DNA of 64,000 nt, taken from Oceanicoccus sp. KOV_DT_Chl (lineage in GTDB: Bacteria; Pseudomonadota; Gammaproteobacteria; Pseudomonadales; Dasaniaceae). Every line of letters begins with the position of its first letter. The stretch's first letter is position 1. Under the pieces are notes generated by a model. That model searched no databases, was not told the DNA's origin, and was given only the letters and a program-made list of their open reading frames with translations. A program made the translations under genes and the position numbers. The stretch covers positions 186,001 to 250,000 of the forward strand of contig NZ_FQLF01000007.1 in NCBI RefSeq assembly GCF_900120175.1, in the 5' to 3' direction. This document shows, piece after piece, positions 1-64,000 of the stretch.

Positions 1-345
1 AGTTTCAACTGTTTTTAGTGATAAAGGCTTGATGACTAATGCAGATGGTTCTGCATAAGGCTTAAGTTCGGATGGTTGGCTATCAGCGCGCCATGTCTGG
101 GGTCTTGAGCTACTACCTGCGCTGCTAAAACTGCGGACTGCTGTTCGGGAGCTAATCAAGGCGACATTACTGGCAGCCATGCTCGCGCTATTGACCTGTT
201 GGTTATTATCGACGGAGTCTATTTGCGTCTCCGGCTTTTCAGTAACATTGGTCAACAACAAATCCAGATAGTCCTGAACGGATTCAGGGCCATCGGCGGG
301 GTTATTGTTGTCGGGAGGATTGCCGCCCATACTAAAACTACTCAC
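1..345 (-). CDS. parP: CheW-like chemotaxis scaffold protein ParP, N-terminal part (runs off the window)
   Basis: An open frame of about 115 codons starts just after the ParA-like ATPase gene and leaves the window at its left edge. Only the low-complexity N-terminal region is visible: rich in Asn, Pro, Ser and Ala, with no recognised domain. The start could be GTG at 345 or ATG at 330 in the same frame. In polar gammaproteobacteria the gene following this ParA-like ATPase encodes ParP, a protein with a disordered N terminus and a C-terminal CheW-like domain that anchors polar chemoreceptor arrays with ParC. The name is inferred from position; the CheW domain is outside the window. Confidence 0.6.
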   Translation of the reverse strand, partial: MSSFSMGGNPPDNNNPADGPESVQDYLDLLLTNVTEKPETQIDSVDNNQQVNSASMAASNVALISSRTAVRSFSSAGSSSRPQTWRADSQPSELKPYAEPSALVIKPLSLKTVET

Positions 346-354
346 TGGCGATAA

Positions 355-1136
355 TTAAGCTCGTAGCCGCTCCTGTTGTTGCAACAGTAACAGCTTTAAT
401 AATGCGGTGTATGCAACCACGCCCCGTGCCTCAGGGTCAAATTTTGAAGGTACCTGACCTTCTCGGCTGGCATCACGAAAACGGGTATCCACCGGGATCA
501 TCGACGCCCAAATATTATCCGGATAGCTATTGCGCATGGTCCGCAAGGCCTTTTGCGAGGCCTGTGTGCGCCGATCAAACATCGTCGGCACAATCAAATA
601 GTTTAACTCTTTCTTCAGCGACCGCGTCACCATCATAATAGTACGAATCATTCGTTCCAGACCTTTCAGCGCCAGAAATTCAGTTTGTACAGGCACCAAC
701 AATCGCTCACTGGCTGCAAGCGCATTGATCATCAACGCCCCTAAAACCGGCGGGCTATCAATCAACACATAATCATAGGTATCCACACCAGCGCCAAGGC
801 TTTAGCGACTTTCAAACCCATGCCTTCTGCTGAGGCTCGTCTCTCCACCGTAGCCAAGGCCATGCTCGAAGGTATCAAGGTGAGATTATCTACACCGGTG
901 GTGAGCAACAGCGACTCGATTTCAGCGACTTCTATGTCGGTGGCGGCAAAAAGATTAAAGCTGCTTTTCTGCAAACTGTCAGGGTCATAACCAAAGTAAC
1001 TGGTCATTGAGCCATGCGGATCCAAATCCAGCAACAGTACACGCTGACCCTGCTCAGCCAGAAGACCACCGAGCGCAACAGCGGTGGTGGTTTTACCGAC
1101 CCCACCTTTTTGATTTGCTACTGCCCATACCCGCAT
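355..1136 (-). CDS. parC: ParA-family ATPase of chemotaxis arrays (ParC), one apparent frameshift
   Basis: The MinD/ParA-type ATPase positions chemotaxis arrays at the cell pole. The N terminus carries the deviant Walker A motif KGGVGKTTT, followed by LLDLDPHGS; the C-terminal part has the VLIDSPP switch segment and the LVPVQTE and RRTQASQK blocks of the ParA fold. The frame breaks near position 783: adding one G to the GG there (reading the minus strand) joins the two halves into about 260 residues, the normal length. It lies between motD and the CheW-like gene, as in Pseudomonas. The break fits the pattern of one-base homopolymer losses across the window, so I treat the gene as intact in the organism. 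Confidence 0.85.
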
Positions 1137-1225
1137 GCGACCTTTACCCCAACGTCAATTTGTCGTAATTATATGCTTCTTTTTGCTAGATCTAGCAATT
1201 ATCCTGCCACTGACTCGCTACGGAA

Positions 1226-2266
1226 TCAATTAGCACTTTCCGCAGCAGAATCATTGGTAAACAACAAGCCGCCATCCTCTAATTCAATAGTTTTAATACC
1301 TTGCATAGGGTCAGCCTGACTCTCGGCTTTGATATCATTAGCTGTCTCCGGCTCTTCATCACCAAAGGTGTCTACACCGGGGATGAGTATCTCTATTCGG
1401 CCAGCTTCAGCACTATCGTTCACCGGATTCAATAACTGCTCGGTACTTGTTAATTGACGCAGCTCAGGCCGTAATTCGCCAGTTTTGGAAATCATCAACA
1501 CCACGCGACGATTAGCATTTCGACCCTCTGCGGTGGCGTTATCCGCGATGGGTTGATGCTCGCCATAGCCAATAGCCGCTAATCGACCGGGCTGCAATTG
1601 CTCTTCAACAAATAACTGAACGACAGCCGCAGCTCTTGCCGTCGACAATTCCCAATTAGAAGGAAACTGGACGGTATTTATCGGCACATTATCAGTAAAA
1701 CCTTCCACCCTGATCGGGCTGGATTGATCACGCAAAATGTCAGCAATGCTGCCTAATAATTCTAGTGCGTCATTACTCAATTTCGCATCACCGGAGGCAA
1801 ACAATAATGAAGACTTGAGCTCAACCTCCAACCACTCTTCATTGCCGCGCAGGGTAATCATCTGTTGTTTAATTAGGTCGGCAAAATCTTCATCAATACG
1901 CGAATTTATTTGCTCAAACTCCGTCGGCATCACACCTTTTTCCCGTTCCTCGCCACTACCCTCACCTTCCTGATCACCCGCTTTATCCAGTATCGCGCTC
2001 GATTCTAATTCAATGAGGTTTTTGGGATTGGATTTAGCAATTTCACCAATCTGAAAAGGGTCCAGTGTACGCTGGGGGTTAATCAATTCAGGACTGGTAA
2101 ACGCTTCGCTGAGTGTTTCCGACAACACTTTATATTTGCCGTCATTAACTTGAGAGATGGAATACATCACCACAAAAAAAGCGAATAACAACGTAATAAA
2201 ATCTGCATAGGAAACCAGCCAACGTTCGTGGTTAACCGGTTCATCTATAATGCGACGGCGGGCCAT
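1226..2266 (-). CDS. motD: Flagellar stator protein MotD (MotB family)
   Basis: Plug/peptidoglycan-anchoring stator subunit of the second (MotCD-type) stator set. There is one N-terminal membrane helix at about residues 18-38 containing SYADFITLLFAFFVVMYS, whose Asp is the ion-carrying residue. An OmpA-like peptidoglycan-binding domain follows (about residues 165-262, with VEGFTDNVPI and NRRVVLMI). At 346 residues it is longer than Pseudomonas MotD because of an acidic linker after the helix and an acidic C-terminal tail. It lies 53 bases downstream of motC in the same direction. Which ion is used cannot be read safely from the sequence. Confidence 0.93.
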   Translation of the reverse strand: MARRRIIDEPVNHERWLVSYADFITLLFAFFVVMYSISQVNDGKYKVLSETLSEAFTSPELINPQRTLDPFQIGEIAKSNPKNLIELESSAILDKAGDQEGEGSGEEREKGVMPTEFEQINSRIDEDFADLIKQQMITLRGNEEWLEVELKSSLLFASGDAKLSNDALELLGSIADILRDQSSPIRVEGFTDNVPINTVQFPSNWELSTARAAAVVQLFVEEQLQPGRLAAIGYGEHQPIADNATAEGRNANRRVVLMISKTGELRPELRQLTSTEQLLNPVNDSAEAGRIEILIPGVDTFGDEEPETANDIKAESQADPMQGIKTIELEDGGLLFTNDSAAESAN

Positions 2267-2319
2267 TCGGCTCCTCTCCCAAGTCGTCGGCCTGCCCTAG
2301 TAGGCCGAACAGTAAATTA

Positions 2320-3063
2320 CTAGCGATGCAAAAAGCCATTGAGTTTAAGTTCGATCGCCCTGGGGTTTTCCCCTTCGGCAATGGAGATAATGCCTTCGAT
2401 AATTAAATCGCGAAAATCAGCCTCACGTCTGGCCAGGTTGCGCAATTTACTGGCAATAGGCAGCAGTAATAAATTGGCGAAACCAACCCCATAAATCGTT
2501 GCCACAAAAGCGATTGCAATACCTGAACCTAACATGGCGGGATCAGATAAATTACTCATCACCTGTATCAACCCCATGACCGCACCGATAATACCGATAG
2601 TTGGCGAATAGCCACCCATACTTTCATAAAATCTCGATGCATCCAGGTCACGCTGTTCCAACAACATAGATTCAACTTCCATAATGCTACGAATGCTTTC
2701 TGGCTCACTACCATCCACCAATAACTGCAAACCTTTACGCGCAAAAAAATCAACTTCAGTTTCGGCAATACTCTCTAAGCCCAGCAAACCTTCCTTGCGA
2801 GCAGCGATCGCCCAACGCACCACTTTGTCGACGCCTTTATTAAAAGCAAGATTAGGAGGAGAAAATACCCAGCGCAGGCGGCTTATTGCTAATTTCAATC
2901 CAGACAACGGTGTTTGCAACATTGCGGCACCGGTAGTGCCTCCGATAACAATCACTGCTGCGGGAACATTCACTAACGCGGCCAAGGTGCCGCCTTCGAG
3001 ATAATTACCACCAAGAATGGCAGCAAAGCCAATAATGACGCCAAATATACTGAGAATATCCAT
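2320..3063 (-). CDS. motC: Flagellar stator protein MotC (MotA family)
   Basis: MotA/PomA-type stator subunit of 247 residues with four predicted membrane helices: two near the N terminus, a cytoplasmic loop, then two around residues 150-205. The family block YSPTIGIIGAVMGLIQVM and the basic/acidic cytoplasmic segment that contacts FliG are present. It starts 10 bases after cheB and precedes motD, so cheB-motC-motD are probably one transcript. The pair forms the proton- or sodium-driven torque channel. Confidence 0.94.
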   Translation of the reverse strand: MDILSIFGVIIGFAAILGGNYLEGGTLAALVNVPAAVIVIGGTTGAAMLQTPLSGLKLAISRLRWVFSPPNLAFNKGVDKVVRWAIAARKEGLLGLESIAETEVDFFARKGLQLLVDGSEPESIRSIMEVESMLLEQRDLDASRFYESMGGYSPTIGIIGAVMGLIQVMSNLSDPAMLGSGIAIAFVATIYGVGFANLLLLPIASKLRNLARREADFRDLIIEGIISIAEGENPRAIELKLNGFLHR

Positions 3064-3073
3064 TGGCTATGGC

Positions 3074-4207
3074 CTAACCGATTTCAGTCAGGCGCACACC
3101 TACCTGCTGAAGAGGAAGAATTTCATCGGCAAGATTCGCCCGTGCGATGGCCATGGGCATGCCATAGATAACAGAAGTAGCCTCATCCTGAGCCCACACG
3201 GTAGCACCTTTTTGCTTTAATAACTTCGCGCCTTCACAGCCATCAGAACCCATTCCGGTAAGCACTACGGCCAGCACTTTGCTGTCGTAAGCATTAGCTG
3301 CTGAGCCAAATGTAATATCAACACAAGGTTTATAATTCAAGCGCTCATCGCCTGGTAATACTTTGACCTTACCGCCTTTTACTACCATCAGCTGCTTTCC
3401 GCCTGGCGCCAATAACGCAACACCCGGTTGCAAACTATCGCCATCCTTGGCTTCTTTCACTTTAATTCTACACAGTGAATCCAAACGCTCGGCAAAGGCC
3501 GATGTAAAGGTAGAAGGCATATGCTGAATAAGTACAATTGGCAGAGAAAAATTTGCCGGCAACTTTGTTAGCACGTTTTGCAATGCAACTGGCCCACCTG
3601 TAGAGGTGCCAATGGCTAATAAGCTATAACTTTTATTACTGCGTCGAGGTGCCGGTGAAGTCGCGGGCTTGGTAGGTACTGGTTGAGCAGGTGCTGGCGC
3701 GGAGGCTCTGGTAGTAGGGGCAGGTGCTACTGAAGCTGATTTTGCCGCAGAATCCGGCGCACTTGCACTAACGCCAAGGGCACTCTGCTGACGCATTCTG
3801 CCGCCTTTTCCTGCCTGCGCGACAGTTAATATCCGCTCCGCTAATTTCTTTTTTAGTACAGTAGAATTTTTTGAAATTTCTTCAAAGTTTTTCGGTAAGT
3901 AATCAACAGCACCCGCCTCCAGCGAGTCCAGTGTTACTCTAGCACCTTCATAGGTCAATGAGGAAAACATTAGAATCGGCGTTGGACACTGACTCATGAT
4001 TTGCTTAACGGCAGTGATACCGTCCATCACGGGCATTTCGTAATCCATAGTGATGACGTCTGGCTTTAATTTTAAAGCCATCTCTACGCCTTCTCGACCA
4101 TTACTCGCCGCGCCAACAACTTTTAAACCTTCAAAGCCATTGATCATTTCACTCAAGCGACGACGAAAAAATCCAGAGTCATCAACTACCAAGACGGAAA
4201 CCGTCAT
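3074..4207 (-). CDS. cheB: Chemotaxis methylesterase/glutamine deamidase CheB
   Basis: CheB demethylates or deamidates receptor glutamyl residues during adaptation. Receiver domain at residues 1-120: VVDDSGFFRR acidic pocket, phospho-acceptor Asp in ITMDYEMPVMDG, and Lys in LPKNFEE. An Ala/Pro/Ser-rich linker runs from about 145 to 190, and the C-terminal esterase domain has the catalytic triad signatures GTSTGGP (Ser), IQHMPSTFT (His) and VVLTGMGSDG (Asp). At 377 residues it is complete and unbroken. It is encoded between cheA and motC. Confidence 0.96.
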   Translation of the reverse strand: MTVSVLVVDDSGFFRRRLSEMINGFEGLKVVGAASNGREGVEMALKLKPDVITMDYEMPVMDGITAVKQIMSQCPTPILMFSSLTYEGARVTLDSLEAGAVDYLPKNFEEISKNSTVLKKKLAERILTVAQAGKGGRMRQQSALGVSASAPDSAAKSASVAPAPTTRASAPAPAQPVPTKPATSPAPRRSNKSYSLLAIGTSTGGPVALQNVLTKLPANFSLPIVLIQHMPSTFTSAFAERLDSLCRIKVKEAKDGDSLQPGVALLAPGGKQLMVVKGGKVKVLPGDERLNYKPCVDITFGSAANAYDSKVLAVVLTGMGSDGCEGAKLLKQKGATVWAQDEATSVIYGMPMAIARANLADEILPLQQVGVRLTEIG

Positions 4208-4279
4208 CCATTACCTCGTACTTCACATCTAACATTAACTAGCAAATGGTTGGCACATAACAGCGCCTTACCAAAAATA

Positions 4280-6487
4280 TTACCCTGCATAGCGTTTGAG
4301 CATACTAGGCACATCAAGAATCAATGCAATTCGACCATCACCAGTAATCGTTGCCCCGGCCATTCCCGGTGTACCTTGCAACATTTTTCCCAGCGGTTTA
4401 ATAACAACTTCTTCCTGACCTATTAGCTGATCCACAACAAAACCAACGCGCTGAGTACCCACTGAGACAATCACTACATGAGCACTTTCTTCTGGTTCAA
4501 CACCACCATAATTGCCATTAACCAACCACTTTTTTAAATAAAATAATGGTAGCGCCTTATCGCGCACAGTCACCACTTCCTGACCATCAACAACATTGGT
4601 ACGAGTCAGATCCATATGGAAAATTTCATTCACACTCACCAATGGAAAAGCAAAAGTTTGCTCACCTAACATCACCATTAAAGTGGGCATAATAGCTAAC
4701 GTCAGCGGCACTTTAATTTCTAAACGGGTACCTTCCCCCACTTTAGAACGAATTTCTACGCTGCCATTAAGCTGTGTGATTTTGGTTTTCACCACATCCA
4801 TACCAACCCCGCGACCCGATACATCTGAAATCTCGGTTTTGGTAGAAAAGCCGGCATGAAAATAATATTAAAACATTCGGTATCACTTAAACGAGCAGCG
4901 GCGTCCTCATCAAACAAGCCTTTTTCGATGGCTTTATTTCGCAACATATCCGGATCCATACCGCCGCCGTCATCAGTAATTGACAACAAGATATGGTCAC
5001 CCTCTTGCTCAGCCGCGAGGATAATTTTACCTATTCTAGGTTTACCCGCTTTCTCTCGTACATCAGGCATTTCTATACCGTGGTCAACCGAGTTGCGCAC
5101 CAGGTGAACCAGAGGATCAGCTAACGCTTCAACCAGGTTTTTATCCAGATCGGTTTCTTCACCCAGCATTTCCAGCGAAATTTCTTTCTTCAAACTGCGA
5201 GCCAAATCCCGTACTACTCGAGGAAAACGACCAAACACTTTTTTGATGGGTTGCATCCGCGTTTCATAACTGCAGTTTGCAAATCAGCCGTCACCACATC
5301 TAAATTAGATACGGCTTTAGTCATTACTTCATCACCACTCTTGGCACCTAAGCGCACCAATCGATTACGGACCAATACCAGCTCGCCCACCATGTTCATG
5401 ATGTCGTCAAGACGCTGGGTATCTACCCGCACCGTGGCCTCAGCGGCAGGACTTTCTTTAGCTGCCGGGGGCTTAGCTGCTGGAGGTGCTTTAGCTGGCG
5501 GCGCAGAGGGTTTCTTTTCTTCTGCAGCGGCCGGCTTTGGTGTTGGGGGCGGAGGTGGTGGGGGCGGAGGCGGCGCACTGGCCGGGGGGGTTGAGTATCA
5601 CCACCGATATCGGTAGGCCCTTGTCCTTCTCCATGTAGCTGGTCTAGTAAAGCCTCAAACTCATCATCATTGATAACATCATCGCCGCCTGCAGCAGCTG
5701 GCGCCGGTTTATTGTCAGCAGCAGGTTTAGCGGTACTAGCTCCTGGCGCACCGGAGCCATGTAATTCGTTCAGTAATGCTTCGAATTCATCTTCCGTTAT
5801 TTCATCATTATTTGAACTAGCGGCGGCCGGAGGTGGTGTAGGCTGCGACGCTGTCGCCCCGCTGTGCTGCCCTTTACCATGAATATTATCCAGTAACGCC
5901 TCAAATTCATCATCGCTAATTTCATCGGAGTCACTGCTGGCTGCAGGGGTTGCTGCCGCAGCCGGAGCCTCTGCAGGATCTGCGATCGCATTGAGGAACT
6001 GTTCAAACTCGGCATCAGTGATGTCACCGCCTGGCTCTGGCTCTGCAGCTGGCACTTCTTCAGCTGCATCTACTGGCGCTTCAGCCGTACCTGCAGCATC
6101 TTCTGCAACGACTAATGCACCTAAACGTTCCAGCAATTCCGGATCTGCTGGCGAGGGCGCATTACCGCCTTGCACTTCTGCAAACATTTCATTAACGGCA
6201 TCCAGCGCTTGCAGCACCACATCCATTAACTCAGGCGTAACGCTACGCTTACCGGTACGTAAAAAATCAAATAGATTTTCAGTGATGTGACAGCAATCCA
6301 CCAGTGCAGTGAGCTGCAGAAAACCCGCACCACCCTTAACGGTATGAAATCCACGGAATATAGCATTGAGTAAACCGACATCATCAGGACGTTGTTCCAG
6401 GTCGACCAACTGTTCAGACAATTGCTCCAGAATTTCACCGGCCTCAACCAGAAAATCCTGCAGTATTTCTTCGTCTTCACCGAACAT
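4280..6487 (-). CDS. cheA: Chemotaxis histidine kinase CheA, three apparent frameshifts
   Basis: The central kinase of the array is about 735 residues once the frame is restored. Domains in order: Hpt domain with the phosphorylated His in FHTVKGGAGFL (about residue 50); a long Ala/Pro-rich linker holding four copies of an acidic motif of the form EFEALL-(2)-LHG; dimerisation domain (RLDDIMNMVGELVLVRNRL); HATPase (HLVRNSVDHGIE, DDGGGMD, DVSGRGVGMD); and a C-terminal CheW-like domain. The frame breaks at the C7 run at 5584-5590, at AAA near 5262 and at GG near 4851 (minus-strand bases). In each case one added base in the run restores the expected residues. The repeated breaks look like assembly errors rather than three separate mutations. 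Confidence 0.93.
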
Positions 6488-6545
6488 TAATTACTCCCCA
6501 GTAACCACTCGCAATGCTAGCTAACAAACGTCTTAGTCGAATCGT

Positions 6546-7367
6546 CTAAAAACCCAGGCTCGATAACAAATCATCCACATCATCCTGTCCTGACACCACA
6601 TCATTGCGCTGTTCCGCATTAATCTGTGGCCCCTCTGCAGTTACATCTTTACTTTCAGCTGACACATCTTCCGTTTTGGCAACTTCGGCTTTCCTAACAA
6701 TTCCGGTTAATTCTTCTACTTGCCCAGCCACTCGCATCAACTCGACCAGACGCTCCTCAACCTCCTGTACCAAGCTAATAACTTTTTTGATCACCTGGCC
6801 AGTTAAGTCCTGAAAATCCTGCGCCAACAGAATCGTATTCAACTTGTCACTAAGCTGAGTCGATGAATCTGTTGAGAATGCTAAATATTCATCAATACGC
6901 CGGTATAAATCCCGAAACTCTTCAGGGTCCATCTCGCGACGCAGTAAACGCCCCCAATCCTCGCGTAAAGCCACAGCCTTATCGCCAATTGCAGACGCCA
7001 GCGGAATCCCCTCCTCCACCATGTCCATAGTCTTATCGGCAGAACTCTGCGTAAGATTAATGACATAATCGAGACGATCCTGGGCATTGGTCATTTTTGA
7101 CTCGACATCACCCGCGGCATCACTCTCGCTAGTATTTGGAATCTCAGGTGCGCCAATATCGAAATTAACGATGGCCTCATGTAAACCACGAGTTAATTTA
7201 CCTACTTCGCGGTAAATATTACGGTCGCGAGCCTCATTGAGGTCCTCTATCGCACTAGAAGCACCGGTGAAGTCCCCGGCCTCTAAGCGATCGACTAGCG
7301 TGCGGGCCCGGCCTTTCAGCTCATCCCACACCCCGTCGAGTTCGGTGCCTTTGTCTTTTCCCAACAT
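6546..7367 (-). CDS. cheZ: CheY-P phosphatase CheZ
   Basis: CheZ speeds dephosphorylation of CheY. The protein has 273 residues, mostly helical, with the catalytic block LLAQDFQDLTGQVIKKV whose Gln enters the CheY active site. The acidic C-terminal tail ends in DVDDLLSSLGF, the short CheY-binding helix. The linker before that tail is long, rich in Lys/Glu and Val, and unlikely to be folded. It lies between cheY and cheA in the usual order. Confidence 0.94.
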   Translation of the reverse strand: MLGKDKGTELDGVWDELKGRARTLVDRLEAGDFTGASSAIEDLNEARDRNIYREVGKLTRGLHEAIVNFDIGAPEIPNTSESDAAGDVESKMTNAQDRLDYVINLTQSSADKTMDMVEEGIPLASAIGDKAVALREDWGRLLRREMDPEEFRDLYRRIDEYLAFSTDSSTQLSDKLNTILLAQDFQDLTGQVIKKVISLVQEVEERLVELMRVAGQVEELTGIVRKAEVAKTEDVSAESKDVTAEGPQINAEQRNDVVSGQDDVDDLLSSLGF

Positions 7368-7423
7368 GGAATTGTTTTACCTTGCGTCAGTGACTTAGCG
7401 GTTACGGCTGTTACCCAGCCTGA

Positions 7424-7810
7424 CTAACCCTGAACCCGCTCGAAAATCTTATCGATCTTTTCTTTTAATACGGCTGCGGTAAATGGCTTCACTACATAGC
7501 CGTTAACGCCTGCTTGAGCAGCTTCAACAATTTGATCGCGCTTGGCTTCAGCAGTTACCATCAAAATAGGCATGTTCTTCAATCGCTCATCAGCACGAAC
7601 CGCTTTCAATAAATCGATACCGGTCATGCCCGGCATATTCCAGTCAGTGACCAGAAAATCAAAATTGCCATTTTGCAGCATCGGCAATGCAGTGACACCG
7701 TCATCTGCTTCCGATGTATTGGTAAAACCCAAATCACGCAATAGGTTTTTGATAATTCGCCGCATTGTTGAAAAATCGTCAACAATGAGAATTTTCATAT
7801 CTTTGTTCAA
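7424..7810 (-). CDS. cheY: Chemotaxis response regulator CheY
   Basis: Single receiver domain of 128 residues that binds FliM when phosphorylated. The acidic pair is in [10 protein letters not shown], the phospho-acceptor Asp in [12 protein letters not shown], the conserved Thr in VTAEAK and the Lys in VVKPFTA. I favour the TTG start at 7810 because GGAGG lies about six bases upstream of it; the in-frame ATG four codons later has no spaced Shine-Dalgarno. It is first in the cheYZAB series and follows a sigma-28 promoter. Confidence 0.96.
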
Positions 7811-7967
7811 AGCTACCTCCAGAGAATTTCAGGCTTTGACGTATAAAGTGACGTACCTATCCAGTCTAGCCCCTGCTGTGGGGGTATCCAGTAGATAACG
7901 GCTTTTATAGCAATTTTTATCGAGATTTTCATAGAAAAATTATGTATTTATCTCATTAAGTTAAAGC

Positions 7968-7994
7968 TTATCGGCCAATGGCAAAAAAACTGTA
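7968..7994 (-). promoter_or_regulatory. Sigma-28 (FliA) promoter of the cheY operon
   Basis: Reading the minus strand, TACAGTTT is followed by exactly 11 bases and then GCCGATAA. The second element matches the FliA consensus exactly; the first differs from TAAAGTTT at one base. It sits about 160 bases upstream of cheY and downstream of fliA, so the sigma factor made by fliA would switch on the che and motCD genes next to it. Confidence 0.85.
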
Positions 7995-8025
7995 TAGATT
8001 GCGCTCAGCGGCAAGCGAGAATGGT

Positions 8026-8775
8026 TTACTCAGAAGGCGGGTTAGATTGCCAGTCGACCAACCGACTTCGCAATCGCAAGGCGGCCTGACTATGGATTTG
8101 GCTAACACGGGATTCACTCACCCCCAACACCAAGCCTATTTCTTTGAGGTTCAATTCTTCATCGTAGTACAAAGCTAACACCAACCGCTCACGCTCCGGT
8201 AAGGTAGCAATAGCTGCCGCCAAACCCCTGCGTAAAGCGTCACTTTGGATACCGTCCAACGGATCTGCTGCGGAGCTGGGTAGTTGCTCTTCAGGACGAT
8301 CATCACCACTGATTAACTCGTCATAACTAAACAACTTACTCGAGGCTGAATCTTTAATAATGCTGTAGTACTCATCCAGCTCTACGCCTAACTCAGCTGC
8401 CACCTCATTATCACTGGCATCACGACCAAAACGCGATTCAACAGTACGAATAGCCTCCGAAACCCGACGCGAATTTCGGTGCACCGACCGCGGTGCCCAA
8501 TCACCACGCCTGACATCATCAATCATGGCACCACGAATACGAATCCCGGCATAGGTTTCGAAGCTGGCTCCTTTGGACACGTCGTAATTGCGAGCAGCTT
8601 CCATCAAACCAATCAATCCAGCCTGCACCAGATCTTCAACCAAAACACTAGAGGGCATTCTCGCCAACAGATGATGAGCGATTCGTTTGACCAGTGGTGC
8701 GTAGCGCTCCACCATGTCTTCCATCGATGGTTTATCGACGTCGTTATACATTGCCACCCCTTCAGACAAGGACAT
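8026..8775 (-). CDS. fliA: Flagellar sigma factor FliA (sigma-28)
   Basis: Sigma-70-family group 3 factor for late flagellar and chemotaxis genes. Region 2 (ERYAPLVKRIAHHLLARMP, DLVQAGLIGLMEA, FETYAGIRIRGAMIDDVRR), region 3 and region 4 (LPERERLVLALYYDEELNLKEIG, SESRVSQIHSQA) are all present. I chose the ATG at 8775, which overlaps the fleN stop as TAATG and gives an N terminus like that of Pseudomonas FliA. A second ATG at 8751 with AGGGG before it is the alternative. Upstream codons in the same frame overlap fleN and are not needed. Confidence 0.95.
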   Translation of the reverse strand: MSLSEGVAMYNDVDKPSMEDMVERYAPLVKRIAHHLLARMPSSVLVEDLVQAGLIGLMEAARNYDVSKGASFETYAGIRIRGAMIDDVRRGDWAPRSVHRNSRRVSEAIRTVESRFGRDASDNEVAAELGVELDEYYSIIKDSASSKLFSYDELISGDDRPEEQLPSSAADPLDGIQSDALRRGLAAAIATLPERERLVLALYYDEELNLKEIGLVLGVSESRVSQIHSQAALRLRSRLVDWQSNPPSE

Positions 8776-9599
8776 TATTGATGTCCTGCTGCACCCTCTA
8801 CCAAACGCTCGACAAAAAACTCGAGATGCCCGCGCGGAGTAGAAGGCAACGGCCAAAGATCCACTTTTTCAGCCAGTTGTTTATATGCCAGAGCAGCCTT
8901 GCTACGGGGAGAAAGTTCGACAACTGGCTTTTGGCGCTGAACCGCCTTACGTACCGCTTCATCGAAAGGAATATTGCCAACGTACTGTAAGGTCACATCG
9001 AGAAAACGGTCAGTCACTTGCGTCAGCTTATTAAAAAGATTGCGCCCCTCTTGGGTAGTGCGCGTCATATTGGCAACCACTCGAAAGCGATCAACGCCGT
9101 AATCCTTGTTCAGTAATTTAATCAGCGCATAGGCATCGGTAATGGATGATGGTTCATCGCAAACCACCACTAAAATTTCCTGGGAAGCACGAACAAAACT
9201 TACCACCGAATCGGAAATACCGGCAGCGGTGTCAATCACCAGCACATCAATCTGATTACTAATTTCACTGAAGGCATGAATTAAACCCGCATGCTCCATT
9301 GCCCCCAACATGGTCATGCGCTGAGTGCCTGATGACGCCGGAATAATTCTAATGCCACCCGGCCCAGTCAACATAATGTCATTGAGGGAGCAATGACCCG
9401 CCAGCACATCTTCAAGATTTTGCTTGGGCCGCAAGCCTAATAGCACATCTATATTCGCCAAACCTAAATCCGCATCCATCAAAGCAACGCGGCGACCCAT
9501 CCCAGCCAAACACACACTCAAGTTGATGGAGACATTGGTTTTGCCAACTCCCCCTTTGCCGCCGGTAACTGCAATAACTTGAACGGGATGAGAACTCAT
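8775..9599 (-). CDS. fleN: Flagellar number regulator FleN/FlhG (MinD-like ATPase)
   Basis: MinD-like ATPase of 274 residues that limits polar flagellar number, acting with FlhF and the master regulator. N-terminal deviant Walker A is TGGKGGVGKTN; DADLGLANIDVLLGL and VLIDTAAGISDSV are the switch blocks. The N-terminal activation helix seen in many FlhG proteins is very short here. It is translationally coupled to fliA. It is separated from flhF by 384 bases, whereas these genes are usually nearly adjacent. Confidence 0.94.
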   Translation of the reverse strand: MSSHPVQVIAVTGGKGGVGKTNVSINLSVCLAGMGRRVALMDADLGLANIDVLLGLRPKQNLEDVLAGHCSLNDIMLTGPGGIRIIPASSGTQRMTMLGAMEHAGLIHAFSEISNQIDVLVIDTAAGISDSVVSFVRASQEILVVVCDEPSSITDAYALIKLLNKDYGVDRFRVVANMTRTTQEGRNLFNKLTQVTDRFLDVTLQYVGNIPFDEAVRKAVQRQKPVVELSPRSKAALAYKQLAEKVDLWPLPSTPRGHLEFFVERLVEGAAGHQ

Positions 9600-9983
9600 T
9601 TGTTGGATATGCTCCTATGATTACAGCTGCGGTTTTTCATTTTGATATTATTTTGTTAGCTGGTTTTTTTGTAGCCAGCACACAGTCCGAATTTATAACG
9701 TAAAGGCTCAGCCTATCGGTATTGCTAGAAGTAAAAAACTGTTTAACCATAACTACTTCAGCCACCAACTTAACAACTTACTTCATCTAGCCATGAGTCA
9801 GCAAGTAGTATAAATACTTAACTCCTTAACAGCCATCAAAAACAGCGGAATGATGATAACAGAGCATTAGATCATGGCCAGAGGCTAACCTTTCGCGCCA
9901 CCACATACTAAACGGCTATTGCAACAACCGTTTAATAGCTCAAAAACTCTCAGAACTCCAGCTTTCCACTCACTCAACAACAA
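9600..9983. other. Unusually long flhF-fleN intergenic region, no gene seen
   Basis: No credible reading frame or RNA gene is visible. A five-base stem (GCTGG / CCAGC) around a T-run lies at about 9659-9679. No sigma-54 or sigma-28 promoter was found by eye. The stretch is AT-rich and could hold a fleN promoter I cannot recognise. Confidence 0.4.
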
Positions 9984-11483
9984 CTACCCATTCGCACTCA
10001 AACGCTGTGCCGAAACTTTAGTGTGCCCTAAACCCGCCAATTCCTCGGCCATTGTTTCATCATCGGTAGTCACCTGCTTGGCTAGCTCGATGGCGGTACG
10101 CACCAACTGATTTGACACTCCGCAACTGATATCATCAGGAATCGCCTGCCCGGCAGTGCTATACGCCACCGTTAGTGATTGTTCAACCGCTAAACTAATC
10201 GCCTCACCCAAACTGGCAGCCTCATCCAGCTTGGTTAGTACGCAGTGATCAAGGCTATCAGTTTTGTAAGTATGGTATGCCGCTCTGATGACCTCAACCT
10301 GACTAGTAGTGGGCAATACCAATACCGTCCGTAAACGGCCACCCAGTTCATTGAGCGTATGCATTTGTTTACGTAAGCGCGGGTCCTGTCTATTTAATCC
10401 AGCAGTATCCACTAGCACCAGTTTCTTATGCCGCAACGAATGCAGCACCCGCTCCAGACTATTATTCTTATCGACTATCTTTACTGGCAGATTCAAAATC
10501 CGCCCAAACGTCCGCAACTGTTCATGTGCTGCAATGCGCATGGTATCAGTCGTTACCAAGGCAACATTTTCAGCACCATGCTTCAATACATAACGGGCAG
10601 CGAGCTTACCAATAGTAGTGGTTTTACCGGCACCGGTCGGACCGACAAAGGCAAATACCCCGCCCTGATCGACCAAATCATTACTTTCAACCTGTAATTG
10701 CTGGCACAGATCGGCCATCATCGCCTGCCACACCTGCACCGATTGCACAGCATTCCCAGTCTGCAATTGGGCTTTTGCCAATAAGCTGTCAGCCAGCGAC
10801 GCACTAATACCCATGCGCTTTAGTCGTTTCCAGATTCCTGCACGCTCAGGCTGCTGCTGACTGTAGTTACCCCAAGCCATGGTAGATAGCTGCTGCTCAA
10901 GCAAATCACGCATTGCCTGAAGCTCAAACCGCATCTGAATTAACTCTTCATCGCGCACCGGGACTGCTGACATATCCGCTGCGGCTGGCGCTACCGACTC
11001 AGGGGTTACTGCTTGCAGCTCCACTTTATCGACATCCAGCTCCAGCCGCGCAGCTAATTGCTGTTCCGCATAGGACTGCAGACCAGCATCGGCTAGCGCG
11101 GCTTCCTTTACTGCCGCAGGATTAACCGCTGCCTCTATCTGCTGACGATTCTTTTCTGCCATCGCTGCCGCCAGCGCCTTCGCTCTTTCTTTGGCTTGAT
11201 GTTGCATCAAGTCCAGTCCCAGCTCTAACTTGCTCGGCGGGCGCTGGCGCGACTCCGCATCGGCAGCAGCCTGACTGGCACGCATTGCTTGCTCAAAGGG
11301 ATTATCACTCACCGAATGCGAACTTTCTGGCTCAGGGATATCGGCAGGATCAATCGCCGTCAACAACTCCACCCCATCCGGCACCCGCTTATTCGAGAGA
11401 ATCACTGCTTCCGGCCCCATCTCTTCGCGGACCATTTCCAGTGCCAAACGCATATTGGCTGCAACGAAACGTTTTACTTGCAT
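9984..11483 (-). CDS. flhF: Polar flagellar GTPase FlhF
   Basis: SRP-type GTPase of 499 residues that marks the pole for flagellar assembly. The N-terminal basic domain starts MQVKRFVAANMRLALEMV and is followed by a long Ala/Glu/Gln-rich variable region (about residues 60-210). The NG domain carries the P-loop GPTGAGKTTTIGKLA, TTDTMRIAAHEQL, VDTAGLNRQD and TKLDEAASLGEA. It lies between flhA and fleN. All GTPase motifs are intact. Confidence 0.96.
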   Translation of the reverse strand: MQVKRFVAANMRLALEMVREEMGPEAVILSNKRVPDGVELLTAIDPADIPEPESSHSVSDNPFEQAMRASQAAADAESRQRPPSKLELGLDLMQHQAKERAKALAAAMAEKNRQQIEAAVNPAAVKEAALADAGLQSYAEQQLAARLELDVDKVELQAVTPESVAPAAADMSAVPVRDEELIQMRFELQAMRDLLEQQLSTMAWGNYSQQQPERAGIWKRLKRMGISASLADSLLAKAQLQTGNAVQSVQVWQAMMADLCQQLQVESNDLVDQGGVFAFVGPTGAGKTTTIGKLAARYVLKHGAENVALVTTDTMRIAAHEQLRTFGRILNLPVKIVDKNNSLERVLHSLRHKKLVLVDTAGLNRQDPRLRKQMHTLNELGGRLRTVLVLPTTSQVEVIRAAYHTYKTDSLDHCVLTKLDEAASLGEAISLAVEQSLTVAYSTAGQAIPDDISCGVSNQLVRTAIELAKQVTTDDETMAEELAGLGHTKVSAQRLSANG

Positions 11484-11543
11484 GACTCAAACCTCGTAGC
11501 CAGTTATTGGCGTGTTATTAAACTGCTCTCACTATTGAGATGA

Positions 11544-13673
11544 CTAACCCACAGTACTTTCAATGGTGATCTGCTTGTCATCCGGAATCTCACCGTAAGA
11601 CAGCACCTGCATGTCCACCGAGCTATACCTGATAAATTTGACCATCACCGCGCGCAGTGGCGCCGATACCAGTAACACTGCTGGCTTACCGGCCAACTCC
11701 TGGCGCTGGGTGGCATCGCGCAGCGCCACTTGAATCTTCTCAGCCAAGCCCGGCTCCAACACAATATCGTCAGTAATGCCATTTTGCTGGGAGTTTTGTA
11801 ATGACTTAAGCAATAACTGTTCCATTGCTGGATCCAGCGCTATTGCCGGTAATACATCCTCATTACCGTAGATACTCTGGATAATAGTACGCCGCAGCGC
11901 CACCCTGACCGCTCCGGTTAAGGCGACGATATCTTGACTCTTATGGGCATTGGCAGAAACCGCTTCGGCGATGGTGCGCAGATCCCTAATCGGTACCTGC
12001 TCCATCAATAAGTTTTTCAACACAGCCAGCATCACATTCATGGATACGGTGTCAGGCACCAGGTTCTCAACCAATTTAGGCGCATGCTTGGCCAACATAT
12101 CCAGCATTTGCTGAACTTCATCGTGCCCCAATAATTCATGAGTATGTTTTAACAGCAACTGATTGATGTGGGTTGCCACTACGGTGCTGGCATCCACAAC
12201 GGTATAGCCCAGAGTTTGCGCCTGATCTTTCATACCGGGGTCTATCCATAATGCCTCTAATCCAAAGGCAGGATCAGTAGTAGGGATGCCATCAATCTTG
12301 CCAAACACCTGCCCCGGATTAATCGCCAGGTCGCGATCAGGATAGATCTCGGCGCCGCCAGCAGTCACACCGGTCAATGTAATGCGATAGGCCGTTGGCA
12401 TCAGGTCAAGATTGTCACGGATGTGCACGGAAGGAATCAAAAAACCAATATCCTGAGACAGTTTTTTGCGGATGCCTTTTATCCGGCTCAGCAGCTCACC
12501 GCCCTGCGCTTTATCAACCATAGGGATCAAGCGGTACCCTACTTCCAAACCAATGGCATCCACTGGCTGCACATCATCCCAACCAATTTCAGGCACTTTG
12601 GGCACCTGCTGTTGCTGTTGCTCCTGCACTTGCTGCGCCTGCTCAACAGCTACCCGCTCTACTTCCACCTTTTCTTTGCGCTGGCTAATCATGTACGCCG
12701 CACCACCGGTAATGGCCGCCAGCGTTAAAAACGCGACATGCGGCATACCGGGAATCACCCCCATAAAACCAACAATCGCTGACGTTACCGCCAACGCTTT
12801 AGGCGATTCAAACATCTGGCTGTTGATCTGCTCGCCCATATCTTTCGAGCTACTGACCCTTGTGACCATGATCGCCGCGGATGTTGATAACAACAGCCCA
12901 GGAATTTGTGCTACTAAGCCGTCGCCAATAGTCAGCAAGGAATAGACCTCCATCGCTCTGGCAAATTCCAGCTCATGCTGCACCATACCAATAGCCAAGC
13001 CACCTATAATATTAATAAACAAAATCATAATACCGGCGACAGCATCACCGCGAACAAACTTGCTAGCACCATCCATGGAACCGTAAAAATCTGCTTCGCT
13101 AGCAATTTCTACTCGACGTGCTTTGGCATCTTCCTGATTGATCAAACCAGAATTTAAATCCGCATCAATCGCCATTTGCTTACCCGGCATGGCATCCAAG
13201 GTAAAACGCGCACTGACCTCCGCAATACGACCAGCACCTTTGGTAACGACCACAAAATTGATAATCACCAGAATCAGGAACACCACCAAACCAACCGCGT
13301 AATTACCGCCTATCACCACTTCCCCGAAAGACTGGATGACCTTACCCGCCGCATCACCACCCTGATGGCCTTCAAGCAATACCACTCGAGTTGAGGCAAC
13401 ATTCAATGCTAAACGCAGTAAAGTGGAGACCAATAACACGGTTGGAAACACGGCAAAATCCAGTGGGCGCAACGCATAGGCGGCCACCAAAATAACCACA
13501 ATGGCAATTGCGATATTAAAAGAGAAAAACACATCCAATAAAAAAGGAGGGATCGGCAGTGTCATCATACCGAGAATGGTAAGCAGTAAAACCGGTACGC
13601 CCAGGTTACCTTGCGCAAGGTTTAACAGGCCGGTCGACTGATTCTTTTGAGTAAGACTGTCAGTGGCGTTCAT
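11544..13673 (-). CDS. flhA: Flagellar type III export gate protein FlhA
   Basis: Export-gate subunit of 709 residues. The N-terminal half has about eight membrane helices with the FHIPEP-family block (KGAGRIAEVSARFTLDAMPG, DADLNSGLI). The C-terminal cytoplasmic domain is present in full and docks chaperone-substrate complexes. A short Gln-rich stretch near residue 345 joins the two halves. Upstream, 220 bases separate it from flhB and contain only a small GAGGC-type hairpin around 13700. Confidence 0.96.
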   Translation of the reverse strand: MNATDSLTQKNQSTGLLNLAQGNLGVPVLLLTILGMMTLPIPPFLLDVFFSFNIAIAIVVILVAAYALRPLDFAVFPTVLLVSTLLRLALNVASTRVVLLEGHQGGDAAGKVIQSFGEVVIGGNYAVGLVVFLILVIINFVVVTKGAGRIAEVSARFTLDAMPGKQMAIDADLNSGLINQEDAKARRVEIASEADFYGSMDGASKFVRGDAVAGIMILFINIIGGLAIGMVQHELEFARAMEVYSLLTIGDGLVAQIPGLLLSTSAAIMVTRVSSSKDMGEQINSQMFESPKALAVTSAIVGFMGVIPGMPHVAFLTLAAITGGAAYMISQRKEKVEVERVAVEQAQQVQEQQQQQVPKVPEIGWDDVQPVDAIGLEVGYRLIPMVDKAQGGELLSRIKGIRKKLSQDIGFLIPSVHIRDNLDLMPTAYRITLTGVTAGGAEIYPDRDLAINPGQVFGKIDGIPTTDPAFGLEALWIDPGMKDQAQTLGYTVVDASTVVATHINQLLLKHTHELLGHDEVQQMLDMLAKHAPKLVENLVPDTVSMNVMLAVLKNLLMEQVPIRDLRTIAEAVSANAHKSQDIVALTGAVRVALRRTIIQSIYGNEDVLPAIALDPAMEQLLLKSLQNSQQNGITDDIVLEPGLAEKIQVALRDATQRQELAGKPAVLLVSAPLRAVMVKFIRYSSVDMQVLSYGEIPDDKQITIESTVG

Positions 13674-13893
13674 GAATAATGCTTGTCTACTTCAGCAGGA
13701 GGCAGCCGCCTCTTTGCTAGCCAATGAAAATGCCGCTGCCACACCAAAATATTGGCGCCCAGCGCAGTTAGTAGAGCTACTGCAAGAATCCTTCCGCTTT
13801 TGACAAACCAAGGAAAAATATTTCTCTGGGGGATAGGTGGCCGTTTTTAACCTCACTAGCTTCCACTACATCGTCACTGGATGTGCGAGATAT

Positions 13894-15052
13894 TTAATGC
13901 TCAGGCTGAGGCACGCCATCACTGTCGTACAAGGCATCCCTTGGTAATTCAATCTCTGCCAATGGTTTTGGACGTCTGCCCTCGCCTTTGTTATGAGTTC
14001 GTAATTGGAAGATGTAAGCCAGTACCTGCGCCACCGCCAGGTACAAATTGCCCGGAATTTCCTCATCGATCTCAGTGGTAAAGTAAATTGCCCGCGCTAA
14101 GGGTGGCGAAGGCAGAATCATAACGTCATGGGCGTTGGCGATTTCCCGTATCTTTATTGCCATAAAATCCACGCCCTTGGCTACAACAATTGGCGCCCCG
14201 CCAGCCTCCACATCATATTTCAGTGCCACCGAGAAATGCTCGGGGTTGGTAATTACAACATCAGCCTCAGGTACCGCCGACATCATCCGGCGCTGTGCGA
14301 GTTGGCGCTGCATCTGTCGCACGCGACCTTTCACCTCCGGCTTGCCTTCGGTGTCTTTCATTTCATCTTTGACTTCCTGCAAGGTCATTTTCATTTTCTT
14401 GCCATGATCAAAAATCTGATACGGCACATCAATGGCGACAACAAAAATCATCGAGGCACTTACCACCAATACTGACCAGGCAATGATCGTTAGCATGTGA
14501 TCGATTGCCGGTTCCAAGCTCGACTTCGACAAACCGAGCAAGTCCGCTTGAAAAAACACCATCATCATAAAAGCGGCAGAAGCCACCAGTAACACTTTTG
14601 CAATAGATTTTACTAATTCAACTATAGAGTTTAGGGAAAATCCGCTGTATCCCCTTGATCGGATCCATGCGACTAAATTTGGGGACTAACGCCTTACCAC
14701 TAAATAAAAAGCCACCCAATGCCGTAGGTCCAACCAAAGCGGCCACCACCACCACTGAGAAAAATGGCAGTAATGACATCACACTAGCGTAAGCAGTATT
14801 CGTCAATTGAGCCATCATCAAATTAGTATCGAAAGCAACTTCCCGACTCATACTAAAATTAAATTTCATTACACCTTTTATCGCGTTAACCACATCGCCA
14901 CCCAGAGTGATGATGCCAATCACCCCCGCCAGCAACACCAGCATAGTGGTTAATTCTTTCGATCGGGGAACCTGACCCTCTTCGCGCGCCTTGCTTAACT
15001 TTTTCGGCGTCGCCTCTTCGGTTTTTTCCTGTCCGTTTTCGTTTTCTGCCAC
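13894..15052 (-). CDS. flhB: Flagellar export switch protein FlhB, apparent frameshift
   Basis: FlhB sets substrate specificity of flagellar export and self-cleaves. The N-terminal part (QEKTEEATPKKLSKAREEGQ, four membrane helices) and the C-terminal part with the cleavage motif VITNPEHFSVALKY (NPEH variant of NPTH) are in different frames. The break lies at 14634-14640 in a TTTTCCC stretch (minus strand). Removing one C, or adding two bases, restores the IQRIF-(S)-LNSIVELVKS continuity expected of the family. This is unlike the one-base losses elsewhere, so it could be a separate type of error or a real lesion. Total length is about 385 residues. Confidence 0.88.
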
Positions 15053-15163
15053 GGCGATCTCGCAAGGTCATAGGAACAAACACCGTCAAAACTACGGCAT
15101 TCATAGGTAATAACACAGTAAGAGCAAGACTTATGCCGAAAAACGGCTTGCAGACAGATAAAA

Positions 15164-15958
15164 CTAGGGAGTCACCAGAAAGGCCATCATATCCAGAGCC
15201 TCACGGGTAAAACGATCGAAGAGCGGCACGTAACTACCGAGAAGCAACCAGATAATACATAAGCCAATAATAAGCATTGAAGGAAAACCCAAAGCAAAAA
15301 TATTCAGCTGTGGTGCTGCGCGCGTCACAATACCCAGGGAATAGTTAATAATCATTAGAGAGGCAATCGCAGGTAACGCTAACAACATCGCACTGGAAAA
15401 CATCCAGGTCGCACGCCCCGCCAAGGTCCACAACATATTATCATTGATAAAACCTGCACCCACTGGCAACGCATAAAAACTTTCCGTCAGTACTTCTATC
15501 ATCGCCAAGTGACCATTAAGCGATACAAATAATAAGGTCACCAACATCAAATGAAATTGGCTGAGCACCGTTACCGTCACCCCATTGGTGGGGTCAACCA
15601 TGGATGCAAAACCCAAAGCCATGTGCATCGCAATAATTTGACCGCCGACAACAAAAAGTTGCAATAGCAACTGCATGACAAAACCCATCGCAATACCGAT
15701 CAGCAACTGCTGCACTATTAGCACCATTGTTGCCACTGACAAAGCATCTATCACCGGCATTTCAGGTAAATTAGGCGCTAGCACCATAGTCAACAAGAAG
15801 GCGATTACTATGCGCGTGCGAGCGGGAATGAGCTGAGTGCCAAAAATAGGGGCAGCTAATAACATCGCACCGATGCGAAAGAAAGGCAACATGACTGAGC
15901 CAACCCAACCACTAATCAGTGCAGTATCAATTTCAAACATGACAAGACTGCTTACCAC
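15164..15958 (-). CDS. fliR: Flagellar export gate protein FliR
   Basis: Integral membrane export-gate protein of 264 residues with about six hydrophobic helices and the family blocks RIGAMLLAAPIFGTQLIPARTR and GQIIAMHMALGFASMVDP. It follows fliQ closely and is unbroken. It assembles with FliP and FliQ into the export pore. Confidence 0.94.
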   Translation of the reverse strand: MVSSLVMFEIDTALISGWVGSVMLPFFRIGAMLLAAPIFGTQLIPARTRIVIAFLLTMVLAPNLPEMPVIDALSVATMVLIVQQLLIGIAMGFVMQLLLQLFVVGGQIIAMHMALGFASMVDPTNGVTVTVLSQFHLMLVTLLFVSLNGHLAMIEVLTESFYALPVGAGFINDNMLWTLAGRATWMFSSAMLLALPAIASLMIINYSLGIVTRAAPQLNIFALGFPSMLIIGLCIIWLLLGSYVPLFDRFTREALDMMAFLVTP

Positions 15959-15980
15959 AGGTACCAGCCATCAACTCACC

Positions 15981-16253
15981 TCAACCAATCAGGTTCGGCA
16001 AGCTGGTCACCAAACGAGTGGTAAAATCGATTAATTCGCTCAGAATAAACGAACCGGCAATAATTAACATACCAATAGTGGTGAGCAGGCGCGGTAAAAA
16101 ACTTAATGTTTGCTCGTTAATTTGAGTCGCCGCTTGAAAAACACTAATCACCAACCCCACTAACAAACTGGGCACCACCATAATGCACACGATCAAAATA
16201 ACCAACGATAACGCTTCGCGAAACAAATCCACTACCACTTCAGGTGTCATCAC
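15981..16253 (-). CDS. fliQ: Flagellar export gate protein FliQ
   Basis: Small export-gate subunit of 90 residues with two membrane helices, starting MTPEVVVDLFREALSL; the family motif region QAATQINEQTLSFLPRLL is present. It is encoded between fliP and fliR with short spacers, consistent with one operon. Confidence 0.94.
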   Translation of the reverse strand: MMTPEVVVDLFREALSLVILIVCIMVVPSLLVGLVISVFQAATQINEQTLSFLPRLLTTIGMLIIAGSFILSELIDFTTRLVTSLPNLIG

Positions 16254-16276
16254 AAACCTCCTTTATGGATTCCTGG

Positions 16277-17083
16277 TCAGTAACCATAACTAGCTGCCAA
16301 AGTACCAATAATCATTGCCCAGCCATCCACCAATACAAACAGCATAATTTTAAATGGCAGCGAAATAATAATGGGCGACAACATCATCATACCCATTGCC
16401 ATCAATACCGACGCAACAATTAAATCGAGCACCAAAAAAGGGATGAATAATACAAACCCCATCTGAAACGCCGTTTTTAATTCACTGGTCAGAAAGGCTG
16501 GAGCCAGCACAAAAAACGGCGTGTCCTGAGGGGTTTGTACATCGGTTGTATTAGAAATACGCATAAACAAATCCAAATCTGTTTCCCGGGTTTGCGACAG
16601 CATAAATGTGTGAAACGGCGCTGATGCCAGCTCCACCGCCTCCAGAGACGTTATTTCTTCCGTCATATAAGGCTGTAAAGCCTGCTCATTCACTTGCTCG
16701 AACACTGGCATCATAATGAAGATGGTCAGAAACAACGACAACCCCAAAATAATTTGATTAGAGGGCGTACTCTGCAAACCTATCGCCTGTCGCAAAATAG
16801 CAAACACAATAATCACCCGGGTAAATGCTGTCATCATCATTAAAAAAGCGGGCAACAGTGTTAGCACTGTCATGATCGCGAGGATCTGCAGCGTGACTGT
16901 ATATTCCTGACCACCACTGGCGTTGGTCGTCACAGTCATCGCCGGAATACCTGGTACAGCACTCGTTGCAACTTGAGTCACTGACTGCAGCGAACTATTG
17001 GTTTGTGCCAATAGCGATACCGGAAAGATCAGCAATATTAATAGCAACCAATTTGATAATTGTTTTTTCAATGACTGATTCAC
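16277..17083 (-). CDS. fliP: Flagellar export gate protein FliP
   Basis: Export-gate subunit of 268 residues with a cleavable-type hydrophobic N terminus, then helices and family blocks [37 protein letters not shown] and [19 protein letters not shown]. Its start overlaps the end of fliO by four bases, indicating coupled translation. Confidence 0.95.
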
Positions 17084-17697
17084 GACAGCTTACCTGCACT
17101 ATCATTGCTGCTACCTACCTGCTGCTCAGTGGCTGGATGCAATAATTTTCTAATGGTTTTGGCAAAATCTCCTGTATTTGGTTGCGTATTGGACGCAGGC
17201 GTTATCACCGCTTGTTCAAATGTTTGCAGATGATTGACTCTACCGGGGGCCACTCCCAACAAAATTTGTTGGCCAGCAACATCGACTAAAATAATTTTTT
17301 CACGAGTGCCCACTGACAATGCTGAAACGACTCGCATGGTTTGCCCGGTAAAGGCAGGGATAGCACCGAGGCGACGCATCAACCAGGCCACCAAAAATAT
17401 AATGGCAACGACAAATAGCAAACCGCCAACAACTTTAATCGGATCAGCGGTAACTAAACCAGAACCAACAGCCGTCGATTTTTTTGCGTTATTGGCAGCA
17501 TTGCTAGCAAGCAGAGATGGATACAAGGACGATTTTTTGAGATCAGGGTCGGCAGCTACTGCTGGTACCGAATCGGCAACCACACCCTCTGCTGATTTCA
17601 CATTATCGGAAACGGACATAGCTGAAGGTTCATCAGCAGCCAGCTGGGTGCTTAGCACACTCAATAATAATGCCGTTAACCACTGTCGGCATAACAT
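17080..17697 (-). CDS. fliO: Flagellar export chaperone FliO
   Basis: FliO helps FliP fold in the export gate. The protein has 205 residues: an N-terminal signal-like helix, a low-complexity periplasmic stretch, one membrane helix at about residues 90-110 ([20 protein letters not shown]) and a cytoplasmic domain with [21 protein letters not shown]. It lies between fliN and fliP. Confidence 0.9.
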
Positions 17698-17702
17698 AGT
17701 AA

Positions 17703-18152
17703 TTACCGTAACTTCTTAATGCGTTCTGACGGACTAATAACATCCGTCATCCGAATGCCGAATTTTTCATTGACCACAACTACCTCACCATGAGCAATCA
17801 ACGTGCCGTTAACCAACACATCCAAAGGCTCACCCGCCAAACGATCCAATTCAATCACCGAACCCTGATTTAATTGCAATAAATTACGGATACTAATCTC
17901 GGTATTCCCCACTTCCATTGAAATTTTGATCGGGATATCCATAATGACATCGAGGTCCGGCGCACCTTCAACCGCCGCGGCAGAGGATGCACTAAATTCC
18001 GTCATCGGTGCTTTTTTGACGTCAGGTTCAGCATTGGCCTGCTCCAACATCGCATCAATATCATCCTGCCCGTCATCGCCCTGCTCTGACATTGCCGCAG
18101 CCCATTCATCGGCCATCTCGTCCTGGTTCACATCATTATCATCATCACTCAT
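17703..18152 (-). CDS. fliN: Flagellar motor switch protein FliN
   Basis: C-ring subunit of 149 residues. An acidic, probably unstructured N-terminal half is followed by the SpoA domain (DIPIKISMEVGNTEISIRNL, GSVIELDRLAGEPLDVLVNG, GEVVVVNEKFGIRMTDV). The acidic N-terminal extension is typical of the group. It sits between fliM and fliO. Confidence 0.95.
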   Translation of the reverse strand: MSDDDNDVNQDEMADEWAAAMSEQGDDGQDDIDAMLEQANAEPDVKKAPMTEFSASSAAAVEGAPDLDVIMDIPIKISMEVGNTEISIRNLLQLNQGSVIELDRLAGEPLDVLVNGTLIAHGEVVVVNEKFGIRMTDVISPSERIKKLR

Positions 18153-18214
18153 ACTACTTCTCCGCAGATATTACTGCCGATTGATCACGGCTTTATACAA
18201 CAGCCAATTGAAAG

Positions 18215-19177
18215 TTATTTACGCGGTATCCGGCCCAAAATTTGCAGCGCCAAATTACCTTTGGACTGCCCTAACTTTGAATGTAACAACGGCACACCAT
18301 TCGCCGTTACCACTATTTTTTCAGGAATTTCTACGGGAATCACATCACCGACCTGCAAATCCATTAGATCCCTTACAGTCAATTCTTTTTCTGCAATACA
18401 ACAGTCAATATCCACCGTTGCACTCATAATATCTTCACGCAATGACGTTACCCAACGGTCATCAACATCATCAACATCGGTCTGTAATCCTGCATCCAAC
18501 GTTTCACGAATAGGCTCAATCATCGAGTACGGTAAGGTAATATGCATATCGCCACCTCCGCCATCTAACTCGACATGAAAGGTGCTCACTACGACAACTT
18601 CGCTGGGGCTAACTATATTAGCCATAGAAGGATTGACTTCCGCATTCACAAACTCAAATTCGATCGGCAGTATCGCCTTCCACGCCTCTTTCAAATCAAC
18701 AAAAGCCTCGCGCAATACCATTTCTACAACACGCAACTCTGTGGGAGTAAATTCCCGACCTTCAATTTTAGCGTGCCGGCCATCACCACCAAAAAAGTTA
18801 TCCACTAACTTAAAAACCAATTTGGCATCAAGAATTACCAAACCGGTGCCACGCAATGGGCGCATTTTGATCATGTTCAAACTAGTAGGTACATACAGCG
18901 TGTGTACATACTCGCCAAACTTTTGTATTTGAATACCACCCACAGCGACATCGGCAGTACGACGCAATAAATTGAATAAACTGATACGGGTGTAGCGAGC
19001 AAAGCGTTCGTTAATCATCTCCAATGTAGGCATGCGACCACGGACGATTCGATCCTGACTCGTCAGGTCATACGATTGCGCACTGCCATCCTCTACATCG
19101 GTCTCGGTATCGACATCACCTTCGTCGACACCGTGTAACAGCGCATCAATTTCATCTTGAGATAATAGATCTTGCAC
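18215..19177 (-). CDS. fliM: Flagellar motor switch protein FliM
   Basis: C-ring protein of 320 residues that binds CheY-P. The N-terminal CheY-binding peptide is LLSQDEIDALLHG; the middle CheC-like domain includes the GGXG-type block VDNFFGGDGRHAKIEGREFTPTE; the SpoA domain is at the C terminus. It is complete and lies 25 bases downstream of fliL. Confidence 0.96.
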   Translation of the reverse strand: MQDLLSQDEIDALLHGVDEGDVDTETDVEDGSAQSYDLTSQDRIVRGRMPTLEMINERFARYTRISLFNLLRRTADVAVGGIQIQKFGEYVHTLYVPTSLNMIKMRPLRGTGLVILDAKLVFKLVDNFFGGDGRHAKIEGREFTPTELRVVEMVLREAFVDLKEAWKAILPIEFEFVNAEVNPSMANIVSPSEVVVVSTFHVELDGGGGDMHITLPYSMIEPIRETLDAGLQTDVDDVDDRWVTSLREDIMSATVDIDCCIAEKELTVRDLMDLQVGDVIPVEIPEKIVVTANGVPLLHSKLGQSKGNLALQILGRIPRK

Positions 19178-19202
19178 TTAGTTTGCTAACCTCTCGCCAC
19201 TG

Positions 19203-19754
19203 CTACTGCATGACAAAGTTGGTAAATAGAACTTCTTCAATGCCGGTTTTACCCAGTTCCTGCTCCATAATGCCTTGCATCGCTTCCAGTACTTTTTGCC
19301 TCAACAGCTCTTTACCTTCTGCGGTTTGCAATTCCTGATAAACCTCACCACCCAATAACATAACCAAGCGGTTTTTAATTAGCGGCGAATGAATTTGCAT
19401 GGCATTAAACACATCCATATCTCTGGTCAACACCGTCACTTCCACCTGTAAATATCGCTGCCGTCCTTTATCCGGGTAATTAACGATAAAAGCCGGTTTG
19501 ATTGGGAAGTACATCGCCGGTGACGGTTTATTGTCAACTACGGCCTCCGCCACCTCTTCGTCAACCTCAAGCTCTTCACTGTCACTGGTATCAAAGAACC
19601 CCAGCATATAGAGCGTGCCACCCACGGTCGCAACCACCACCAACAGCGCTGCTACAATGATAATAATGAGCTTTACCTTAGGGTTTAACGGCTTCTTTTC
19701 TTTAACCCCAGCCCCTTCTTCGTTGTTTTCCTGATCTTCGTTATCTTCAGCCAT
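19203..19754 (-). CDS. fliL: Flagellar basal-body protein FliL
   Basis: Stator-associated single-pass membrane protein of 183 residues: a charged cytoplasmic N terminus, a helix at about residues 28-50, an acidic linker and the periplasmic stomatin-like domain starting YFPIKPAFIVNYPDKGRQRYLQVEVTV (written here only as a location, residues about 82-108). It is the first gene of the block. The usual upstream fliK is not adjacent. Confidence 0.93.
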   Translation of the reverse strand: MAEDNEDQENNEEGAGVKEKKPLNPKVKLIIIIVAALLVVVATVGGTLYMLGFFDTSDSEELEVDEEVAEAVVDNKPSPAMYFPIKPAFIVNYPDKGRQRYLQVEVTVLTRDMDVFNAMQIHSPLIKNRLVMLLGGEVYQELQTAEGKELLRQKVLEAMQGIMEQELGKTGIEEVLFTNFVMQ

Positions 19755-19794
19755 GCCAAACTTCCGTCGCTAACGTGCGCCTAAACTCACTGGC

Positions 19795-19810
19795 AGCAAA
19801 ACCTGTGCCA
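19795..19810 (-). promoter_or_regulatory. Sigma-54 promoter of the fliL operon
   Basis: Minus-strand TGGCAC is followed by five bases and TTGCT, an exact match to the -24/-12 pattern with invariant GG and GC. The -12 element lies about 40 bases upstream of the fliL start. It implies activation by a FleQ/FlrC-type enhancer-binding protein encoded elsewhere. Confidence 0.88.
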
Positions 19811-19946
19811 GCACCCATAAAATCAATAAATTAAATAAAAACAAAAAGTTATCTGAACAAAATAGCAGCGACTTGCTTTTGTCGCCTACCGCTAGAAGTG
19901 TAGCCTAGCGCACCCGCTTCAATAAGACTGCAGCTATAAAAAAGCC

Positions 19947-20414
19947 CTATAAAGGCAATTCGGTCTTATCAACTAATCGCCGCAGCACAAAGCTGGAATG
20001 CACACCAGTAACCCCTTCCAGAGTAGTGAGCTGCCCCAGCAAAAACTTTTCATAGTGCTGCATATCACGCACCATCACCTTCAATAAAAAGTCGGCACTC
20101 TGGCCAGTGACAATACTGCATTCAACCACTTCCGGAAACTCGGACACTTTTTCCTCAAAACGGGCAAATCGATCTGGAGTGTGGCGATCCATGGCAATAC
20201 TCACCATTGCAGTTAGGTTCAAGCCCAGCGCTTCCGGGTTCAACAGCGTGACATGGCGGTCAATAATACCGGACTGCTCCAGCCGCTTTACCCGCCGCGA
20301 GCAAGGGGTAGGACTCAAACCTACTTGCTCGGCCAGCTCCAGATTACTAATCCGACCATTACGCTGCATCAGACTGAGAATATGTTTGTCGATACGGTCC
20401 AACTTGACTGTCAT
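19947..20414 (-). CDS. Lrp/AsnC-family transcriptional regulator
   Basis: 155 residues. The N-terminal winged helix-turn-helix (LDRIDKHILSLMQRNGRISN, LAEQVGLSPTPCSRRVKRLE) is followed by the RAM ligand-binding domain (about residues 68-145) with the FLLKVMVRDMQHYEKFL strand. It is divergent from leuA, with about 250 bases between the starts, so leuA is a possible target; the ligand is unknown. Just past its stop, at about 19936-19962, is a weak GC stem followed by T6 that may terminate it. Confidence 0.92.
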   Translation of the reverse strand: MTVKLDRIDKHILSLMQRNGRISNLELAEQVGLSPTPCSRRVKRLEQSGIIDRHVTLLNPEALGLNLTAMVSIAMDRHTPDRFARFEEKVSEFPEVVECSIVTGQSADFLLKVMVRDMQHYEKFLLGQLTTLEGVTGVHSSFVLRRLVDKTELPL

Positions 20415-20518
20415 GCCACACCCTCACGCTAACAAATTAAAATTATATAGACAATTAATCTACAAAATATCACATTGTTAGATAATTAACTCTAGAAAAT
20501 ATTCATTATCTATAAAAC

Positions 20519-20552
20519 TTGCACACATTCACTACCGCACCTTACTTATAAT
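20519..20552 (+). promoter_or_regulatory. Probable leuA promoter
   Basis: A perfect -10 TATAAT lies at 20547-20552. No good -35 is at 17-base spacing; TTGCAC at 20519 is 22 bases away. The predicted transcript would begin right at the base of the leader hairpin, so the site is plausible but weak. Confidence 0.45.
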
Positions 20553-20558
20553 CATCAC

Positions 20559-22355
<1,797 letters not shown>

Positions 22356-22835
22356 TTAGTCGCAAAAAAGTTAAGTCTCTAACTTATCTCGACACGTTAC
22401 GTACTATTAGTGAAGACTGAAACTCTAAAACCGGTAATTTATCCCGAACAACAGTACGTCTGCGCGGGAAAGATGTGCTAAAGGATCTCGATTTTTGGCC
22501 ACGTAGCTACCACGGCCAATATAATCTGAAATCTTCATTAAAGTGCCAAAAGCGAACCTATGAAAAAAATATACATTAGAATGGACGTTATTTTTTGGAG
22601 GTTAGACTATCACTGCCCAATTATTTATAAAATAAACCCACCACCTTATTCCATGGACAGTTCTACTGAGAACGCGGACTATAAGAGTTAGCGTCGATGG
22701 AAACATTAGCGGTCGAACTGAAATGTAGCATCTTATTAGTAGTAGATGTTTACTGAAAGCTGTTCCTTTGAGCCAGATGGTTCATACCGGAACTTAAATT
22801 TTGACACGTAAAGGGTTTTGACTAAATCAAGCTGT
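22356..22835. other. 480-base gene-free region
   Basis: No convincing gene. A nested palindrome at 22496-22518 (TGGCC, GTAGCTAC, GGCCA) overlaps a perfect TATAAT at 22520-22525. This could be an operator-controlled promoter on the plus strand, but no product follows. The rest is AT-rich without pattern. Confidence 0.35.
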
Positions 22836-23767
22836 TCAAAAATTCAATTTGGCATTATGTAGATTGGTTTTTACTAATGTGCGTATCAGCTCTGCCAATT
22901 GCCTGTAAAAACTACGATTGGGAGAATTTATTCGCCATGCCAGAACATGAGTGCGATAAAGTTGCAACTTCTCCACCTTTCTGATGCTCAGGCCTTGTAG
23001 TTGGTGCACTTCAGAATTGATATAAAGCGCAGGTAGAAAAGTTATTCCCATCCTCATCATTACCATTTGACGCAAGGCGTCCAGACTGGTGCCCTCGTAA
23101 TCTCTGGCAATAGTAGCGCCCAACTCCCTACACAGAAACTCTATTTGGTGATAGCTACTATATTGTTCCTCTAACGTCAGTATATTCTGCCCGCCGAGAT
23201 GGTGGGTTTGATTTGTTTTAACTTAGCCAGTTGATGATCCTCAGGAAGAATGAGTTGAAGCGGCTCATGAAATAGCACCTCAGTCGTAAAGCGAGCGTTG
23301 TCGAAAGGCAGAGGAATCAGTACCAAGTCCAGTCGACCCTCCAATAGGTCGATTTCTAATGTCTTTGGCATATTTTCCCTGACATAGAGTTTCAGTGAGG
23401 AGTAGGCATCCTGTAGACCGGGCAAAATATGAGGTAGCAGGTAGGGGCCAACGGTAGGGGATACTCCGACACGGAATGTGCCTCCTGGCCCGCGATTGAT
23501 CATCGCCGCTTGATTAACCAATCCACGCATCTCCTCAATGACTTGCCTGGCATTAGCCAGCAAATCCCTACCTGCAGGCGTTAAGCTAGCCCCCCTGCGA
23601 CTGCGCTCAATCAAGGTTAGATTTAAGGTTTTTTCCAGGCTATAGATTTGAGCTGTCAGGGTCGGCTGACTGATATTCAGGCGCTCTGCAGCACCGCGGA
23701 AAGTCGTGGATTCTGCCAAGCAGACAAAGTATTCCAGCTGTTTAATTGTGGGGGTTGCCAGTGCCAT
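22836..23767 (-). CDS. OxyR-like LysR-family regulator with Ser at the peroxidatic position, one apparent frameshift
   Basis: The N-terminal winged helix (TIKQLEYFVCLAESTTFRGA, SQPTLTAQIYSLEKTLN) and effector domain resemble OxyR. The frame breaks at 23207-23209: one added A in AAA joins IKP to a frame continuing GGQNILTLEE. In E. coli OxyR the region after LLMLED has Cys199 and Cys208. Here the aligned segment after LTLEE reads QYSSYHQIEFLC: the second Cys is kept but the first is Ser (codon 23157-23159). The ending TSLDALRQMV and GITFLPAL is also OxyR-like. So peroxide sensing by the usual disulfide looks unlikely. An OxyR-type half-site lies just upstream. Total length is about 310 residues. 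Confidence 0.85.
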
Positions 23768-23803
23768 TTTAATGCCTGCTGCAAGAGAGATTATTCATGC
23801 GTG

Positions 23804-23818
23804 ATAGATATATGCTAT
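23804..23818. promoter_or_regulatory. OxyR-type operator half-site ATAG-N7-CTAT
   Basis: ATAG at 23804-23807, seven bases, CTAT at 23815-23818: an exact half of the OxyR consensus. A degenerate second half (ATTG-N7-TCTA-like) follows one turn later. It is about 40 bases upstream of the LysR gene start and faces the plus-strand short frame at 23908, a normal position for autoregulation and divergent activation. Confidence 0.6.
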
Positions 23819-23907
23819 CAATAAAATTGAATAATTTCTATTGAGCTATCACAGCTTGCTCTGCAAAGTAGACGATATCCAGATTTAAAGAAGATGAGGG
23901 AGCGGCC

Positions 23908-24000
23908 ATGGATAAAATGGCCAGAGGCGTTCAGAAGTTCCTGCGACAAGACTTTGCAGGTAAAGATCGCTTTGGTGTGCTGTTAGCGTGCTGGAGGTAA
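23908..24000 (+). pseudogene. 30-codon frame resembling the start of a beta-carbonic anhydrase
   Basis: A well-spaced GAGGGAGC ribosome site precedes ATG at 23908. The frame reads MDKMARGVQKFLRQDFAGKD and then stops at 23998. The beginning is like beta-carbonic anhydrases (a Met-Arg-Gly-Val-x-x-Phe pattern), but nothing of the zinc-binding region follows. It may be a truncated remnant or a true small protein controlled by the divergent regulator. Confidence 0.35.
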
Positions 24001-24125
24001 AGCATTATCAACCCATTGCCCAGCACTAATGTGCCCGAGTAATTTATTTAATACGTGTGTTAGACGAATGGCAAACAATAACTGATCATAATTTACTCAA
24101 TCACTTTTTACTTTGGAGGCTTCAC

Positions 24126-24995
24126 GTGGCCCAATCAATACTTGTAGTTGCAGACGAACAAGACAATTTATCGATCGAAAAAGCTCACAGTATTGCCTCT
24201 TCTCTAGACGTCAAATTAGAAGTCGTAAGCTTCCTGAGTGATCTGGATACCGTAGACGAATTGCAACGCAAGCAGGCTATCGAAACAGCTAAACAAACTC
24301 TGGACCAAGCCACTTCCAACATCTTTGGTGAACACGCACAAGTAACTTGCAATGTAATAGTTACTAATGACGTTGTGGATTGGATAATGAACGCTTGTAA
24401 GCAAAAGAAATTTGACTTTGTAGTAAAAACGGGGCATCGAACAGAAAGCCTTTTCCACACCCCGATGGATTGGCATCTGATGCGAAAACTTCCATGCCCC
24501 ATCCTTTTAGCCAGCAACCGTAAATGGAAGAGTAAACAAGTTATAGTGGCAGCCGTTGATCTGTCAAAGGAAGATAAGCAGACAACAGATTATAATAACA
24601 TTGTATTGAAGTGGGCTGTCCTTTTGTCCGATGTGTTTAATTGTGAAGCGCATATAGTCTATAGCATTCCGATTGCAAAGCCCCTATTAGAATTTGATGT
24701 TGTGGATAAAAGTGAAGTTAAAAAAAGAAAGCAACCCGAAGCAGAAAAACGCCTATCATCGCTAATGACGAATTCTGATTTAGGTGATGCTCATACTCAT
24801 ATCACTGCGGGCCCTCCGGATAAAACCATCCCTCATCTTGCTAATGAATTAAAAGCTGATTTAGTCATCATGGGCTGTGTTGGGCGAAAAGGACTGAAAG
24901 GTTTTCTATTCGGTAATGCCGCAGAAAATACCTTGCATAATTTGCGCACCGACATCCTCATTTGTAGAAGTCGTCGAGCCAAAATTAGAACATGA
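24126..24995 (+). CDS. Tandem universal stress protein (UspE-like)
   Basis: About 290 residues with two Usp domains. The second keeps the ATP-binding pattern G-2x-G-9x-G in GCVGRKGLKGFLFGNAAENTL; in the first domain the motif is degenerate. I prefer the GTG start at 24126, with GGAGG seven bases upstream, over an in-frame ATG-type start at 24057 that lacks one. It stands about 120 bases ahead of the Mrp-type operon in the same direction and may respond to the same ionic or energy stress. Confidence 0.85.
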   Translation: MAQSILVVADEQDNLSIEKAHSIASSLDVKLEVVSFLSDLDTVDELQRKQAIETAKQTLDQATSNIFGEHAQVTCNVIVTNDVVDWIMNACKQKKFDFVVKTGHRTESLFHTPMDWHLMRKLPCPILLASNRKWKSKQVIVAAVDLSKEDKQTTDYNNIVLKWAVLLSDVFNCEAHIVYSIPIAKPLLEFDVVDKSEVKKRKQPEAEKRLSSLMTNSDLGDAHTHITAGPPDKTIPHLANELKADLVIMGCVGRKGLKGFLFGNAAENTLHNLRTDILICRSRRAKIRT

Positions 24996-25117
24996 ATTTT
25001 AGCGTCATGACTTGCGAGCATTTATGAACACCCATAAAAAGCGCCTCCCCGAGGGCTTGGCGGGTCAAACACCCCCGCCGGCCATTTTAACATCAATAAC
25101 TAAGCCGGCCTTTAGCA

Positions 25118-25594
25118 ATGCATATCACTAAATGGGCAATATTACTTTCTATTTTCTGGTTGTTGCTTTCAGGCATGATAGAACCTTTATTGCTGAGCTT
25201 TGGTGCAGTATCAGTCGCTGTCGTACTTTTAATTTTGAAACGTATGGATGAAGTCGATCAAGAGCGGCAACAAATCGGTACTGGCCTTCGGCTTATTCGC
25301 TATCTTCCATGGCTAATAGTGCAAATTATCCGATCTAGCGTACAAGTAACAAAACTTATTTGGAGTTCATCAGGCAGTGTCTCGCCGAGCTTAGCAATAA
25401 TTAATGTAAAAAATATCCCCCTAAGCAGTCGCACACTATATGCAAATTCAATAACGTTGACTCCCGGTACATTAAGCGTGGATTTAGTAGGTGATGAGCT
25501 AACTGTTCATGCACTACAAAAATCGTCCATTGACGAGTTAGAGAGGGGAAAGATGGAAAAGAAAATTACAGCTATCTGGAAAGAAAATGACTAG
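25118..25594 (+). CDS. mrpE: Mrp-type cation/proton antiporter subunit E
   Basis: 158 residues: two N-terminal membrane helices, a third around residues 60-80, then the cytoplasmic MNHE domain with the family block YANSITLTPGTLSVDLVGDELTVHAL. It is the first gene of the nine-gene operon and overlaps mrpF by eight bases. In canonical Mrp operons E comes fifth; leading with E-F-G is the order of the MBH-type antiporter module. Confidence 0.9.
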   Translation: MHITKWAILLSIFWLLLSGMIEPLLLSFGAVSVAVVLLILKRMDEVDQERQQIGTGLRLIRYLPWLIVQIIRSSVQVTKLIWSSSGSVSPSLAIINVKNIPLSSRTLYANSITLTPGTLSVDLVGDELTVHALQKSSIDELERGKMEKKITAIWKEND

Positions 25595-25853
25595 CGTTTA
25601 TGCAGGCGTGTGTGTTGCTATTTTGGTCGTTATGGCTTTGGCCCTAGCAAGAGCCTTTAGTGCGCCAACGGTTTATGACCGCATACTTGGTGTCAATATG
25701 TTTGGCACAAAAACAGTGTTGTTTATCGCAGTTGTTGGTTATTTGATGGGGCGCCCAGATTTTCTTGATATTGCCATTGTTTATGCGCTGATCAACTTTA
25801 TAGGAATGGTCGCGGTACTTCGATTTTTAGAGCACACCGCACCGCTTGAGTAA
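25587..25853 (+). CDS. mrpF: Mrp-type antiporter subunit F
   Basis: 88 residues, three membrane helices, with the family segment RAFSAPTVYDRILGVNMFGTKT-VLFIA (residues about 22-48). The start lies inside the end of mrpE, indicating coupled translation. It forms the small-subunit bundle of the antiporter with E and G. Confidence 0.92.
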   Translation: MTSVYAGVCVAILVVMALALARAFSAPTVYDRILGVNMFGTKTVLFIAVVGYLMGRPDFLDIAIVYALINFIGMVAVLRFLEHTAPLE

Positions 25854-25876
25854 CAATTTTATTACAATGGATAGGT

Positions 25877-26197
25877 ATGTTTATCTTAGATATTGCTAGT
25901 GCTATCTTGCTAATTACAGGCGCGTTTTTTGGATTGAGTGGGGCGAGAGGCGTTTTCAAGTTCCCTGATTTCTTTACGCGCGTGCACGCTGCAAGCGTTA
26001 CAGACTCTATTGCCGCTATATTGATTATCGGCGGATTACTGCTGCAAACGTCTTTCGACTTAAACACTGCCAAGCTTTTTTTCATTCTGGTCTTTTTAAT
26101 GATTACTAGTCCAACCGCATCCCATGCACTGGCTATGTCAGCCCGCCATGGAGGCTTACTAACATTGGCCGAAGTGAAAGAAAAACAACAGGAGTAA
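25877..26197 (+). CDS. mrpG: Mrp-type antiporter subunit G
   Basis: 106 residues with three membrane helices. The signature FGLSGARGVFKFPDFFTRVHAAS is at about residues 18-40 and MITSPTASHALAMSAR near 75-90. It is nine bases from the next gene. Confidence 0.92.
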   Translation: MFILDIASAILLITGAFFGLSGARGVFKFPDFFTRVHAASVTDSIAAILIIGGLLLQTSFDLNTAKLFFILVFLMITSPTASHALAMSARHGGLLTLAEVKEKQQE

Positions 26198-26205
26198 CCG
26201 AGTTA

Positions 26206-27186
26206 ATGGGCGAGTTGATTAATTTAGTGCTGCTAGCAATGCTCGCACTTACCGCTTTGCGGATTATATTCTTAAAAGATTTATTTGCCGTGGTCATGCT
26301 GTTTGGCATCTATAGTTTTTTGTCGGCATTGATATTCGTAAATCTTGATGCCGTTGACGTCGCCTTTACAGAGGCGTCAGTTGGTGCCGGCATATCGACT
26401 GTCTTAATGCTGGGGACTCTGACGCTAACGGGCCAAAAAGAAAAACAAAATTCACACTCTTCGGTTTTACCGCTGTTGGTTGTATGTATCACCGGCGCAG
26501 CGCTGATATATGGCACTCTAGACATGCCTCCTTTTGGCCACCCGAACAACCCCGCGCATGAACATGTTGCCCCTCGCTATATTGAAGATTCGCCAAAAGA
26601 AGTTGGGCTACCCAATATGGTGACCTCCGTATTAGCCAGTTACCGGGGCTTTGATACGCTGGGTGAAACGGTTGTTGTGTTTGCTGCTCTAGTTGGTGTC
26701 CTCGCATTGCTGGGGGTTCGCAGAGAAGAAGAAAATGACCTATTTGAACCGGTCTTCAAAAGCCATTTCGTACTACACGTTATCGCCAAACTTATCATTC
26801 CACTGATAATTCTTTTCGCGCTCTATGTACAGTTTCATGGTGATTTTGGTCCGGGTGGTGGCTTCCAGGCAGGAGTGATTGCAGCTGCAGCGTTTATTTT
26901 ATACGCCCTTGTTTTTAGTTTACCCAATGCATTCGCCGTCATTGGCCCTAAGTTTTTGCAGTTTATGGCATCTTTTGGTGTTTTACTTTATGCCAGCGTT
27001 GGTTTTTACAGCATGTACAAAGGTGGGCAGTTTCTTGATTACAACAAGCTCGCAGTAGATCCTATCGCGGGTCAACACTACGGCATTATCATTATTGAGC
27101 TTGGGGTTGGCATTACGGTATTTGCTGTCATGCTGAATATTTTCTATGCCTTTAGTAGCCAAGTAGAGAGGTCAAGCGCTCAGTGA
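26206..27186 (+). CDS. Fused antiporter subunit: MrpA C-terminal (DUF4040/MbhD-E-like) plus MrpB domain
   Basis: 326 residues joining three pieces. Residues 1-75 match the DUF4040 piece found at the end of MrpA or as MbhD (LKDLFAVVMLFGIYSFLSAL, FTEASVGAGIS). About 80-175 is an MbhE-like piece with one helix (GFDTLGETVVVFAALVGVLALLG). About 185-320 is MrpB/MbhF (FHGDFGPGGGFQAGVI). The large NuoL-like part of MrpA is missing and no separate mrpA is nearby. The gene overlaps mrpC by four bases. Confidence 0.88.
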   Translation: MGELINLVLLAMLALTALRIIFLKDLFAVVMLFGIYSFLSALIFVNLDAVDVAFTEASVGAGISTVLMLGTLTLTGQKEKQNSHSSVLPLLVVCITGAALIYGTLDMPPFGHPNNPAHEHVAPRYIEDSPKEVGLPNMVTSVLASYRGFDTLGETVVVFAALVGVLALLGVRREEENDLFEPVFKSHFVLHVIAKLIIPLIILFALYVQFHGDFGPGGGFQAGVIAAAAFILYALVFSLPNAFAVIGPKFLQFMASFGVLLYASVGFYSMYKGGQFLDYNKLAVDPIAGQHYGIIIIELGVGITVFAVMLNIFYAFSSQVERSSAQ

Positions 27187-27539
27187 ACTTTATTCTTGAT
27201 TACTACAACTACTGGATCGTCGTATTTTTGATGATGACCGGTTTTTACATTGTTATATCTGCTAGCAATCTTGTTAAAACAATTGTTGGCCTGAATATCT
27301 TTCAAACGTCCGTATTCATGCTTTATATCTCAATGGGCAAAGTGAGTGGTGGTACAGCCCCCATTGTCGTAGAAGGCGCCACCCAATATTCAAACCCTCT
27401 GCCGCATGTACTCATACTTACCGCAATTGTTGTGGGTGTGGCGACAACGGCGGTGGGGCTTTCACTTATTATTAGGATCAAACGCGCTTATGGCACTGTT
27501 GACGAAAATGAATTTGAAAACAAGGATGACGCCATCTGA
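27183..27539 (+). CDS. mrpC: Mrp-type antiporter subunit C (NuoK-like)
   Basis: 118 residues, three membrane helices, NuoK-like; contains SASNLVKTIVGLNIFQTSV and PLPHVLILTAIVVGVATTAVGLSL. Overlaps its neighbours at both ends by one to four bases. Confidence 0.93.
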   Translation: MNFILDYYNYWIVVFLMMTGFYIVISASNLVKTIVGLNIFQTSVFMLYISMGKVSGGTAPIVVEGATQYSNPLPHVLILTAIVVGVATTAVGLSLIIRIKRAYGTVDENEFENKDDAI

Positions 27540-29056
27540 TGCTTGATCAAAACTTGGCTGTACTGCCTATTATTCTGCCCTTAATTGCAGCACCTATAAC
27601 ACTCATTCTAGGCCGCTCATTACTTGCATGGGGCTTCGCTACATTTATAAGTGCATGGGCCTGCGTTTTTTCCTGGCAGTTATTATCAGCAGCTCTAGCG
27701 AATGGCGTACTCAGTTATGCGGTTGGCGGCTGGCCTCCACCATGGGGGATCGAAATACGTGTCGACGCCGCCAATGCTTTTGTATTGTTAGCCGTGTCCG
27801 CACTTTCAACGCTGGTATTGCTCTATTCAAAAGACAGTATTGAAAAAGAAATCGACTCATCCAGGCACTCCTTGTATTACACGGCACATTTGCTTTGTCT
27901 TGCAGGCCTATCCGGGATTTTGTTGACAGGCGATGCCTTTAATCTTTTTGTTTTCCTGGAGATCTCTTCACTGGCAACCTATACCTTAGTTAGCTTGGGT
28001 CCTGATCGTCGTTGTTTAACAGCGGCATTTCGTTACCTGGTGATGGGGACCATTGGTGCCACCTTTATTTTGATTGGTGTGGGCATGCTCTACATGATGA
28101 CCGGCACCCTGAATATGCTCGACCTGGCGAGCAGAATCGACACCCAGGAAAGCAACCGCACTATCAACACTGGCTTGGCGTTTATCATGGTTGGCGTCAG
28201 TATTAAGCTTGCTTTATTCCCGTTACACATGTGGCTACCCTCTGCTTACACCCACGCACCGTCTGCCGTGACGGCATTTTTAGCAAGTACAGCTACCAAG
28301 GTAGCTGTATATGTGATGATTCGTTTTATCTTCACGGTATTCGGGGTGAATCATGTTTTCGAAGAAATGAGGATGGATTTGATTTTGATGGCGTTGGCTG
28401 TCGTTGCTATTTTCAAATGCTCATATATGGCAGCCGTGCAAAGTAACATTAAAACTTTGCTTGCCTATAGTAGTCTCGCTCAAATTGGTTACATGATTCT
28501 CGGCCTCAGCCTGGTCAGCGTAACAGGCCTGTTAGCAAGCCTTATTCATATATTCAATCACGCACTAATGAAAGGCGCTTTGTTTATGGCCGTGGGTGCG
28601 GTTTTTTATCGCGTGGGCTCCGTCGATATAAAAGCATTCAGGGGATTGGGGAAGCAGATGCCGCTCACCATGGCAGCATTTACGATTGCTGGCCTCAGTA
28701 TTATTGGTGTACCACTTACCGTTGGCTTTGTGAGTAAATGGTATTTGGTAAGCGCCGCTCTAGAGCAAAATAACTGGATTTTAGCGGCTTTAGTTCTGGC
28801 TGGCTCTCTGTTAGCTATAGTCTATATCGGCCGGGTTCTGGAAGCCGCCTATTTTCAAAAATTACCTGAATCCCAAGACCCGGCCAAGGTCAAAGAGGTA
28901 CCCTGGCTGATGCTTGCCCCAATGTGGTTGTTAGTGTTGGCAAATATTTATTTTGGTGTTGATACCAGCCTGACGACTGAAGCTGCTAGTGGCGCAGCTG
29001 AATGGCTTTTCCAGAACAGCGAAATAGCAACGGGCAAGCTGGAGGTGTCTCAATGA
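27539..29056 (+). CDS. mrpD: Mrp-type antiporter subunit D (first of three NuoL/M/N-like subunits)
   Basis: 505 residues, about 14 helices. Ion-path residues of the family are in place: the Glu in FNLFVFLEISSLATYTLV, Lys in SIKLALFPLHMWLPSAY and ATKVAVYVMIRF, and Lys/His in FNHALMKGALF. The closest match in arrangement is MrpD/MbhH. Its stop overlaps the next start as ATGA. Confidence 0.92.
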   Translation: MLDQNLAVLPIILPLIAAPITLILGRSLLAWGFATFISAWACVFSWQLLSAALANGVLSYAVGGWPPPWGIEIRVDAANAFVLLAVSALSTLVLLYSKDSIEKEIDSSRHSLYYTAHLLCLAGLSGILLTGDAFNLFVFLEISSLATYTLVSLGPDRRCLTAAFRYLVMGTIGATFILIGVGMLYMMTGTLNMLDLASRIDTQESNRTINTGLAFIMVGVSIKLALFPLHMWLPSAYTHAPSAVTAFLASTATKVAVYVMIRFIFTVFGVNHVFEEMRMDLILMALAVVAIFKCSYMAAVQSNIKTLLAYSSLAQIGYMILGLSLVSVTGLLASLIHIFNHALMKGALFMAVGAVFYRVGSVDIKAFRGLGKQMPLTMAAFTIAGLSIIGVPLTVGFVSKWYLVSAALEQNNWILAALVLAGSLLAIVYIGRVLEAAYFQKLPESQDPAKVKEVPWLMLAPMWLLVLANIYFGVDTSLTTEAASGAAEWLFQNSEIATGKLEVSQ

Positions 29057-30585
29057 ATCTGTGGCACGGAGTAGAACCTTCACAGCTGATTAGTCTCTCC
29101 ATTTTAGTGCCCTTGGTTGGCGCATTACTTGTTGTCGCTACCGGTAAAATACCGAACCTGAGAGAAGCCGTAACGTTAACAACGGCAACTATTTTGTTCA
29201 GTATTGTACTGGCCATCACCGACTACACCTTTCAGGGTGTTGAGTTGCGTTTAGAGCTTGTTGAGTTATTTCCAGGGCTTGGTATTAGCTTTGTCGTGGA
29301 GCCCCTTGGCGTACTTTTCGCTTTAGTAGCAAGCTTTTTGTGGATTGTTACCAGCATCTACGCTGTTGGTTACATGCGGGGTCACAACGAAGAGAACCAA
29401 ACACGCTTTTTCTGTTGCTTTGCGCTTGCGATAAGTTCCGTTATGGCAATTTCTTTCTCAGGCAACTTGCTTACATTGTTCATATTCTATGAAGTACTGA
29501 CGCTTTCGACTTACCCACTTGTTACGCACGCAGGGAACGACGCGGCTAAACAAGGCGGTCGAACGTATCTAGGTATATTACTCAGCACATCGATCGCTTT
29601 TTTACTCTTTGCGGTGCTGGGCACCTATAGCCTCGCGGGCACCCTGGATTTCCGTGCTGGTGGTATTTTTGATGACTCCCACAGCAACGTCGTACTAAGC
29701 GCTCTACTTGTTCTATTCTGCTATGGCATTGGTAAGGCTGCATTAATGCCATTTCACCGCTGGTTACCTGCCGCAATGGTTGCGCCGACGCCTGTGAGCG
29801 CGCTATTACATGCGGTAGCAGTGGTAAAGGCGGGGGTGTTTAGTCTCTTGAAAGTCGTTATCTATATTTTTGGCCTGGATGAACTTAAAGACCTCGCCAC
29901 AACAGATATCATGCTTTATATCGGAGCTACAACGATACTGCTGTCATCCTGTATAGCAATGACCAAAGATAACCTAAAAGCGCGTCTAGCGTACTCTACG
30001 ATTAGTCAGTTGAGCTATATTGTCGTCGGTGCACTCTTGGCGTCATCCATTGCCAGTGCCGGTGCGGCACTGCACATCGCAACACATGCTGTGGGAAAAA
30101 TCACTCTGTTCTTTTGTGCCGGTGCCATTATGGTTGCCAGCCATAAAAAAAATATCAGCGATATGGTTGGCCTGGGTAGGCAGATGCCGATCACTATGGC
30201 AGCTTTTGCGATCGGCGCGATTAGTATCATTGGCTTACCACCGATGGCTGGAACCTGGAGCAAATGGTATCTCACGATTGGTGCCTTAGAAGCTGATAAA
30301 TTATTAATTGTTGCAGTCTTAATGATCAGCTCACTGCTGAATATTGCTTATCTTCTACCCATTCCTGTCAAAGCGTTTTTCAATACCCAGGCCGGCGAAT
30401 CGAAATCCTGGACATGGGCTGACACCCAAGAGGCACCACTGCCAATGTTAATTGCCATTAGCGTAACGTCTATGTGTTGTATTGCGTTATTTTTCTATCC
30501 ACAGCCCTTGATCGACTTAATCAATCTGATCCCAGGCGTTTCGACCCATGTCGAGATTACTAACCCGTTAAAGGGAGAAAGCTAA
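29053..30585 (+). CDS. Second NuoL/M/N-like antiporter subunit of the operon
   Basis: About 510 residues. I chose ATG 29053, which overlaps the previous stop and has GGAGG ten bases upstream. Conserved sites: Glu in LLTLFIFYEVLTLSTYPLV, Lys in GIGKAALMPFHRWLPAAM, the pair Lys in VVKAGVFSLLK, and THAVGKITLFFC. It is a full-length antiporter module rather than a fragment. It may replace the missing NuoL-like half of MrpA. Confidence 0.88.
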   Translation: MNLWHGVEPSQLISLSILVPLVGALLVVATGKIPNLREAVTLTTATILFSIVLAITDYTFQGVELRLELVELFPGLGISFVVEPLGVLFALVASFLWIVTSIYAVGYMRGHNEENQTRFFCCFALAISSVMAISFSGNLLTLFIFYEVLTLSTYPLVTHAGNDAAKQGGRTYLGILLSTSIAFLLFAVLGTYSLAGTLDFRAGGIFDDSHSNVVLSALLVLFCYGIGKAALMPFHRWLPAAMVAPTPVSALLHAVAVVKAGVFSLLKVVIYIFGLDELKDLATTDIMLYIGATTILLSSCIAMTKDNLKARLAYSTISQLSYIVVGALLASSIASAGAALHIATHAVGKITLFFCAGAIMVASHKKNISDMVGLGRQMPITMAAFAIGAISIIGLPPMAGTWSKWYLTIGALEADKLLIVAVLMISSLLNIAYLLPIPVKAFFNTQAGESKSWTWADTQEAPLPMLIAISVTSMCCIALFFYPQPLIDLINLIPGVSTHVEITNPLKGES

Positions 30586-30840
30586 ATGGATAAACAGCAT
30601 GAACCCAGTGGCTTCTTCGACAAACCAGAAAACATTAGCAAAATGCTAAAGGTTTTCTACGTAATCTGTGGCCTATTGGTTGTCGCCGACTTTATTGTGC
30701 ATCGCCATATTTACCACGACTGGGAAAATATCCCGGCATTTTATGCCATTTATGGTTTTGTAGGCTGCGTTGTTTTGGTTTTAATCGCCAAGGAAATGCG
30801 CAAAGTGTTAATGCGTGGGGAAGATTACTACGATGAATAG
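30586..30840 (+). CDS. Small two-helix membrane protein of the antiporter operon
   Basis: 84 residues with two hydrophobic helices (about 24-42 and 52-70) and charged ends, closing in RGEDYYDE. It has no named domain that I recognise. It sits immediately after one antiporter subunit and overlaps the start of the next by eight bases, so it is almost certainly made with the complex and is a candidate accessory subunit. Confidence 0.8.
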   Translation: MDKQHEPSGFFDKPENISKMLKVFYVICGLLVVADFIVHRHIYHDWENIPAFYAIYGFVGCVVLVLIAKEMRKVLMRGEDYYDE

Positions 30841-32557
30841 TGTCATACCATTTCTTCCACTAATGCTCGGAGCTTTTGCCGCGATTCTGTTACGGGGCTG
30901 GTTACGCAATATATTAATGCTGGCTGCCCCGATCGTGGGGGCACTAAATTTAATGGGCTTAGAGCACGGTGTTTTCTGGTCACTTGAATTTATGGGGTAT
31001 GCACTAGAGCCTGTGCGCGTTGACAAGCTTAGTATGATGTTCGGCTATCTGTTTCATCTCGCTTCATTTATAGCTATTGTTTATGCGCTGCATGTTAAAG
31101 ACACTATCCAACACGTCGCTGGTCTTGCTTATGCTGCGAGCGCGGTAGGCGCAGTATTTGCCGGCGATTTGCTGACACTATTTGTATTCTGGGAACTGCT
31201 TGCGCTGACGTCTGTCTTTCTTATTTGGGCTCGCCGAACCGACCGAGCGTATGCTTCAGGTATTCGTTACCTGATCTTTCAAATTTTATCTGGTGTTTTA
31301 CTACTCGCGGGGCTTTTAATTTTCGTACAGGTAAATAACAGCCTGTTGTTTAATCAAATTTCCTTGCAGCATGATGGCCTTGCACAAATAGGCGCTTGGT
31401 TAATCTTCTTTGCCTTCGGTATCAAATGTGCGTTCCCATTTATGCACAACTGGTTAACCGATTCTTACCCTGAAGCGACGCCGACCGGTACCGTTTTCCT
31501 GGCTTCATTTACCACTAAGGTTGCGGTGTACGCTTTTGCCCGAGGTTTCCCAGGCGAAGAAATTCTTGTTTGGATTGGCGTTACTATGGCGTGTTTCCCA
31601 ATCTTTTTTGCGGTTATCGAAAACGATCTTCGTCGAGTGTTAGCCTACAGCTTGATTAACCAGATTGGCTTCATGATAGTCGGTATTGGTATTGGCACTG
31701 CCATTGCTTTAAATGGTGCTGTTGCTCACGCCTTTAATGACGTTATTTTTAAAGGCTTGCTGATGATGACAATGGGCTCGGTATTGCACATGACAGGCAA
31801 GATAAATGGCTCCGAGCTGGGTGGCTTATACAAGAGCATGCCCAAAACCACCATACTCTGTATCGTGGGTGCAGCGTCTATTTCTGCTTTCCCACTGTTC
31901 AGCGGCTTTGTCTCGAAATCCATGATCATGGCCGCAGCGGTTGCAGAAGGTTATGACGTAGTTTGGTTATTGTTACTCTTTGCTGCTGCGGGCGTGTTCC
32001 ACCACGCCGGAATCAAAATCCCCTACTTTGCCTTCTTTGCCCATGACTCTGGTATTCGTACTTCAGAGCCTCCCAAGAACATGCTCATCGCCATGACCTT
32101 AGCTGCGGTCGCGTGCGTCGTATTAGGTACGTTTCCCGCGCAAACAGTTTACGCACTGTTACCTTGGGAGCATAGCTATCAACCTTATGATGTGACCCAC
32201 GTTTTAACACAACTTCAATTGCTGTTCTTCTCAGCGCTAGCCTTTGTGTGGCTAAACCTACGCAATATGTATCCACCTGAGTTGCCATCGACTAATCTTG
32301 ATGCTGACTGGTTCTATCGTAAGCTAGCGCCTACCTTTGTAAAAAGACTGGCGTGTACAATCTACGGAGCCTATGAGAACCTGGAGAGCTCTGTGATTAT
32401 TTCGATCAAGAAAATGATCCAGAATTCATATGATGCTGAGTCAGGCAAACCAAAAGGATACTTTGCACGACTGTGGCCGATAGAAACCATGGTCGTTTGG
32501 GTGGCGGCATTACTAGCGATCTATTTGATGCTTTATTACATGCTTGATCTAGTTTAA
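30833..32557 (+). CDS. Third NuoL/M/N-like antiporter subunit of the operon
   Basis: 574 residues from ATG 30833. Core motifs are present: Glu in LLTLFVFWELLALTSVFLIW, Lys in FGIKCAFPFMHNWLTDSYPEA (located at about residues 200-220), TTKVAVYAFARGF and FNDVIFKGLLMMTMGS. After the last core helix there is an extra segment of about 120 residues: LDADWFYRKLAPTF, an amphipathic stretch, then one final helix. A perfect 8-base inverted repeat (TCAATAGG / CCTATTGA, 32572-32599) follows the stop and may end the transcript. Confidence 0.88.
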   Translation: MNSVIPFLPLMLGAFAAILLRGWLRNILMLAAPIVGALNLMGLEHGVFWSLEFMGYALEPVRVDKLSMMFGYLFHLASFIAIVYALHVKDTIQHVAGLAYAASAVGAVFAGDLLTLFVFWELLALTSVFLIWARRTDRAYASGIRYLIFQILSGVLLLAGLLIFVQVNNSLLFNQISLQHDGLAQIGAWLIFFAFGIKCAFPFMHNWLTDSYPEATPTGTVFLASFTTKVAVYAFARGFPGEEILVWIGVTMACFPIFFAVIENDLRRVLAYSLINQIGFMIVGIGIGTAIALNGAVAHAFNDVIFKGLLMMTMGSVLHMTGKINGSELGGLYKSMPKTTILCIVGAASISAFPLFSGFVSKSMIMAAAVAEGYDVVWLLLLFAAAGVFHHAGIKIPYFAFFAHDSGIRTSEPPKNMLIAMTLAAVACVVLGTFPAQTVYALLPWEHSYQPYDVTHVLTQLQLLFFSALAFVWLNLRNMYPPELPSTNLDADWFYRKLAPTFVKRLACTIYGAYENLESSVIISIKKMIQNSYDAESGKPKGYFARLWPIETMVVWVAALLAIYLMLYYMLDLV

Positions 32558-32734
32558 AGATAGGCAGTAGTTCAATAGGAACTATTATCCACCTATTGAG
32601 ATATTATATGGCCAAAGGAATAAAGCAGAAACTATATAGTACAGTCGCTTGAGGTCGAGCCGCTATTGGGGAGTGCTGTTAGGTGACATCAAATATCTCT
32701 AGTGGCTCAAGTTCTACCAAAATCTCAGTTTATT

Positions 32735-32885
32735 AAGCTTACATGCAAACTAAATGGCCGCTATAATTCCAAAAGCTGCCACCACACCTAACGTTTTTAC
32801 TATGTCCCAGTTCGGCAGTCCAGTGCCAGGAACGGCCATGACCAGAATTAAAAACGGATACCGAAGTAGCCTTAAGATAAAGCAG
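32735..32885. repeat. 150-bp dispersed repeat, copy 1
   Basis: About 150 bases here resemble 33640-33780, best over GCCGCTATAATTCCAAAAGC. Read on the minus strand this copy holds about 45 open codons ending at 32750, with a hydrophobic end (VVAAFGIIAAI) but no normal start: a possible gene 3' remnant. Apart from this copy and the hairpin just after the antiporter operon, I see nothing in 32558-32892. Confidence 0.6.
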
Positions 32886-32892
32886 TTAGTTA

Positions 32893-33462
32893 TTAATTTT
32901 TACGCTTAATACTAACTAGACCAATCATCGCCGAACCAAATAGCCAGATTGCTGCTGGAACTGGAACCATAGCAGGTTGAGTATGTGACCAGATTACAAA
33001 TACATACTTATCTTCGTAGGTTGTATCCCATGCAGCATAAGCGCTGTGATCACCCACACCGTTGCCAATAGCTGAGACACCATGAAGAGCAAGCAGAGAA
33101 AAAAAGTGACCATCATACGGATTATAAACCGTAAGTAACCCGCAATAGAATTCATCGTCACAACCCAATAATGAATCATCAGTTCTATCCCAAGCACCGA
33201 TAAACAGCTGATCAACTAGAGCCTGAGAAGCGAGCATAGCTTCATCGAATGTGTGGAATGTAAAATCGGTGACCTGATCACACCCATTAAAGATGTCAAT
33301 ACACGATCCTTCCGACAGCCTAATGCTATAAAACGAATTATTAACTTCAATTCCCTCTGCGCCATAAATCTGGCCATTACTGTCAGTCAAGATAGTAACG
33401 GCCGCATTAGATATAAGAGGTAAGATTAGAAAGCCTAATATGGCTAAAATTTTATTCTGCAT
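32893..33462 (-). CDS. Secreted VPLPA-CTERM (exosortase-type) sorting protein
   Basis: 189 residues. An N-terminal signal peptide (about 1-20) and a C-terminal sorting tail: VPVPAAIWLFGSAMIGLV, then a basic end SIKRKN. This is the VPxPA-helix-basic pattern of PEP-CTERM-type substrates cut by an exosortase. The middle contains four or more Cys but no domain I recognise. Exosortase is not in the window. The gene stands alone between two copies of a decayed repeat. Confidence 0.85.
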   Translation of the reverse strand: MQNKILAILGFLILPLISNAAVTILTDSNGQIYGAEGIEVNNSFYSIRLSEGSCIDIFNGCDQVTDFTFHTFDEAMLASQALVDQLFIGAWDRTDDSLLGCDDEFYCGLLTVYNPYDGHFFSLLALHGVSAIGNGVGDHSAYAAWDTTYEDKYVFVIWSHTQPAMVPVPAAIWLFGSAMIGLVSIKRKN

Positions 33463-33989
33463 GATGAAGCGTCCTTACTATTTTTATTAAGATACATTCT
33501 TACGTACTTGAAGCTGTTGAGTCAAACGGGTTATGTAAAATACTCCGGCAGTTACTGGCAAATGATGTCGTACTACCAATAATGGGGACGTATCAACTGT
33601 CGGTTAAGGGTCAACAACTGCCGAAGCAACCATTTAGCTTACATGTAAACTAAATGACCGCTATAATTCCAAAAGCTGCCATCACATCTAACTATTTCAC
33701 TATATCCTGCCTCGGTAGTTAAGTGCCTGACCGCAAAGGATCATAAAAACGCCGCTGAAATTGCATTAAGATAATCACCATAACATCCGCAAATTATCGA
33801 CGAGATAAGCTTTTCTCTCACAAAAGCCTATCAATGAGACCCTGCCAACCCGATTGTTAACGCTAGGAAAATGCAGGTGGCAAACGGTCTATCAATGACA
33901 TTCCCCCTTTCTTTAAGCTTAACGTCGATGATCATGACAGACCCAAGCACATCGAATTACCCGCTGATTTATAAGATTACATCTCGCTG
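33463..33989. other. 527-base gene-free region containing repeat copy 2
   Basis: Contains the second copy of the 150-bp repeat at about 33640-33780, in the same orientation as copy 1 but with a stop codon inside the stretch that is open in copy 1. The remainder shows short open frames with no start signal or recognisable similarity. Confidence 0.45.
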
Positions 33990-34448
33990 TTAACTGTCTT
34001 GTTGCGCTGCTGTAAGAATGGCTTTGCGAATCCTCGGGTAGGACCCACATCTGCATAGATTGCCCGACATGGCATTGTCTATGTCATCATCAGACGGTGC
34101 TGGGTTGTTAGCAAGCAGTGCCGTGGCCGCCATAATTTGTCCTGATTGACAGTACCCACACTGTGACACTTCTTCTTGTATCCATGCTTGTTGAACGGGG
34201 TGCAAGGTATCACCATCACTCAAGCCTTCAATGGTTACCACTGTACGATCTGCGATTGAAGAAATGGGAAGGGAGCAGCTGCGCACAGGAATGCCTTCAA
34301 CATGAACGGTACAAGCGCCACATTGACCAATTCCACATCCATATTTTGAGCCTGTTAATTTAAATATGTCGCGGATAACCCAAAGCAAAGGCATTTCATC
34401 GGGGACTTCGGCGCGGACAACTTGGCCATTTAGCGTAAACTCAATCAT
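33990..34448 (-). CDS. [2Fe-2S] subunit of an isoquinoline 1-oxidoreductase-type molybdoenzyme
   Basis: 152 residues. The N-terminal plant-ferredoxin-type cluster ([14 protein letters not shown], then C in VRSCSLP) and a C-terminal helical cluster domain ([16 protein letters not shown]) are the two [2Fe-2S] sites of the xanthine oxidase family small subunit. Four bases overlap with the large-subunit gene. Electrons from hydroxylation at the molybdenum site pass through these clusters. The substrate is unknown. Confidence 0.9.
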
Positions 34449-36778
34449 GATAGTACCGGGGCTCCAGCCGCTAAGGGGGCTTGTGCAAAACTGGTTTGAT
34501 AGTGCTTGAATTCAGAATTTTGCATTATCGGCAAAGAACGTATTCTCATGCCGGTTGCCTGAAAAATCGCATTAGTGAGTGCGGGTGCAACACCCGGCAC
34601 TGCAGGTTCGCCCATTCCACCGGGCCGTTGTTTGGGGCTGTCCAACAAAATGGTTTCAATAGTCGGCGTTTCGTTCATTCGCATGCGTTTATAGTTATTA
34701 AAATTATCCTGCTGTGCGACGCCATCTACAAAAGTGACTTGCTCAAACAACGCGGAAGAAAGTCCATCGATGATAGAACTTTCCACTTGGGCAATAACAT
34801 TGTTGGGGTGAATGACCTGACCGCAATCAACAGCACAGACGACGCGTTTTACTATTAAGGTATGGTTTTCATTAACCTCAACTTCAATAGCGTGAGCGAC
34901 CACGCTGCCATGAGATTCAGTGACGGCAAAACCAATATTGGTTAAACCTTTAACGCGCGTCTCAACGGCTTTCAGTACGGCTAGATGGCGCGGCTGATTG
35001 TTTAAGCTTTTTAAACGAACAGCCAACGGTGAGTGATTAGCTGCAGCTGCCAATTCGTCGATAAAACTTTCCATAAAAAAAACATTCCAGGATTTGCTAA
35101 CGCTACGCCAGGCGCCGGCCGGTATATGTGAATCGACCGGGATATAGCTAACCTTTAAATTCTCGATAGCATACATACTTGGGTTAACGGTACTCACCAT
35201 CGAGCTGTCCTTGCGTGCATCGCCGCCCCTTGGGTTAGGTGTGCGCTTATAAAGGCTAGCCACTACGGATTGCATCACCAGCGAAAAATCAATGGCCGTA
35301 AGTTTCCCGCTTGAATCTATAGCGCCTTGAATTTTGCACAGTCCAGCGGGGCGATACATATCATGAAGAACATCCTGCTCCCTTGACCACATCAACTTAA
35401 CCGGACGACCGGGAAAACGCATAGCGGCCGAAACCGCTTGCTCAACGAAATCCAGCTCGGATCGACGGCCAAAGCCACCGCCTAAAAACGTGGTATGGAC
35501 CATCACCTTTGATGGGTCGATGCCAGTAATTTCAGCGCCCACATCACGCGCCATAGAATGTGCCTGAGTCGGCGCCCAAATGGTTAAGCTATCATTTTCA
35601 AACAATGCCGTCGCATTCATCGGTTCCATGCAGACATGAGCAAGATAGGGAACATCATAACTGGCGGTAACAACGGATTGCGATGCGCTCTGTGCGTTTT
35701 TTAGAGCGGCATTAACATCGCCATCTTGTCTGAATATCACAAGGTCGGGGTCATTCAGTTTCTCACGATATTCCTGATATAAGGTGTCGCTGTTGACGGT
35801 GCCATCAACGGGAGGCTTGGAAATAACCTTGATTCGTTTCGCTGCCTCCAGCGCAATCCAGCTGTTATCTGCCACTACGGCAACAGCCATTTCTATACCA
35901 GGCTTGCCGACAGGAAAAATTGCTTGAATACCGTTGCGATCAGTTAACGCTTCTGCTGAAAAGGATTCGATTTCGCTACCGGCAATAGGGCCGTGCATGA
36001 CAGCGCCATAGAGCATATCAGGGAGTTGTATATCGAGTCCGTAAGTGGCTTTGCCGGTGACTTTGAGAGGCTCGTCAATGCGCGGAGGATTGGTACCAAT
36101 CAGACGAAAATCTGCTGGTGATTTTAGTATTGGATTACCGGGTGGCTTTTCTTTTGCGGCCGCTTCAGCCAGTTCACCATAACTGAGCTGTTCACCAGTC
36201 GAGGGATTGATAACATAGCCTTTGCGCGTGTCCAATTGCTCTTTTGGTACATGCCAGCGTTTGGCTGCTGCGCTAATAAGCATTTGCCGGGCGCTAGCCC
36301 CAGCTGGCCTTAATGTATCCCAGGCATCAACGGTACTTGAGCTACCAATAGTGATTGATAAGCCCATGGCGTGAAACACTTCACGAACAAGCCAGGTGCC
36401 GGCACCTTTAGCAACGCTTGCGTCAGGGTCGCCAAAAGGCTGACCACCTTTCATCATGCCAAAGTTAAAGTAATCGCGATCTACCGGAGTAAATTCAAAA
36501 GTGATTGATTGCCAGTCCGCATCGAGTTCCTCCGCTAACAGTATAGCCAAAGTATTGATGATACCTTGGCCCATTTCAGCACGATGAATGCCGATAGTCA
36601 CTTCGCCATCCGGGGAGATTTTTAACCACGCGTTAAAAGTAACGGCTTGTTTGCCCGTGTTAGCAAATTTTTCTGTCGCACTACCATCATCAAGTTGATG
36701 ACTTGCATAGGTAATACCCAAGGCAAGACCGCCGCCAGTTGCTAACCCTGCAATAAGAAAAGAGCGTCGTGAAATCAT
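34445..36778 (-). CDS. Molybdopterin large subunit, isoquinoline 1-oxidoreductase-type (Tat-exported)
   Basis: 777 residues. A Tat signal [17 protein letters not shown] starts the protein, so the enzyme probably works in the periplasm. Aldehyde-oxidase/xanthine-dehydrogenase molybdenum-cofactor domains follow (blocks HMCMEPMNA-like [57 protein letters not shown]). The Glu in GEPAVP is the family's catalytic base position. No FAD subunit gene is present, as usual for the Ior group, which uses a cytochrome acceptor. The real substrate cannot be named. Confidence 0.9.
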
Positions 36779-36866
36779 CGATTGATGCTACCAGTTAAGG
36801 CTTCAATTGAATAGGCAATGTCTTGTGCCGCTAAAGTAAAGATTTGCCAAGCACTAATACGCCAAC

Positions 36867-38594
36867 TTAAAGCTGAGGCTGCGCCCGCTCAATAATTGCT
36901 TTGCAGTCAACACCATTGGGTAAGGTGCCATAATTTAATCCGGATTCATGCAAACCCAGGCTGCCACTGATACGTGAAGCAATAAATCCTTCCGCCACAA
37001 ACTGATTTCCGTTTTTCAGTAACACACTGGCTTGCAAACCTAGCGCCAGCTTCTCGACTATCGCGCGCGAGCGATATTCCAGAGTAGATACATCCACAAA
37101 ATCATCTTTTAAATTATTTAAAAATTTGTCAAAACGATTATCCAAACCAGAGGCACTGGCAAGTTCAGCCAGAAAAGCGTCAATCACTTTCGACTCTTTT
37201 TTCATTGCCCGCAACACATCCAGACATTGCACATTACCGGAGCCTTCCCAAATTGCATTAACCGGCGCCTCACGATAAATACGCGGCATAATATTTTCTT
37301 CTACATACCCCACGCCACCTAAACACTCCATGGCTTCATAGGCGTGATTCGGGGCGCGCTTACAAATCCAGTATTTACCAATAGCGGTGGCTACACGGGC
37401 GAATAAATGCTGTTGTTCATCCGCAGGATTATCTAATGCGTTACCGACACGCATTGACATGGCCAACGCAGCTTCCGATTCAATCGCAAGATCAGCCAAC
37501 ACATTTTGCATCAACACTTGCTGGTGCAAGTTTTTACCAAAGACATTTCGACCACCGGTATGGTGCAATGCTTGCGCGGTCGCGGCGCGCATCAACGCGC
37601 TGGACCCCACCATGCAATCGAAACGGGTCATCGATACCATTTCTATAATCGTCGCAACACCACGACCTTCCTGCCCAACCATTTGCGCATAAGCACCACG
37701 GAATTCTACTTCCGCAGAGGCATTTGAAATATTGCCCATTTTATTTTTCAAACGCTGCACATATAGCTGATTTTTGCTGCCATCAGGGCGCCAGCGCGGC
37801 AATAAAAAGCACGACAACCCCTGCTCCGTTTTCGCCAATACCAAAAACGCATCACACATCGGCGCCGAGCAAAACCATTTATGGCCCACCAATTGATAAG
37901 CCTCACCAGGACCGGTTTTATTGGCCTCTATTGGCTGCGCACTCGTGGTATTGGCACGTACATCGGAGCCACCCTGCTTCTCCGTCATAGCCATACCGAT
38001 AGTCACACCCTGTTTTTCAAACCAGGGAATATTACGTTCGTCATAATGGCGTGCCGTAATCCTGGGCAGCCAATCTTTAGCTAAACCCGGTGTGGTTTTA
38101 ATCGCCGGCACTGCCGCGAACGTCATGGTTAACGGGCAGCCCGATCCCGAGTCAGCCTGATTGTGCATATACTCCATTGCAGCACGAGCAACATGGGCAC
38201 CTTTAGCATTACTATTCAAGGAATTTTCTGCGAAGCGATCAGTCGTCCACGGCAAAGAATGCAGCCCAGCTTCAATGGCAGTGCGCATTAGCTGATGGTA
38301 GGCCGGATGAAATTTAACAAGATCAATTCGATGACCAAAGCGATCATGCGAATGAAATTCCGGTTTAAACTGGTTAGCTAGAAAACCGGCCTCAATGAGT
38401 TCATGCCCAACATGTTGACCATACTGACGCACTTCATCTTGAGCAAAATCACCATTAAATGCCCTCATCCAATGCTGCAGCGCAACATCCGAATCATACG
38501 CATTGTAATTTTCCAAAGGTGCAGGCTGGTTAAACACCTCATGCGTTTCACCTAAAGTGGAAGCCGAAAAATGTGATGTGTTTTCCGTAGCCAT
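36867..38594 (-). CDS. aidB: AidB-like acyl-CoA dehydrogenase family protein
   Basis: 575 residues. Acyl-CoA dehydrogenase fold with FAD-binding blocks (AMTEKQGGSDVRAN, YQLVGHKWFCSAPMCDAFLVLA, FDCMVGSSALMRAATAQA) and the AidB-specific C-terminal region (CLGGVGYVEENIMPRIYREAP, WEGSGNVQCLDVLRAMKKE). Length and the early AidB segment NYNAYDSDVAL favour AidB, a DNA-alkylation-response flavoprotein, over true fatty-acid enzymes. It appears monocistronic. Confidence 0.88.
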   Translation of the reverse strand: MATENTSHFSASTLGETHEVFNQPAPLENYNAYDSDVALQHWMRAFNGDFAQDEVRQYGQHVGHELIEAGFLANQFKPEFHSHDRFGHRIDLVKFHPAYHQLMRTAIEAGLHSLPWTTDRFAENSLNSNAKGAHVARAAMEYMHNQADSGSGCPLTMTFAAVPAIKTTPGLAKDWLPRITARHYDERNIPWFEKQGVTIGMAMTEKQGGSDVRANTTSAQPIEANKTGPGEAYQLVGHKWFCSAPMCDAFLVLAKTEQGLSCFLLPRWRPDGSKNQLYVQRLKNKMGNISNASAEVEFRGAYAQMVGQEGRGVATIIEMVSMTRFDCMVGSSALMRAATAQALHHTGGRNVFGKNLHQQVLMQNVLADLAIESEAALAMSMRVGNALDNPADEQQHLFARVATAIGKYWICKRAPNHAYEAMECLGGVGYVEENIMPRIYREAPVNAIWEGSGNVQCLDVLRAMKKESKVIDAFLAELASASGLDNRFDKFLNNLKDDFVDVSTLEYRSRAIVEKLALGLQASVLLKNGNQFVAEGFIASRISGSLGLHESGLNYGTLPNGVDCKAIIERAQPQL

Positions 38595-38652
38595 ACAGGT
38601 ACCTATTTATGCTCTGTCATCACTATACAGCTGCCGTTAGTCACAATTACCG

Positions 38653-39048
38653 TCAGCTAGCGGCAACACTTTTACACAATAAACAATTAAAAAATGATTG
38701 CCCGGTAACACGGAGCGAACCAATAATATAGGTTAAACCAATAGTGCCATCGAATGCGACCAAGGCATATTCCCACTGCATGGATAAACCGTTAGGCACA
38801 GCATAAATTACCGCTGACACGGCGGTCAGGCGCACCAAGCCCTGCCAAAAAATAACCGGGTAGCGATTAACCATATCTTTTGATGCCCACATTAAACATG
38901 CGGCCGCCATCATTAAAAACATGCCCAAGGTCATTAATGCAACAAATTGTCCTGGTTGCGGATCCATTATGGCTCCGGCCCACGTTGCTGCGCCGACTAA
39001 AAAATCCAATGCGCCCGTCCAAAATACAAATTTTTGTAACATGATCAA
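38653..39048 (-). CDS. Small four-helix membrane protein, function unknown
   Basis: 131 residues with four hydrophobic segments (about 8-28, 38-56, 70-88, 95-112) and little else. It follows the epimerase gene by 36 bases in the same direction and is probably cotranscribed. I recognise no family. Confidence 0.75.
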   Translation of the reverse strand: MIMLQKFVFWTGALDFLVGAATWAGAIMDPQPGQFVALMTLGMFLMMAAACLMWASKDMVNRYPVIFWQGLVRLTAVSAVIYAVPNGLSMQWEYALVAFDGTIGLTYIIGSLRVTGQSFFNCLLCKSVAAS

Positions 39049-39084
39049 ACTCCCGTATTGTTATTGTAGTTTTAAAAAATTTAA

Positions 39085-40074
39085 TTAAACGTAGCCATTT
39101 TCCCGAAACCATTGTGTCGCATCGGTTATCGCTGTTTCCAATGGTGTTTGCGGCAAACCTAATTCATTTATCGCTTTCGATGGATCAACAAAAATTTCAT
39201 TCATCGCGTATACCGAGGATTTATAGGTCGTTTTTGGTGCCTTGCCGGTAACGGCTGACCATGCATCCATTAGTCGCCCTACAACGCGCATCATAGTGGG
39301 TGACAATTCTTTGGTGGCCACATCAGCAACGCCGGCAATCCTGCCCACTAGCCGTGCCAAATCCCGCTGGGTTAAATTGCCATCTTTATTGGCCAGCATA
39401 TAACTTTCACCGACGCGACCTTTTTCCATTGCCAATAAATGCCCTCTGGCAACGTCGCGTACATCAACGGCACAAATCCCACCGGGAAAATAATATTTCA
39501 TTTCGCCTTTTAGAATAGCAATAATTAAACCACCGGTCGGTGTTGGCATTCTGTCACCGGGACCAAAAGGTAACCCGGGGCACACTAACACTGCCGGCAA
39601 GCCCTCCCCTACTAAGCCCTTGACCATTTGATGGCTCATAAATTTGGAGTAAACATACTCGTTGCCATCCCACACATTAAACGGTGTTTCCTCGGTAATC
39701 AGTTCACCGTTTTTAGCCATCCCCAGCGCAGCAATGCTGCTGGTATAAACCACTTTTTTTACTCCGGCGGTCATCGCCGCCTTTAATATTGCCTGCGCGC
39801 CTTCCACATTCACTTTGTAATGCAGGTGCGGGTCTTTGGTCCAAATCGCATAAACGGCCGCTAAATGATACAAACCCTCTACGCCTTCAACACAGTGCGA
39901 AAGTGATTCAGGGTTAAGCAAATTCCCTTCTACAATTTCGACATCCATGCCATTTAACGGCGATCGATCTTCTCCCGGCATGACCATCACCCGCACGTCA
40001 TCGCCCTGCTCCAGGCACATGCGCGTCACATGGTTACCGATAAAGCCGGTTGCACCCGTAATTAATACTTTCAT
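39085..40074 (-). CDS. NAD(P)-dependent epimerase/reductase (extended SDR, dihydroflavonol-reductase-like)
   Basis: 329 residues. N-terminal Rossmann motif GATGFIG, then LYHLAAVYAIW, VVYTSSIAALG and catalytic YxxxK (YVYSK). CPGLPFGPGDRMPT matches the DFR/hopanoid-associated epimerase type. Substrate unknown. It forms a pair with the small membrane protein downstream. Confidence 0.87.
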   Translation of the reverse strand: MKVLITGATGFIGNHVTRMCLEQGDDVRVMVMPGEDRSPLNGMDVEIVEGNLLNPESLSHCVEGVEGLYHLAAVYAIWTKDPHLHYKVNVEGAQAILKAAMTAGVKKVVYTSSIAALGMAKNGELITEETPFNVWDGNEYVYSKFMSHQMVKGLVGEGLPAVLVCPGLPFGPGDRMPTPTGGLIIAILKGEMKYYFPGGICAVDVRDVARGHLLAMEKGRVGESYMLANKDGNLTQRDLARLVGRIAGVADVATKELSPTMMRVVGRLMDAWSAVTGKAPKTTYKSSVYAMNEIFVDPSKAINELGLPQTPLETAITDATQWFRENGYV

Positions 40075-40240
40075 GAGAATTCCTTGCAGACAAAAACATC
40101 CTGCACGAGCACTCTACGCCCTGACCACAGCAATGTTTATCGTTATTATTAGTGGCGCTAACTATTCCACAGCCATAGCGTTGAAACAAGTGTCACAAGG
40201 GATTGTTACCTGCCGGTAATTTACTGAAGTGAGCCGAAAA

Positions 40241-41650
40241 TCATTCCGCCATCACTCTTGCCAACCGCTCGGGACGTCGCCATACACCACCAAATAATCG
40301 CAGACAATAACTTACCGCCAGCACCAGGATCATCGCTACAAACCCCCACCAACTGACAATCGGCTCGACCTGATAAACCCGGATCATCAAATACTGTGCC
40401 AGCAACATTAACCAGTGCAAACCAATCGATACGATCATTAACCAGCGGGTATCACCAGCGCCGCGCAACGCGCCACCGACTACCAACGAATTGGCATCGG
40501 CGACTACATAACTGGCCAGCCCCACCATCATTAATATGGAGAGTTGTCGAATCTCAGGGAAAAAATCATCCGGTGTAGCAAATACATTAACCAGCGGTTC
40601 GCTAAAAAAGATAAACACTAACGCGAGCAAACCGGAATAAGTCCAGACAATAATAAAACCGGCAGTAATCACTTTGTTCGCCTGCCTCAAATCACCGGCA
40701 CCGACAAAATGCCCCATCTGAGTCATTACCGCAATGCTGACACCCATCATAGGAATGAACGACAAAATATCCCAATTAAACACAATCGCAATAGCAGCGC
40801 CTTCAACTACCCCGTACGATTGAAACAGCAGCAGGAATATATTAAACGTACCGAAAGTCAATAACGTCTCCAGCCCGGACGGTATTCCCAGCCGTAAATA
40901 GCGTCGTAGAATTCCCCTATCCAAACGTAACGAATCGGCAATTGAAAAACGCTCACGAATGGCAGGCCGACAATAAAATTTTAGAAATAAAACAGTAGTC
41001 ACCAATGAAGCAATCAATGTCGCCAATCCCGCACCGACAATACCCATTGCTGGAAAACCGAAAACCCCAAACACCAACACATAAGTCAGCGGAATATTGA
41101 TGAGTACACCAAGCACATCGCAAATCATCACCACCCGGGTTTGGCCAATACCGGCAAAAAATGACGCCAGAGCTACCTTGGTCAGAGAAAAAATTGCACT
41201 GGCCATCAGGACTAAATAATAGCTGCGTTCCAACTCAACTTGCTGCGCCGTATGACCAAAGGAGCCGAATAAATCACTAACGAACCAGGTAATTAAACCC
41301 ACAAAAGGTAAACTCATCAGCGCCAGCCACCAGCCCTGCGTCACCACCAACGAGCACTTATGTTTCACTCCGGCGCCGTTGTATTGAGCGACTAGCGCAT
41401 TGCCATAAGCGATCACCCCCGTAAACAAACAAAGGCTGGCAAACGAAGCCATGCCGCCGGCCATAGACGCGGCGATGTGCACCGCGCTTAACTTGGCCAT
41501 AAATAAGCGGTCGGTAAAAATCATTAACGCAAAAGTACCCTGCGATACCATCATCGGTAGCGCCAATCGCAACAACTGCTGCAAGGTAGTTAAAGACAAT
41601 AAACGTTGAGGCATAAAAAAAGACGACTCTGAAAAAAGAAACAGAAACAA
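40241..41650 (-). CDS. MATE-family multidrug/cation exporter
   Basis: 469 residues with about twelve helices in two homologous halves. N-terminal block LLRLALPMMVSQGTFALMIFTDRLFM and internal FFAGIGQTRVVMICDVLGVLINIPLTY are typical. It is downstream of folD but separated by a terminator. Substrate range cannot be inferred. Confidence 0.9.
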   Translation of the reverse strand: MFLFLFSESSFFMPQRLLSLTTLQQLLRLALPMMVSQGTFALMIFTDRLFMAKLSAVHIAASMAGGMASFASLCLFTGVIAYGNALVAQYNGAGVKHKCSLVVTQGWWLALMSLPFVGLITWFVSDLFGSFGHTAQQVELERSYYLVLMASAIFSLTKVALASFFAGIGQTRVVMICDVLGVLINIPLTYVLVFGVFGFPAMGIVGAGLATLIASLVTTVLFLKFYCRPAIRERFSIADSLRLDRGILRRYLRLGIPSGLETLLTFGTFNIFLLLFQSYGVVEGAAIAIVFNWDILSFIPMMGVSIAVMTQMGHFVGAGDLRQANKVITAGFIIVWTYSGLLALVFIFFSEPLVNVFATPDDFFPEIRQLSILMMVGLASYVVADANSLVVGGALRGAGDTRWLMIVSIGLHWLMLLAQYLMIRVYQVEPIVSWWGFVAMILVLAVSYCLRLFGGVWRRPERLARVMAE

Positions 41651-41673
41651 AAAGGGCTACCGAAGCAGCCCTT
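41649..41673 (-). terminator. Intrinsic terminator after folD
   Basis: Minus-strand AAGGGCT, an eight-base loop, AGCCCTT and a T-run form a strong stem just past the folD stop and just before the MATE start. Confidence 0.8.
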
Positions 41674-41701
41674 GATCACTTGCTTGTTACAACGCGGGGC
41701 A

Positions 41702-42545
41702 TCACCCCAAAGACTTCTCACCGGAAGCCACCGATTGAAAGATCAGGGTATTAATCGTCATCGGGCCAACACCACCGGGGACGGGTGTATACGCTGCACA
41801 GCGATCGATAACCCCCGCTAACTCAATGTCACCCACTCCGCCAGGGTGATAACCGGCATCCACGACTACCGCGCCATCTTTAATCCATTCACTCTTGATA
41901 AACTCGGGCTTACCCACGGCACCAACGACAATATCGGCTTGCTTAATCAAGGCTTCGAGGTTTTTAGTACGGGAGTGACAAGTCGTTACAGTCGCATTGG
42001 CTTCCAGCAGCATCGCAGACATCGGCTTGCCCAAAATAGGACTGCGCCCACGACTACCGCGTGCTTACCCTCAATTTCAATCTTGTAGTGTTCTAAAATG
42101 CGCATAATCCCTTTGGGTGTCGCACAGCCATAGGCCTCCTCGCCCATTGCCATCCGCCCATAACCCAGACAAGTCACACCATCCACATCCTTTTCCAAGG
42201 CTATCGCATCAAAACAAGCACGCTCATCAACCTGCGCCGGTACCGGGTGCTGGAGCAAAATCCCATGCACATCCGGGTTGTTATTTAATTCGTCGATTTT
42301 GGCCAGTAATTGCTCAGTGGTGGTTTTATCGTCCATCTCCACCGCCAGCGACTCCATACCAATACGCCGACAGGCATTGCCCTTCATCTTTACATAGGTC
42401 GCTGAGGCGGGGTCTGCCCCACCAGAATAGTCGCCAAAATCGGCGTTTTACCAGCAGATTTTTCCTTCAATGCGGCAACCCGCTCACTGAGTTGCTGTTC
42501 CCATTGCGCGGCCAGCGCTTTGCCATCGAGTACTAATGCAGACAT
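41702..42545 (-). CDS. folD: Methylenetetrahydrofolate dehydrogenase/cyclohydrolase FolD, two apparent frameshifts
   Basis: Interconverts methylene-, methenyl- and formyl-tetrahydrofolate. It starts [13 protein letters not shown] at 42545. The catalytic Lys lies in [24 protein letters not shown], the NADP-binding [13 protein letters not shown] and the C-terminal [10 protein letters not shown] are present once frames are joined. Breaks: CCCC at 42417-42420 (plus-strand), restored by one extra base; and at 42046, where an added base recovers the GRSPILG motif. Corrected length is about 282 residues, normal. As folD is usually essential, the breaks are most likely sequence errors. Confidence 0.93.
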
Positions 42546-42648
42546 GCTTGCTATATTCCTGATTTACGTAGAAAAAAGAGCCGCTATTCTCTCACACCGA
42601 CCGCCACAGGCAAATATAGAAATGATCTTAATAGAGGCTGATTTAGCG

Positions 42649-42677
42649 TTGACGAAACAATTTTTGCTGAGTAGAAT
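42649..42677 (+). promoter_or_regulatory. Promoter of the tRNA-Pro/tRNA-His genes
   Basis: TTGACG at 42649-42654, 17 bases, TAGAAT at 42672-42677, followed by the GC-rich discriminator GCGCCCC, a hallmark of stringently controlled stable-RNA promoters. The tRNA begins 47 bases later. Confidence 0.85.
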
Positions 42678-42724
42678 GCGCCCCTCGTTTGGTAGACAGC
42701 TTTAGCCAGTGCCATTAACGATTT

Positions 42725-42800
42725 CGGGGTATAGCGCAGTCTGGTAGCGCGCCTGCTTTGGGAGCAGGATGTCGGGAGTTCGAATCTCTCTACCCGACCA
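42725..42800 (+). tRNA. tRNA-Pro(TGG), acceptor stem one base short
   Basis: Cloverleaf with anticodon stem CCTGC/GCAGG, loop TTTGGGA (anticodon TGG), T arm GGGAG/CTCTC and encoded CCA. The 5' acceptor strand CGGGGTA should pair with TACCCCG, but the sequence has TACCCG: one C missing at 42793-42795. The mature length of 76 instead of 77 fits. This is probably an under-called C run rather than a defective tRNA. Confidence 0.93.
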
Positions 42801-42854
42801 AATTTCTAATTTGAATGGCCGCACCATCTTCATTCAAAGGTAACAAGCTTAATG

Positions 42855-42930
42855 GTGGGCGTAGCTCAGTTGGTAGAGCGCCGGATTGTGATTCCGGTGG
42901 TCGTGGGTTCAATCCCCATCGTTCACCCCA
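42855..42930 (+). tRNA. tRNA-His(GTG)
   Basis: Anticodon stem CCGGA/TCCGG with loop TTGTGAT (anticodon GTG), T arm GTGGG/CCCAT, encoded CCA and discriminator C. The base before the gene (42854) is the G that supplies the -1 guanosine of tRNA-His. The acceptor stem has two G-T pairs. Shares the promoter before tRNA-Pro. Confidence 0.95.
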
Positions 42931-42948
42931 TTTTTCTTCGGAAAGAGT

Positions 42949-42982
42949 AAAAAGGCTTACAGCCAACACTGTAAGCCTTTTT
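42949..42982 (+). terminator. Intrinsic terminator after tRNA-His
   Basis: AAAAAGGCTTACAG and CTGTAAGCCTTTTT pair perfectly over 14 bases around a six-base loop. Confidence 0.9.
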
Positions 42983-43020
42983 AGTTTCTGACTTAGCTAG
43001 TCAGAATAAGCTATATAGAA

Positions 43021-43053
43021 CGTCCGCCTTTCAAGCAGATGGTCAGCTCGATT
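43021..43053 (+). pseudogene. Decayed tRNA-Arg anticodon-arm fragment
   Basis: The segment GTCCGCCTTTCAAGCAGATG followed by GTCA and GCTCGA resembles the anticodon and variable region of the downstream tRNA-Arg with several changes. No D arm or acceptor stem can be traced around it. A TATAAT at 43086 follows and may serve the tandem units. Confidence 0.45.
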
Positions 43054-43106
43054 TTGGCCTCATTAGCGGTTGGTCAAAATTAAGATATAATCCGCTACTT
43101 TATTAT

Positions 43107-43373
43107 GCGCCCGTAGCTCAGCTGGGTGTAACGAACGATTTTAGCGAAGTAAAACTTCGCGTGAGTGAAACGCCGTAAATCTATGATTTGGGGCCGGTCC
43201 CGAAGGGGAGCATCCGCCTTCTAAGCGGATGGTCACAGGTTCGACAAATTGCACAGCAATTTGAACTACCGCAGGCGCCCCAACGGGGCCAATTATGCCA
43301 AAGCAAAATTGGCGTTTATCCTGTCGGTGAGGTAAAAGTGCTCACTGAAAGTGTGCAGCATTAAAAAGTTTAT
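43107..43373 (+). pseudogene. Interrupted tRNA-Arg unit 1 (D-loop and T-loop inserts)
   Basis: 267-base unit. The 5' acceptor and D-stem GCGCCCGTAGCTCAGCTGG is intact. Then 83 bases (43126-43208) replace the four D-loop bases ATAG. The anticodon arm TCCGCCTTCTAAGCGGA and variable loop follow unchanged. A 73-base insert (43245-43317) lies between TTCGA and ATCCTG of the T arm. The 3' acceptor half (GCGCACCA) is absent after CCTGTCGG, and a 47-base spacer follows. The inserts are built of palindromes: GCGAAGT-AAA-ACTTCGC, CAAATTGC-ACA-GCAATTTG, GCCCC-AAC-GGGGC. Confidence 0.85.
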
Positions 43374-43639
43374 GCGCCCGTAGCTCAGCTGGGTGTAACG
43401 AACGATTTTAGCGAAGTAAAACTTCGCGTGAGTGAAACGCCGTAAATCTATGATTTGGGCCGGTCCCGAAGGGGAGCATCCGCCTTCTAAGCGGATGGTC
43501 ACAGGTTCGACAAATTGCACAGCAATTTGAACTACCGCAGGCGCCCCAACGGGGCCAATTATGCCAAAGCAAAATTGGCGTTTATCCTGTCGGTGAGGTA
43601 AAAGTGCTCACTGAAAGTGTGCAGCATTAAAAAGTTTAT
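43374..43639 (+). pseudogene. Interrupted tRNA-Arg unit 2, near-identical tandem copy
   Basis: 266 bases, the same structure as unit 1: D-loop insert 43393-43474, T-loop insert 43511-43583. The only difference I found is one G fewer in the GGGG/GGG run at 43457-43459, so duplication is very recent, or the difference is a sequencing error. It runs directly into the intact tRNA-Arg. Confidence 0.85.
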
Positions 43640-43716
43640 GCGCCCGTAGCTCAGCTGGATAGAGCATCCGCCTTCTAAGCGGATGGTCACAGGTTCGAAT
43701 CCTGTCGGGCGCACCA
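43640..43716 (+). tRNA. tRNA-Arg(TCT), intact
   Basis: 77 bases with CCA encoded. Acceptor GCGCCCG/CGGGCGC, D arm GCTC/GAGC, anticodon stem TCCGC/GCGGA with loop CTTCTAA (anticodon TCT), T arm ACAGG/CCTGT. It has no inserts and is the likely functional copy, following two interrupted tandem copies. Confidence 0.97.
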
Positions 43717-43721
43717 ATTAC

Positions 43722-43752
43722 AAAGGCTACCTATCCAGGTGGCCTTTTTAAT
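43722..43752 (+). terminator. Intrinsic terminator after tRNA-Arg
   Basis: GGCTACC, six bases, GGTGGCC and T5; stem of seven with one G-T pair. The right part of this terminator is the left edge of the repeat that recurs at 52 kb. Confidence 0.75.
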
Positions 43753-43962
43753 CGGTGGGTTCGGCGGTGAGAACCTGTTGTTCGACAAATTATGCCCAAG
43801 GCGTAATTTGAACGCCCTGCTCTTCAGGGCGCCCGCAGGGTGATTCGAGCCCCTAGGCTTGAATCATCACAAAATGCATCGCATTTTGAACAAGGAGCGA
43901 AGCGACGATGCCCCGAAGGGGTTAAAGCAGCCCTTAGGTTGTTTTAATTAATCCTGTCGGGC
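43737..43962 (+). repeat. tRNA-Arg T-arm element, copy A (left border of island-like segment)
   Basis: 226 bases sharing both ends with 52008-52150. After TTCGA (43781-43785) comes a 165-base chain of palindromes, including CAAAATGC-ATC-GCATTTTG, GATTCGAGCC-CCTA-GGCTTGAATC and GCCCC-GAA-GGGG, and then ATCCTGTCGGGCGCGCC, a near copy of the tRNA-Arg 3' end. The insertion point is the same as in the T-loops of the two interrupted tRNA units. Confidence 0.75.
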
Positions 43963-44315
43963 GCGCCAAATACAAAGGGTCTATTCAGACTTAATGTGAA
44001 CTATACGCACCTCACAACGGCTTGCGCCATTGTATTCCATCCAAACTCAGTCTCTATCCACACTAAGCGATTAGAAAAATATTGCATCTGGACCCCATAG
44101 AGATATGATACACATGTCTCACAAGGCTGTATGAGGCTTAGGATAAAAAAACAAAAAGAATATTGCTGCCATCATCAGAACTGAAATAGTCAACATTTTT
44201 TAGATAAGCCCTAAAAAAATAAACTCAGGTTTATCTCATTAAATAAGGCAGAAAAGACCTCTTGCTGGGTAGCATATTCGTAATTGATAGAAAATTACAA
44301 CACAAGGGATAATCT
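43963..44315. other. 353-base gene-free region
   Basis: AT-rich sequence ahead of a secreted-protein gene. No RNA gene or clear promoter found. Confidence 0.4.
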
Positions 44316-45592
44316 ATGAAAAATCTTCGCCAAATTATTAAGATAAATAAATATATCTTCACAACTACCAAAACACGATCACTAGTATTTAGCGTTTCCG
44401 CTCTATTATTCATGCCCCCAGTCTTTAGCGAAACAATTTACCTTGAGCAAGACTGCACCACTCTGCCCAATGAAATCTGCTTCAACAACGCCACAGCGTT
44501 ATCAAACTGGTTATGGCAAGATAACAACTCGCGTGATCCTAGCTCTTCTAACCCAGTTACTGTATATGTAGGAGAAGGAACCTTTCAAGGATCTATTGCT
44601 TGCCCTCCTATCTAGTAACCCCACTAGCAAATGAGCCTTCACAACCGAATGGGCATGTCACATTTAAAGGCACTGGGAGGCATTTTAGTCACATAAGCTC
44701 AAACGCATGGACAATCAACTCACACGATTGCGATCAGTTAGAGTTTCAGGACTTGTCTATAGATGCCAAAGGCTTAGGCTATAGTGTATTTTGGCGAGGC
44801 ACAGGTAGCAGCGTCTTCACCAATGTTGATCTCAATTCAGAATATGGGGCTTGGTACGATACTACATGCAGTGGGGCTCCCACCGACGGCCCCACTGGAG
44901 AGCATTATTTTTACAGTTCCAAGTTAAGCGGCGAGCTTATAGGCGTTTACGCCCAATGTGCAAGGATTTGGCTATATGGAAGCGAAATCCACGTTAAAAA
45001 TGATGATACACCTAACGCAGGAGGACGCCTAAGGGGGGTACAAGTAGGCTTTCGTGGAGATGTGCGCCTATTTGGCTCCGCCATACGAGTAGATCACAGC
45101 ACACCTGATTTTCCGGGTTACCCAGTATTTTACCCATCGTATGGTGTACAGGTAGGGATATCTGATAGCTCCAGCATTCCTGATGGTGGTGGTGCATTCC
45201 ATATGCATGGTGGCATTATCAATGTGTCGGGAGGGAATCTGGATCGTACTATTTATGGAGTATCATCCGAATCAACCATATCCTTAGCCCACGTCATTGA
45301 TACGGCTTTTGTAATGCATACTGGCCCCAATGGTACTGCAAACAGACTTGTCGGGAATGGCATGAAAATGTCTCCGTTTCTATGGCAACAAGGAATCACC
45401 CCGCCAGTCACAGGCAGCAATCAAGCTTTAATTTCCACACAAGGCGCCGACATGTTCATTGAAACTGACTGTGATGGCACTGGAGATTGTAGTAGTGGCA
45501 TAGAAAATGAACCTCACTTGATGATTTACAGCACTCAATGCGCAAGTACCAATCCATGGTTCGATGTGGTCACTGGAGCCTGCCGAAAATAA
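44316..45592 (+). CDS. Secreted protein, possible right-handed beta-helix; one apparent frameshift
   Basis: A signal peptide (SLVFSVSALLFMPPVFSE, ending about residue 38) begins a protein of about 425 residues. The frame breaks at CCC 44603-44605; one extra C joins GSIACP to SYLVTPLANE. The remainder alternates short strands with Asn/Asp/Gly turns, with phrases such as QLEFQDLSIDAKG and SSVFTNVDLNSEYG that suggest a parallel beta-helix, and several Cys. No catalytic motif is recognised; a surface or carbohydrate-related role would be a guess. Confidence 0.65.
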
Positions 45593-45630
45593 ATTATGTG
45601 GGGCAGGAAAAAATTTTAACCCTCACTCAT

Positions 45631-45668
45631 AACCAAAACCAAAACCAAAACCAAAACCAAAACCAAAA
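45631..45668 (+). repeat. Hexanucleotide microsatellite (CCAAAA)n
   Basis: About six perfect copies of AACCAA lie 38 bases past the stop of the secreted-protein gene. It is intergenic, so length changes would alter spacing or transcript stability rather than a reading frame. Confidence 0.9.
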
Positions 45669-45772
45669 AGAAAATATCAGGCACTACTATTTCCGTTAAT
45701 AGTAGTGCCACAACCTCTTTACCAATACTTTATTTACAGCATACCTCTTAATAGTACTGCAATCGAGTTGAC

Positions 45773-46105
45773 TTGCTTAGATTTATTACAGTACAACTTA
45801 ATCAAACACCTAGTGCCTTATCTGCAGCCTTAGAGAATATTGGCAATTTTACGGGAACACTCATCAAGCAGCTTGGTGAGCTAAATGGGTTTGATGAAGA
45901 AGCAATCAACGATGTAAAGTTTGTCTTAGATGAACCTAAAGCCCTTTTGGGACAACAAACAGTTGAAGGGGCATTAAATTGGCCTCTACTTGTAGTAGCT
46001 CAAATCAAAACTGACAGACACCGGATAAAAACGGGTAACTGTCAGATTAAGTCTGAGCTACTACAAATTATGGTGTTAACACCAAGCGACTTTGTCGTAT
46101 CTTAA
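45773..46105 (+). pseudogene. Hypothetical frame whose 3' end is displaced by the insertion sequence
   Basis: The frame starts at TTG 45773 and runs into the insertion sequence at 46074, stopping 32 bases inside it. Removing the element and one target copy, the frame would instead continue about 16 codons (ELLQIMDAIETPQIPTHQ) to a stop near 47884, overlapping the 3' end of the opposing SIMPL gene. I recognise no domain, there is no good ribosome site, and it may not be a gene at all. Confidence 0.4.
46058..46073. repeat. Left target-site duplication of the insertion sequence
   Basis: CTACTACAAATTATGG directly before the element; the same 16 bases are at 47823-47838 directly after it. Confidence 0.92.
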
Positions 46106-47822
46106 TTACCAAGCGATTCTGTCGTAATCGCTAATTACCAAGGGAAACTGTCGGTCTCTTTTTTACATGTTTGTTAGTGTTCTTTTTTTGAATACTAGAG
46201 GCATGTTGAGGATGATTGTGATGGATTCTAAAGCTCAACTCACCGTTGATATAATTGCTAAAGTCGTTGAAGGCAGAATAACAATTGCCAATGCAGCTAA
46301 ATTACTCAGTAAGTCTCGACGCACCATTGAACGCTATGTAAAGCGATATCAACAAGTCGGCATTCAATTCGCGGTGCATGGTAACAGCGGCAAGTCACCG
46401 CCTAATAAAACACCCGCCTCGATTAAAAAAACGGTGCTAGCCTTAATCAAAGACAAATACTTTGATTTGAATTTGCTGCACCTTGCTGAACAGCTAGAGG
46501 TTAACGAACACATTGTAGTGAAGCGCGAGACGCTACGCGGTTGGGCACATAGTATCCATCATGTTAAACGAGCCAAACGCAGGCGCGGTAAGGCTCGTAA
46601 ACGCAGAGAGCGTATGGAAGCGCCAGGTTTAATGATGCAAATGGACGGTAGCCCGCATCGTTGGTTTGGTGATAAAAAACACTGCTTAATTGCCATGATT
46701 GATGATGCCACCAGCGAAGTACATGCAGAGTTCTTCCCCTCTGAAACCACTGTTGGTTGCTTGAAGGTCATGCGAGATTGCATTGAAACGAAGGGCTTAT
46801 TTAAAACACTTTACGTTGATAGAGCAGGTATCTTCGGCGGCCCTAAGCGTTGTAACTTCTCACAAATGCAGCGGGCCTGTGAGGAATTAGGTATTGAAAT
46901 TATCTTCGCTAATTCACCGCAAGGAAAAGGGCGTATTGAACGTGCCTTCGATACCTTCCAAGACCGCCTTGTGCCTGAACTGAGGCTCAATAATATCAAG
47001 GACATGGCAAGTGCCAACGCGTACCTAAAACACGTGTTTATTCCGCAGTTCTGGCAATTAAAGATCCAAGTCAATACCAAACATACACAGTCGGAATTAA
47101 CGCCACTGTCACCTCACGTTAACCTTGATGATATCTGCGTCATCAAAGATCATCGGAAAATACGCAATGATCACACCTTTAGCTATGGTAATAAATTTTA
47201 TCTTATTGATTCACCGCTCAAACATTCAATCGCAAACCAAAAAATTGAAATCAGAAATACCAGCAAGAAAGGCTTTACTGCCCACTTCGCGGGCCGACAA
47301 CTCAAGGTCTCAGAAGTCACTGAACCAAGCAAATTAGCTACCGAAGACTTAGCCATACAGAAAAAGTTAGAGGTATTAGCTTTAGTTGAAAAACTGGGTA
47401 ACGTATCCGAAGCATCTCGTTTAAGTGGCGTCTCGCGGGATACTATTTACCGCCATTTAAAACTCGTTAAGCAAGGCGGTGCAGAAGCCTTAAAACGACA
47501 AGAAACGCCCAACCTGCGGCATAAAAACTGTGTGGATAAGGTAATCGAGGATGCCGTTGTGCAATTCTCAGTTGAGCATCCACACCTTGGTCAACAGAAA
47601 GTGGCACTTAAGCTCACAATTGCTCTGGGTGTTGATATCAGCCCCAATGGCGTTAGAGGTATATGGCTAAGGCAAAATATGAACACCACTGCGTTACGAG
47701 TAGAGAAAGCGCAAGCTTTGCAGAAAAGTGCATGAATCATAGCCAGTTTAGCAACTGGATGATATGCTCATTACGACAAAGTCGCTCGGTAATTAGACCG
47801 ACAGTATCCCTTGGTAATCACA
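46074..47822 (+). mobile_element. IS1202-like (ISNCY) insertion sequence, complete, 1749 bp
   Basis: The ends are TGTTAACACCAAGCGACTTT and, inverted, TGTGATTACCAAGGGATACT, both rich in repeats of ACCAAGxGAxxxTGTCG. Each end holds two or three such sub-terminal boxes, probably transposase-binding sites. A 16-bp duplication flanks it exactly. Long target duplications are characteristic of the IS1202 group. The identical duplications and an uninterrupted transposase indicate recent movement. Confidence 0.88.
46221..47735 (+). CDS. IS1202/ISNCY-type DDE transposase with extra C-terminal helix-turn-helix
   Basis: About 504 residues from ATG 46221 (GAGG ten bases upstream); further in-frame starts reach back to 46167. 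N-terminal helix-turn-helix (ITIANAAKLLSKSRRTIERYVKRYQ), then an rve-type core with D in MMQMDGSPHRWFG, D in LYVDRAGIFG and E in GKGRIERAFDTF. After the core, a second helix-turn-helix (NVSEASRLSGVSRDTIYRHL) and a winged-helix-like segment (HPHLGQQKVALKL) look like the DNA-binding N terminus of IS481/IS3-type transposases placed at the C terminus. Confidence 0.87.
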   Translation: MDSKAQLTVDIIAKVVEGRITIANAAKLLSKSRRTIERYVKRYQQVGIQFAVHGNSGKSPPNKTPASIKKTVLALIKDKYFDLNLLHLAEQLEVNEHIVVKRETLRGWAHSIHHVKRAKRRRGKARKRRERMEAPGLMMQMDGSPHRWFGDKKHCLIAMIDDATSEVHAEFFPSETTVGCLKVMRDCIETKGLFKTLYVDRAGIFGGPKRCNFSQMQRACEELGIEIIFANSPQGKGRIERAFDTFQDRLVPELRLNNIKDMASANAYLKHVFIPQFWQLKIQVNTKHTQSELTPLSPHVNLDDICVIKDHRKIRNDHTFSYGNKFYLIDSPLKHSIANQKIEIRNTSKKGFTAHFAGRQLKVSEVTEPSKLATEDLAIQKKLEVLALVEKLGNVSEASRLSGVSRDTIYRHLKLVKQGGAEALKRQETPNLRHKNCVDKVIEDAVVQFSVEHPHLGQQKVALKLTIALGVDISPNGVRGIWLRQNMNTTALRVEKAQALQKSA

Positions 47823-47838
47823 CTACTACAAATTATGG
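47823..47838. repeat. Right target-site duplication of the insertion sequence
   Basis: Second copy of CTACTACAAATTATGG, overlapping the stop codon of the SIMPL gene (47833-47835). Confidence 0.92.
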
Positions 47839-48537
47839 ACGCAATAGAAACACCACAAATACCGACTCATCAACTCTCTGTTTCCTAATCTTCAACGCCG
47901 CCCGCCTACCAGACTGACCTACATCAGCCATCATCGCGTAATGCTGAGACCGATAATACGTACCATCATCAATAGCAGTTTCTGATATCTTATAGACACT
48001 TCCTACCTTTGAACTGAACTGTTGGGCAATCACTTCGGCCTTCTTCCTAGCATCATCGATAGCTAACTTCATGGCCTCACGCTCTATCGCATTGCGATCA
48101 TTAAACCTCAGCTGTACACCATCAAGCTCAGTAATCCCTGCATCGATCACCGCCTGTACCAACACCGAATATTGAGTTAGATCCCTTAGCACAAGAGTCA
48201 CCGATCGACTAACCCTCTCTCCAAGGTACTTTCGCTCATCTTTCACCCACTTGTAAGATGGCTGAGCGTGGATCTTAGACGCGCCAATATCCTCAGGGGC
48301 CACTCCCGTGGCAACCGCAGCATCCAATACTTGTTGTGTAATTATATCGACATAGTCTTTTGATGACTTTAAGGTCTCCGACGTTTTATTTACGGATAGA
48401 TTAATTTCAGCAAAATCGGGCATTCGCTCAACATAACCACTCCCTGAAATAATGATGTGCTCCTGCCCTGGTAAGCCTTGAGCCATTATTTTACTGGTTA
48501 ATAATACCCCTACGATAACAGTGATTAACATTTTCAT
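47833..48537 (-). CDS. Secreted SIMPL-domain protein
   Basis: 234 residues. N-terminal signal peptide (MKMLITVIVGVLLTSKIMAQ), then a SIMPL/DUF541 domain (HIIISGSGYVERMPDFAEINL, AIEREAMKLAIDDARKKAEVIA). Last gene of the BlaI operon; nine bases follow exbD. SIMPL proteins are periplasmic, of poorly known function. The insertion sequence lies exactly at its stop codon, which the target duplication preserved. Confidence 0.88.
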   Translation of the reverse strand: MKMLITVIVGVLLTSKIMAQGLPGQEHIIISGSGYVERMPDFAEINLSVNKTSETLKSSKDYVDIITQQVLDAAVATGVAPEDIGASKIHAQPSYKWVKDERKYLGERVSRSVTLVLRDLTQYSVLVQAVIDAGITELDGVQLRFNDRNAIEREAMKLAIDDARKKAEVIAQQFSSKVGSVYKISETAIDDGTYYRSQHYAMMADVGQSGRRAALKIRKQRVDESVFVVFLLRP

Positions 48538-48546
48538 AATGATCTC

Positions 48547-48960
48547 CTACTCGGCATTAGCGAGTGTTATTTGATAGATACCTGCCTGGCGAGCCGCGTC
48601 TGATATTTGGGCGACGGCATAAGTCTTGGCCGCATTATTGGCATTGATGATTAAGGTTGCTTCCGGGTTTGCGGCTCGATGCCTTTCGAAGTAGGCACGC
48701 AGAGATCGATGGTCGATACGCCGATTATCCAGAAAAATCTGATTATCGGCTTTCAAGTTCACCACGATATTTTTTGGCTCCGTACTGGGTGGTAATGGGT
48801 TGAGGGACGGTCGTTCCAGACTGATACTCGCCTCGCGAATAAATGAGGCAGTCACGATGAAAAATATCAGCATAATGAACACCACATCGAGCATAGGTGT
48901 TAGATCAATCTCAGCAGATTTTTCAGCGACTGATCTTCGGGTTAATGCGCTCATAGTCAT
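48547..48960 (-). CDS. exbD: ExbD/TolR-family biopolymer transport protein
   Basis: 137 residues, one N-terminal helix with the essential Asp in PMLDVVFIMLIFFIV, then the periplasmic TolR-like domain. It normally works with an ExbB channel pentamer and TonB; no ExbB gene is in this operon or this window, so an ExbB from elsewhere would be needed. Confidence 0.9.
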   Translation of the reverse strand: MTMSALTRRSVAEKSAEIDLTPMLDVVFIMLIFFIVTASFIREASISLERPSLNPLPPSTEPKNIVVNLKADNQIFLDNRRIDHRSLRAYFERHRAANPEATLIINANNAAKTYAVAQISDAARQAGIYQITLANAE

Positions 48961-48969
48961 TCTCCAGAT

Positions 48970-49614
48970 TTATTTTTCTAACTCATAGGTGATACGGGTG
49001 GTTTGATTTTTTTGCGCCATTGCGACACCGTCTTCCATGGCTGGTTTGTATTTCCATTTGGCTAGAGCTTTTACTGAAGATTTATCGAAAGCACCCTCTG
49101 GCTCTGAATAAAGCACTCGAATATTTTCTGTTTTTCCGGTAGGCGTAATATCAAACATCAGATCAACAAAACCCTCGACACCTTTCGTTTGCTGCCGACG
49201 AGGGTAAGTAGGGGCCACCTTGAAAATGGCCATTGCCGATCCTGATGAAAATCCACTACCAATTTCTTTTACTCCCGGGTCAAGGGTAGGCGCAATTGAT
49301 ATTTTTAAACCTTCTCCAGGGTCAAAGCTCTGTGTAAACTCAGGTATTTGTGGCTGCGGCTGAGGGTCTACCGGTTTTTCTACAATTGGATCAATTTGCT
49401 CGATAATGTCTCGTTCATCCGACATGACTACGTCAATAATTTTTATGTTCTCTTCAATAAGATCTGGCGGATCCATCGCTATCAACGAGCACATTAAAAA
49501 AAGCAACATCCCTGTCACTAACACCCCGAGACTGGCACTTGTACTTAAGCGTAAAACCTTGCTGTATATTTCGTTTAAAGTGGTTTCATTATTTAGCGTA
49601 TAAGTTGCGTTCAT
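48970..49614 (-). CDS. TonB-family energy transducer
   Basis: 214 residues. One membrane helix (about residues 27-47), a Pro-rich spacer (VEKPVDPQPQPQIPEF) and a C-terminal TonB domain (APTYPRRQQTKGVEGFVDLMFDI, ALAKWKYKPAMEDG). AGGAGA is spaced well before the ATG. It partners the downstream ExbD. The preceding gene also ends in a TonB domain, so the operon encodes two. Confidence 0.9.
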   Translation of the reverse strand: MNATYTLNNETTLNEIYSKVLRLSTSASLGVLVTGMLLFLMCSLIAMDPPDLIEENIKIIDVVMSDERDIIEQIDPIVEKPVDPQPQPQIPEFTQSFDPGEGLKISIAPTLDPGVKEIGSGFSSGSAMAIFKVAPTYPRRQQTKGVEGFVDLMFDITPTGKTENIRVLYSEPEGAFDKSSVKALAKWKYKPAMEDGVAMAQKNQTTRITYELEK

Positions 49615-49775
49615 AGTATTTCTCCTAACCGTTTTTTAAGTTGGACGACTTTTTTCAAGACAAGCGAAGCCGCTAGTAAAAAACCAGTTGTTAAAAAAAT
49701 GAAAGTTTGTGTTTCTGTAACTAGGCCAGCGCTAGCTGGAGTTGAGAGGTGGCCCTTGCCCGGCTCGACTATCAC
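49611..49775 (-). CDS. Possible 54-residue single-helix protein
   Basis: A frame from GTG 49775 to a stop overlapping the tonB start as ATGA. It holds one hydrophobic helix (TFIFLTTGFLLAASLVL) followed by a basic tail (KKVVQLKKRLGEIL). It overlaps the last 44 bases of the M56-TonB gene. No ribosome site is evident, so support is only the coupling and composition. Confidence 0.35.
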   Translation of the reverse strand: MIVEPGKGHLSTPASAGLVTETQTFIFLTTGFLLAASLVLKKVVQLKKRLGEIL

Positions 49776-51306
49776 CGGTTGAAGCACGCTTGGTGGGTTT
49801 ATCTTGAATTAATTGGAAGCGGAACTCTTCCTTTAAGCCTTGCAAGCCCATCGCCTCACCACCCAACCGATAGGGCTCGTACTTATATCCATTTATCGCT
49901 TTAAGCACAGATCGATGAAACACCGTGGAGGATTCTGAATCCGCTATCCTTGAGTTGATAACATTCCCGTTCGCATCGATATCAAACTCAACGACGACTC
50001 TCCCTTCTATACCTCGACGCTGTGCGACTGAAGGATATTCAGGCTGCTGCTTTATCCTTACTCGAACCTTAGTGGCAGAGAATCCTGAAAATTCTAAATC
50101 ACTGCTTGAAGACGCTGCCACTTGAGGAACAAAAATACTTGTGGGCACTAGGCCAATTTCAGCAGTGTCTTTAAATAACGGGCCGTTGGGTGGAGCTGCT
50201 GCTACCTGAGGACGCAATGGCTTATCAATATCCTCAGCAGGTCTCTTAGGGATAACTGGAAGCTTCTTCTCAGGAGCCATCACCACTGGGATTAACACCA
50301 TTCCTGACAGCGGCCCACCTTGTGGCAAACTACCTATGGCTTGCACTGAGGCAAAGGGGAGAACAAAAAGACTGGCTCCCACCGCCAACCAGAATCTGGT
50401 CTTACGCTCTCCAGCTCTATCAACATAGGAATTAACAATATGACGCACACGCTGAGCTAACTCTGAGGGCTTACCTAAGGCTACCGTCGCTTGAAGTTTA
50501 TTCACTCTGGCCTGACGAAGTAACAGAGCGGCATAATCTGCCGGAGTCACACCATCAGCTAAAACAAGATCATCACAAGCGCGCTCCGCCTCCAAAGACA
50601 GAGACCGCAGCGCCCTGGAAATGCCGGGTACAGGCCAGTACAACACTGCCACTAATTGCGCTAATAGTTGCGTCAACCAGTCAATCCGCTGAATATGGCC
50701 CAGCTCATGTCGAAGCACCATTTCCTTCTCAAGCTGTGACCAGTGCTCACAACCTTCAGGCAAAAGAATGACGGGGTATAAAGTCCCCCACGTAACAGGG
50801 CCATCGATGCCGGCGCTAATTTTTATTTTTAGTCGGCCGTCAGAATACCGTCCAGCTTGCTCATACCAAGCACTCCCTGCATTTTTGGCTTTTGCAGTAA
50901 CCCAGCCTACCTTAATAACTTCAAGCGTTAGATAAACCATACGACAAACGGCCACTACTAAATACGCAATGACCAACCAATCCACAGTTGATACCGCGGG
51001 CGGAACTGCTGTGACGATCGCCGAACCTTGAGCTGCACTTTCGCCCGCACCCAAAACCTGAGGCCCCACATCAATACTTAGCAAACGCCAAGCTGGAAGA
51101 AAAATAGTTAATACGGGAAGAGCGGCAAGACTAGCTAAAGCAATCAACCAGACAGTATGCCTAATAGAGGCCGGACTGAATTCAAATGAATCTGAGAACA
51201 CTTGGGCCAGCAACAAAATCAACAACGCCTTGATAAACAACAGCGCCAGGCCGTAAACAGTAATCCCTGTTACGGTCACTTCAGTGAATATCGACTCATG
51301 TATCAT
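49732..51306 (-). CDS. BlaR1-type M56 membrane metalloprotease fused to a C-terminal TonB domain
   Basis: 524 residues. Several N-terminal helices; zinc motif HELGH in VLRHELGHIQRIDWL with downstream E in LEAERACDD; a fourth helix (FWLAVGASLFVLPFAS). The penicillin-binding sensor domain of true BlaR1 is absent. Instead there is a Pro-rich periplasmic spacer and a TonB domain (PEYPSVAQRRGIEGRVVVEF, INGYKYEPYR). So the proteolytic inducer is coupled to an envelope-spanning or envelope-sensing arm. It follows blaI by 32 bases. Confidence 0.9.
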   Translation of the reverse strand: MIHESIFTEVTVTGITVYGLALLFIKALLILLLAQVFSDSFEFSPASIRHTVWLIALASLAALPVLTIFLPAWRLLSIDVGPQVLGAGESAAQGSAIVTAVPPAVSTVDWLVIAYLVVAVCRMVYLTLEVIKVGWVTAKAKNAGSAWYEQAGRYSDGRLKIKISAGIDGPVTWGTLYPVILLPEGCEHWSQLEKEMVLRHELGHIQRIDWLTQLLAQLVAVLYWPVPGISRALRSLSLEAERACDDLVLADGVTPADYAALLLRQARVNKLQATVALGKPSELAQRVRHIVNSYVDRAGERKTRFWLAVGASLFVLPFASVQAIGSLPQGGPLSGMVLIPVVMAPEKKLPVIPKRPAEDIDKPLRPQVAAAPPNGPLFKDTAEIGLVPTSIFVPQVAASSSSDLEFSGFSATKVRVRIKQQPEYPSVAQRRGIEGRVVVEFDIDANGNVINSRIADSESSTVFHRSVLKAINGYKYEPYRLGGEAMGLQGLKEEFRFQLIQDKPTKRASTGDSRAGQGPPLNSS

Positions 51307-51338
51307 GACTCACCTCCGGGCAGTTTATGCTGCCTCTG

Positions 51339-51725
51339 TTATTTTCTTTTTCTGGCCTCTTCGATAAGCTTTTCCAACTTGGCGATCTCCGCCTCATCCA
51401 GCTTATCCGACTGCATCCCTATCAACGCGGTCACAGCGCTGATTGCAGAACCACCGAAAAATGTTTTCACCAAGCGCTGTAGTGCACTATTACGAACAGA
51501 GCCCAACTCTTGTGTAGGGAAATATATGTAGCGAGCACCGTCCTGTTTGTTGCCCACATGACCTTTCTCAAGCATCTTGGCTAATAGAGCTCGTACCGTT
51601 GAGTAACTCGGTGCATCGGGCATCTTGTCACGGATATCGTGCGCCGAACATTCCTTCGCTTCATAGAGAATGTCCATGATTTGGCGCTCGCGACGGCTTA
51701 GTTGTTTGTCTTGCTTGGAACCCAT
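51339..51725 (-). CDS. BlaI/MecI/CopY-family repressor
   Basis: 128 residues. N-terminal winged helix (LSRRERQIMDILYEAKECSAHDIRD, YSTVRALLAKMLEKGHV) and a C-terminal dimerisation helix rich in Glu/Lys. Such repressors are cleaved when the partner M56 protease is active. It is the first gene, with three palindromic operators upstream. The ligand or stress is not obvious, and the nearest beta-lactamase-fold gene lies on the far side of repeat B. Confidence 0.93.
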   Translation of the reverse strand: MGSKQDKQLSRRERQIMDILYEAKECSAHDIRDKMPDAPSYSTVRALLAKMLEKGHVGNKQDGARYIYFPTQELGSVRNSALQRLVKTFFGGSAISAVTALIGMQSDKLDEAEIAKLEKLIEEARKRK

Positions 51726-51749
51726 AATTGTTAACCTTTTAAGTCTGCC

Positions 51750-51828
51750 TGCTACTTTTTTAGCACTATGCTATAAATTTAGCACTCTGCGGGTTGAAGT
51801 CAATGGGCAGGTGCTACTTTTTTAGCAC
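51750..51828. promoter_or_regulatory. Three BlaI-type operators upstream of the repressor operon
   Basis: TGCTA-N6-TAGCA palindromes at 51750-51765, 51769-51784 and 51812-51827; the third extends to GTGCTA-N6-TAGCAC (51811-51828). The same half-site and spacing occur three times, all within 105 bases upstream of the blaI-like start. This is a strong autoregulated operator cluster. Confidence 0.88.
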
Positions 51829-52007
51829 TTTGTGAATTTTTGGCAGGAATTAGCGAGGAATGAGGCCAAGACTAGCTTAATGAGAATTGTACCAGCTGGC
51901 TTTCTTAGTTAATTCTGAGAAGGAAGCTAATCACAAATCATGGAATTTAAGACCAAAAATCGACTGAAAGCCCGGAATCCGTCCGAAATTACAACTCGAT
52001 CGACACA

Positions 52008-52150
52008 AGGTGGCCTTTTTAATTGGTGGGTTCGGCGGTGAGAACCTGTTGTTCGACAAATTATGCTAACAATTTGAACAAGGAGCAGAGCGACGCTGCC
52101 CCGAAGGGGTTAAAACAGCCTTTAGGCTGTTTTAATTAATCCTGTCGGGC
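52008..52150 (+). repeat. tRNA-Arg T-arm element, copy B (right border of island-like segment)
   Basis: 143 bases matching copy A at 43737 at both ends: AGGTGGCCTTTTTAAT on the left and TTTAATTAATCCTGTCGGGC on the right. Between TTCGA (52052-52056) and ATCCTG it holds an 82-base insert with GCCCC-GAA-GGGG and the hairpin AAAACAGCC-TTTA-GGCTGTTTT. It lacks about 100 bases of palindromes found in A. Confidence 0.8.
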
Positions 52151-52160
52151 ACTTCATGCC

Positions 52161-53513
52161 CTAACGTAAAGCCCCAATCACCGCATTTACAAAACTTTCC
52201 GTATCCCAGCTTTTATCCAGAGTACGCCCCAACCTAACCACCACCATATTTTCAGAAGGTAAAATCAATACCTGCTGCGCATCATGGCCCGAAGCAAAGT
52301 ACATATCTGTTGGTAATTTGGGAAATTGGCGCTGACTCGGGTCATCAGGTTTACCGGCATTGAGCCAGAACTGTGCTTTGTAATTCCCCATTGGACTATC
52401 AGCTAATGGCTCGCGGGTATAAGCCACCCACTGCGCGGGGATAATTTGCTCGCCTTCCCAATTGCCATTATTGAGATAGAGTAAGCCCCAACGCGCCCAA
52501 TCTCGTGCGGTGGCATACATAAAACTGGAACCAATAATATCGCCAGAGGCATCGGGCTGGATTATTACTGAGTTCATTCCCAGCGGGATAAATAATTGCT
52601 GGTACATAAACTGATGAAACTGCGCGGGTGTGCCTACTTTACGGCGTAATAAATGCGCCAGAATATTGGAAGTACCGCTGGAATAACTCCATACCGTAGC
52701 CGGTGAATGGGCCAACGGCATCGCTGCAGCAAACGCCGAATTATCACCGGAGTTAAACAACATGGTGGTGGCATCTTTAGCAAAGTCATAGACTTCATTA
52801 AACGCCAAACCGCTGTGCATATTGAGTAGATTTTCAATACTGATCTCACTGCGCTGGTCTTGCCAATAAGGAAAGAGTTGCTGCTCCTTGATATTTAAAA
52901 GGTTCTGTTTTTGTAAAATACCGGCAAAAGTATTCAAAAGGCTTTTGGTCATCGACCAACCGAGAAGCAAAGAGCTCTCATCGAAACCATCGGCATAGCG
53001 CTCCGCTACTATTTCACCATTTTTTATCACTACGATAGCGCGAGTATTGCGCTGGCTAGTCGCTGACGGTTCGGTAAACGCTAGATCAAGGACTTGTTCC
53101 AACTCAGGTTTTTTTTCCGCCACAGCGAATGGTGTTGCAGATAAATCTACGGTCGGCAGCTGATAGTTCTTGTGCTCGGCATGCAACTGTTGTTCAGTCG
53201 TATCAATCACTAACGTGCAGCCTAAACCCGCACGAAAAATGGCTGTCTGACGGGCAATACCCAGCGGCAAACTTACCTCAACGCGCTGTTTATCGTCATT
53301 GATAACAATGTCCGTGTAAGCAAAGAATGGACTGGCGGCAACGGCATCAGCAATCACCTGCTGCTTATTCTGCCGCAGACTGACAAACCTATCGCCACAA
53401 GCATAGAGAGCAACGAAGCCGGATACCGCCGGCAAATGTTTATTGGCCAGCACTGTAATTGCCAATACCGCAGCAAGTACTACTGCTATAAATAGGCGTT
53501 TGGATAAGATCAA
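52161..53513 (-). CDS. Serine hydrolase of the class C beta-lactamase/DD-peptidase fold
   Basis: 450 residues with an N-terminal membrane anchor or signal. The active site has SMTK (SxxK) and YSSGTSN (YxN-type). The third motif is degenerate: SGHDAQQ replaces the usual HTG/KTG. An N-terminal domain of about 130 residues precedes the hydrolase fold. Family members include EstB-type esterases and penicillin-binding homologues, so true lactamase activity is doubtful. It lies just outside the right border repeat. Confidence 0.85.
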   Translation of the reverse strand: MILSKRLFIAVVLAAVLAITVLANKHLPAVSGFVALYACGDRFVSLRQNKQQVIADAVAASPFFAYTDIVINDDKQRVEVSLPLGIARQTAIFRAGLGCTLVIDTTEQQLHAEHKNYQLPTVDLSATPFAVAEKKPELEQVLDLAFTEPSATSQRNTRAIVVIKNGEIVAERYADGFDESSLLLGWSMTKSLLNTFAGILQKQNLLNIKEQQLFPYWQDQRSEISIENLLNMHSGLAFNEVYDFAKDATTMLFNSGDNSAFAAAMPLAHSPATVWSYSSGTSNILAHLLRRKVGTPAQFHQFMYQQLFIPLGMNSVIIQPDASGDIIGSSFMYATARDWARWGLLYLNNGNWEGEQIIPAQWVAYTREPLADSPMGNYKAQFWLNAGKPDDPSQRQFPKLPTDMYFASGHDAQQVLILPSENMVVVRLGRTLDKSWDTESFVNAVIGALR

Positions 53514-53532
53514 TTTTCACTCACTTATAAAT

Positions 53533-53562
53533 AAAAAAGCTACGGGAGTTAATACCCGCAGC
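53533..53562 (-). terminator. Intrinsic terminator after the TonB-dependent receptor gene
   Basis: Minus-strand GCTGCGGG, an eight-base loop, CCCGTAGC and T6, with one G-T pair. Confidence 0.85.
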
Positions 53563-53586
53563 CACACTAGCACAGCACTTCAAGCG

Positions 53587-55797
53587 TTAAAAATTAACCG
53601 TCAAGTCAACACCGTAGGTGCGTGGCATATTCGGTATTTCTGAAATAGTACCCAAGAACTCACTGGCTGAGCCATAAAGATACTCTTCATCCATTAAGTT
53701 GTTCCCCCATAACGACACACGCCACTGAGCACTCGCAGCCTCTAATGTAAGCCGCGCATTAAGCAATGCATGTGACTCTAAATAACCAAAAGGAATGGTA
53801 CTGCTATCAACCAGTGTGTGGGTCTTTACATTATCTTCTGTCACATACACTTCGTCAGTATAGGCGTAATCAATATGACCCATAAAATTAAAACCCGCTA
53901 TTTCAGTCATATAATCCAGCGCAATTGAACCTGAAAATTCCGGGGCACGAACCAACTGATTTCCCGCCAGATCTTCACCATTGGGACCACCACCTGGAAA
54001 GGAGTCGAACTCTGCATTCAAATAAGCCGCTGCCGCAGACAATGTCCAGTTATCACTAAGTAAAATAGTTGATTCCAGTTCAGCACCACTGGTCTCAACC
54101 TTTGCTGCGTTCTGTATAGAATAACTGGTTCCACTGGGCAAACCATCCGTACCCGTTAATTCCAGTAGCTGATTAACCTGGTAGTCATCATATTCATTGT
54201 AAAAAATGGCGGCGCTGAATTGAACACGATCCATTACTTCACCCTTAACACCTACCTCATAACTCGTGACTGTTTCCTAATCAAATTCAATGCTGTCATC
54301 AATAGTATCTTGTGAATTAAAATCAAGGTTGTAACCACCACTTTTATAACCCTGTGCTATCCGAGCATACAAAGTGATATCTTCATCGACAAAATAGTTT
54401 AGCGCCATACTTGGAGAGAAATCCGTATCACGACGATTATCTATTACTGCACCGGTACCTACAAAAAAGCTGGCGGCCCGCCCATCCAATGCCCAGTCCA
54501 CAGTTTTCTCTTCAGTAGACCAACGAAATCCCAGTGTTAGCTGAGTTTGATCACTCAGCTTGTAACTGCCATTGGCAAACATCGCAAAGCTTTCTGTTTC
54601 GACGGTACCAGCACTGGTTACCCGCTCACCCGGCACCAGAATCGGAATAAACTGATCGGCTTCAGAGGCCAGCACGACATCCCGACTGGTTGCTGAATCT
54701 TGCTGAAAATAATACAAGCCTACGACGTAATTAAATCCATCAAACTCCGGAGAAATAAGTTGGAACTCCTGGGTAGTTTGCTCATAGTTATCGCCGTAAT
54801 CGACATAACTATAATCATAAGGACCAAAGTCCAAATCGAAAGAGGTAAAAAAATCGGTTTCACGGTAAGACGAAATTGACTTCAAGCTGTAGTCATTAAC
54901 CAAATCGAAATCCAATGTTAGAGCGCCGCCGGTCACTTCACGCTGCTCCTCTTGCCCACGGTTCATATTAATGGTGTGACGCCCCGGCGCCGTAATATCC
55001 TTATTTAAACCCAATACATCACTCGCTGGTTCACGACCCAACGAGGTCTGATCACTGTCCAAACCATCAACAGCTAAACGTGCAGTTATTGCGTCCGTAG
55101 CTTGCCATAGAATTTGAGCGCGGTAATTAGTCACGTTACGGTCACCAACATAAACACCGTTGTAAATATTTTTGGTCGGACCATCGCGCTCCATATCATT
55201 GGCGCTCAGACTAACAGCCAGATTATCATTGACTGGCACATTGATATTAGCCTTGAGCTGCTGCAGCTCATAATTGCCAGCACTGGCTGTGGCGCTGCCA
55301 AAAAATTCCTCAGTTGAGGGTGCTGCAGTAATCAGGTTAATAGCGCCAGCTACGGTATTTTTACCAAATAGCGTGCCTTGTGGGCCGCGCAATATTTCTA
55401 TCTGCTGTAAATCACCCAGTTCCTGATTCAATGCTGGCGACTGCCCCAGGTAAACGCCATCCAGATAGACACCAACCCTGGTATCAAAACCAATATTGCG
55501 CGACTGCGCTCCGACCCCACGGATAGTTACCCGCGCATTCAGATCAGTGGTTTGCGAGATATTGACGTTGGGTACCAAATTAGTTAGATCACTGAGTCGT
55601 TTAGCGCCAGAATTCTCTATCGACTCGGCACTTAGCGCAGAAATCGAAATGGGCACATCAGTCAAATTCTGACTGCGCTTTTGCGCCGTCACTAGTATCT
55701 CTTCCAATTGCGCTGGTTTACTCGTAATTTGGGCCTGTGCACTAACAGCTAGACCAACACTGCACAGCAGCAGAAGTTGATAGTTTGATGATTTCAC
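53587..55797 (-). CDS. TonB-dependent outer-membrane receptor with an in-frame amber codon
   Basis: About 737 residues: signal peptide, TonB box region (QLEEILVTAQKRSQ), plug domain (VPISISALSAESIEN, LRGPQGTLFGKNTVAGAIN) and a beta-barrel ending in a Phe (TYGVDLTVNF). A TAG codon at about 54274-54276 divides it; the same frame continues directly with ETVTSYEVGVKGE, typical of the strand after IEFDKE-type text. So it is a base substitution (for instance AAG, CAG or GAG to TAG), not a frameshift like the others. Substrate unknown; the sequence resembles the large family of uptake receptors for complex marine substrates. Confidence 0.87.
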
Positions 55798-56148
55798 ATT
55801 GCCTCCGGGATTAGTTACTTAAAGTGCGGCCATCATACGGAATTAAAAATCCGGCACTATAACCATATCAGCCATGTCAGATAACTTATTGACCCACCAC
55901 ATTTGCACTGGGAATATTAACCTCTGATTGGCATTAACATATTTCCTAAGCGGTAAACTAATAGCTAATCCAATCTCCTTTTCAACCTACAACAGCTTCG
56001 AAAACTCCATTATATAGGGATAAGTACCTACCCCCCTCCCCTTGCAGGCACCACTTATTTCCATCGTGATAAGTGCTATAGTTATGCCTATCAACACCGC
56101 AGCTCAACACTTCGACCCAGTAGCGATATTCCCCCTCAGGAATCCAAT
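55798..56148. promoter_or_regulatory. Divergent promoter region with a candidate efflux operator
   Basis: CACTTAT-N10-ATAAGTG at 56052-56075 sits against a TATAGT -10 at 56077-56082, about 67 bases before the membrane-fusion gene. A repressor of TetR or similar type is a natural guess but none is encoded here. The rest of this region holds no gene. Confidence 0.5.
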
Positions 56149-57201
56149 ATGTTAAAAACGCTTTATCTCACTCTAAGCACCGCTTTATTGGTCATCGCCT
56201 GTAGCGATCAAGCGCCTCTGGATAGCGAAGCCATAGACCGGCGCATTAGTGTCGCACCGATCACTATCACGCCACGAGCCGTAGTTGGCCAAATTCACTC
56301 GTTAGGCGTGCTGGAATCGGCAGGATCAGTCACCGTCAATGTGGAGTTCTCCGCTCCGGTTACCAAAATATTAGTGGATGAAGGCCAACGGGTTAAAAAA
56401 GGACAAGCACTTTTAAGTTTCGACACCAGCAAGCTAGCCTTGCAACGTGAGCAAACGTTGCAAAACCTGGCTCAAGCCCAATCCCAACTGACCAATGAAA
56501 CGTCAAATTTCGAACGACTTACGGTACTGGCCAAACAGCAATCAGTTTCGCAACAGCAACTGGACAACGCCGCCTACACGTTTCAATCGGCACAGGCCAA
56601 TGTGAGCCAGTTGCAAGCCACTCTCAAACTGATCGAAAAAGATCTAACTAGCAGCAACGTTATCAGCCCCATTAATGCTGTGGTTAGTGAAAAGCTGGTT
56701 GAGGTCGGTGTGGTCACCTCACCGATGGAACCGTTATTAAAACTGGAAGCCGATAACAGCATGCGCTTTGTGTGTTTTGTGAGTGAGTCGGTAATGCCGT
56801 ATTTACAGGTGGGATTGCGCGCCAAAGTTAGCACTGTCGCCGGCACCTTTGAATCTTCAATTTATTCCATTTCCGCCAAGGCAGATTCACAGACAGGTAA
56901 TTTCGAAATCAAAGTACTACTCGAAAATGATACTGGCCGTCTGCGCCCGGGAATGACTGGCGATATCGTATTGACTACGTTACCAGTTGAAGAACAAATT
57001 GTAATCCCGGAGCAAGCGCTGGCCGCCTACAACGACCACCATGTGGTTTATCGCATTGAAGATGGCAAAGCGATTCGACAGCGCGTTGACGTGCGGCTCG
57101 GTTTCAACGACCAACTGTTTGTAAACAAGGGGCTAAAGTTTGGCCAGATGATTGCCACCGAACATGTCAATTTATTAACCGACGGTTCAGAGGTGGAGTG
57201 A
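56149..57201 (+). CDS. RND efflux membrane-fusion lipoprotein
   Basis: 350 residues. A lipobox in LLVIACSDQ anchors it to the membrane. Biotinyl-lipoyl domain halves flank an alpha-helical hairpin (about residues 95-165, QREQTLQNLAQAQSQL), then a beta-barrel and membrane-proximal domain (VLLENDTGRLRPGMTGDIVL). The stop is four bases from the pump gene. It links an RND pump to an outer-membrane factor, which is not encoded here. Confidence 0.93.
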   Translation: MLKTLYLTLSTALLVIACSDQAPLDSEAIDRRISVAPITITPRAVVGQIHSLGVLESAGSVTVNVEFSAPVTKILVDEGQRVKKGQALLSFDTSKLALQREQTLQNLAQAQSQLTNETSNFERLTVLAKQQSVSQQQLDNAAYTFQSAQANVSQLQATLKLIEKDLTSSNVISPINAVVSEKLVEVGVVTSPMEPLLKLEADNSMRFVCFVSESVMPYLQVGLRAKVSTVAGTFESSIYSISAKADSQTGNFEIKVLLENDTGRLRPGMTGDIVLTTLPVEEQIVIPEQALAAYNDHHVVYRIEDGKAIRQRVDVRLGFNDQLFVNKGLKFGQMIATEHVNLLTDGSEVE

Positions 57202-57205
57202 CATT

Positions 57206-60200
57206 ATGGAATCTATGATTCGCTTTTGTATTGATCACTCCAAACTCGTCAACCTGGTAATGGTGGTTGTCAGTATCCTCGGCATTATCAGTTTCGAATC
57301 CGCCCGATTCGAACTTGTTCCCGTGGTGGAAATGGGCGTAGTAAAAATCACCACCAATAAACCGGGCGCAGGGCCAGAAGAAATTGAACTAGCGGTTACC
57401 ATTGTGCTTGAGGAAGAACTGTTAAAAGTTAAAGGCGTTAAAAAAGTATACTCCCGCAGCATCGAGAATATGTCGCTCATCACCTTGCACATGGATCAAA
57501 ACCTTAAAGATAAAAATAAAGCGCTGAATGAAATTCAACAAGCGGTCGACCGCGCACAAACACGACTACCACAGGATTTACTGGAAAAACCGGTCATTGA
57601 AGAATTGACTAATAGCAATAACGCTATTGTCGACGTCAATGTCAGCGGCAAAGTTTCGGAAGACATGCTGCGTAATATGGCGCGTATTCTAGAGAAAAAG
57701 CTGCGTACCTTACCGGGTATTGCTGGTGTCGACATCGTCGGCTACCGAAAACCCGAAGTCCATTTGCAAATCAACCCGAACAAGCAATTACAACTTGGTC
57801 TGTCCCTCGATGAAGTGCGACAAGCACTCGCTAACCGCAATGTGCGCGACAGCGGCGGCGCGGTAATGTCAGTCAGTGCAGAGAAAAAAGTATTGGCCGT
57901 GGGTCTATTGGAAGACCCTTTAGATGTTGGTGAAGTTGTTATTCGCAGCCGCGGGCCTGGAAATGAAGTACTGGTGCGAGATGTCGCCAAAGTATTACCG
58001 AGCTATGAAGCCTGGCGTACCCAAGTAGTCAGTAATGAGATGCTGGTCATAACCCTAAAGGTCAAGAAAAAACCTGACGCTGATTTGATTAAAACTACCA
58101 ATTTAGTTCGCGCCTTTATTGAAAAGGAGCAACACGTCGCGCCGGCCAGTGTCACTATCGATATTTCACGGGAAAGCAGCCGCGTCACACTGGATATGTT
58201 AGATACTTTAACCTCCAATGCCATGCTTGGCCTGATTTCTGTTTTTGTTATTCTGACCTTGTTCTTTGGCCGCAATCTGGCGATGTGGGTAAGCCTCGGC
58301 CTGCCCTTTTCAGTACTCGCTTGCTTTTATTTTTTAACTTTTACGCCTACCACGATTAATACGCTCACCCTTTTAGCGATGGTATTAATGCTGGGCATGC
58401 TGGTGGATGACGCCATCGTAACGGCGGAATGTATTCAGCGCTTCCGGGAGCTGGGTGAAACACCCCGCGAAGCCGCTATCAAAGGTACGGTCGCAGTTGG
58501 CGCCCCGGTCATTGTATCGGCGTTCACCACGGTGTTGGCTTTTATTCCATTATTTTTTATTGGCGGAGCCGAGGGACAGTACGTGGCCGTATTCCCCTTG
58601 GTCGTGGTGTTAATGCTGGGCGCGTCGCTGTTTCAAAGTAAATTTATTTTGCCCAATCACCTTGCCCGATCCAAAATGAAAATCAAAAACACCCAGTGGA
58701 TCATACGAAGCAGCCAATATTACGAACGTTTGTTACGCGCCATGCTTGAACACCGGGTGCGTTCGCTTAGCATACTGTCGCTGTGTTTTTGTTTCTGATG
58801 GTGATTAGTCTCGCCTTCCTGCGCATCGAGCTCCATCCTGAAACCGCAATGGATACTGTGCTGATTCAAACCGAACTACCCACCGGCACCCCGTTTGACG
58901 CTAATGTTGCACAGGTAAAACTCTTACAGCAGGCCATCCGTGATGACCTGGACCCTGGCGATATCAAAAATATCAGTACCGTTGTTGGCCACCATGACAC
59001 CGATATGTTTGGGTCTTCTGACGGCTTAAATCAGGCTTGGGCAATGACTACCGTGCAGTTCAGTCATCGTGACGACATGACTACCTCACATAAAAAGGCC
59101 CTGCAAAAAGTTAAAGATATCGCGGCCAAACAAACCCAGTTTTCGTTAATTTATGCAGCAGCAGCCTCCGGTGCACCGGTATTGGGAGAAGCGGCAGAAT
59201 TAGAAATCATGTCTGAAGACAGCCAGCGCTTTAAGGTGGCTGAAGACATGAAAGATTTCTGAAAAATCAACCAGGCGTACTGAGAGCATGGGATAGCCGC
59301 ACCATGGGCAAGAGTGCGCTCGATCTGCAATTTGATTACGGCAAACTGGCGGCCTATGGGCTAAACGTCAAACAGGTGTCAGACGCCATTAAAGTCGCCA
59401 TGGATGGTTTAATCATTGGCGAGCAACAAACCGCCGTTGAACGGATGTACTACCGGCTCAATATGCAGCATGAAGACGAACCTAGCATGAGTGAATTGAT
59501 GGATCTCTTTATCATCAATCAACGGGGTGAACCTGTAGCTCTGCGTAGTGTTGCAGAGTTTGTTATGCGACCAGGTGATGCTGATATTAAACACTATGCT
59601 GGTCGCCGCACCGTTACTGTCTACGCAGAAATCGATCGCCAGCTTACTGATGTTTCCACCATCAATAACCGACTCAGTGAGTATGTGCGCGACTATCAAC
59701 GCACACATACCATTCCTAGCGTGAGTTTTTTTCAGGGCGGTGAAATCGAGCAACAACAGCAATCCATGGGTGATATCACCATTGCCTTTGTTACCTGCTT
59801 ATTGCTCAGCTTTATGGTATTGGTCGCGTTATTTAATTCTTACAGCCAGCCATTAATCGTGCTTGCTGTTCTGCCTTTTGGCATGGTCGGCGTATTTATG
59901 GCGTTTGCTATACAGGGTTTGCCGTTAAGCTTTCTCGCCATAGTTGGGGTGTTAGGTCTGGTTGGCGTGTTGCTGAATAACTCTGTGGTGATGGTACACA
60001 CGCTCAACACGGGCAAACGAAAAATTGATGATGAGGCTATTGTGCGTCGAGCCGTTACTCGCTTCAGGCCTATCGTTATCACTTCATTAACTACCCTGGT
60101 TGGACTGGTGCCTGCTGCTTATGGTTTGGGGGGTGAAGACCCATTGGTAACACCAATGGTCATGGCGATGGTGTGGGGTGTAATGTTTGGCACCGTGGTA

Positions 60201-60308
60201 TCACTGCTGATGCTACCGTGTATTTTTGCCATCAATCAGGATATCCGAGCAAAACTATTTAACACAGTGGATGACAATACAACCCAGTTACCGCAAGAAA
60301 ATAGTTAG
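57206..60308 (+). CDS. RND efflux transporter (AcrB/HAE family), two apparent frameshifts
   Basis: About 1,035 residues once frames are joined: helix 1, periplasmic porter domains, helices 2-6 with MLVDDAIVTAECIQRF, second porter half, then helices 8-12 with VGVLLNNSVVMVH. Breaks at T5 58786-58790 and TTT 59256-59258; in each case one extra T restores continuity (CFLFLMVISL, DFLKNQPGV). The proton-relay Asp pair is replaced in part (MLVDDAIV retains DD). Together with the lipoprotein it forms a two-gene efflux operon. Confidence 0.9.
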
Positions 60309-60376
60309 CCGCAGTTTATGTAAGCCAATTATAAATTATTCAGCCCATGACAGCGTAATAGGTATGCGATAGAGCT

Positions 60377-61204
60377 ATGCTTAGCCCTCCTCCATTACAA
60401 TTACAATCACTCATCGATTTTGTTGATCAACGACAAAATCTTTTAGTGATCACTGGCGCGGGCATCAGTGCCCAGTCTGGTATTCCTACCTATCGAGATG
60501 ATAATGGCAGCTGGCAACATAGCCAACCTATCCAGCATCAAGACTTTATCGACAAGTTGGCACAGCGCCAACGTTATTGGTCGCGCAGCGCTATTGGCTG
60601 GCCAACCATTAGTAGTGCCAGACCTAATCCCGCCCATCATGCGCTGGTGGAGCTTGAACGTCGCGGTAAAATAAAACTGTTAGTCACTCAAAATGTAGAC
60701 CGCTTACATCAGTACGCCGGCCACCAAAACGTTGTGGATTTGCATGGCCGCCTGGACCAAGCAATCTGTTTAGGCTGTGGTAGCACCGAATCAAGAGAAC
60801 AGATACAGCAGCGCTTACTTGCTAACAACCCTTTTCTCAGTAAGCTAAAAGCCGAAATAAAACCGGATGGCGATGCCGAAGTCGCCGATACGGCAATAGA
60901 AAAAATTCAGTGCCCACTGTGCTTACACTGTAATGATACGCTGATGCCTGACGTGATTTTTTTTGGTGGTAGTGTGCCAAAACAGCGGGTAGAAAAAATC
61001 CTGAGTGCCTTAGCCTCAGCAGATGGTGTTTTAATCGTGGGATCTTCGCTGATGGTTCGATCAAGTTACCGGTTTTGCGTTACAGCCGCAGAGCTTAATA
61101 TTCCTATTACTGCTATCAATAAAGGGAAAACCAGAGCTGATGATATTTTAAGTTTAAAAGTAGAAGCGGATTGTAGCGAAACGCTGCAACAATTAATTAG
61201 CTGA
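60377..61204 (+). CDS. Sir2-family NAD-dependent protein deacylase
   Basis: 275 residues. NAD-binding GAGISAQSGIPTYR, catalytic LHGRL His with QNVDRLH, zinc cysteines in CLGC and CPLC-LHC, and VGSSLMVRSS. A class II (SIRT4-like) arrangement is likely from the QNVDRLHQYAG and FFGGSVP segments. The stop overlaps the convergent diguanylate cyclase gene by eight bases. Confidence 0.92.
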   Translation: MLSPPPLQLQSLIDFVDQRQNLLVITGAGISAQSGIPTYRDDNGSWQHSQPIQHQDFIDKLAQRQRYWSRSAIGWPTISSARPNPAHHALVELERRGKIKLLVTQNVDRLHQYAGHQNVVDLHGRLDQAICLGCGSTESREQIQQRLLANNPFLSKLKAEIKPDGDAEVADTAIEKIQCPLCLHCNDTLMPDVIFFGGSVPKQRVEKILSALASADGVLIVGSSLMVRSSYRFCVTAAELNIPITAINKGKTRADDILSLKVEADCSETLQQLIS

Positions 61205-62165
61205 CGGATTTACGATTTTTTTTGTCTTCATACATAGCTTTATCCGCCTTTTCTATCAAACCTTCAATATTCCAATAATCCATACTTTCACTGACGACCA
61301 GACCGCAAGAAAATTCAAGGGTATAGTCTTGCATACTGGCAGTGGTAATAGAGCTTAATCGCTCGGTAAACCGGTTAATAATTTGCTTTGATTTAACCAG
61401 GTCGGAATTAACAATCAGCACCACAAATTCATCACCACCGAGTCGGGCATATATATCGGCATCTCTAAAACTTTCTGACATTTGATTGGCGAACATTTGC
61501 AATAAGCGATCGCCCTCTGCATGCCCATACTTATCATTAATAGCTTTAAAATTATCTAAATCAAAATATCCAAGCGTTGCAGCCAAGCCCTGGCGATTAC
61601 ACAATTCTAATCCATGAATAGCCAAATTCAGAAAACCGCGCCGATTAGCAATACCGGTAAGTTCATCTTTAGTCGCCAGCAAGATGGCAGCAAGCTCACT
61701 CTCAACCATACACGCCAAATCTTTTAGACTTAATAAATCCTCGTCTGACATTTGCTTAGGCTGGGTATCAATAATACAAAGAGTTCCCAGCTTTTCGCCA
61801 TTAGGAGCTGTAAGTGGTGAACCGGCATAAAATCGAATATCAGGAGGTCCGGTCACCAGAGGGTTATCTGCGAAGCGCTCATCTTCCAGTGTATTAGGGA
61901 TATAAAAAATGTCATCGCCTAAAATGGCGTGACCACAGAAAGATATGTCTCGCGGTGTTTCTGAAGCATCCAGGCCTACACAGGATTTAAACCATTGCCG
62001 ATTCTCATCAACCAAGCTGACCAGCGCTATAGGTACGTCAAATAGCCTTTTAGCCATCCGGGTAATTCGATCAAAACGCTCTTCATGATCAGTATCAAGG
62101 ATATTCAGCGAACGCAAAGTCGCTAAGCGCTGATATTCTGTCGTTGGAATTTTCGGTGCTTGCAT
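61197..62165 (-). CDS. GAF-GGDEF diguanylate cyclase
   Basis: 322 residues. A GAF domain (about 25-155; LVSLVDENRQWFKSCVGLD, ISFCGHAIL) precedes a GGDEF domain with ARLGGDEFVVL. The inhibitory RxxD site (RDAD) is five residues before GGDEF, so product feedback is likely. There is no signal peptide or membrane helix, so it is cytoplasmic. The signal bound by GAF is unknown. Confidence 0.93.
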   Translation of the reverse strand: MQAPKIPTTEYQRLATLRSLNILDTDHEERFDRITRMAKRLFDVPIALVSLVDENRQWFKSCVGLDASETPRDISFCGHAILGDDIFYIPNTLEDERFADNPLVTGPPDIRFYAGSPLTAPNGEKLGTLCIIDTQPKQMSDEDLLSLKDLACMVESELAAILLATKDELTGIANRRGFLNLAIHGLELCNRQGLAATLGYFDLDNFKAINDKYGHAEGDRLLQMFANQMSESFRDADIYARLGGDEFVVLIVNSDLVKSKQIINRFTERLSSITTASMQDYTLEFSCGLVVSESMDYWNIEGLIEKADKAMYEDKKNRKSVS

Positions 62166-62256
62166 AAGCCAATTTCACCCCTATCTGCTACCGGCCATGA
62201 GTATATCAACCGGCATCAACCTAATAAGCGATCCAGGCTATCTTACCTAAGTGCAA

Positions 62257-62718
62257 TTAAGAGTACGTCCATTGCTTGGCGGGAGCAGTGCCTTGCTGGT
62301 ATTCAATGCACTGTACATCAAACCAAATAGGTAATAAACATTTAACGTAAAACGCCCGCACCGTGGTTGGCTCCACTACCAGATCATCATATTCTTTAAT
62401 TTGAATATCCGGGTTCTCAGCCTGCAACGCTTTAGCCTTGGCAAGTAAAGCATCTACTTCGGCGCGAGTTTCAAACAACAAACCTAAATGATCGTAACCG
62501 GGTGAATGTAGTGGGTCGGGGCTTTCCGCACAAAGAATAAATTGGCTCACTTCAGCATCCAGCATTAACAATAATGCTTTCTGCCCTACTATTTCTACTT
62601 CTATTGTATCCCAACCAAATAACTCTTTATAAAAATCGCCAATTGCCTTTTTGTTTTCTGCTGTCAAAAAACCTTCCGGAAAAGTTAACTCCATATGATT
62701 GATACGCATATTCGCCAT
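62257..62718 (-). CDS. VOC-family (glyoxalase/dioxygenase fold) protein
   Basis: 153 residues, with the paired beta-alpha-beta-beta-beta modules of the VOC fold (INHMELTFPEG, YDHLGLLFETRAEVDAL). Potential metal ligands at the His of NHMEL, the His of YDHLG and a C-terminal Glu are plausible. Substrate unknown. Located between the cyclase and the thioesterase, all on the minus strand. Confidence 0.75.
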   Translation of the reverse strand: MANMRINHMELTFPEGFLTAENKKAIGDFYKELFGWDTIEVEIVGQKALLLMLDAEVSQFILCAESPDPLHSPGYDHLGLLFETRAEVDALLAKAKALQAENPDIQIKEYDDLVVEPTTVRAFYVKCLLPIWFDVQCIEYQQGTAPAKQWTYS

Positions 62719-62827
62719 AGTCTTAATACCTACAAGATAATTAATGTCATCGGGAGAATATTAACCTGTTAATAAGCAGCAATGAATTACTGTCAGGTAA
62801 TGTATAAGCGGTAATAAAAATAAATCT

Positions 62828-63181
62828 TCAATCCTGAAGCGAGAGCGGCTTGCCGTCTGCGCCCACATTGACAAAGCTGATATTAGTCGCAAATAGCGGC
62901 TGATCGTGTCCGGCCAGCTTTTCGCCTATGACCTCAACGTGGTATTGCAGTGACGTGTTGCCCCGACGTAGACAGCTGATATCAAAACGAAGAATCTCAC
63001 CCGGTAATACCGGATGCTGAAAGTTCACCTGATCCAATGACACGGTGACCAAGCGATTGCCAGGAAATTCAAGACTGGCAGTAATATAGGCATATTCATC
63101 GACCCACTTGAGCAAGTTTCCGCCAAAAAGAAACCCTTGGTCATTAAGGTATTCGGGAAGAACTATGGTGCGATGCTGCAT
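62828..63181 (-). CDS. Hotdog-fold acyl-CoA thioesterase
   Basis: 117 residues, a single hotdog domain of the YciA/acyl-CoA thioesterase group: NDQGFLFGGNLLKWVDEYAYI holds the catalytic Asp/helix segment, followed by VNFQHPVLPGE. It hydrolyses acyl-CoA thioesters. It is slightly short compared with YciA. Confidence 0.85.
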   Translation of the reverse strand: MQHRTIVLPEYLNDQGFLFGGNLLKWVDEYAYITASLEFPGNRLVTVSLDQVNFQHPVLPGEILRFDISCLRRGNTSLQYHVEVIGEKLAGHDQPLFATNISFVNVGADGKPLSLQD

Positions 63182-63439
63182 GCGCTATCCTATTATTAGA
63201 GGGTCACTGACGAAAGCTGACCAATAGAGTAATGGATTAGCCATTGATTTAACAATCCCGCTCAAACAATCCGCACATTTTATTACATCACTGCGATCAA
63301 TAACCGTTATCTACCCACAGACTTTCAGTTACTTTCATTCCGCTATAAACTGCGCCCATTGCAGACCACTCGATGCAGGTAATATGCCCATGCCGTCACC
63401 ACGACAGTATCGGCATATTTCTTTAAGCGAGTAAGTATC

Positions 63440-64000
63440 ATGAAAATAGTCATTGTAGGAGGCGGTGCTGGAGGCCTTGAATTAGCCAGCAAACTCGGAA
63501 AAAAACTCGGTAAAAAGGCTAAAGCAGAGGTTGTGCTAATTGACCGCAAGCCTACCCATATCTGGAAGCCACTGTTACATGAAGTGGCTGCCGGTTCTCT
63601 GGATGCGGCGGTAGATGCTGTCAGTTATCGGGCTCATGCTTATCAACACGGTTTCAGTTTTAAATTAGGCACGCTGCAAGGCGTAGACCGTCAACGGCAA
63701 TGCATCCAGCTCGCCGCCGTCACCGATAACAGCGACCTCACCAGCGAAGAAGTATTACCTGCCCGGGAAGAGTCTTATGATTATCTGGTGTTGGCGATTG
63801 GCAGTATCAGTAATGATTTTGCTACGCCTGGTGTTGCCGAACACTGTCGATTTCTTGATGCACCTGAACAGGCTATTCGCTTTCACGACAAATTGGTTAG
63901 CCGTTTTATTCGACTCAACCGCAAACTTGCCGAGGGCGAAGATCAACGCCTGCATATCGCTATTGTCGGTGGCGGAGCGACCGGTGTAGAGCTTTCTGCC
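63440..64000 (+). CDS. Type II NADH:quinone oxidoreductase (NDH-2), 5' part
   Basis: The frame starts at ATG 63440 and is open to the window edge (187 codons). N-terminal FAD-binding motif IVGGGAGGLEL, a block HIWKPLLHEVAAGSLD characteristic of NDH-2, LVLAIGS and the second, NADH-binding dinucleotide motif IAIVGGGATGVELSA at the edge. A single-subunit, non-pumping respiratory enzyme on the cytoplasmic face. Its C-terminal membrane-binding part lies outside. Confidence 0.9.
   Translation, partial: MKIVIVGGGAGGLELASKLGKKLGKKAKAEVVLIDRKPTHIWKPLLHEVAAGSLDAAVDAVSYRAHAYQHGFSFKLGTLQGVDRQRQCIQLAAVTDNSDLTSEEVLPAREESYDYLVLAIGSISNDFATPGVAEHCRFLDAPEQAIRFHDKLVSRFIRLNRKLAEGEDQRLHIAIVGGGATGVELSA

Follow-up and report, generated by a model that had tools for sequence, protein, structure and literature searches.

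The 64 kb window analysed here (the whole stretch of 64,000 nucleotides) contains a tRNA locus in which tRNA-Pro(TGG) and tRNA-His(GTG) are followed by a perfect 15-bp hairpin ending in T's (42948-42983), then by two tandem copies of tRNA-Arg(TCT), each split in the D-loop and the T-loop, and then by an intact tRNA-Arg(TCT) gene (Table 1). An earlier note made from the sequence had described these two near-identical units, and the sequence, repeat search, ARAGORN and Rfam place them and the intact copy exactly as it claimed. When aligned, the units share 266 identical bases and differ by a single 1-base gap; the repeat search found 205 nt identical between them at a spacing of 266. The T-loop insert, a hairpin cluster of a type that we call E and that is recognised by our covariance model R1, is identical in both units and has the length of 73 given for it previously. 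The D-loop insert occupies the place of ATA of the intact copy and measures 82 and 81 nt instead of 83 and 82, the earlier count having taken in one more base of ATAG. The 3′ acceptor half had been reported missing, and indeed both copies retain ATCCTGTCGG but have lost the rest of the acceptor 3′ strand and the CCA. As judged by ARAGORN and Rfam, which detected the intact tRNA-Arg(TCT) and neither split copy, both copies fall short of a functional tRNA with a cloverleaf and a complete acceptor stem. Searched at full length against the whole genome, a unit hits nothing but itself and its twin, and its T-loop insert is found with an E-value of 1.7e-4 by a model built from other genomes; we therefore judge that the split units are not a product of chance. 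The TATAAT upstream of the first copy is graded as weak because a consensus scan reported no plus-strand promoter, this hexamer included. On the minus strand of the window, a folD-like coding sequence (41702-42387) consists of two overlapping ORFs in different frames with the THF dehydrogenase/cyclohydrolase domains split between them, and so is a frameshifted or mis-sequenced gene.

Table 1. Features of the tRNA-Arg(TCT) locus and of the RtT-like units, in window positions
Feature	Position	Strand	Size and evidence
TATAAT, possible -10 box upstream of split copy 1	43086..43091	+	by eye; weak
Split copy 1 of tRNA-Arg(TCT)	43107..43373	+	267 bp; sequence, repeat search, alignment
D-loop insert, copy 1	43126..43207	+	82 nt; read in sequence and alignment
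T-loop insert, copy 1 (E hairpin cluster)	43245..43317	+	73 nt; model R1, 26.8 bits, E-value 1.7e-4 (64 kb window)
Split copy 2 of tRNA-Arg(TCT)	43374..43639	+	266 bp; repeat search, alignment
D-loop insert, copy 2	43393..43473	+	81 nt; alignment
T-loop insert, copy 2 (E)	43511..43583	+	73 nt; model R1 and alignment
Intact tRNA-Arg(TCT)	43640..43716	+	ARAGORN; Rfam, 75.2 bits
Inverted T-arm with GGTGAGAACCTGT, left strand of RtT-like unit	43763..43779	+	sequence; signature shared by E. coli tyrT repeats
E1, first hairpin cluster of downstream unit	43786..43869	+	R1, 24.7 bits; fold z -7.3 against mononucleotide shuffles
E2, second hairpin cluster, directly abutting E1	43870..43949	+	R1, 35.9 bits
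Repeat of tRNA-Arg 3′ end, AATCCTGTCGGGCGCGCCA	43950..43968	+	direct-repeat search
Second RtT-like unit: terminator remnant, inverted T-arm (52034-52050), E (52057-52137), AATCCTGTCGGGC	52008..52150	+	R1, 57.3 bits

Two further units can be added to those of the earlier note. The one downstream of the intact tRNA (43763-43968) is composed of an inverted T-arm (GGCGGTGAGAACCTGTT), GTTCGA, two E's in tandem and a repeat of the tRNA 3′ end to CCA, whereas the copy at about 52008-52150 holds a single hairpin cluster and has no detectable tRNA in the stretch around it. This stray copy was considered as proof of transposition and rejected as such, since an identical arrangement would result if an 8 kb insertion had split a tandem array; by eye, its ends would suit a break that fell within the terminator. 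A plus-strand gene located between the tRNA locus and this unit (46167-47735) encodes a 522-aa protein with HTH and weak rve matches, which is probably an IS transposase.

The downstream unit has a known counterpart. In E. coli, the tyrT/rttR locus runs from an intact tRNA through an inverted T-arm (GRTGAGAACC-like), GTTCGA, a hairpin cluster and AATCC to a tRNA 3′ end with CCA, and the unit in the window has the part order of these tyrT repeats (RtT, RF00391). A repeat of the tRNA 3′ end to CCA follows the hairpin clusters downstream of the intact tRNA (43780-43968), and the GRTGAGAACC signature lies at 43763-43779 and again at 52034-52050. The split copies are real, but with the downstream form showing the anatomy of E. 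coli RtT the locus is less strange than had been supposed. There are also differences: the window unit carries two E's in tandem, and full tRNA copies split in both the D-loop and the T-loop are not seen at E. coli tyrT. In these upstream copies the GRTGAGAACC signature is absent and the tRNA 5′ half stands in its place. Since RF00391 gave no match in the Oceanicoccus genome at an E-value of 0.001 or below under stricter filters, and the window scan at gathering score returned no RtT, the window unit is named RtT-like, not RtT.

Searches with the two models nevertheless meet in other genomes. RF00391 matched 43 of 229 genomes of the class, 15 of the 229 over a cut-off of 45 bits, and several of its matches coincide with loci found by our sequence patterns in genomes G191, G165, G164, G094, G068 and G207; among 14 control genomes E. 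coli alone matched. On three units beside tRNA-Glu in genome G594 the RtT model gave full-length but weak matches (E-values 0.12-0.87). Conversely, R1 finds the tRNA-Tyr repeats of G653 (best E-value 3.6e-7), which Rfam calls RtT at 126-137 bits, a match that is not wholly independent because L112 of genome G498, one of the sequences in our alignment A2, is from the same family as G653; the RF00391 survey is independent. Within E. coli, blastn found the rttR insert core in 4680 of 5426 genomes, in a median of 2 places and at most 9. The Rfam family AaHKsRNA22 (RF02902, Aggregatibacter) gave full-length, sub-threshold matches on E units at four loci (L060, L066, L008, L168), and this sRNA family may be a relative of E. 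One paper treats RtT as an E. coli feature conserved in Pasteurellaceae (PMC4986893), and another describes the rtT transcript as similar to enterobacterial BIME elements and associates rtT-like sequences with BIMEs located ahead of protein-coding genes (PMC2965389). The association of RtT with several tRNA operons and some dispersal are therefore already partly in print. A literature search of limited coverage returned no report of a class-wide extent or of T-loop or D-loop splitting by such elements.

Comparison of the inserts defines E as a family of hairpin clusters, roughly 60-105 nt long, situated between TTCGA and ATCC of T-arms. A cluster contains three to four hairpins and typically opens with one of 7-9 bp, continues through a short linker, in many cases RAC, to a CCC-GNA-GGG hairpin, and closes with a final hairpin. 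The commoner form lies in a partial T-arm repeat downstream of an intact tRNA, with an inverted T-arm ahead. After removal of near-duplicates and of E's shorter than 64 or longer than 90, 38 references remained, of which 35 entered alignment A1 (this leaves out one of L063, L071, and E. coli L088). Alignment A2 comprises the 22 of these 35 that MAFFT aligned well, and model R1 was built from 22 units with no tRNA-Tyr repeat among them. In A2, 17 of 18 pairs have changes on both sides, a count that reflects a favourable subset because A2 is limited to well-aligned sequences. Paired cells amount to 92.7% as against 69.6% in shuffled alignments and at most 46.1% when the strands are slid, with a covariation score of 0.534 against 0.160 shuffled.

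One chance-like match (L098) was excluded from the fold, basal-helix and first-hairpin/CCC-GNA-GGG tests of individual E's. The first-hairpin arms comprise 30 distinct 8-mers in 31 non-redundant E's and yet pair at 7.2 of 8 positions, compared with 5.5 when permuted. Against dinucleotide shuffles, 51 E's fold with a mean z of -3.5, 42 of them below -2, and the CCC-GNA-GGG hairpin is present in 39 of 51 units but in 0.6% of mononucleotide shuffles. Between the left strand and the tRNA-specific right strand of the same unit, a mean of 4.06 of 7 positions pair, versus 3.28 permuted (48 collapsed units; none of 10000 permutations reached this), a test that is not clean since two of the six slides, -3 and -2, come near with 3.67 and 3.50. 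Scarcity of G-U pairs was considered as a sign of DNA-level constraint and dropped, because the share in E stems (3.4%) is close to that in tRNAs of the same loci (3.8%); it does not decide between an RNA and a DNA reading.

Within the Oceanicoccus genome, R1 finds 19 matches to E and Rfam lists 40 tRNA matches. E-type inserts adjoin tRNA-Arg(CCG) (three copies), Arg(CCT) (two), Ser(GCT), Val(GAC), Leu(TAA) and, by eye, Pro(GGG), and inverted E's adjoin tRNA-Phe (four). A degenerate pair of tRNA-Met fragments with similar inserts was also seen by eye (L027). Two arrays are free of tRNA: L030 with two copies, and L009 with three by eye and two by R1. The latter (C5:618858-619042) is a tandem array with a period of about 73 bp that adjoins an E in the opposite orientation. 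In genome G009, E-type units follow the tmRNA in tandem (L206, four R1 matches), and in G594 one E-type unit is inverted beyond the tmRNA. The units adjoining tRNA-Phe are inverted in both G594 and Oceanicoccus (L186, L200). We inspected the contexts of 43 of 65 R1 matches. Among 20 regions of G594 (31 matches at an E-value of 0.01 or below there; 37 in the whole genome), 9 contain a tRNA or tmRNA, as does 1 of 12 regions of G814 (24 matches in the whole genome); given these counts and the inverted and tmRNA sites, E occurs beyond tRNA loci. At three loci without a tRNA in the stretch (L172, L173, L182), E-type elements form closely spaced inverted pairs, as in REPIN/BIME arrays.

To gauge its extent across genomes, the T-loop boundary and first hairpin were scanned for in named genomes, giving 15 contigs, of which a single assembly supplies three. 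Their labels are Spongiibacteraceae, Spongiibacter, Porticoccaceae, Halioglobus, Parahaliea, Litorivivens, Amphritea, Neptuniibacter, Granulosicoccus or less precise names; 11 of the 15 have an intact tRNA within the stretch. A pattern survey of the class matched 14 of 276 genomes, against 2 of 276 for the pattern read backwards. Its 17 matches include 16 units by eye and the chance-like L098, and 14 of 17 loci, overlapping ones counted, have an upstream tRNA. A phylum-wide pattern matched 9 of 397 genomes (backwards control 1 of 397), two of the nine, G357 and G382, lying outside the class. Because the patterns are strict (the phylum pattern misses the Oceanicoccus genome itself), both counts are lower bounds; inspection in the phylum survey covered the match starts and the extracted units. 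R1 matched all 16 genomes on which it was run (2-37 matches each), which is not a survey result since these were mostly chosen because units had already been seen there.

Split tRNA copies like those in the window also recur. A tRNA that keeps its V-arm and carries E in the T-loop was found in 5 of 293 genomes of the order, with 7 matches (two in Oceanicoccus, two in G814, one each in G699, G053 and G026) and none in the control, and in 6 of the 7 an intact copy comes next. A D-arm insert accompanies the T-loop E in three of the other genomes (G699, one of the two copies in G814, and G026), while in G053 E is alone in the T-loop of the split copy. ARAGORN calls this last copy a tRNA-Arg(CCT) gene (L126, 1455-1532), and therefore split copies can be mis-annotated. 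Within the genus, G001 has a T-loop split only, with an R1 match, and G002 and G005 have no unit on either side of tRNA-Arg(TCT). In G006 none lies downstream of this tRNA. In G008 and G009, an Arg(CCG) copy has a D-arm insert and an E in its anticodon loop.

The D-loop insert is a different matter. Its hairpins suggested by eye that it might be another E, but R1 does not recognise it, its alignment to the T-loop insert, E1 and E2 gives nothing beyond shuffles, and it folds no better than mononucleotide shuffles suggest (z -1.1). It does align to an insert at the same D-loop position upstream of tRNA-Arg(CCG) in the same genome (L008; score 41 against 22 for the best of 1000 shuffles). That insert belongs to a 5′ tRNA fragment which also has a D-arm hairpin; it is homologous to the window insert, the hairpin arms being changed and still complementary. 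In 5 of 286 genomes of the order, and not in the control, a short D-arm hairpin, TTTATGCCC..GGGT, precedes Arg(CCG) and Val(TAC); the window insert differs from it and is a separate, longer element. In two genera, tRNA-Val(TAC) 5′ fragments with this hairpin in the D arm lie directly upstream of an intact tRNA-Val (L134, 1500-1524, reverse strand; L137, 1500-1523), and these are the 5′-side counterpart of RtT-like units. The D-loop insert sequence was found in 1 of 10 genomes of the family, Oceanicoccus itself. The earlier note would have abandoned its reading had the inserts occurred nowhere else; this holds at sequence level within the family for the D-loop insert, but fails for the T-loop insert, whose boundary and first hairpin recur in the 15 contigs of other genomes. 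The suggestion that a palindromic element targets tRNA loops is supported for the T-loop: across numerous genera, T-arms adjoining tRNAs of different isotypes hold the same cluster, which is also seen next to tmRNA, as a tandem inside one T-loop, and away from tRNAs.

We lean, by a modest degree, towards the view that the T-loop inserts are RtT-type hairpin clusters, that E is a mobile or recombining module exploiting T-loops, and that the split copies are non-functional duplicates. On this account, E would be, or would once have been, a small module of non-coding DNA that travels or is copied in the form of a hairpin-forming strand, with a favoured junction between TTCGA and A, spreading between tRNA loci and forming tandems at the same junction. 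The two extra tRNA-Arg gene copies, whose T-loop holds E and whose D-loop holds a different hairpin insert, would have arisen by tandem duplication; E may have reached full tRNA copies by insertion or by recombination via the shared GGTTCGA. The split copies would ride along as passengers, their likeness maintained by duplication, a reading suggested by the adjoining intact tRNA, which would do the work. The single junction, the tandems, the locus-dependent orientation, the tRNA-free copies and the variation of sequence with hairpins kept are better explained by a hairpin-forming DNA element than by a gene product tied to one tRNA. Mobility in particular is suggested by the E1-E2 tandem in one T-loop, the tRNA-free arrays, the inverted units, the copies away from tRNAs and the lack of units in G002 and G005 and, on the downstream side, in G006; among these signs there is no transposition seen, no target duplication and no helper enzyme. 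Against mobility, two distant genera share one and the same inverted orientation at tRNA-Phe, as would be more readily expected from inheritance than from random insertion, and the strand-pairing excess, imperfect as that test is, would be expected of a selected hairpin. The absence of Y1 transposases from some E-bearing genomes, the failure of R1 on the D-loop insert and of that insert to align to E beyond shuffles, the lack of an RtT model match in the Oceanicoccus genome and the reported RtT transcript also count against the mobile reading.

The shared tRNA-Phe orientation, the basal helix and the RNAs reported from E. coli and Actinobacillus keep alive a possible, if doubtful, alternative in which the units encode RtT-like RNAs with a function: co-transcribed with the tRNA, these would be excised by tRNA processing to leave a CCA end on an acceptor/T-stem-like helix, and would act as regulators or decoys; the split copies would then be leader RNAs of the tRNA-Arg transcript. 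The earlier note had offered structured tRNA-like RNAs as its second option, and it is retained at this reduced strength on the basis of E. coli RttR, an annotated RNA of 171 nt whose last bases are the repeated CCA. The compensatory hairpin changes, a basal helix better than permuted and the units that follow tmRNA, another CCA-ended RNA, in G009 all agree with it. Furthermore, PMC4986893 reports Northern signals for two Actinobacillus RtT RNAs and cites earlier studies of the stringent response and of how RtT is released from E. coli tRNA operons, tyrT among them. However, several loci have the unit beyond a terminator-like hairpin after the tRNA (by eye), E also occurs inverted and away from tRNAs, and the split copies lack most of the acceptor 3′ strand.

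It is improbable that the units are passive by-products, with tandem duplication, template switching at inverted T-arms and gene conversion building palindromes at tRNA 3′ ends and neither a mobile element nor a function involved. The tRNA-specific inverted and direct repeats beside tRNAs and the near-identity of tandem units would follow from such processes, but E keeps its hairpin order and its CCC-GNA-GGG hairpin far above the shuffled rate though its sequence differs, and by eye it is found without surrounding tRNA sequence. An assembly artefact, or simple pseudogenes special to this genome, might account for two nearly identical tandem units but is very hard to credit given comparable split copies in other assemblies and contigs of up to 2.5 Mb in this one.

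Other known systems resemble E in part. REP/REPIN elements are described in PMC3733652 as 20-40 bp hairpins with a GTAG or CGTC tag. Like them and BIMEs, E is a small interspersed hairpin repeat, some copies of which form closely spaced inverted pairs, but it is longer, has three to four hairpins and in the Oceanicoccus genome is mostly seen at tRNA T-arms. The Y1 transposase family (PF01797) is present in 9 of 13 E-bearing genomes, with 6 matches in Oceanicoccus, and missing from the other 4, one of which has 26 E matches; a RAYT transposase is therefore not required at present, and loss after spread is possible. tRNA-integrating islands have an intact tRNA on one side and a 3′ tRNA fragment on the other (PMC9897764), and the E unit is similarly placed between an intact tRNA and a 3′ tRNA fragment, but at about 150-200 bp it is too short for an integrase. 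Both E and the group I introns are inserts in tRNA genes. Group I introns of bacterial tRNAs are known from the anticodon loop, whereas the inserts here are in the D-loop and T-loop, are 73-82 nt long and have an intact copy next to them; with the positions wrong and the Rfam scan of the 64 kb window at gathering score returning tRNAs only and no intron, a tRNA intron was rejected.

A bolder reading, possible if doubtful, is that E is a structure-guided mobile DNA module of proteobacteria that enters loops of tRNA-like hairpins, mostly the T-loop but also the anticodon loop of the tRNA-Arg(CCG) copies in G008 and G009. The D-loop would then harbour a related module, and E. coli RtT would be one domesticated descendant. 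For annotators, the point of practical use is that split tRNA copies beside intact ones recur. The common anatomy across a class, the covariation and the coexistence of insertion-like and RNA-like forms turn the old oddity of RtT into a comparative system, in which it becomes a testable question whether hairpins linked to tRNAs owe their existence to movement or to something their RNA does.
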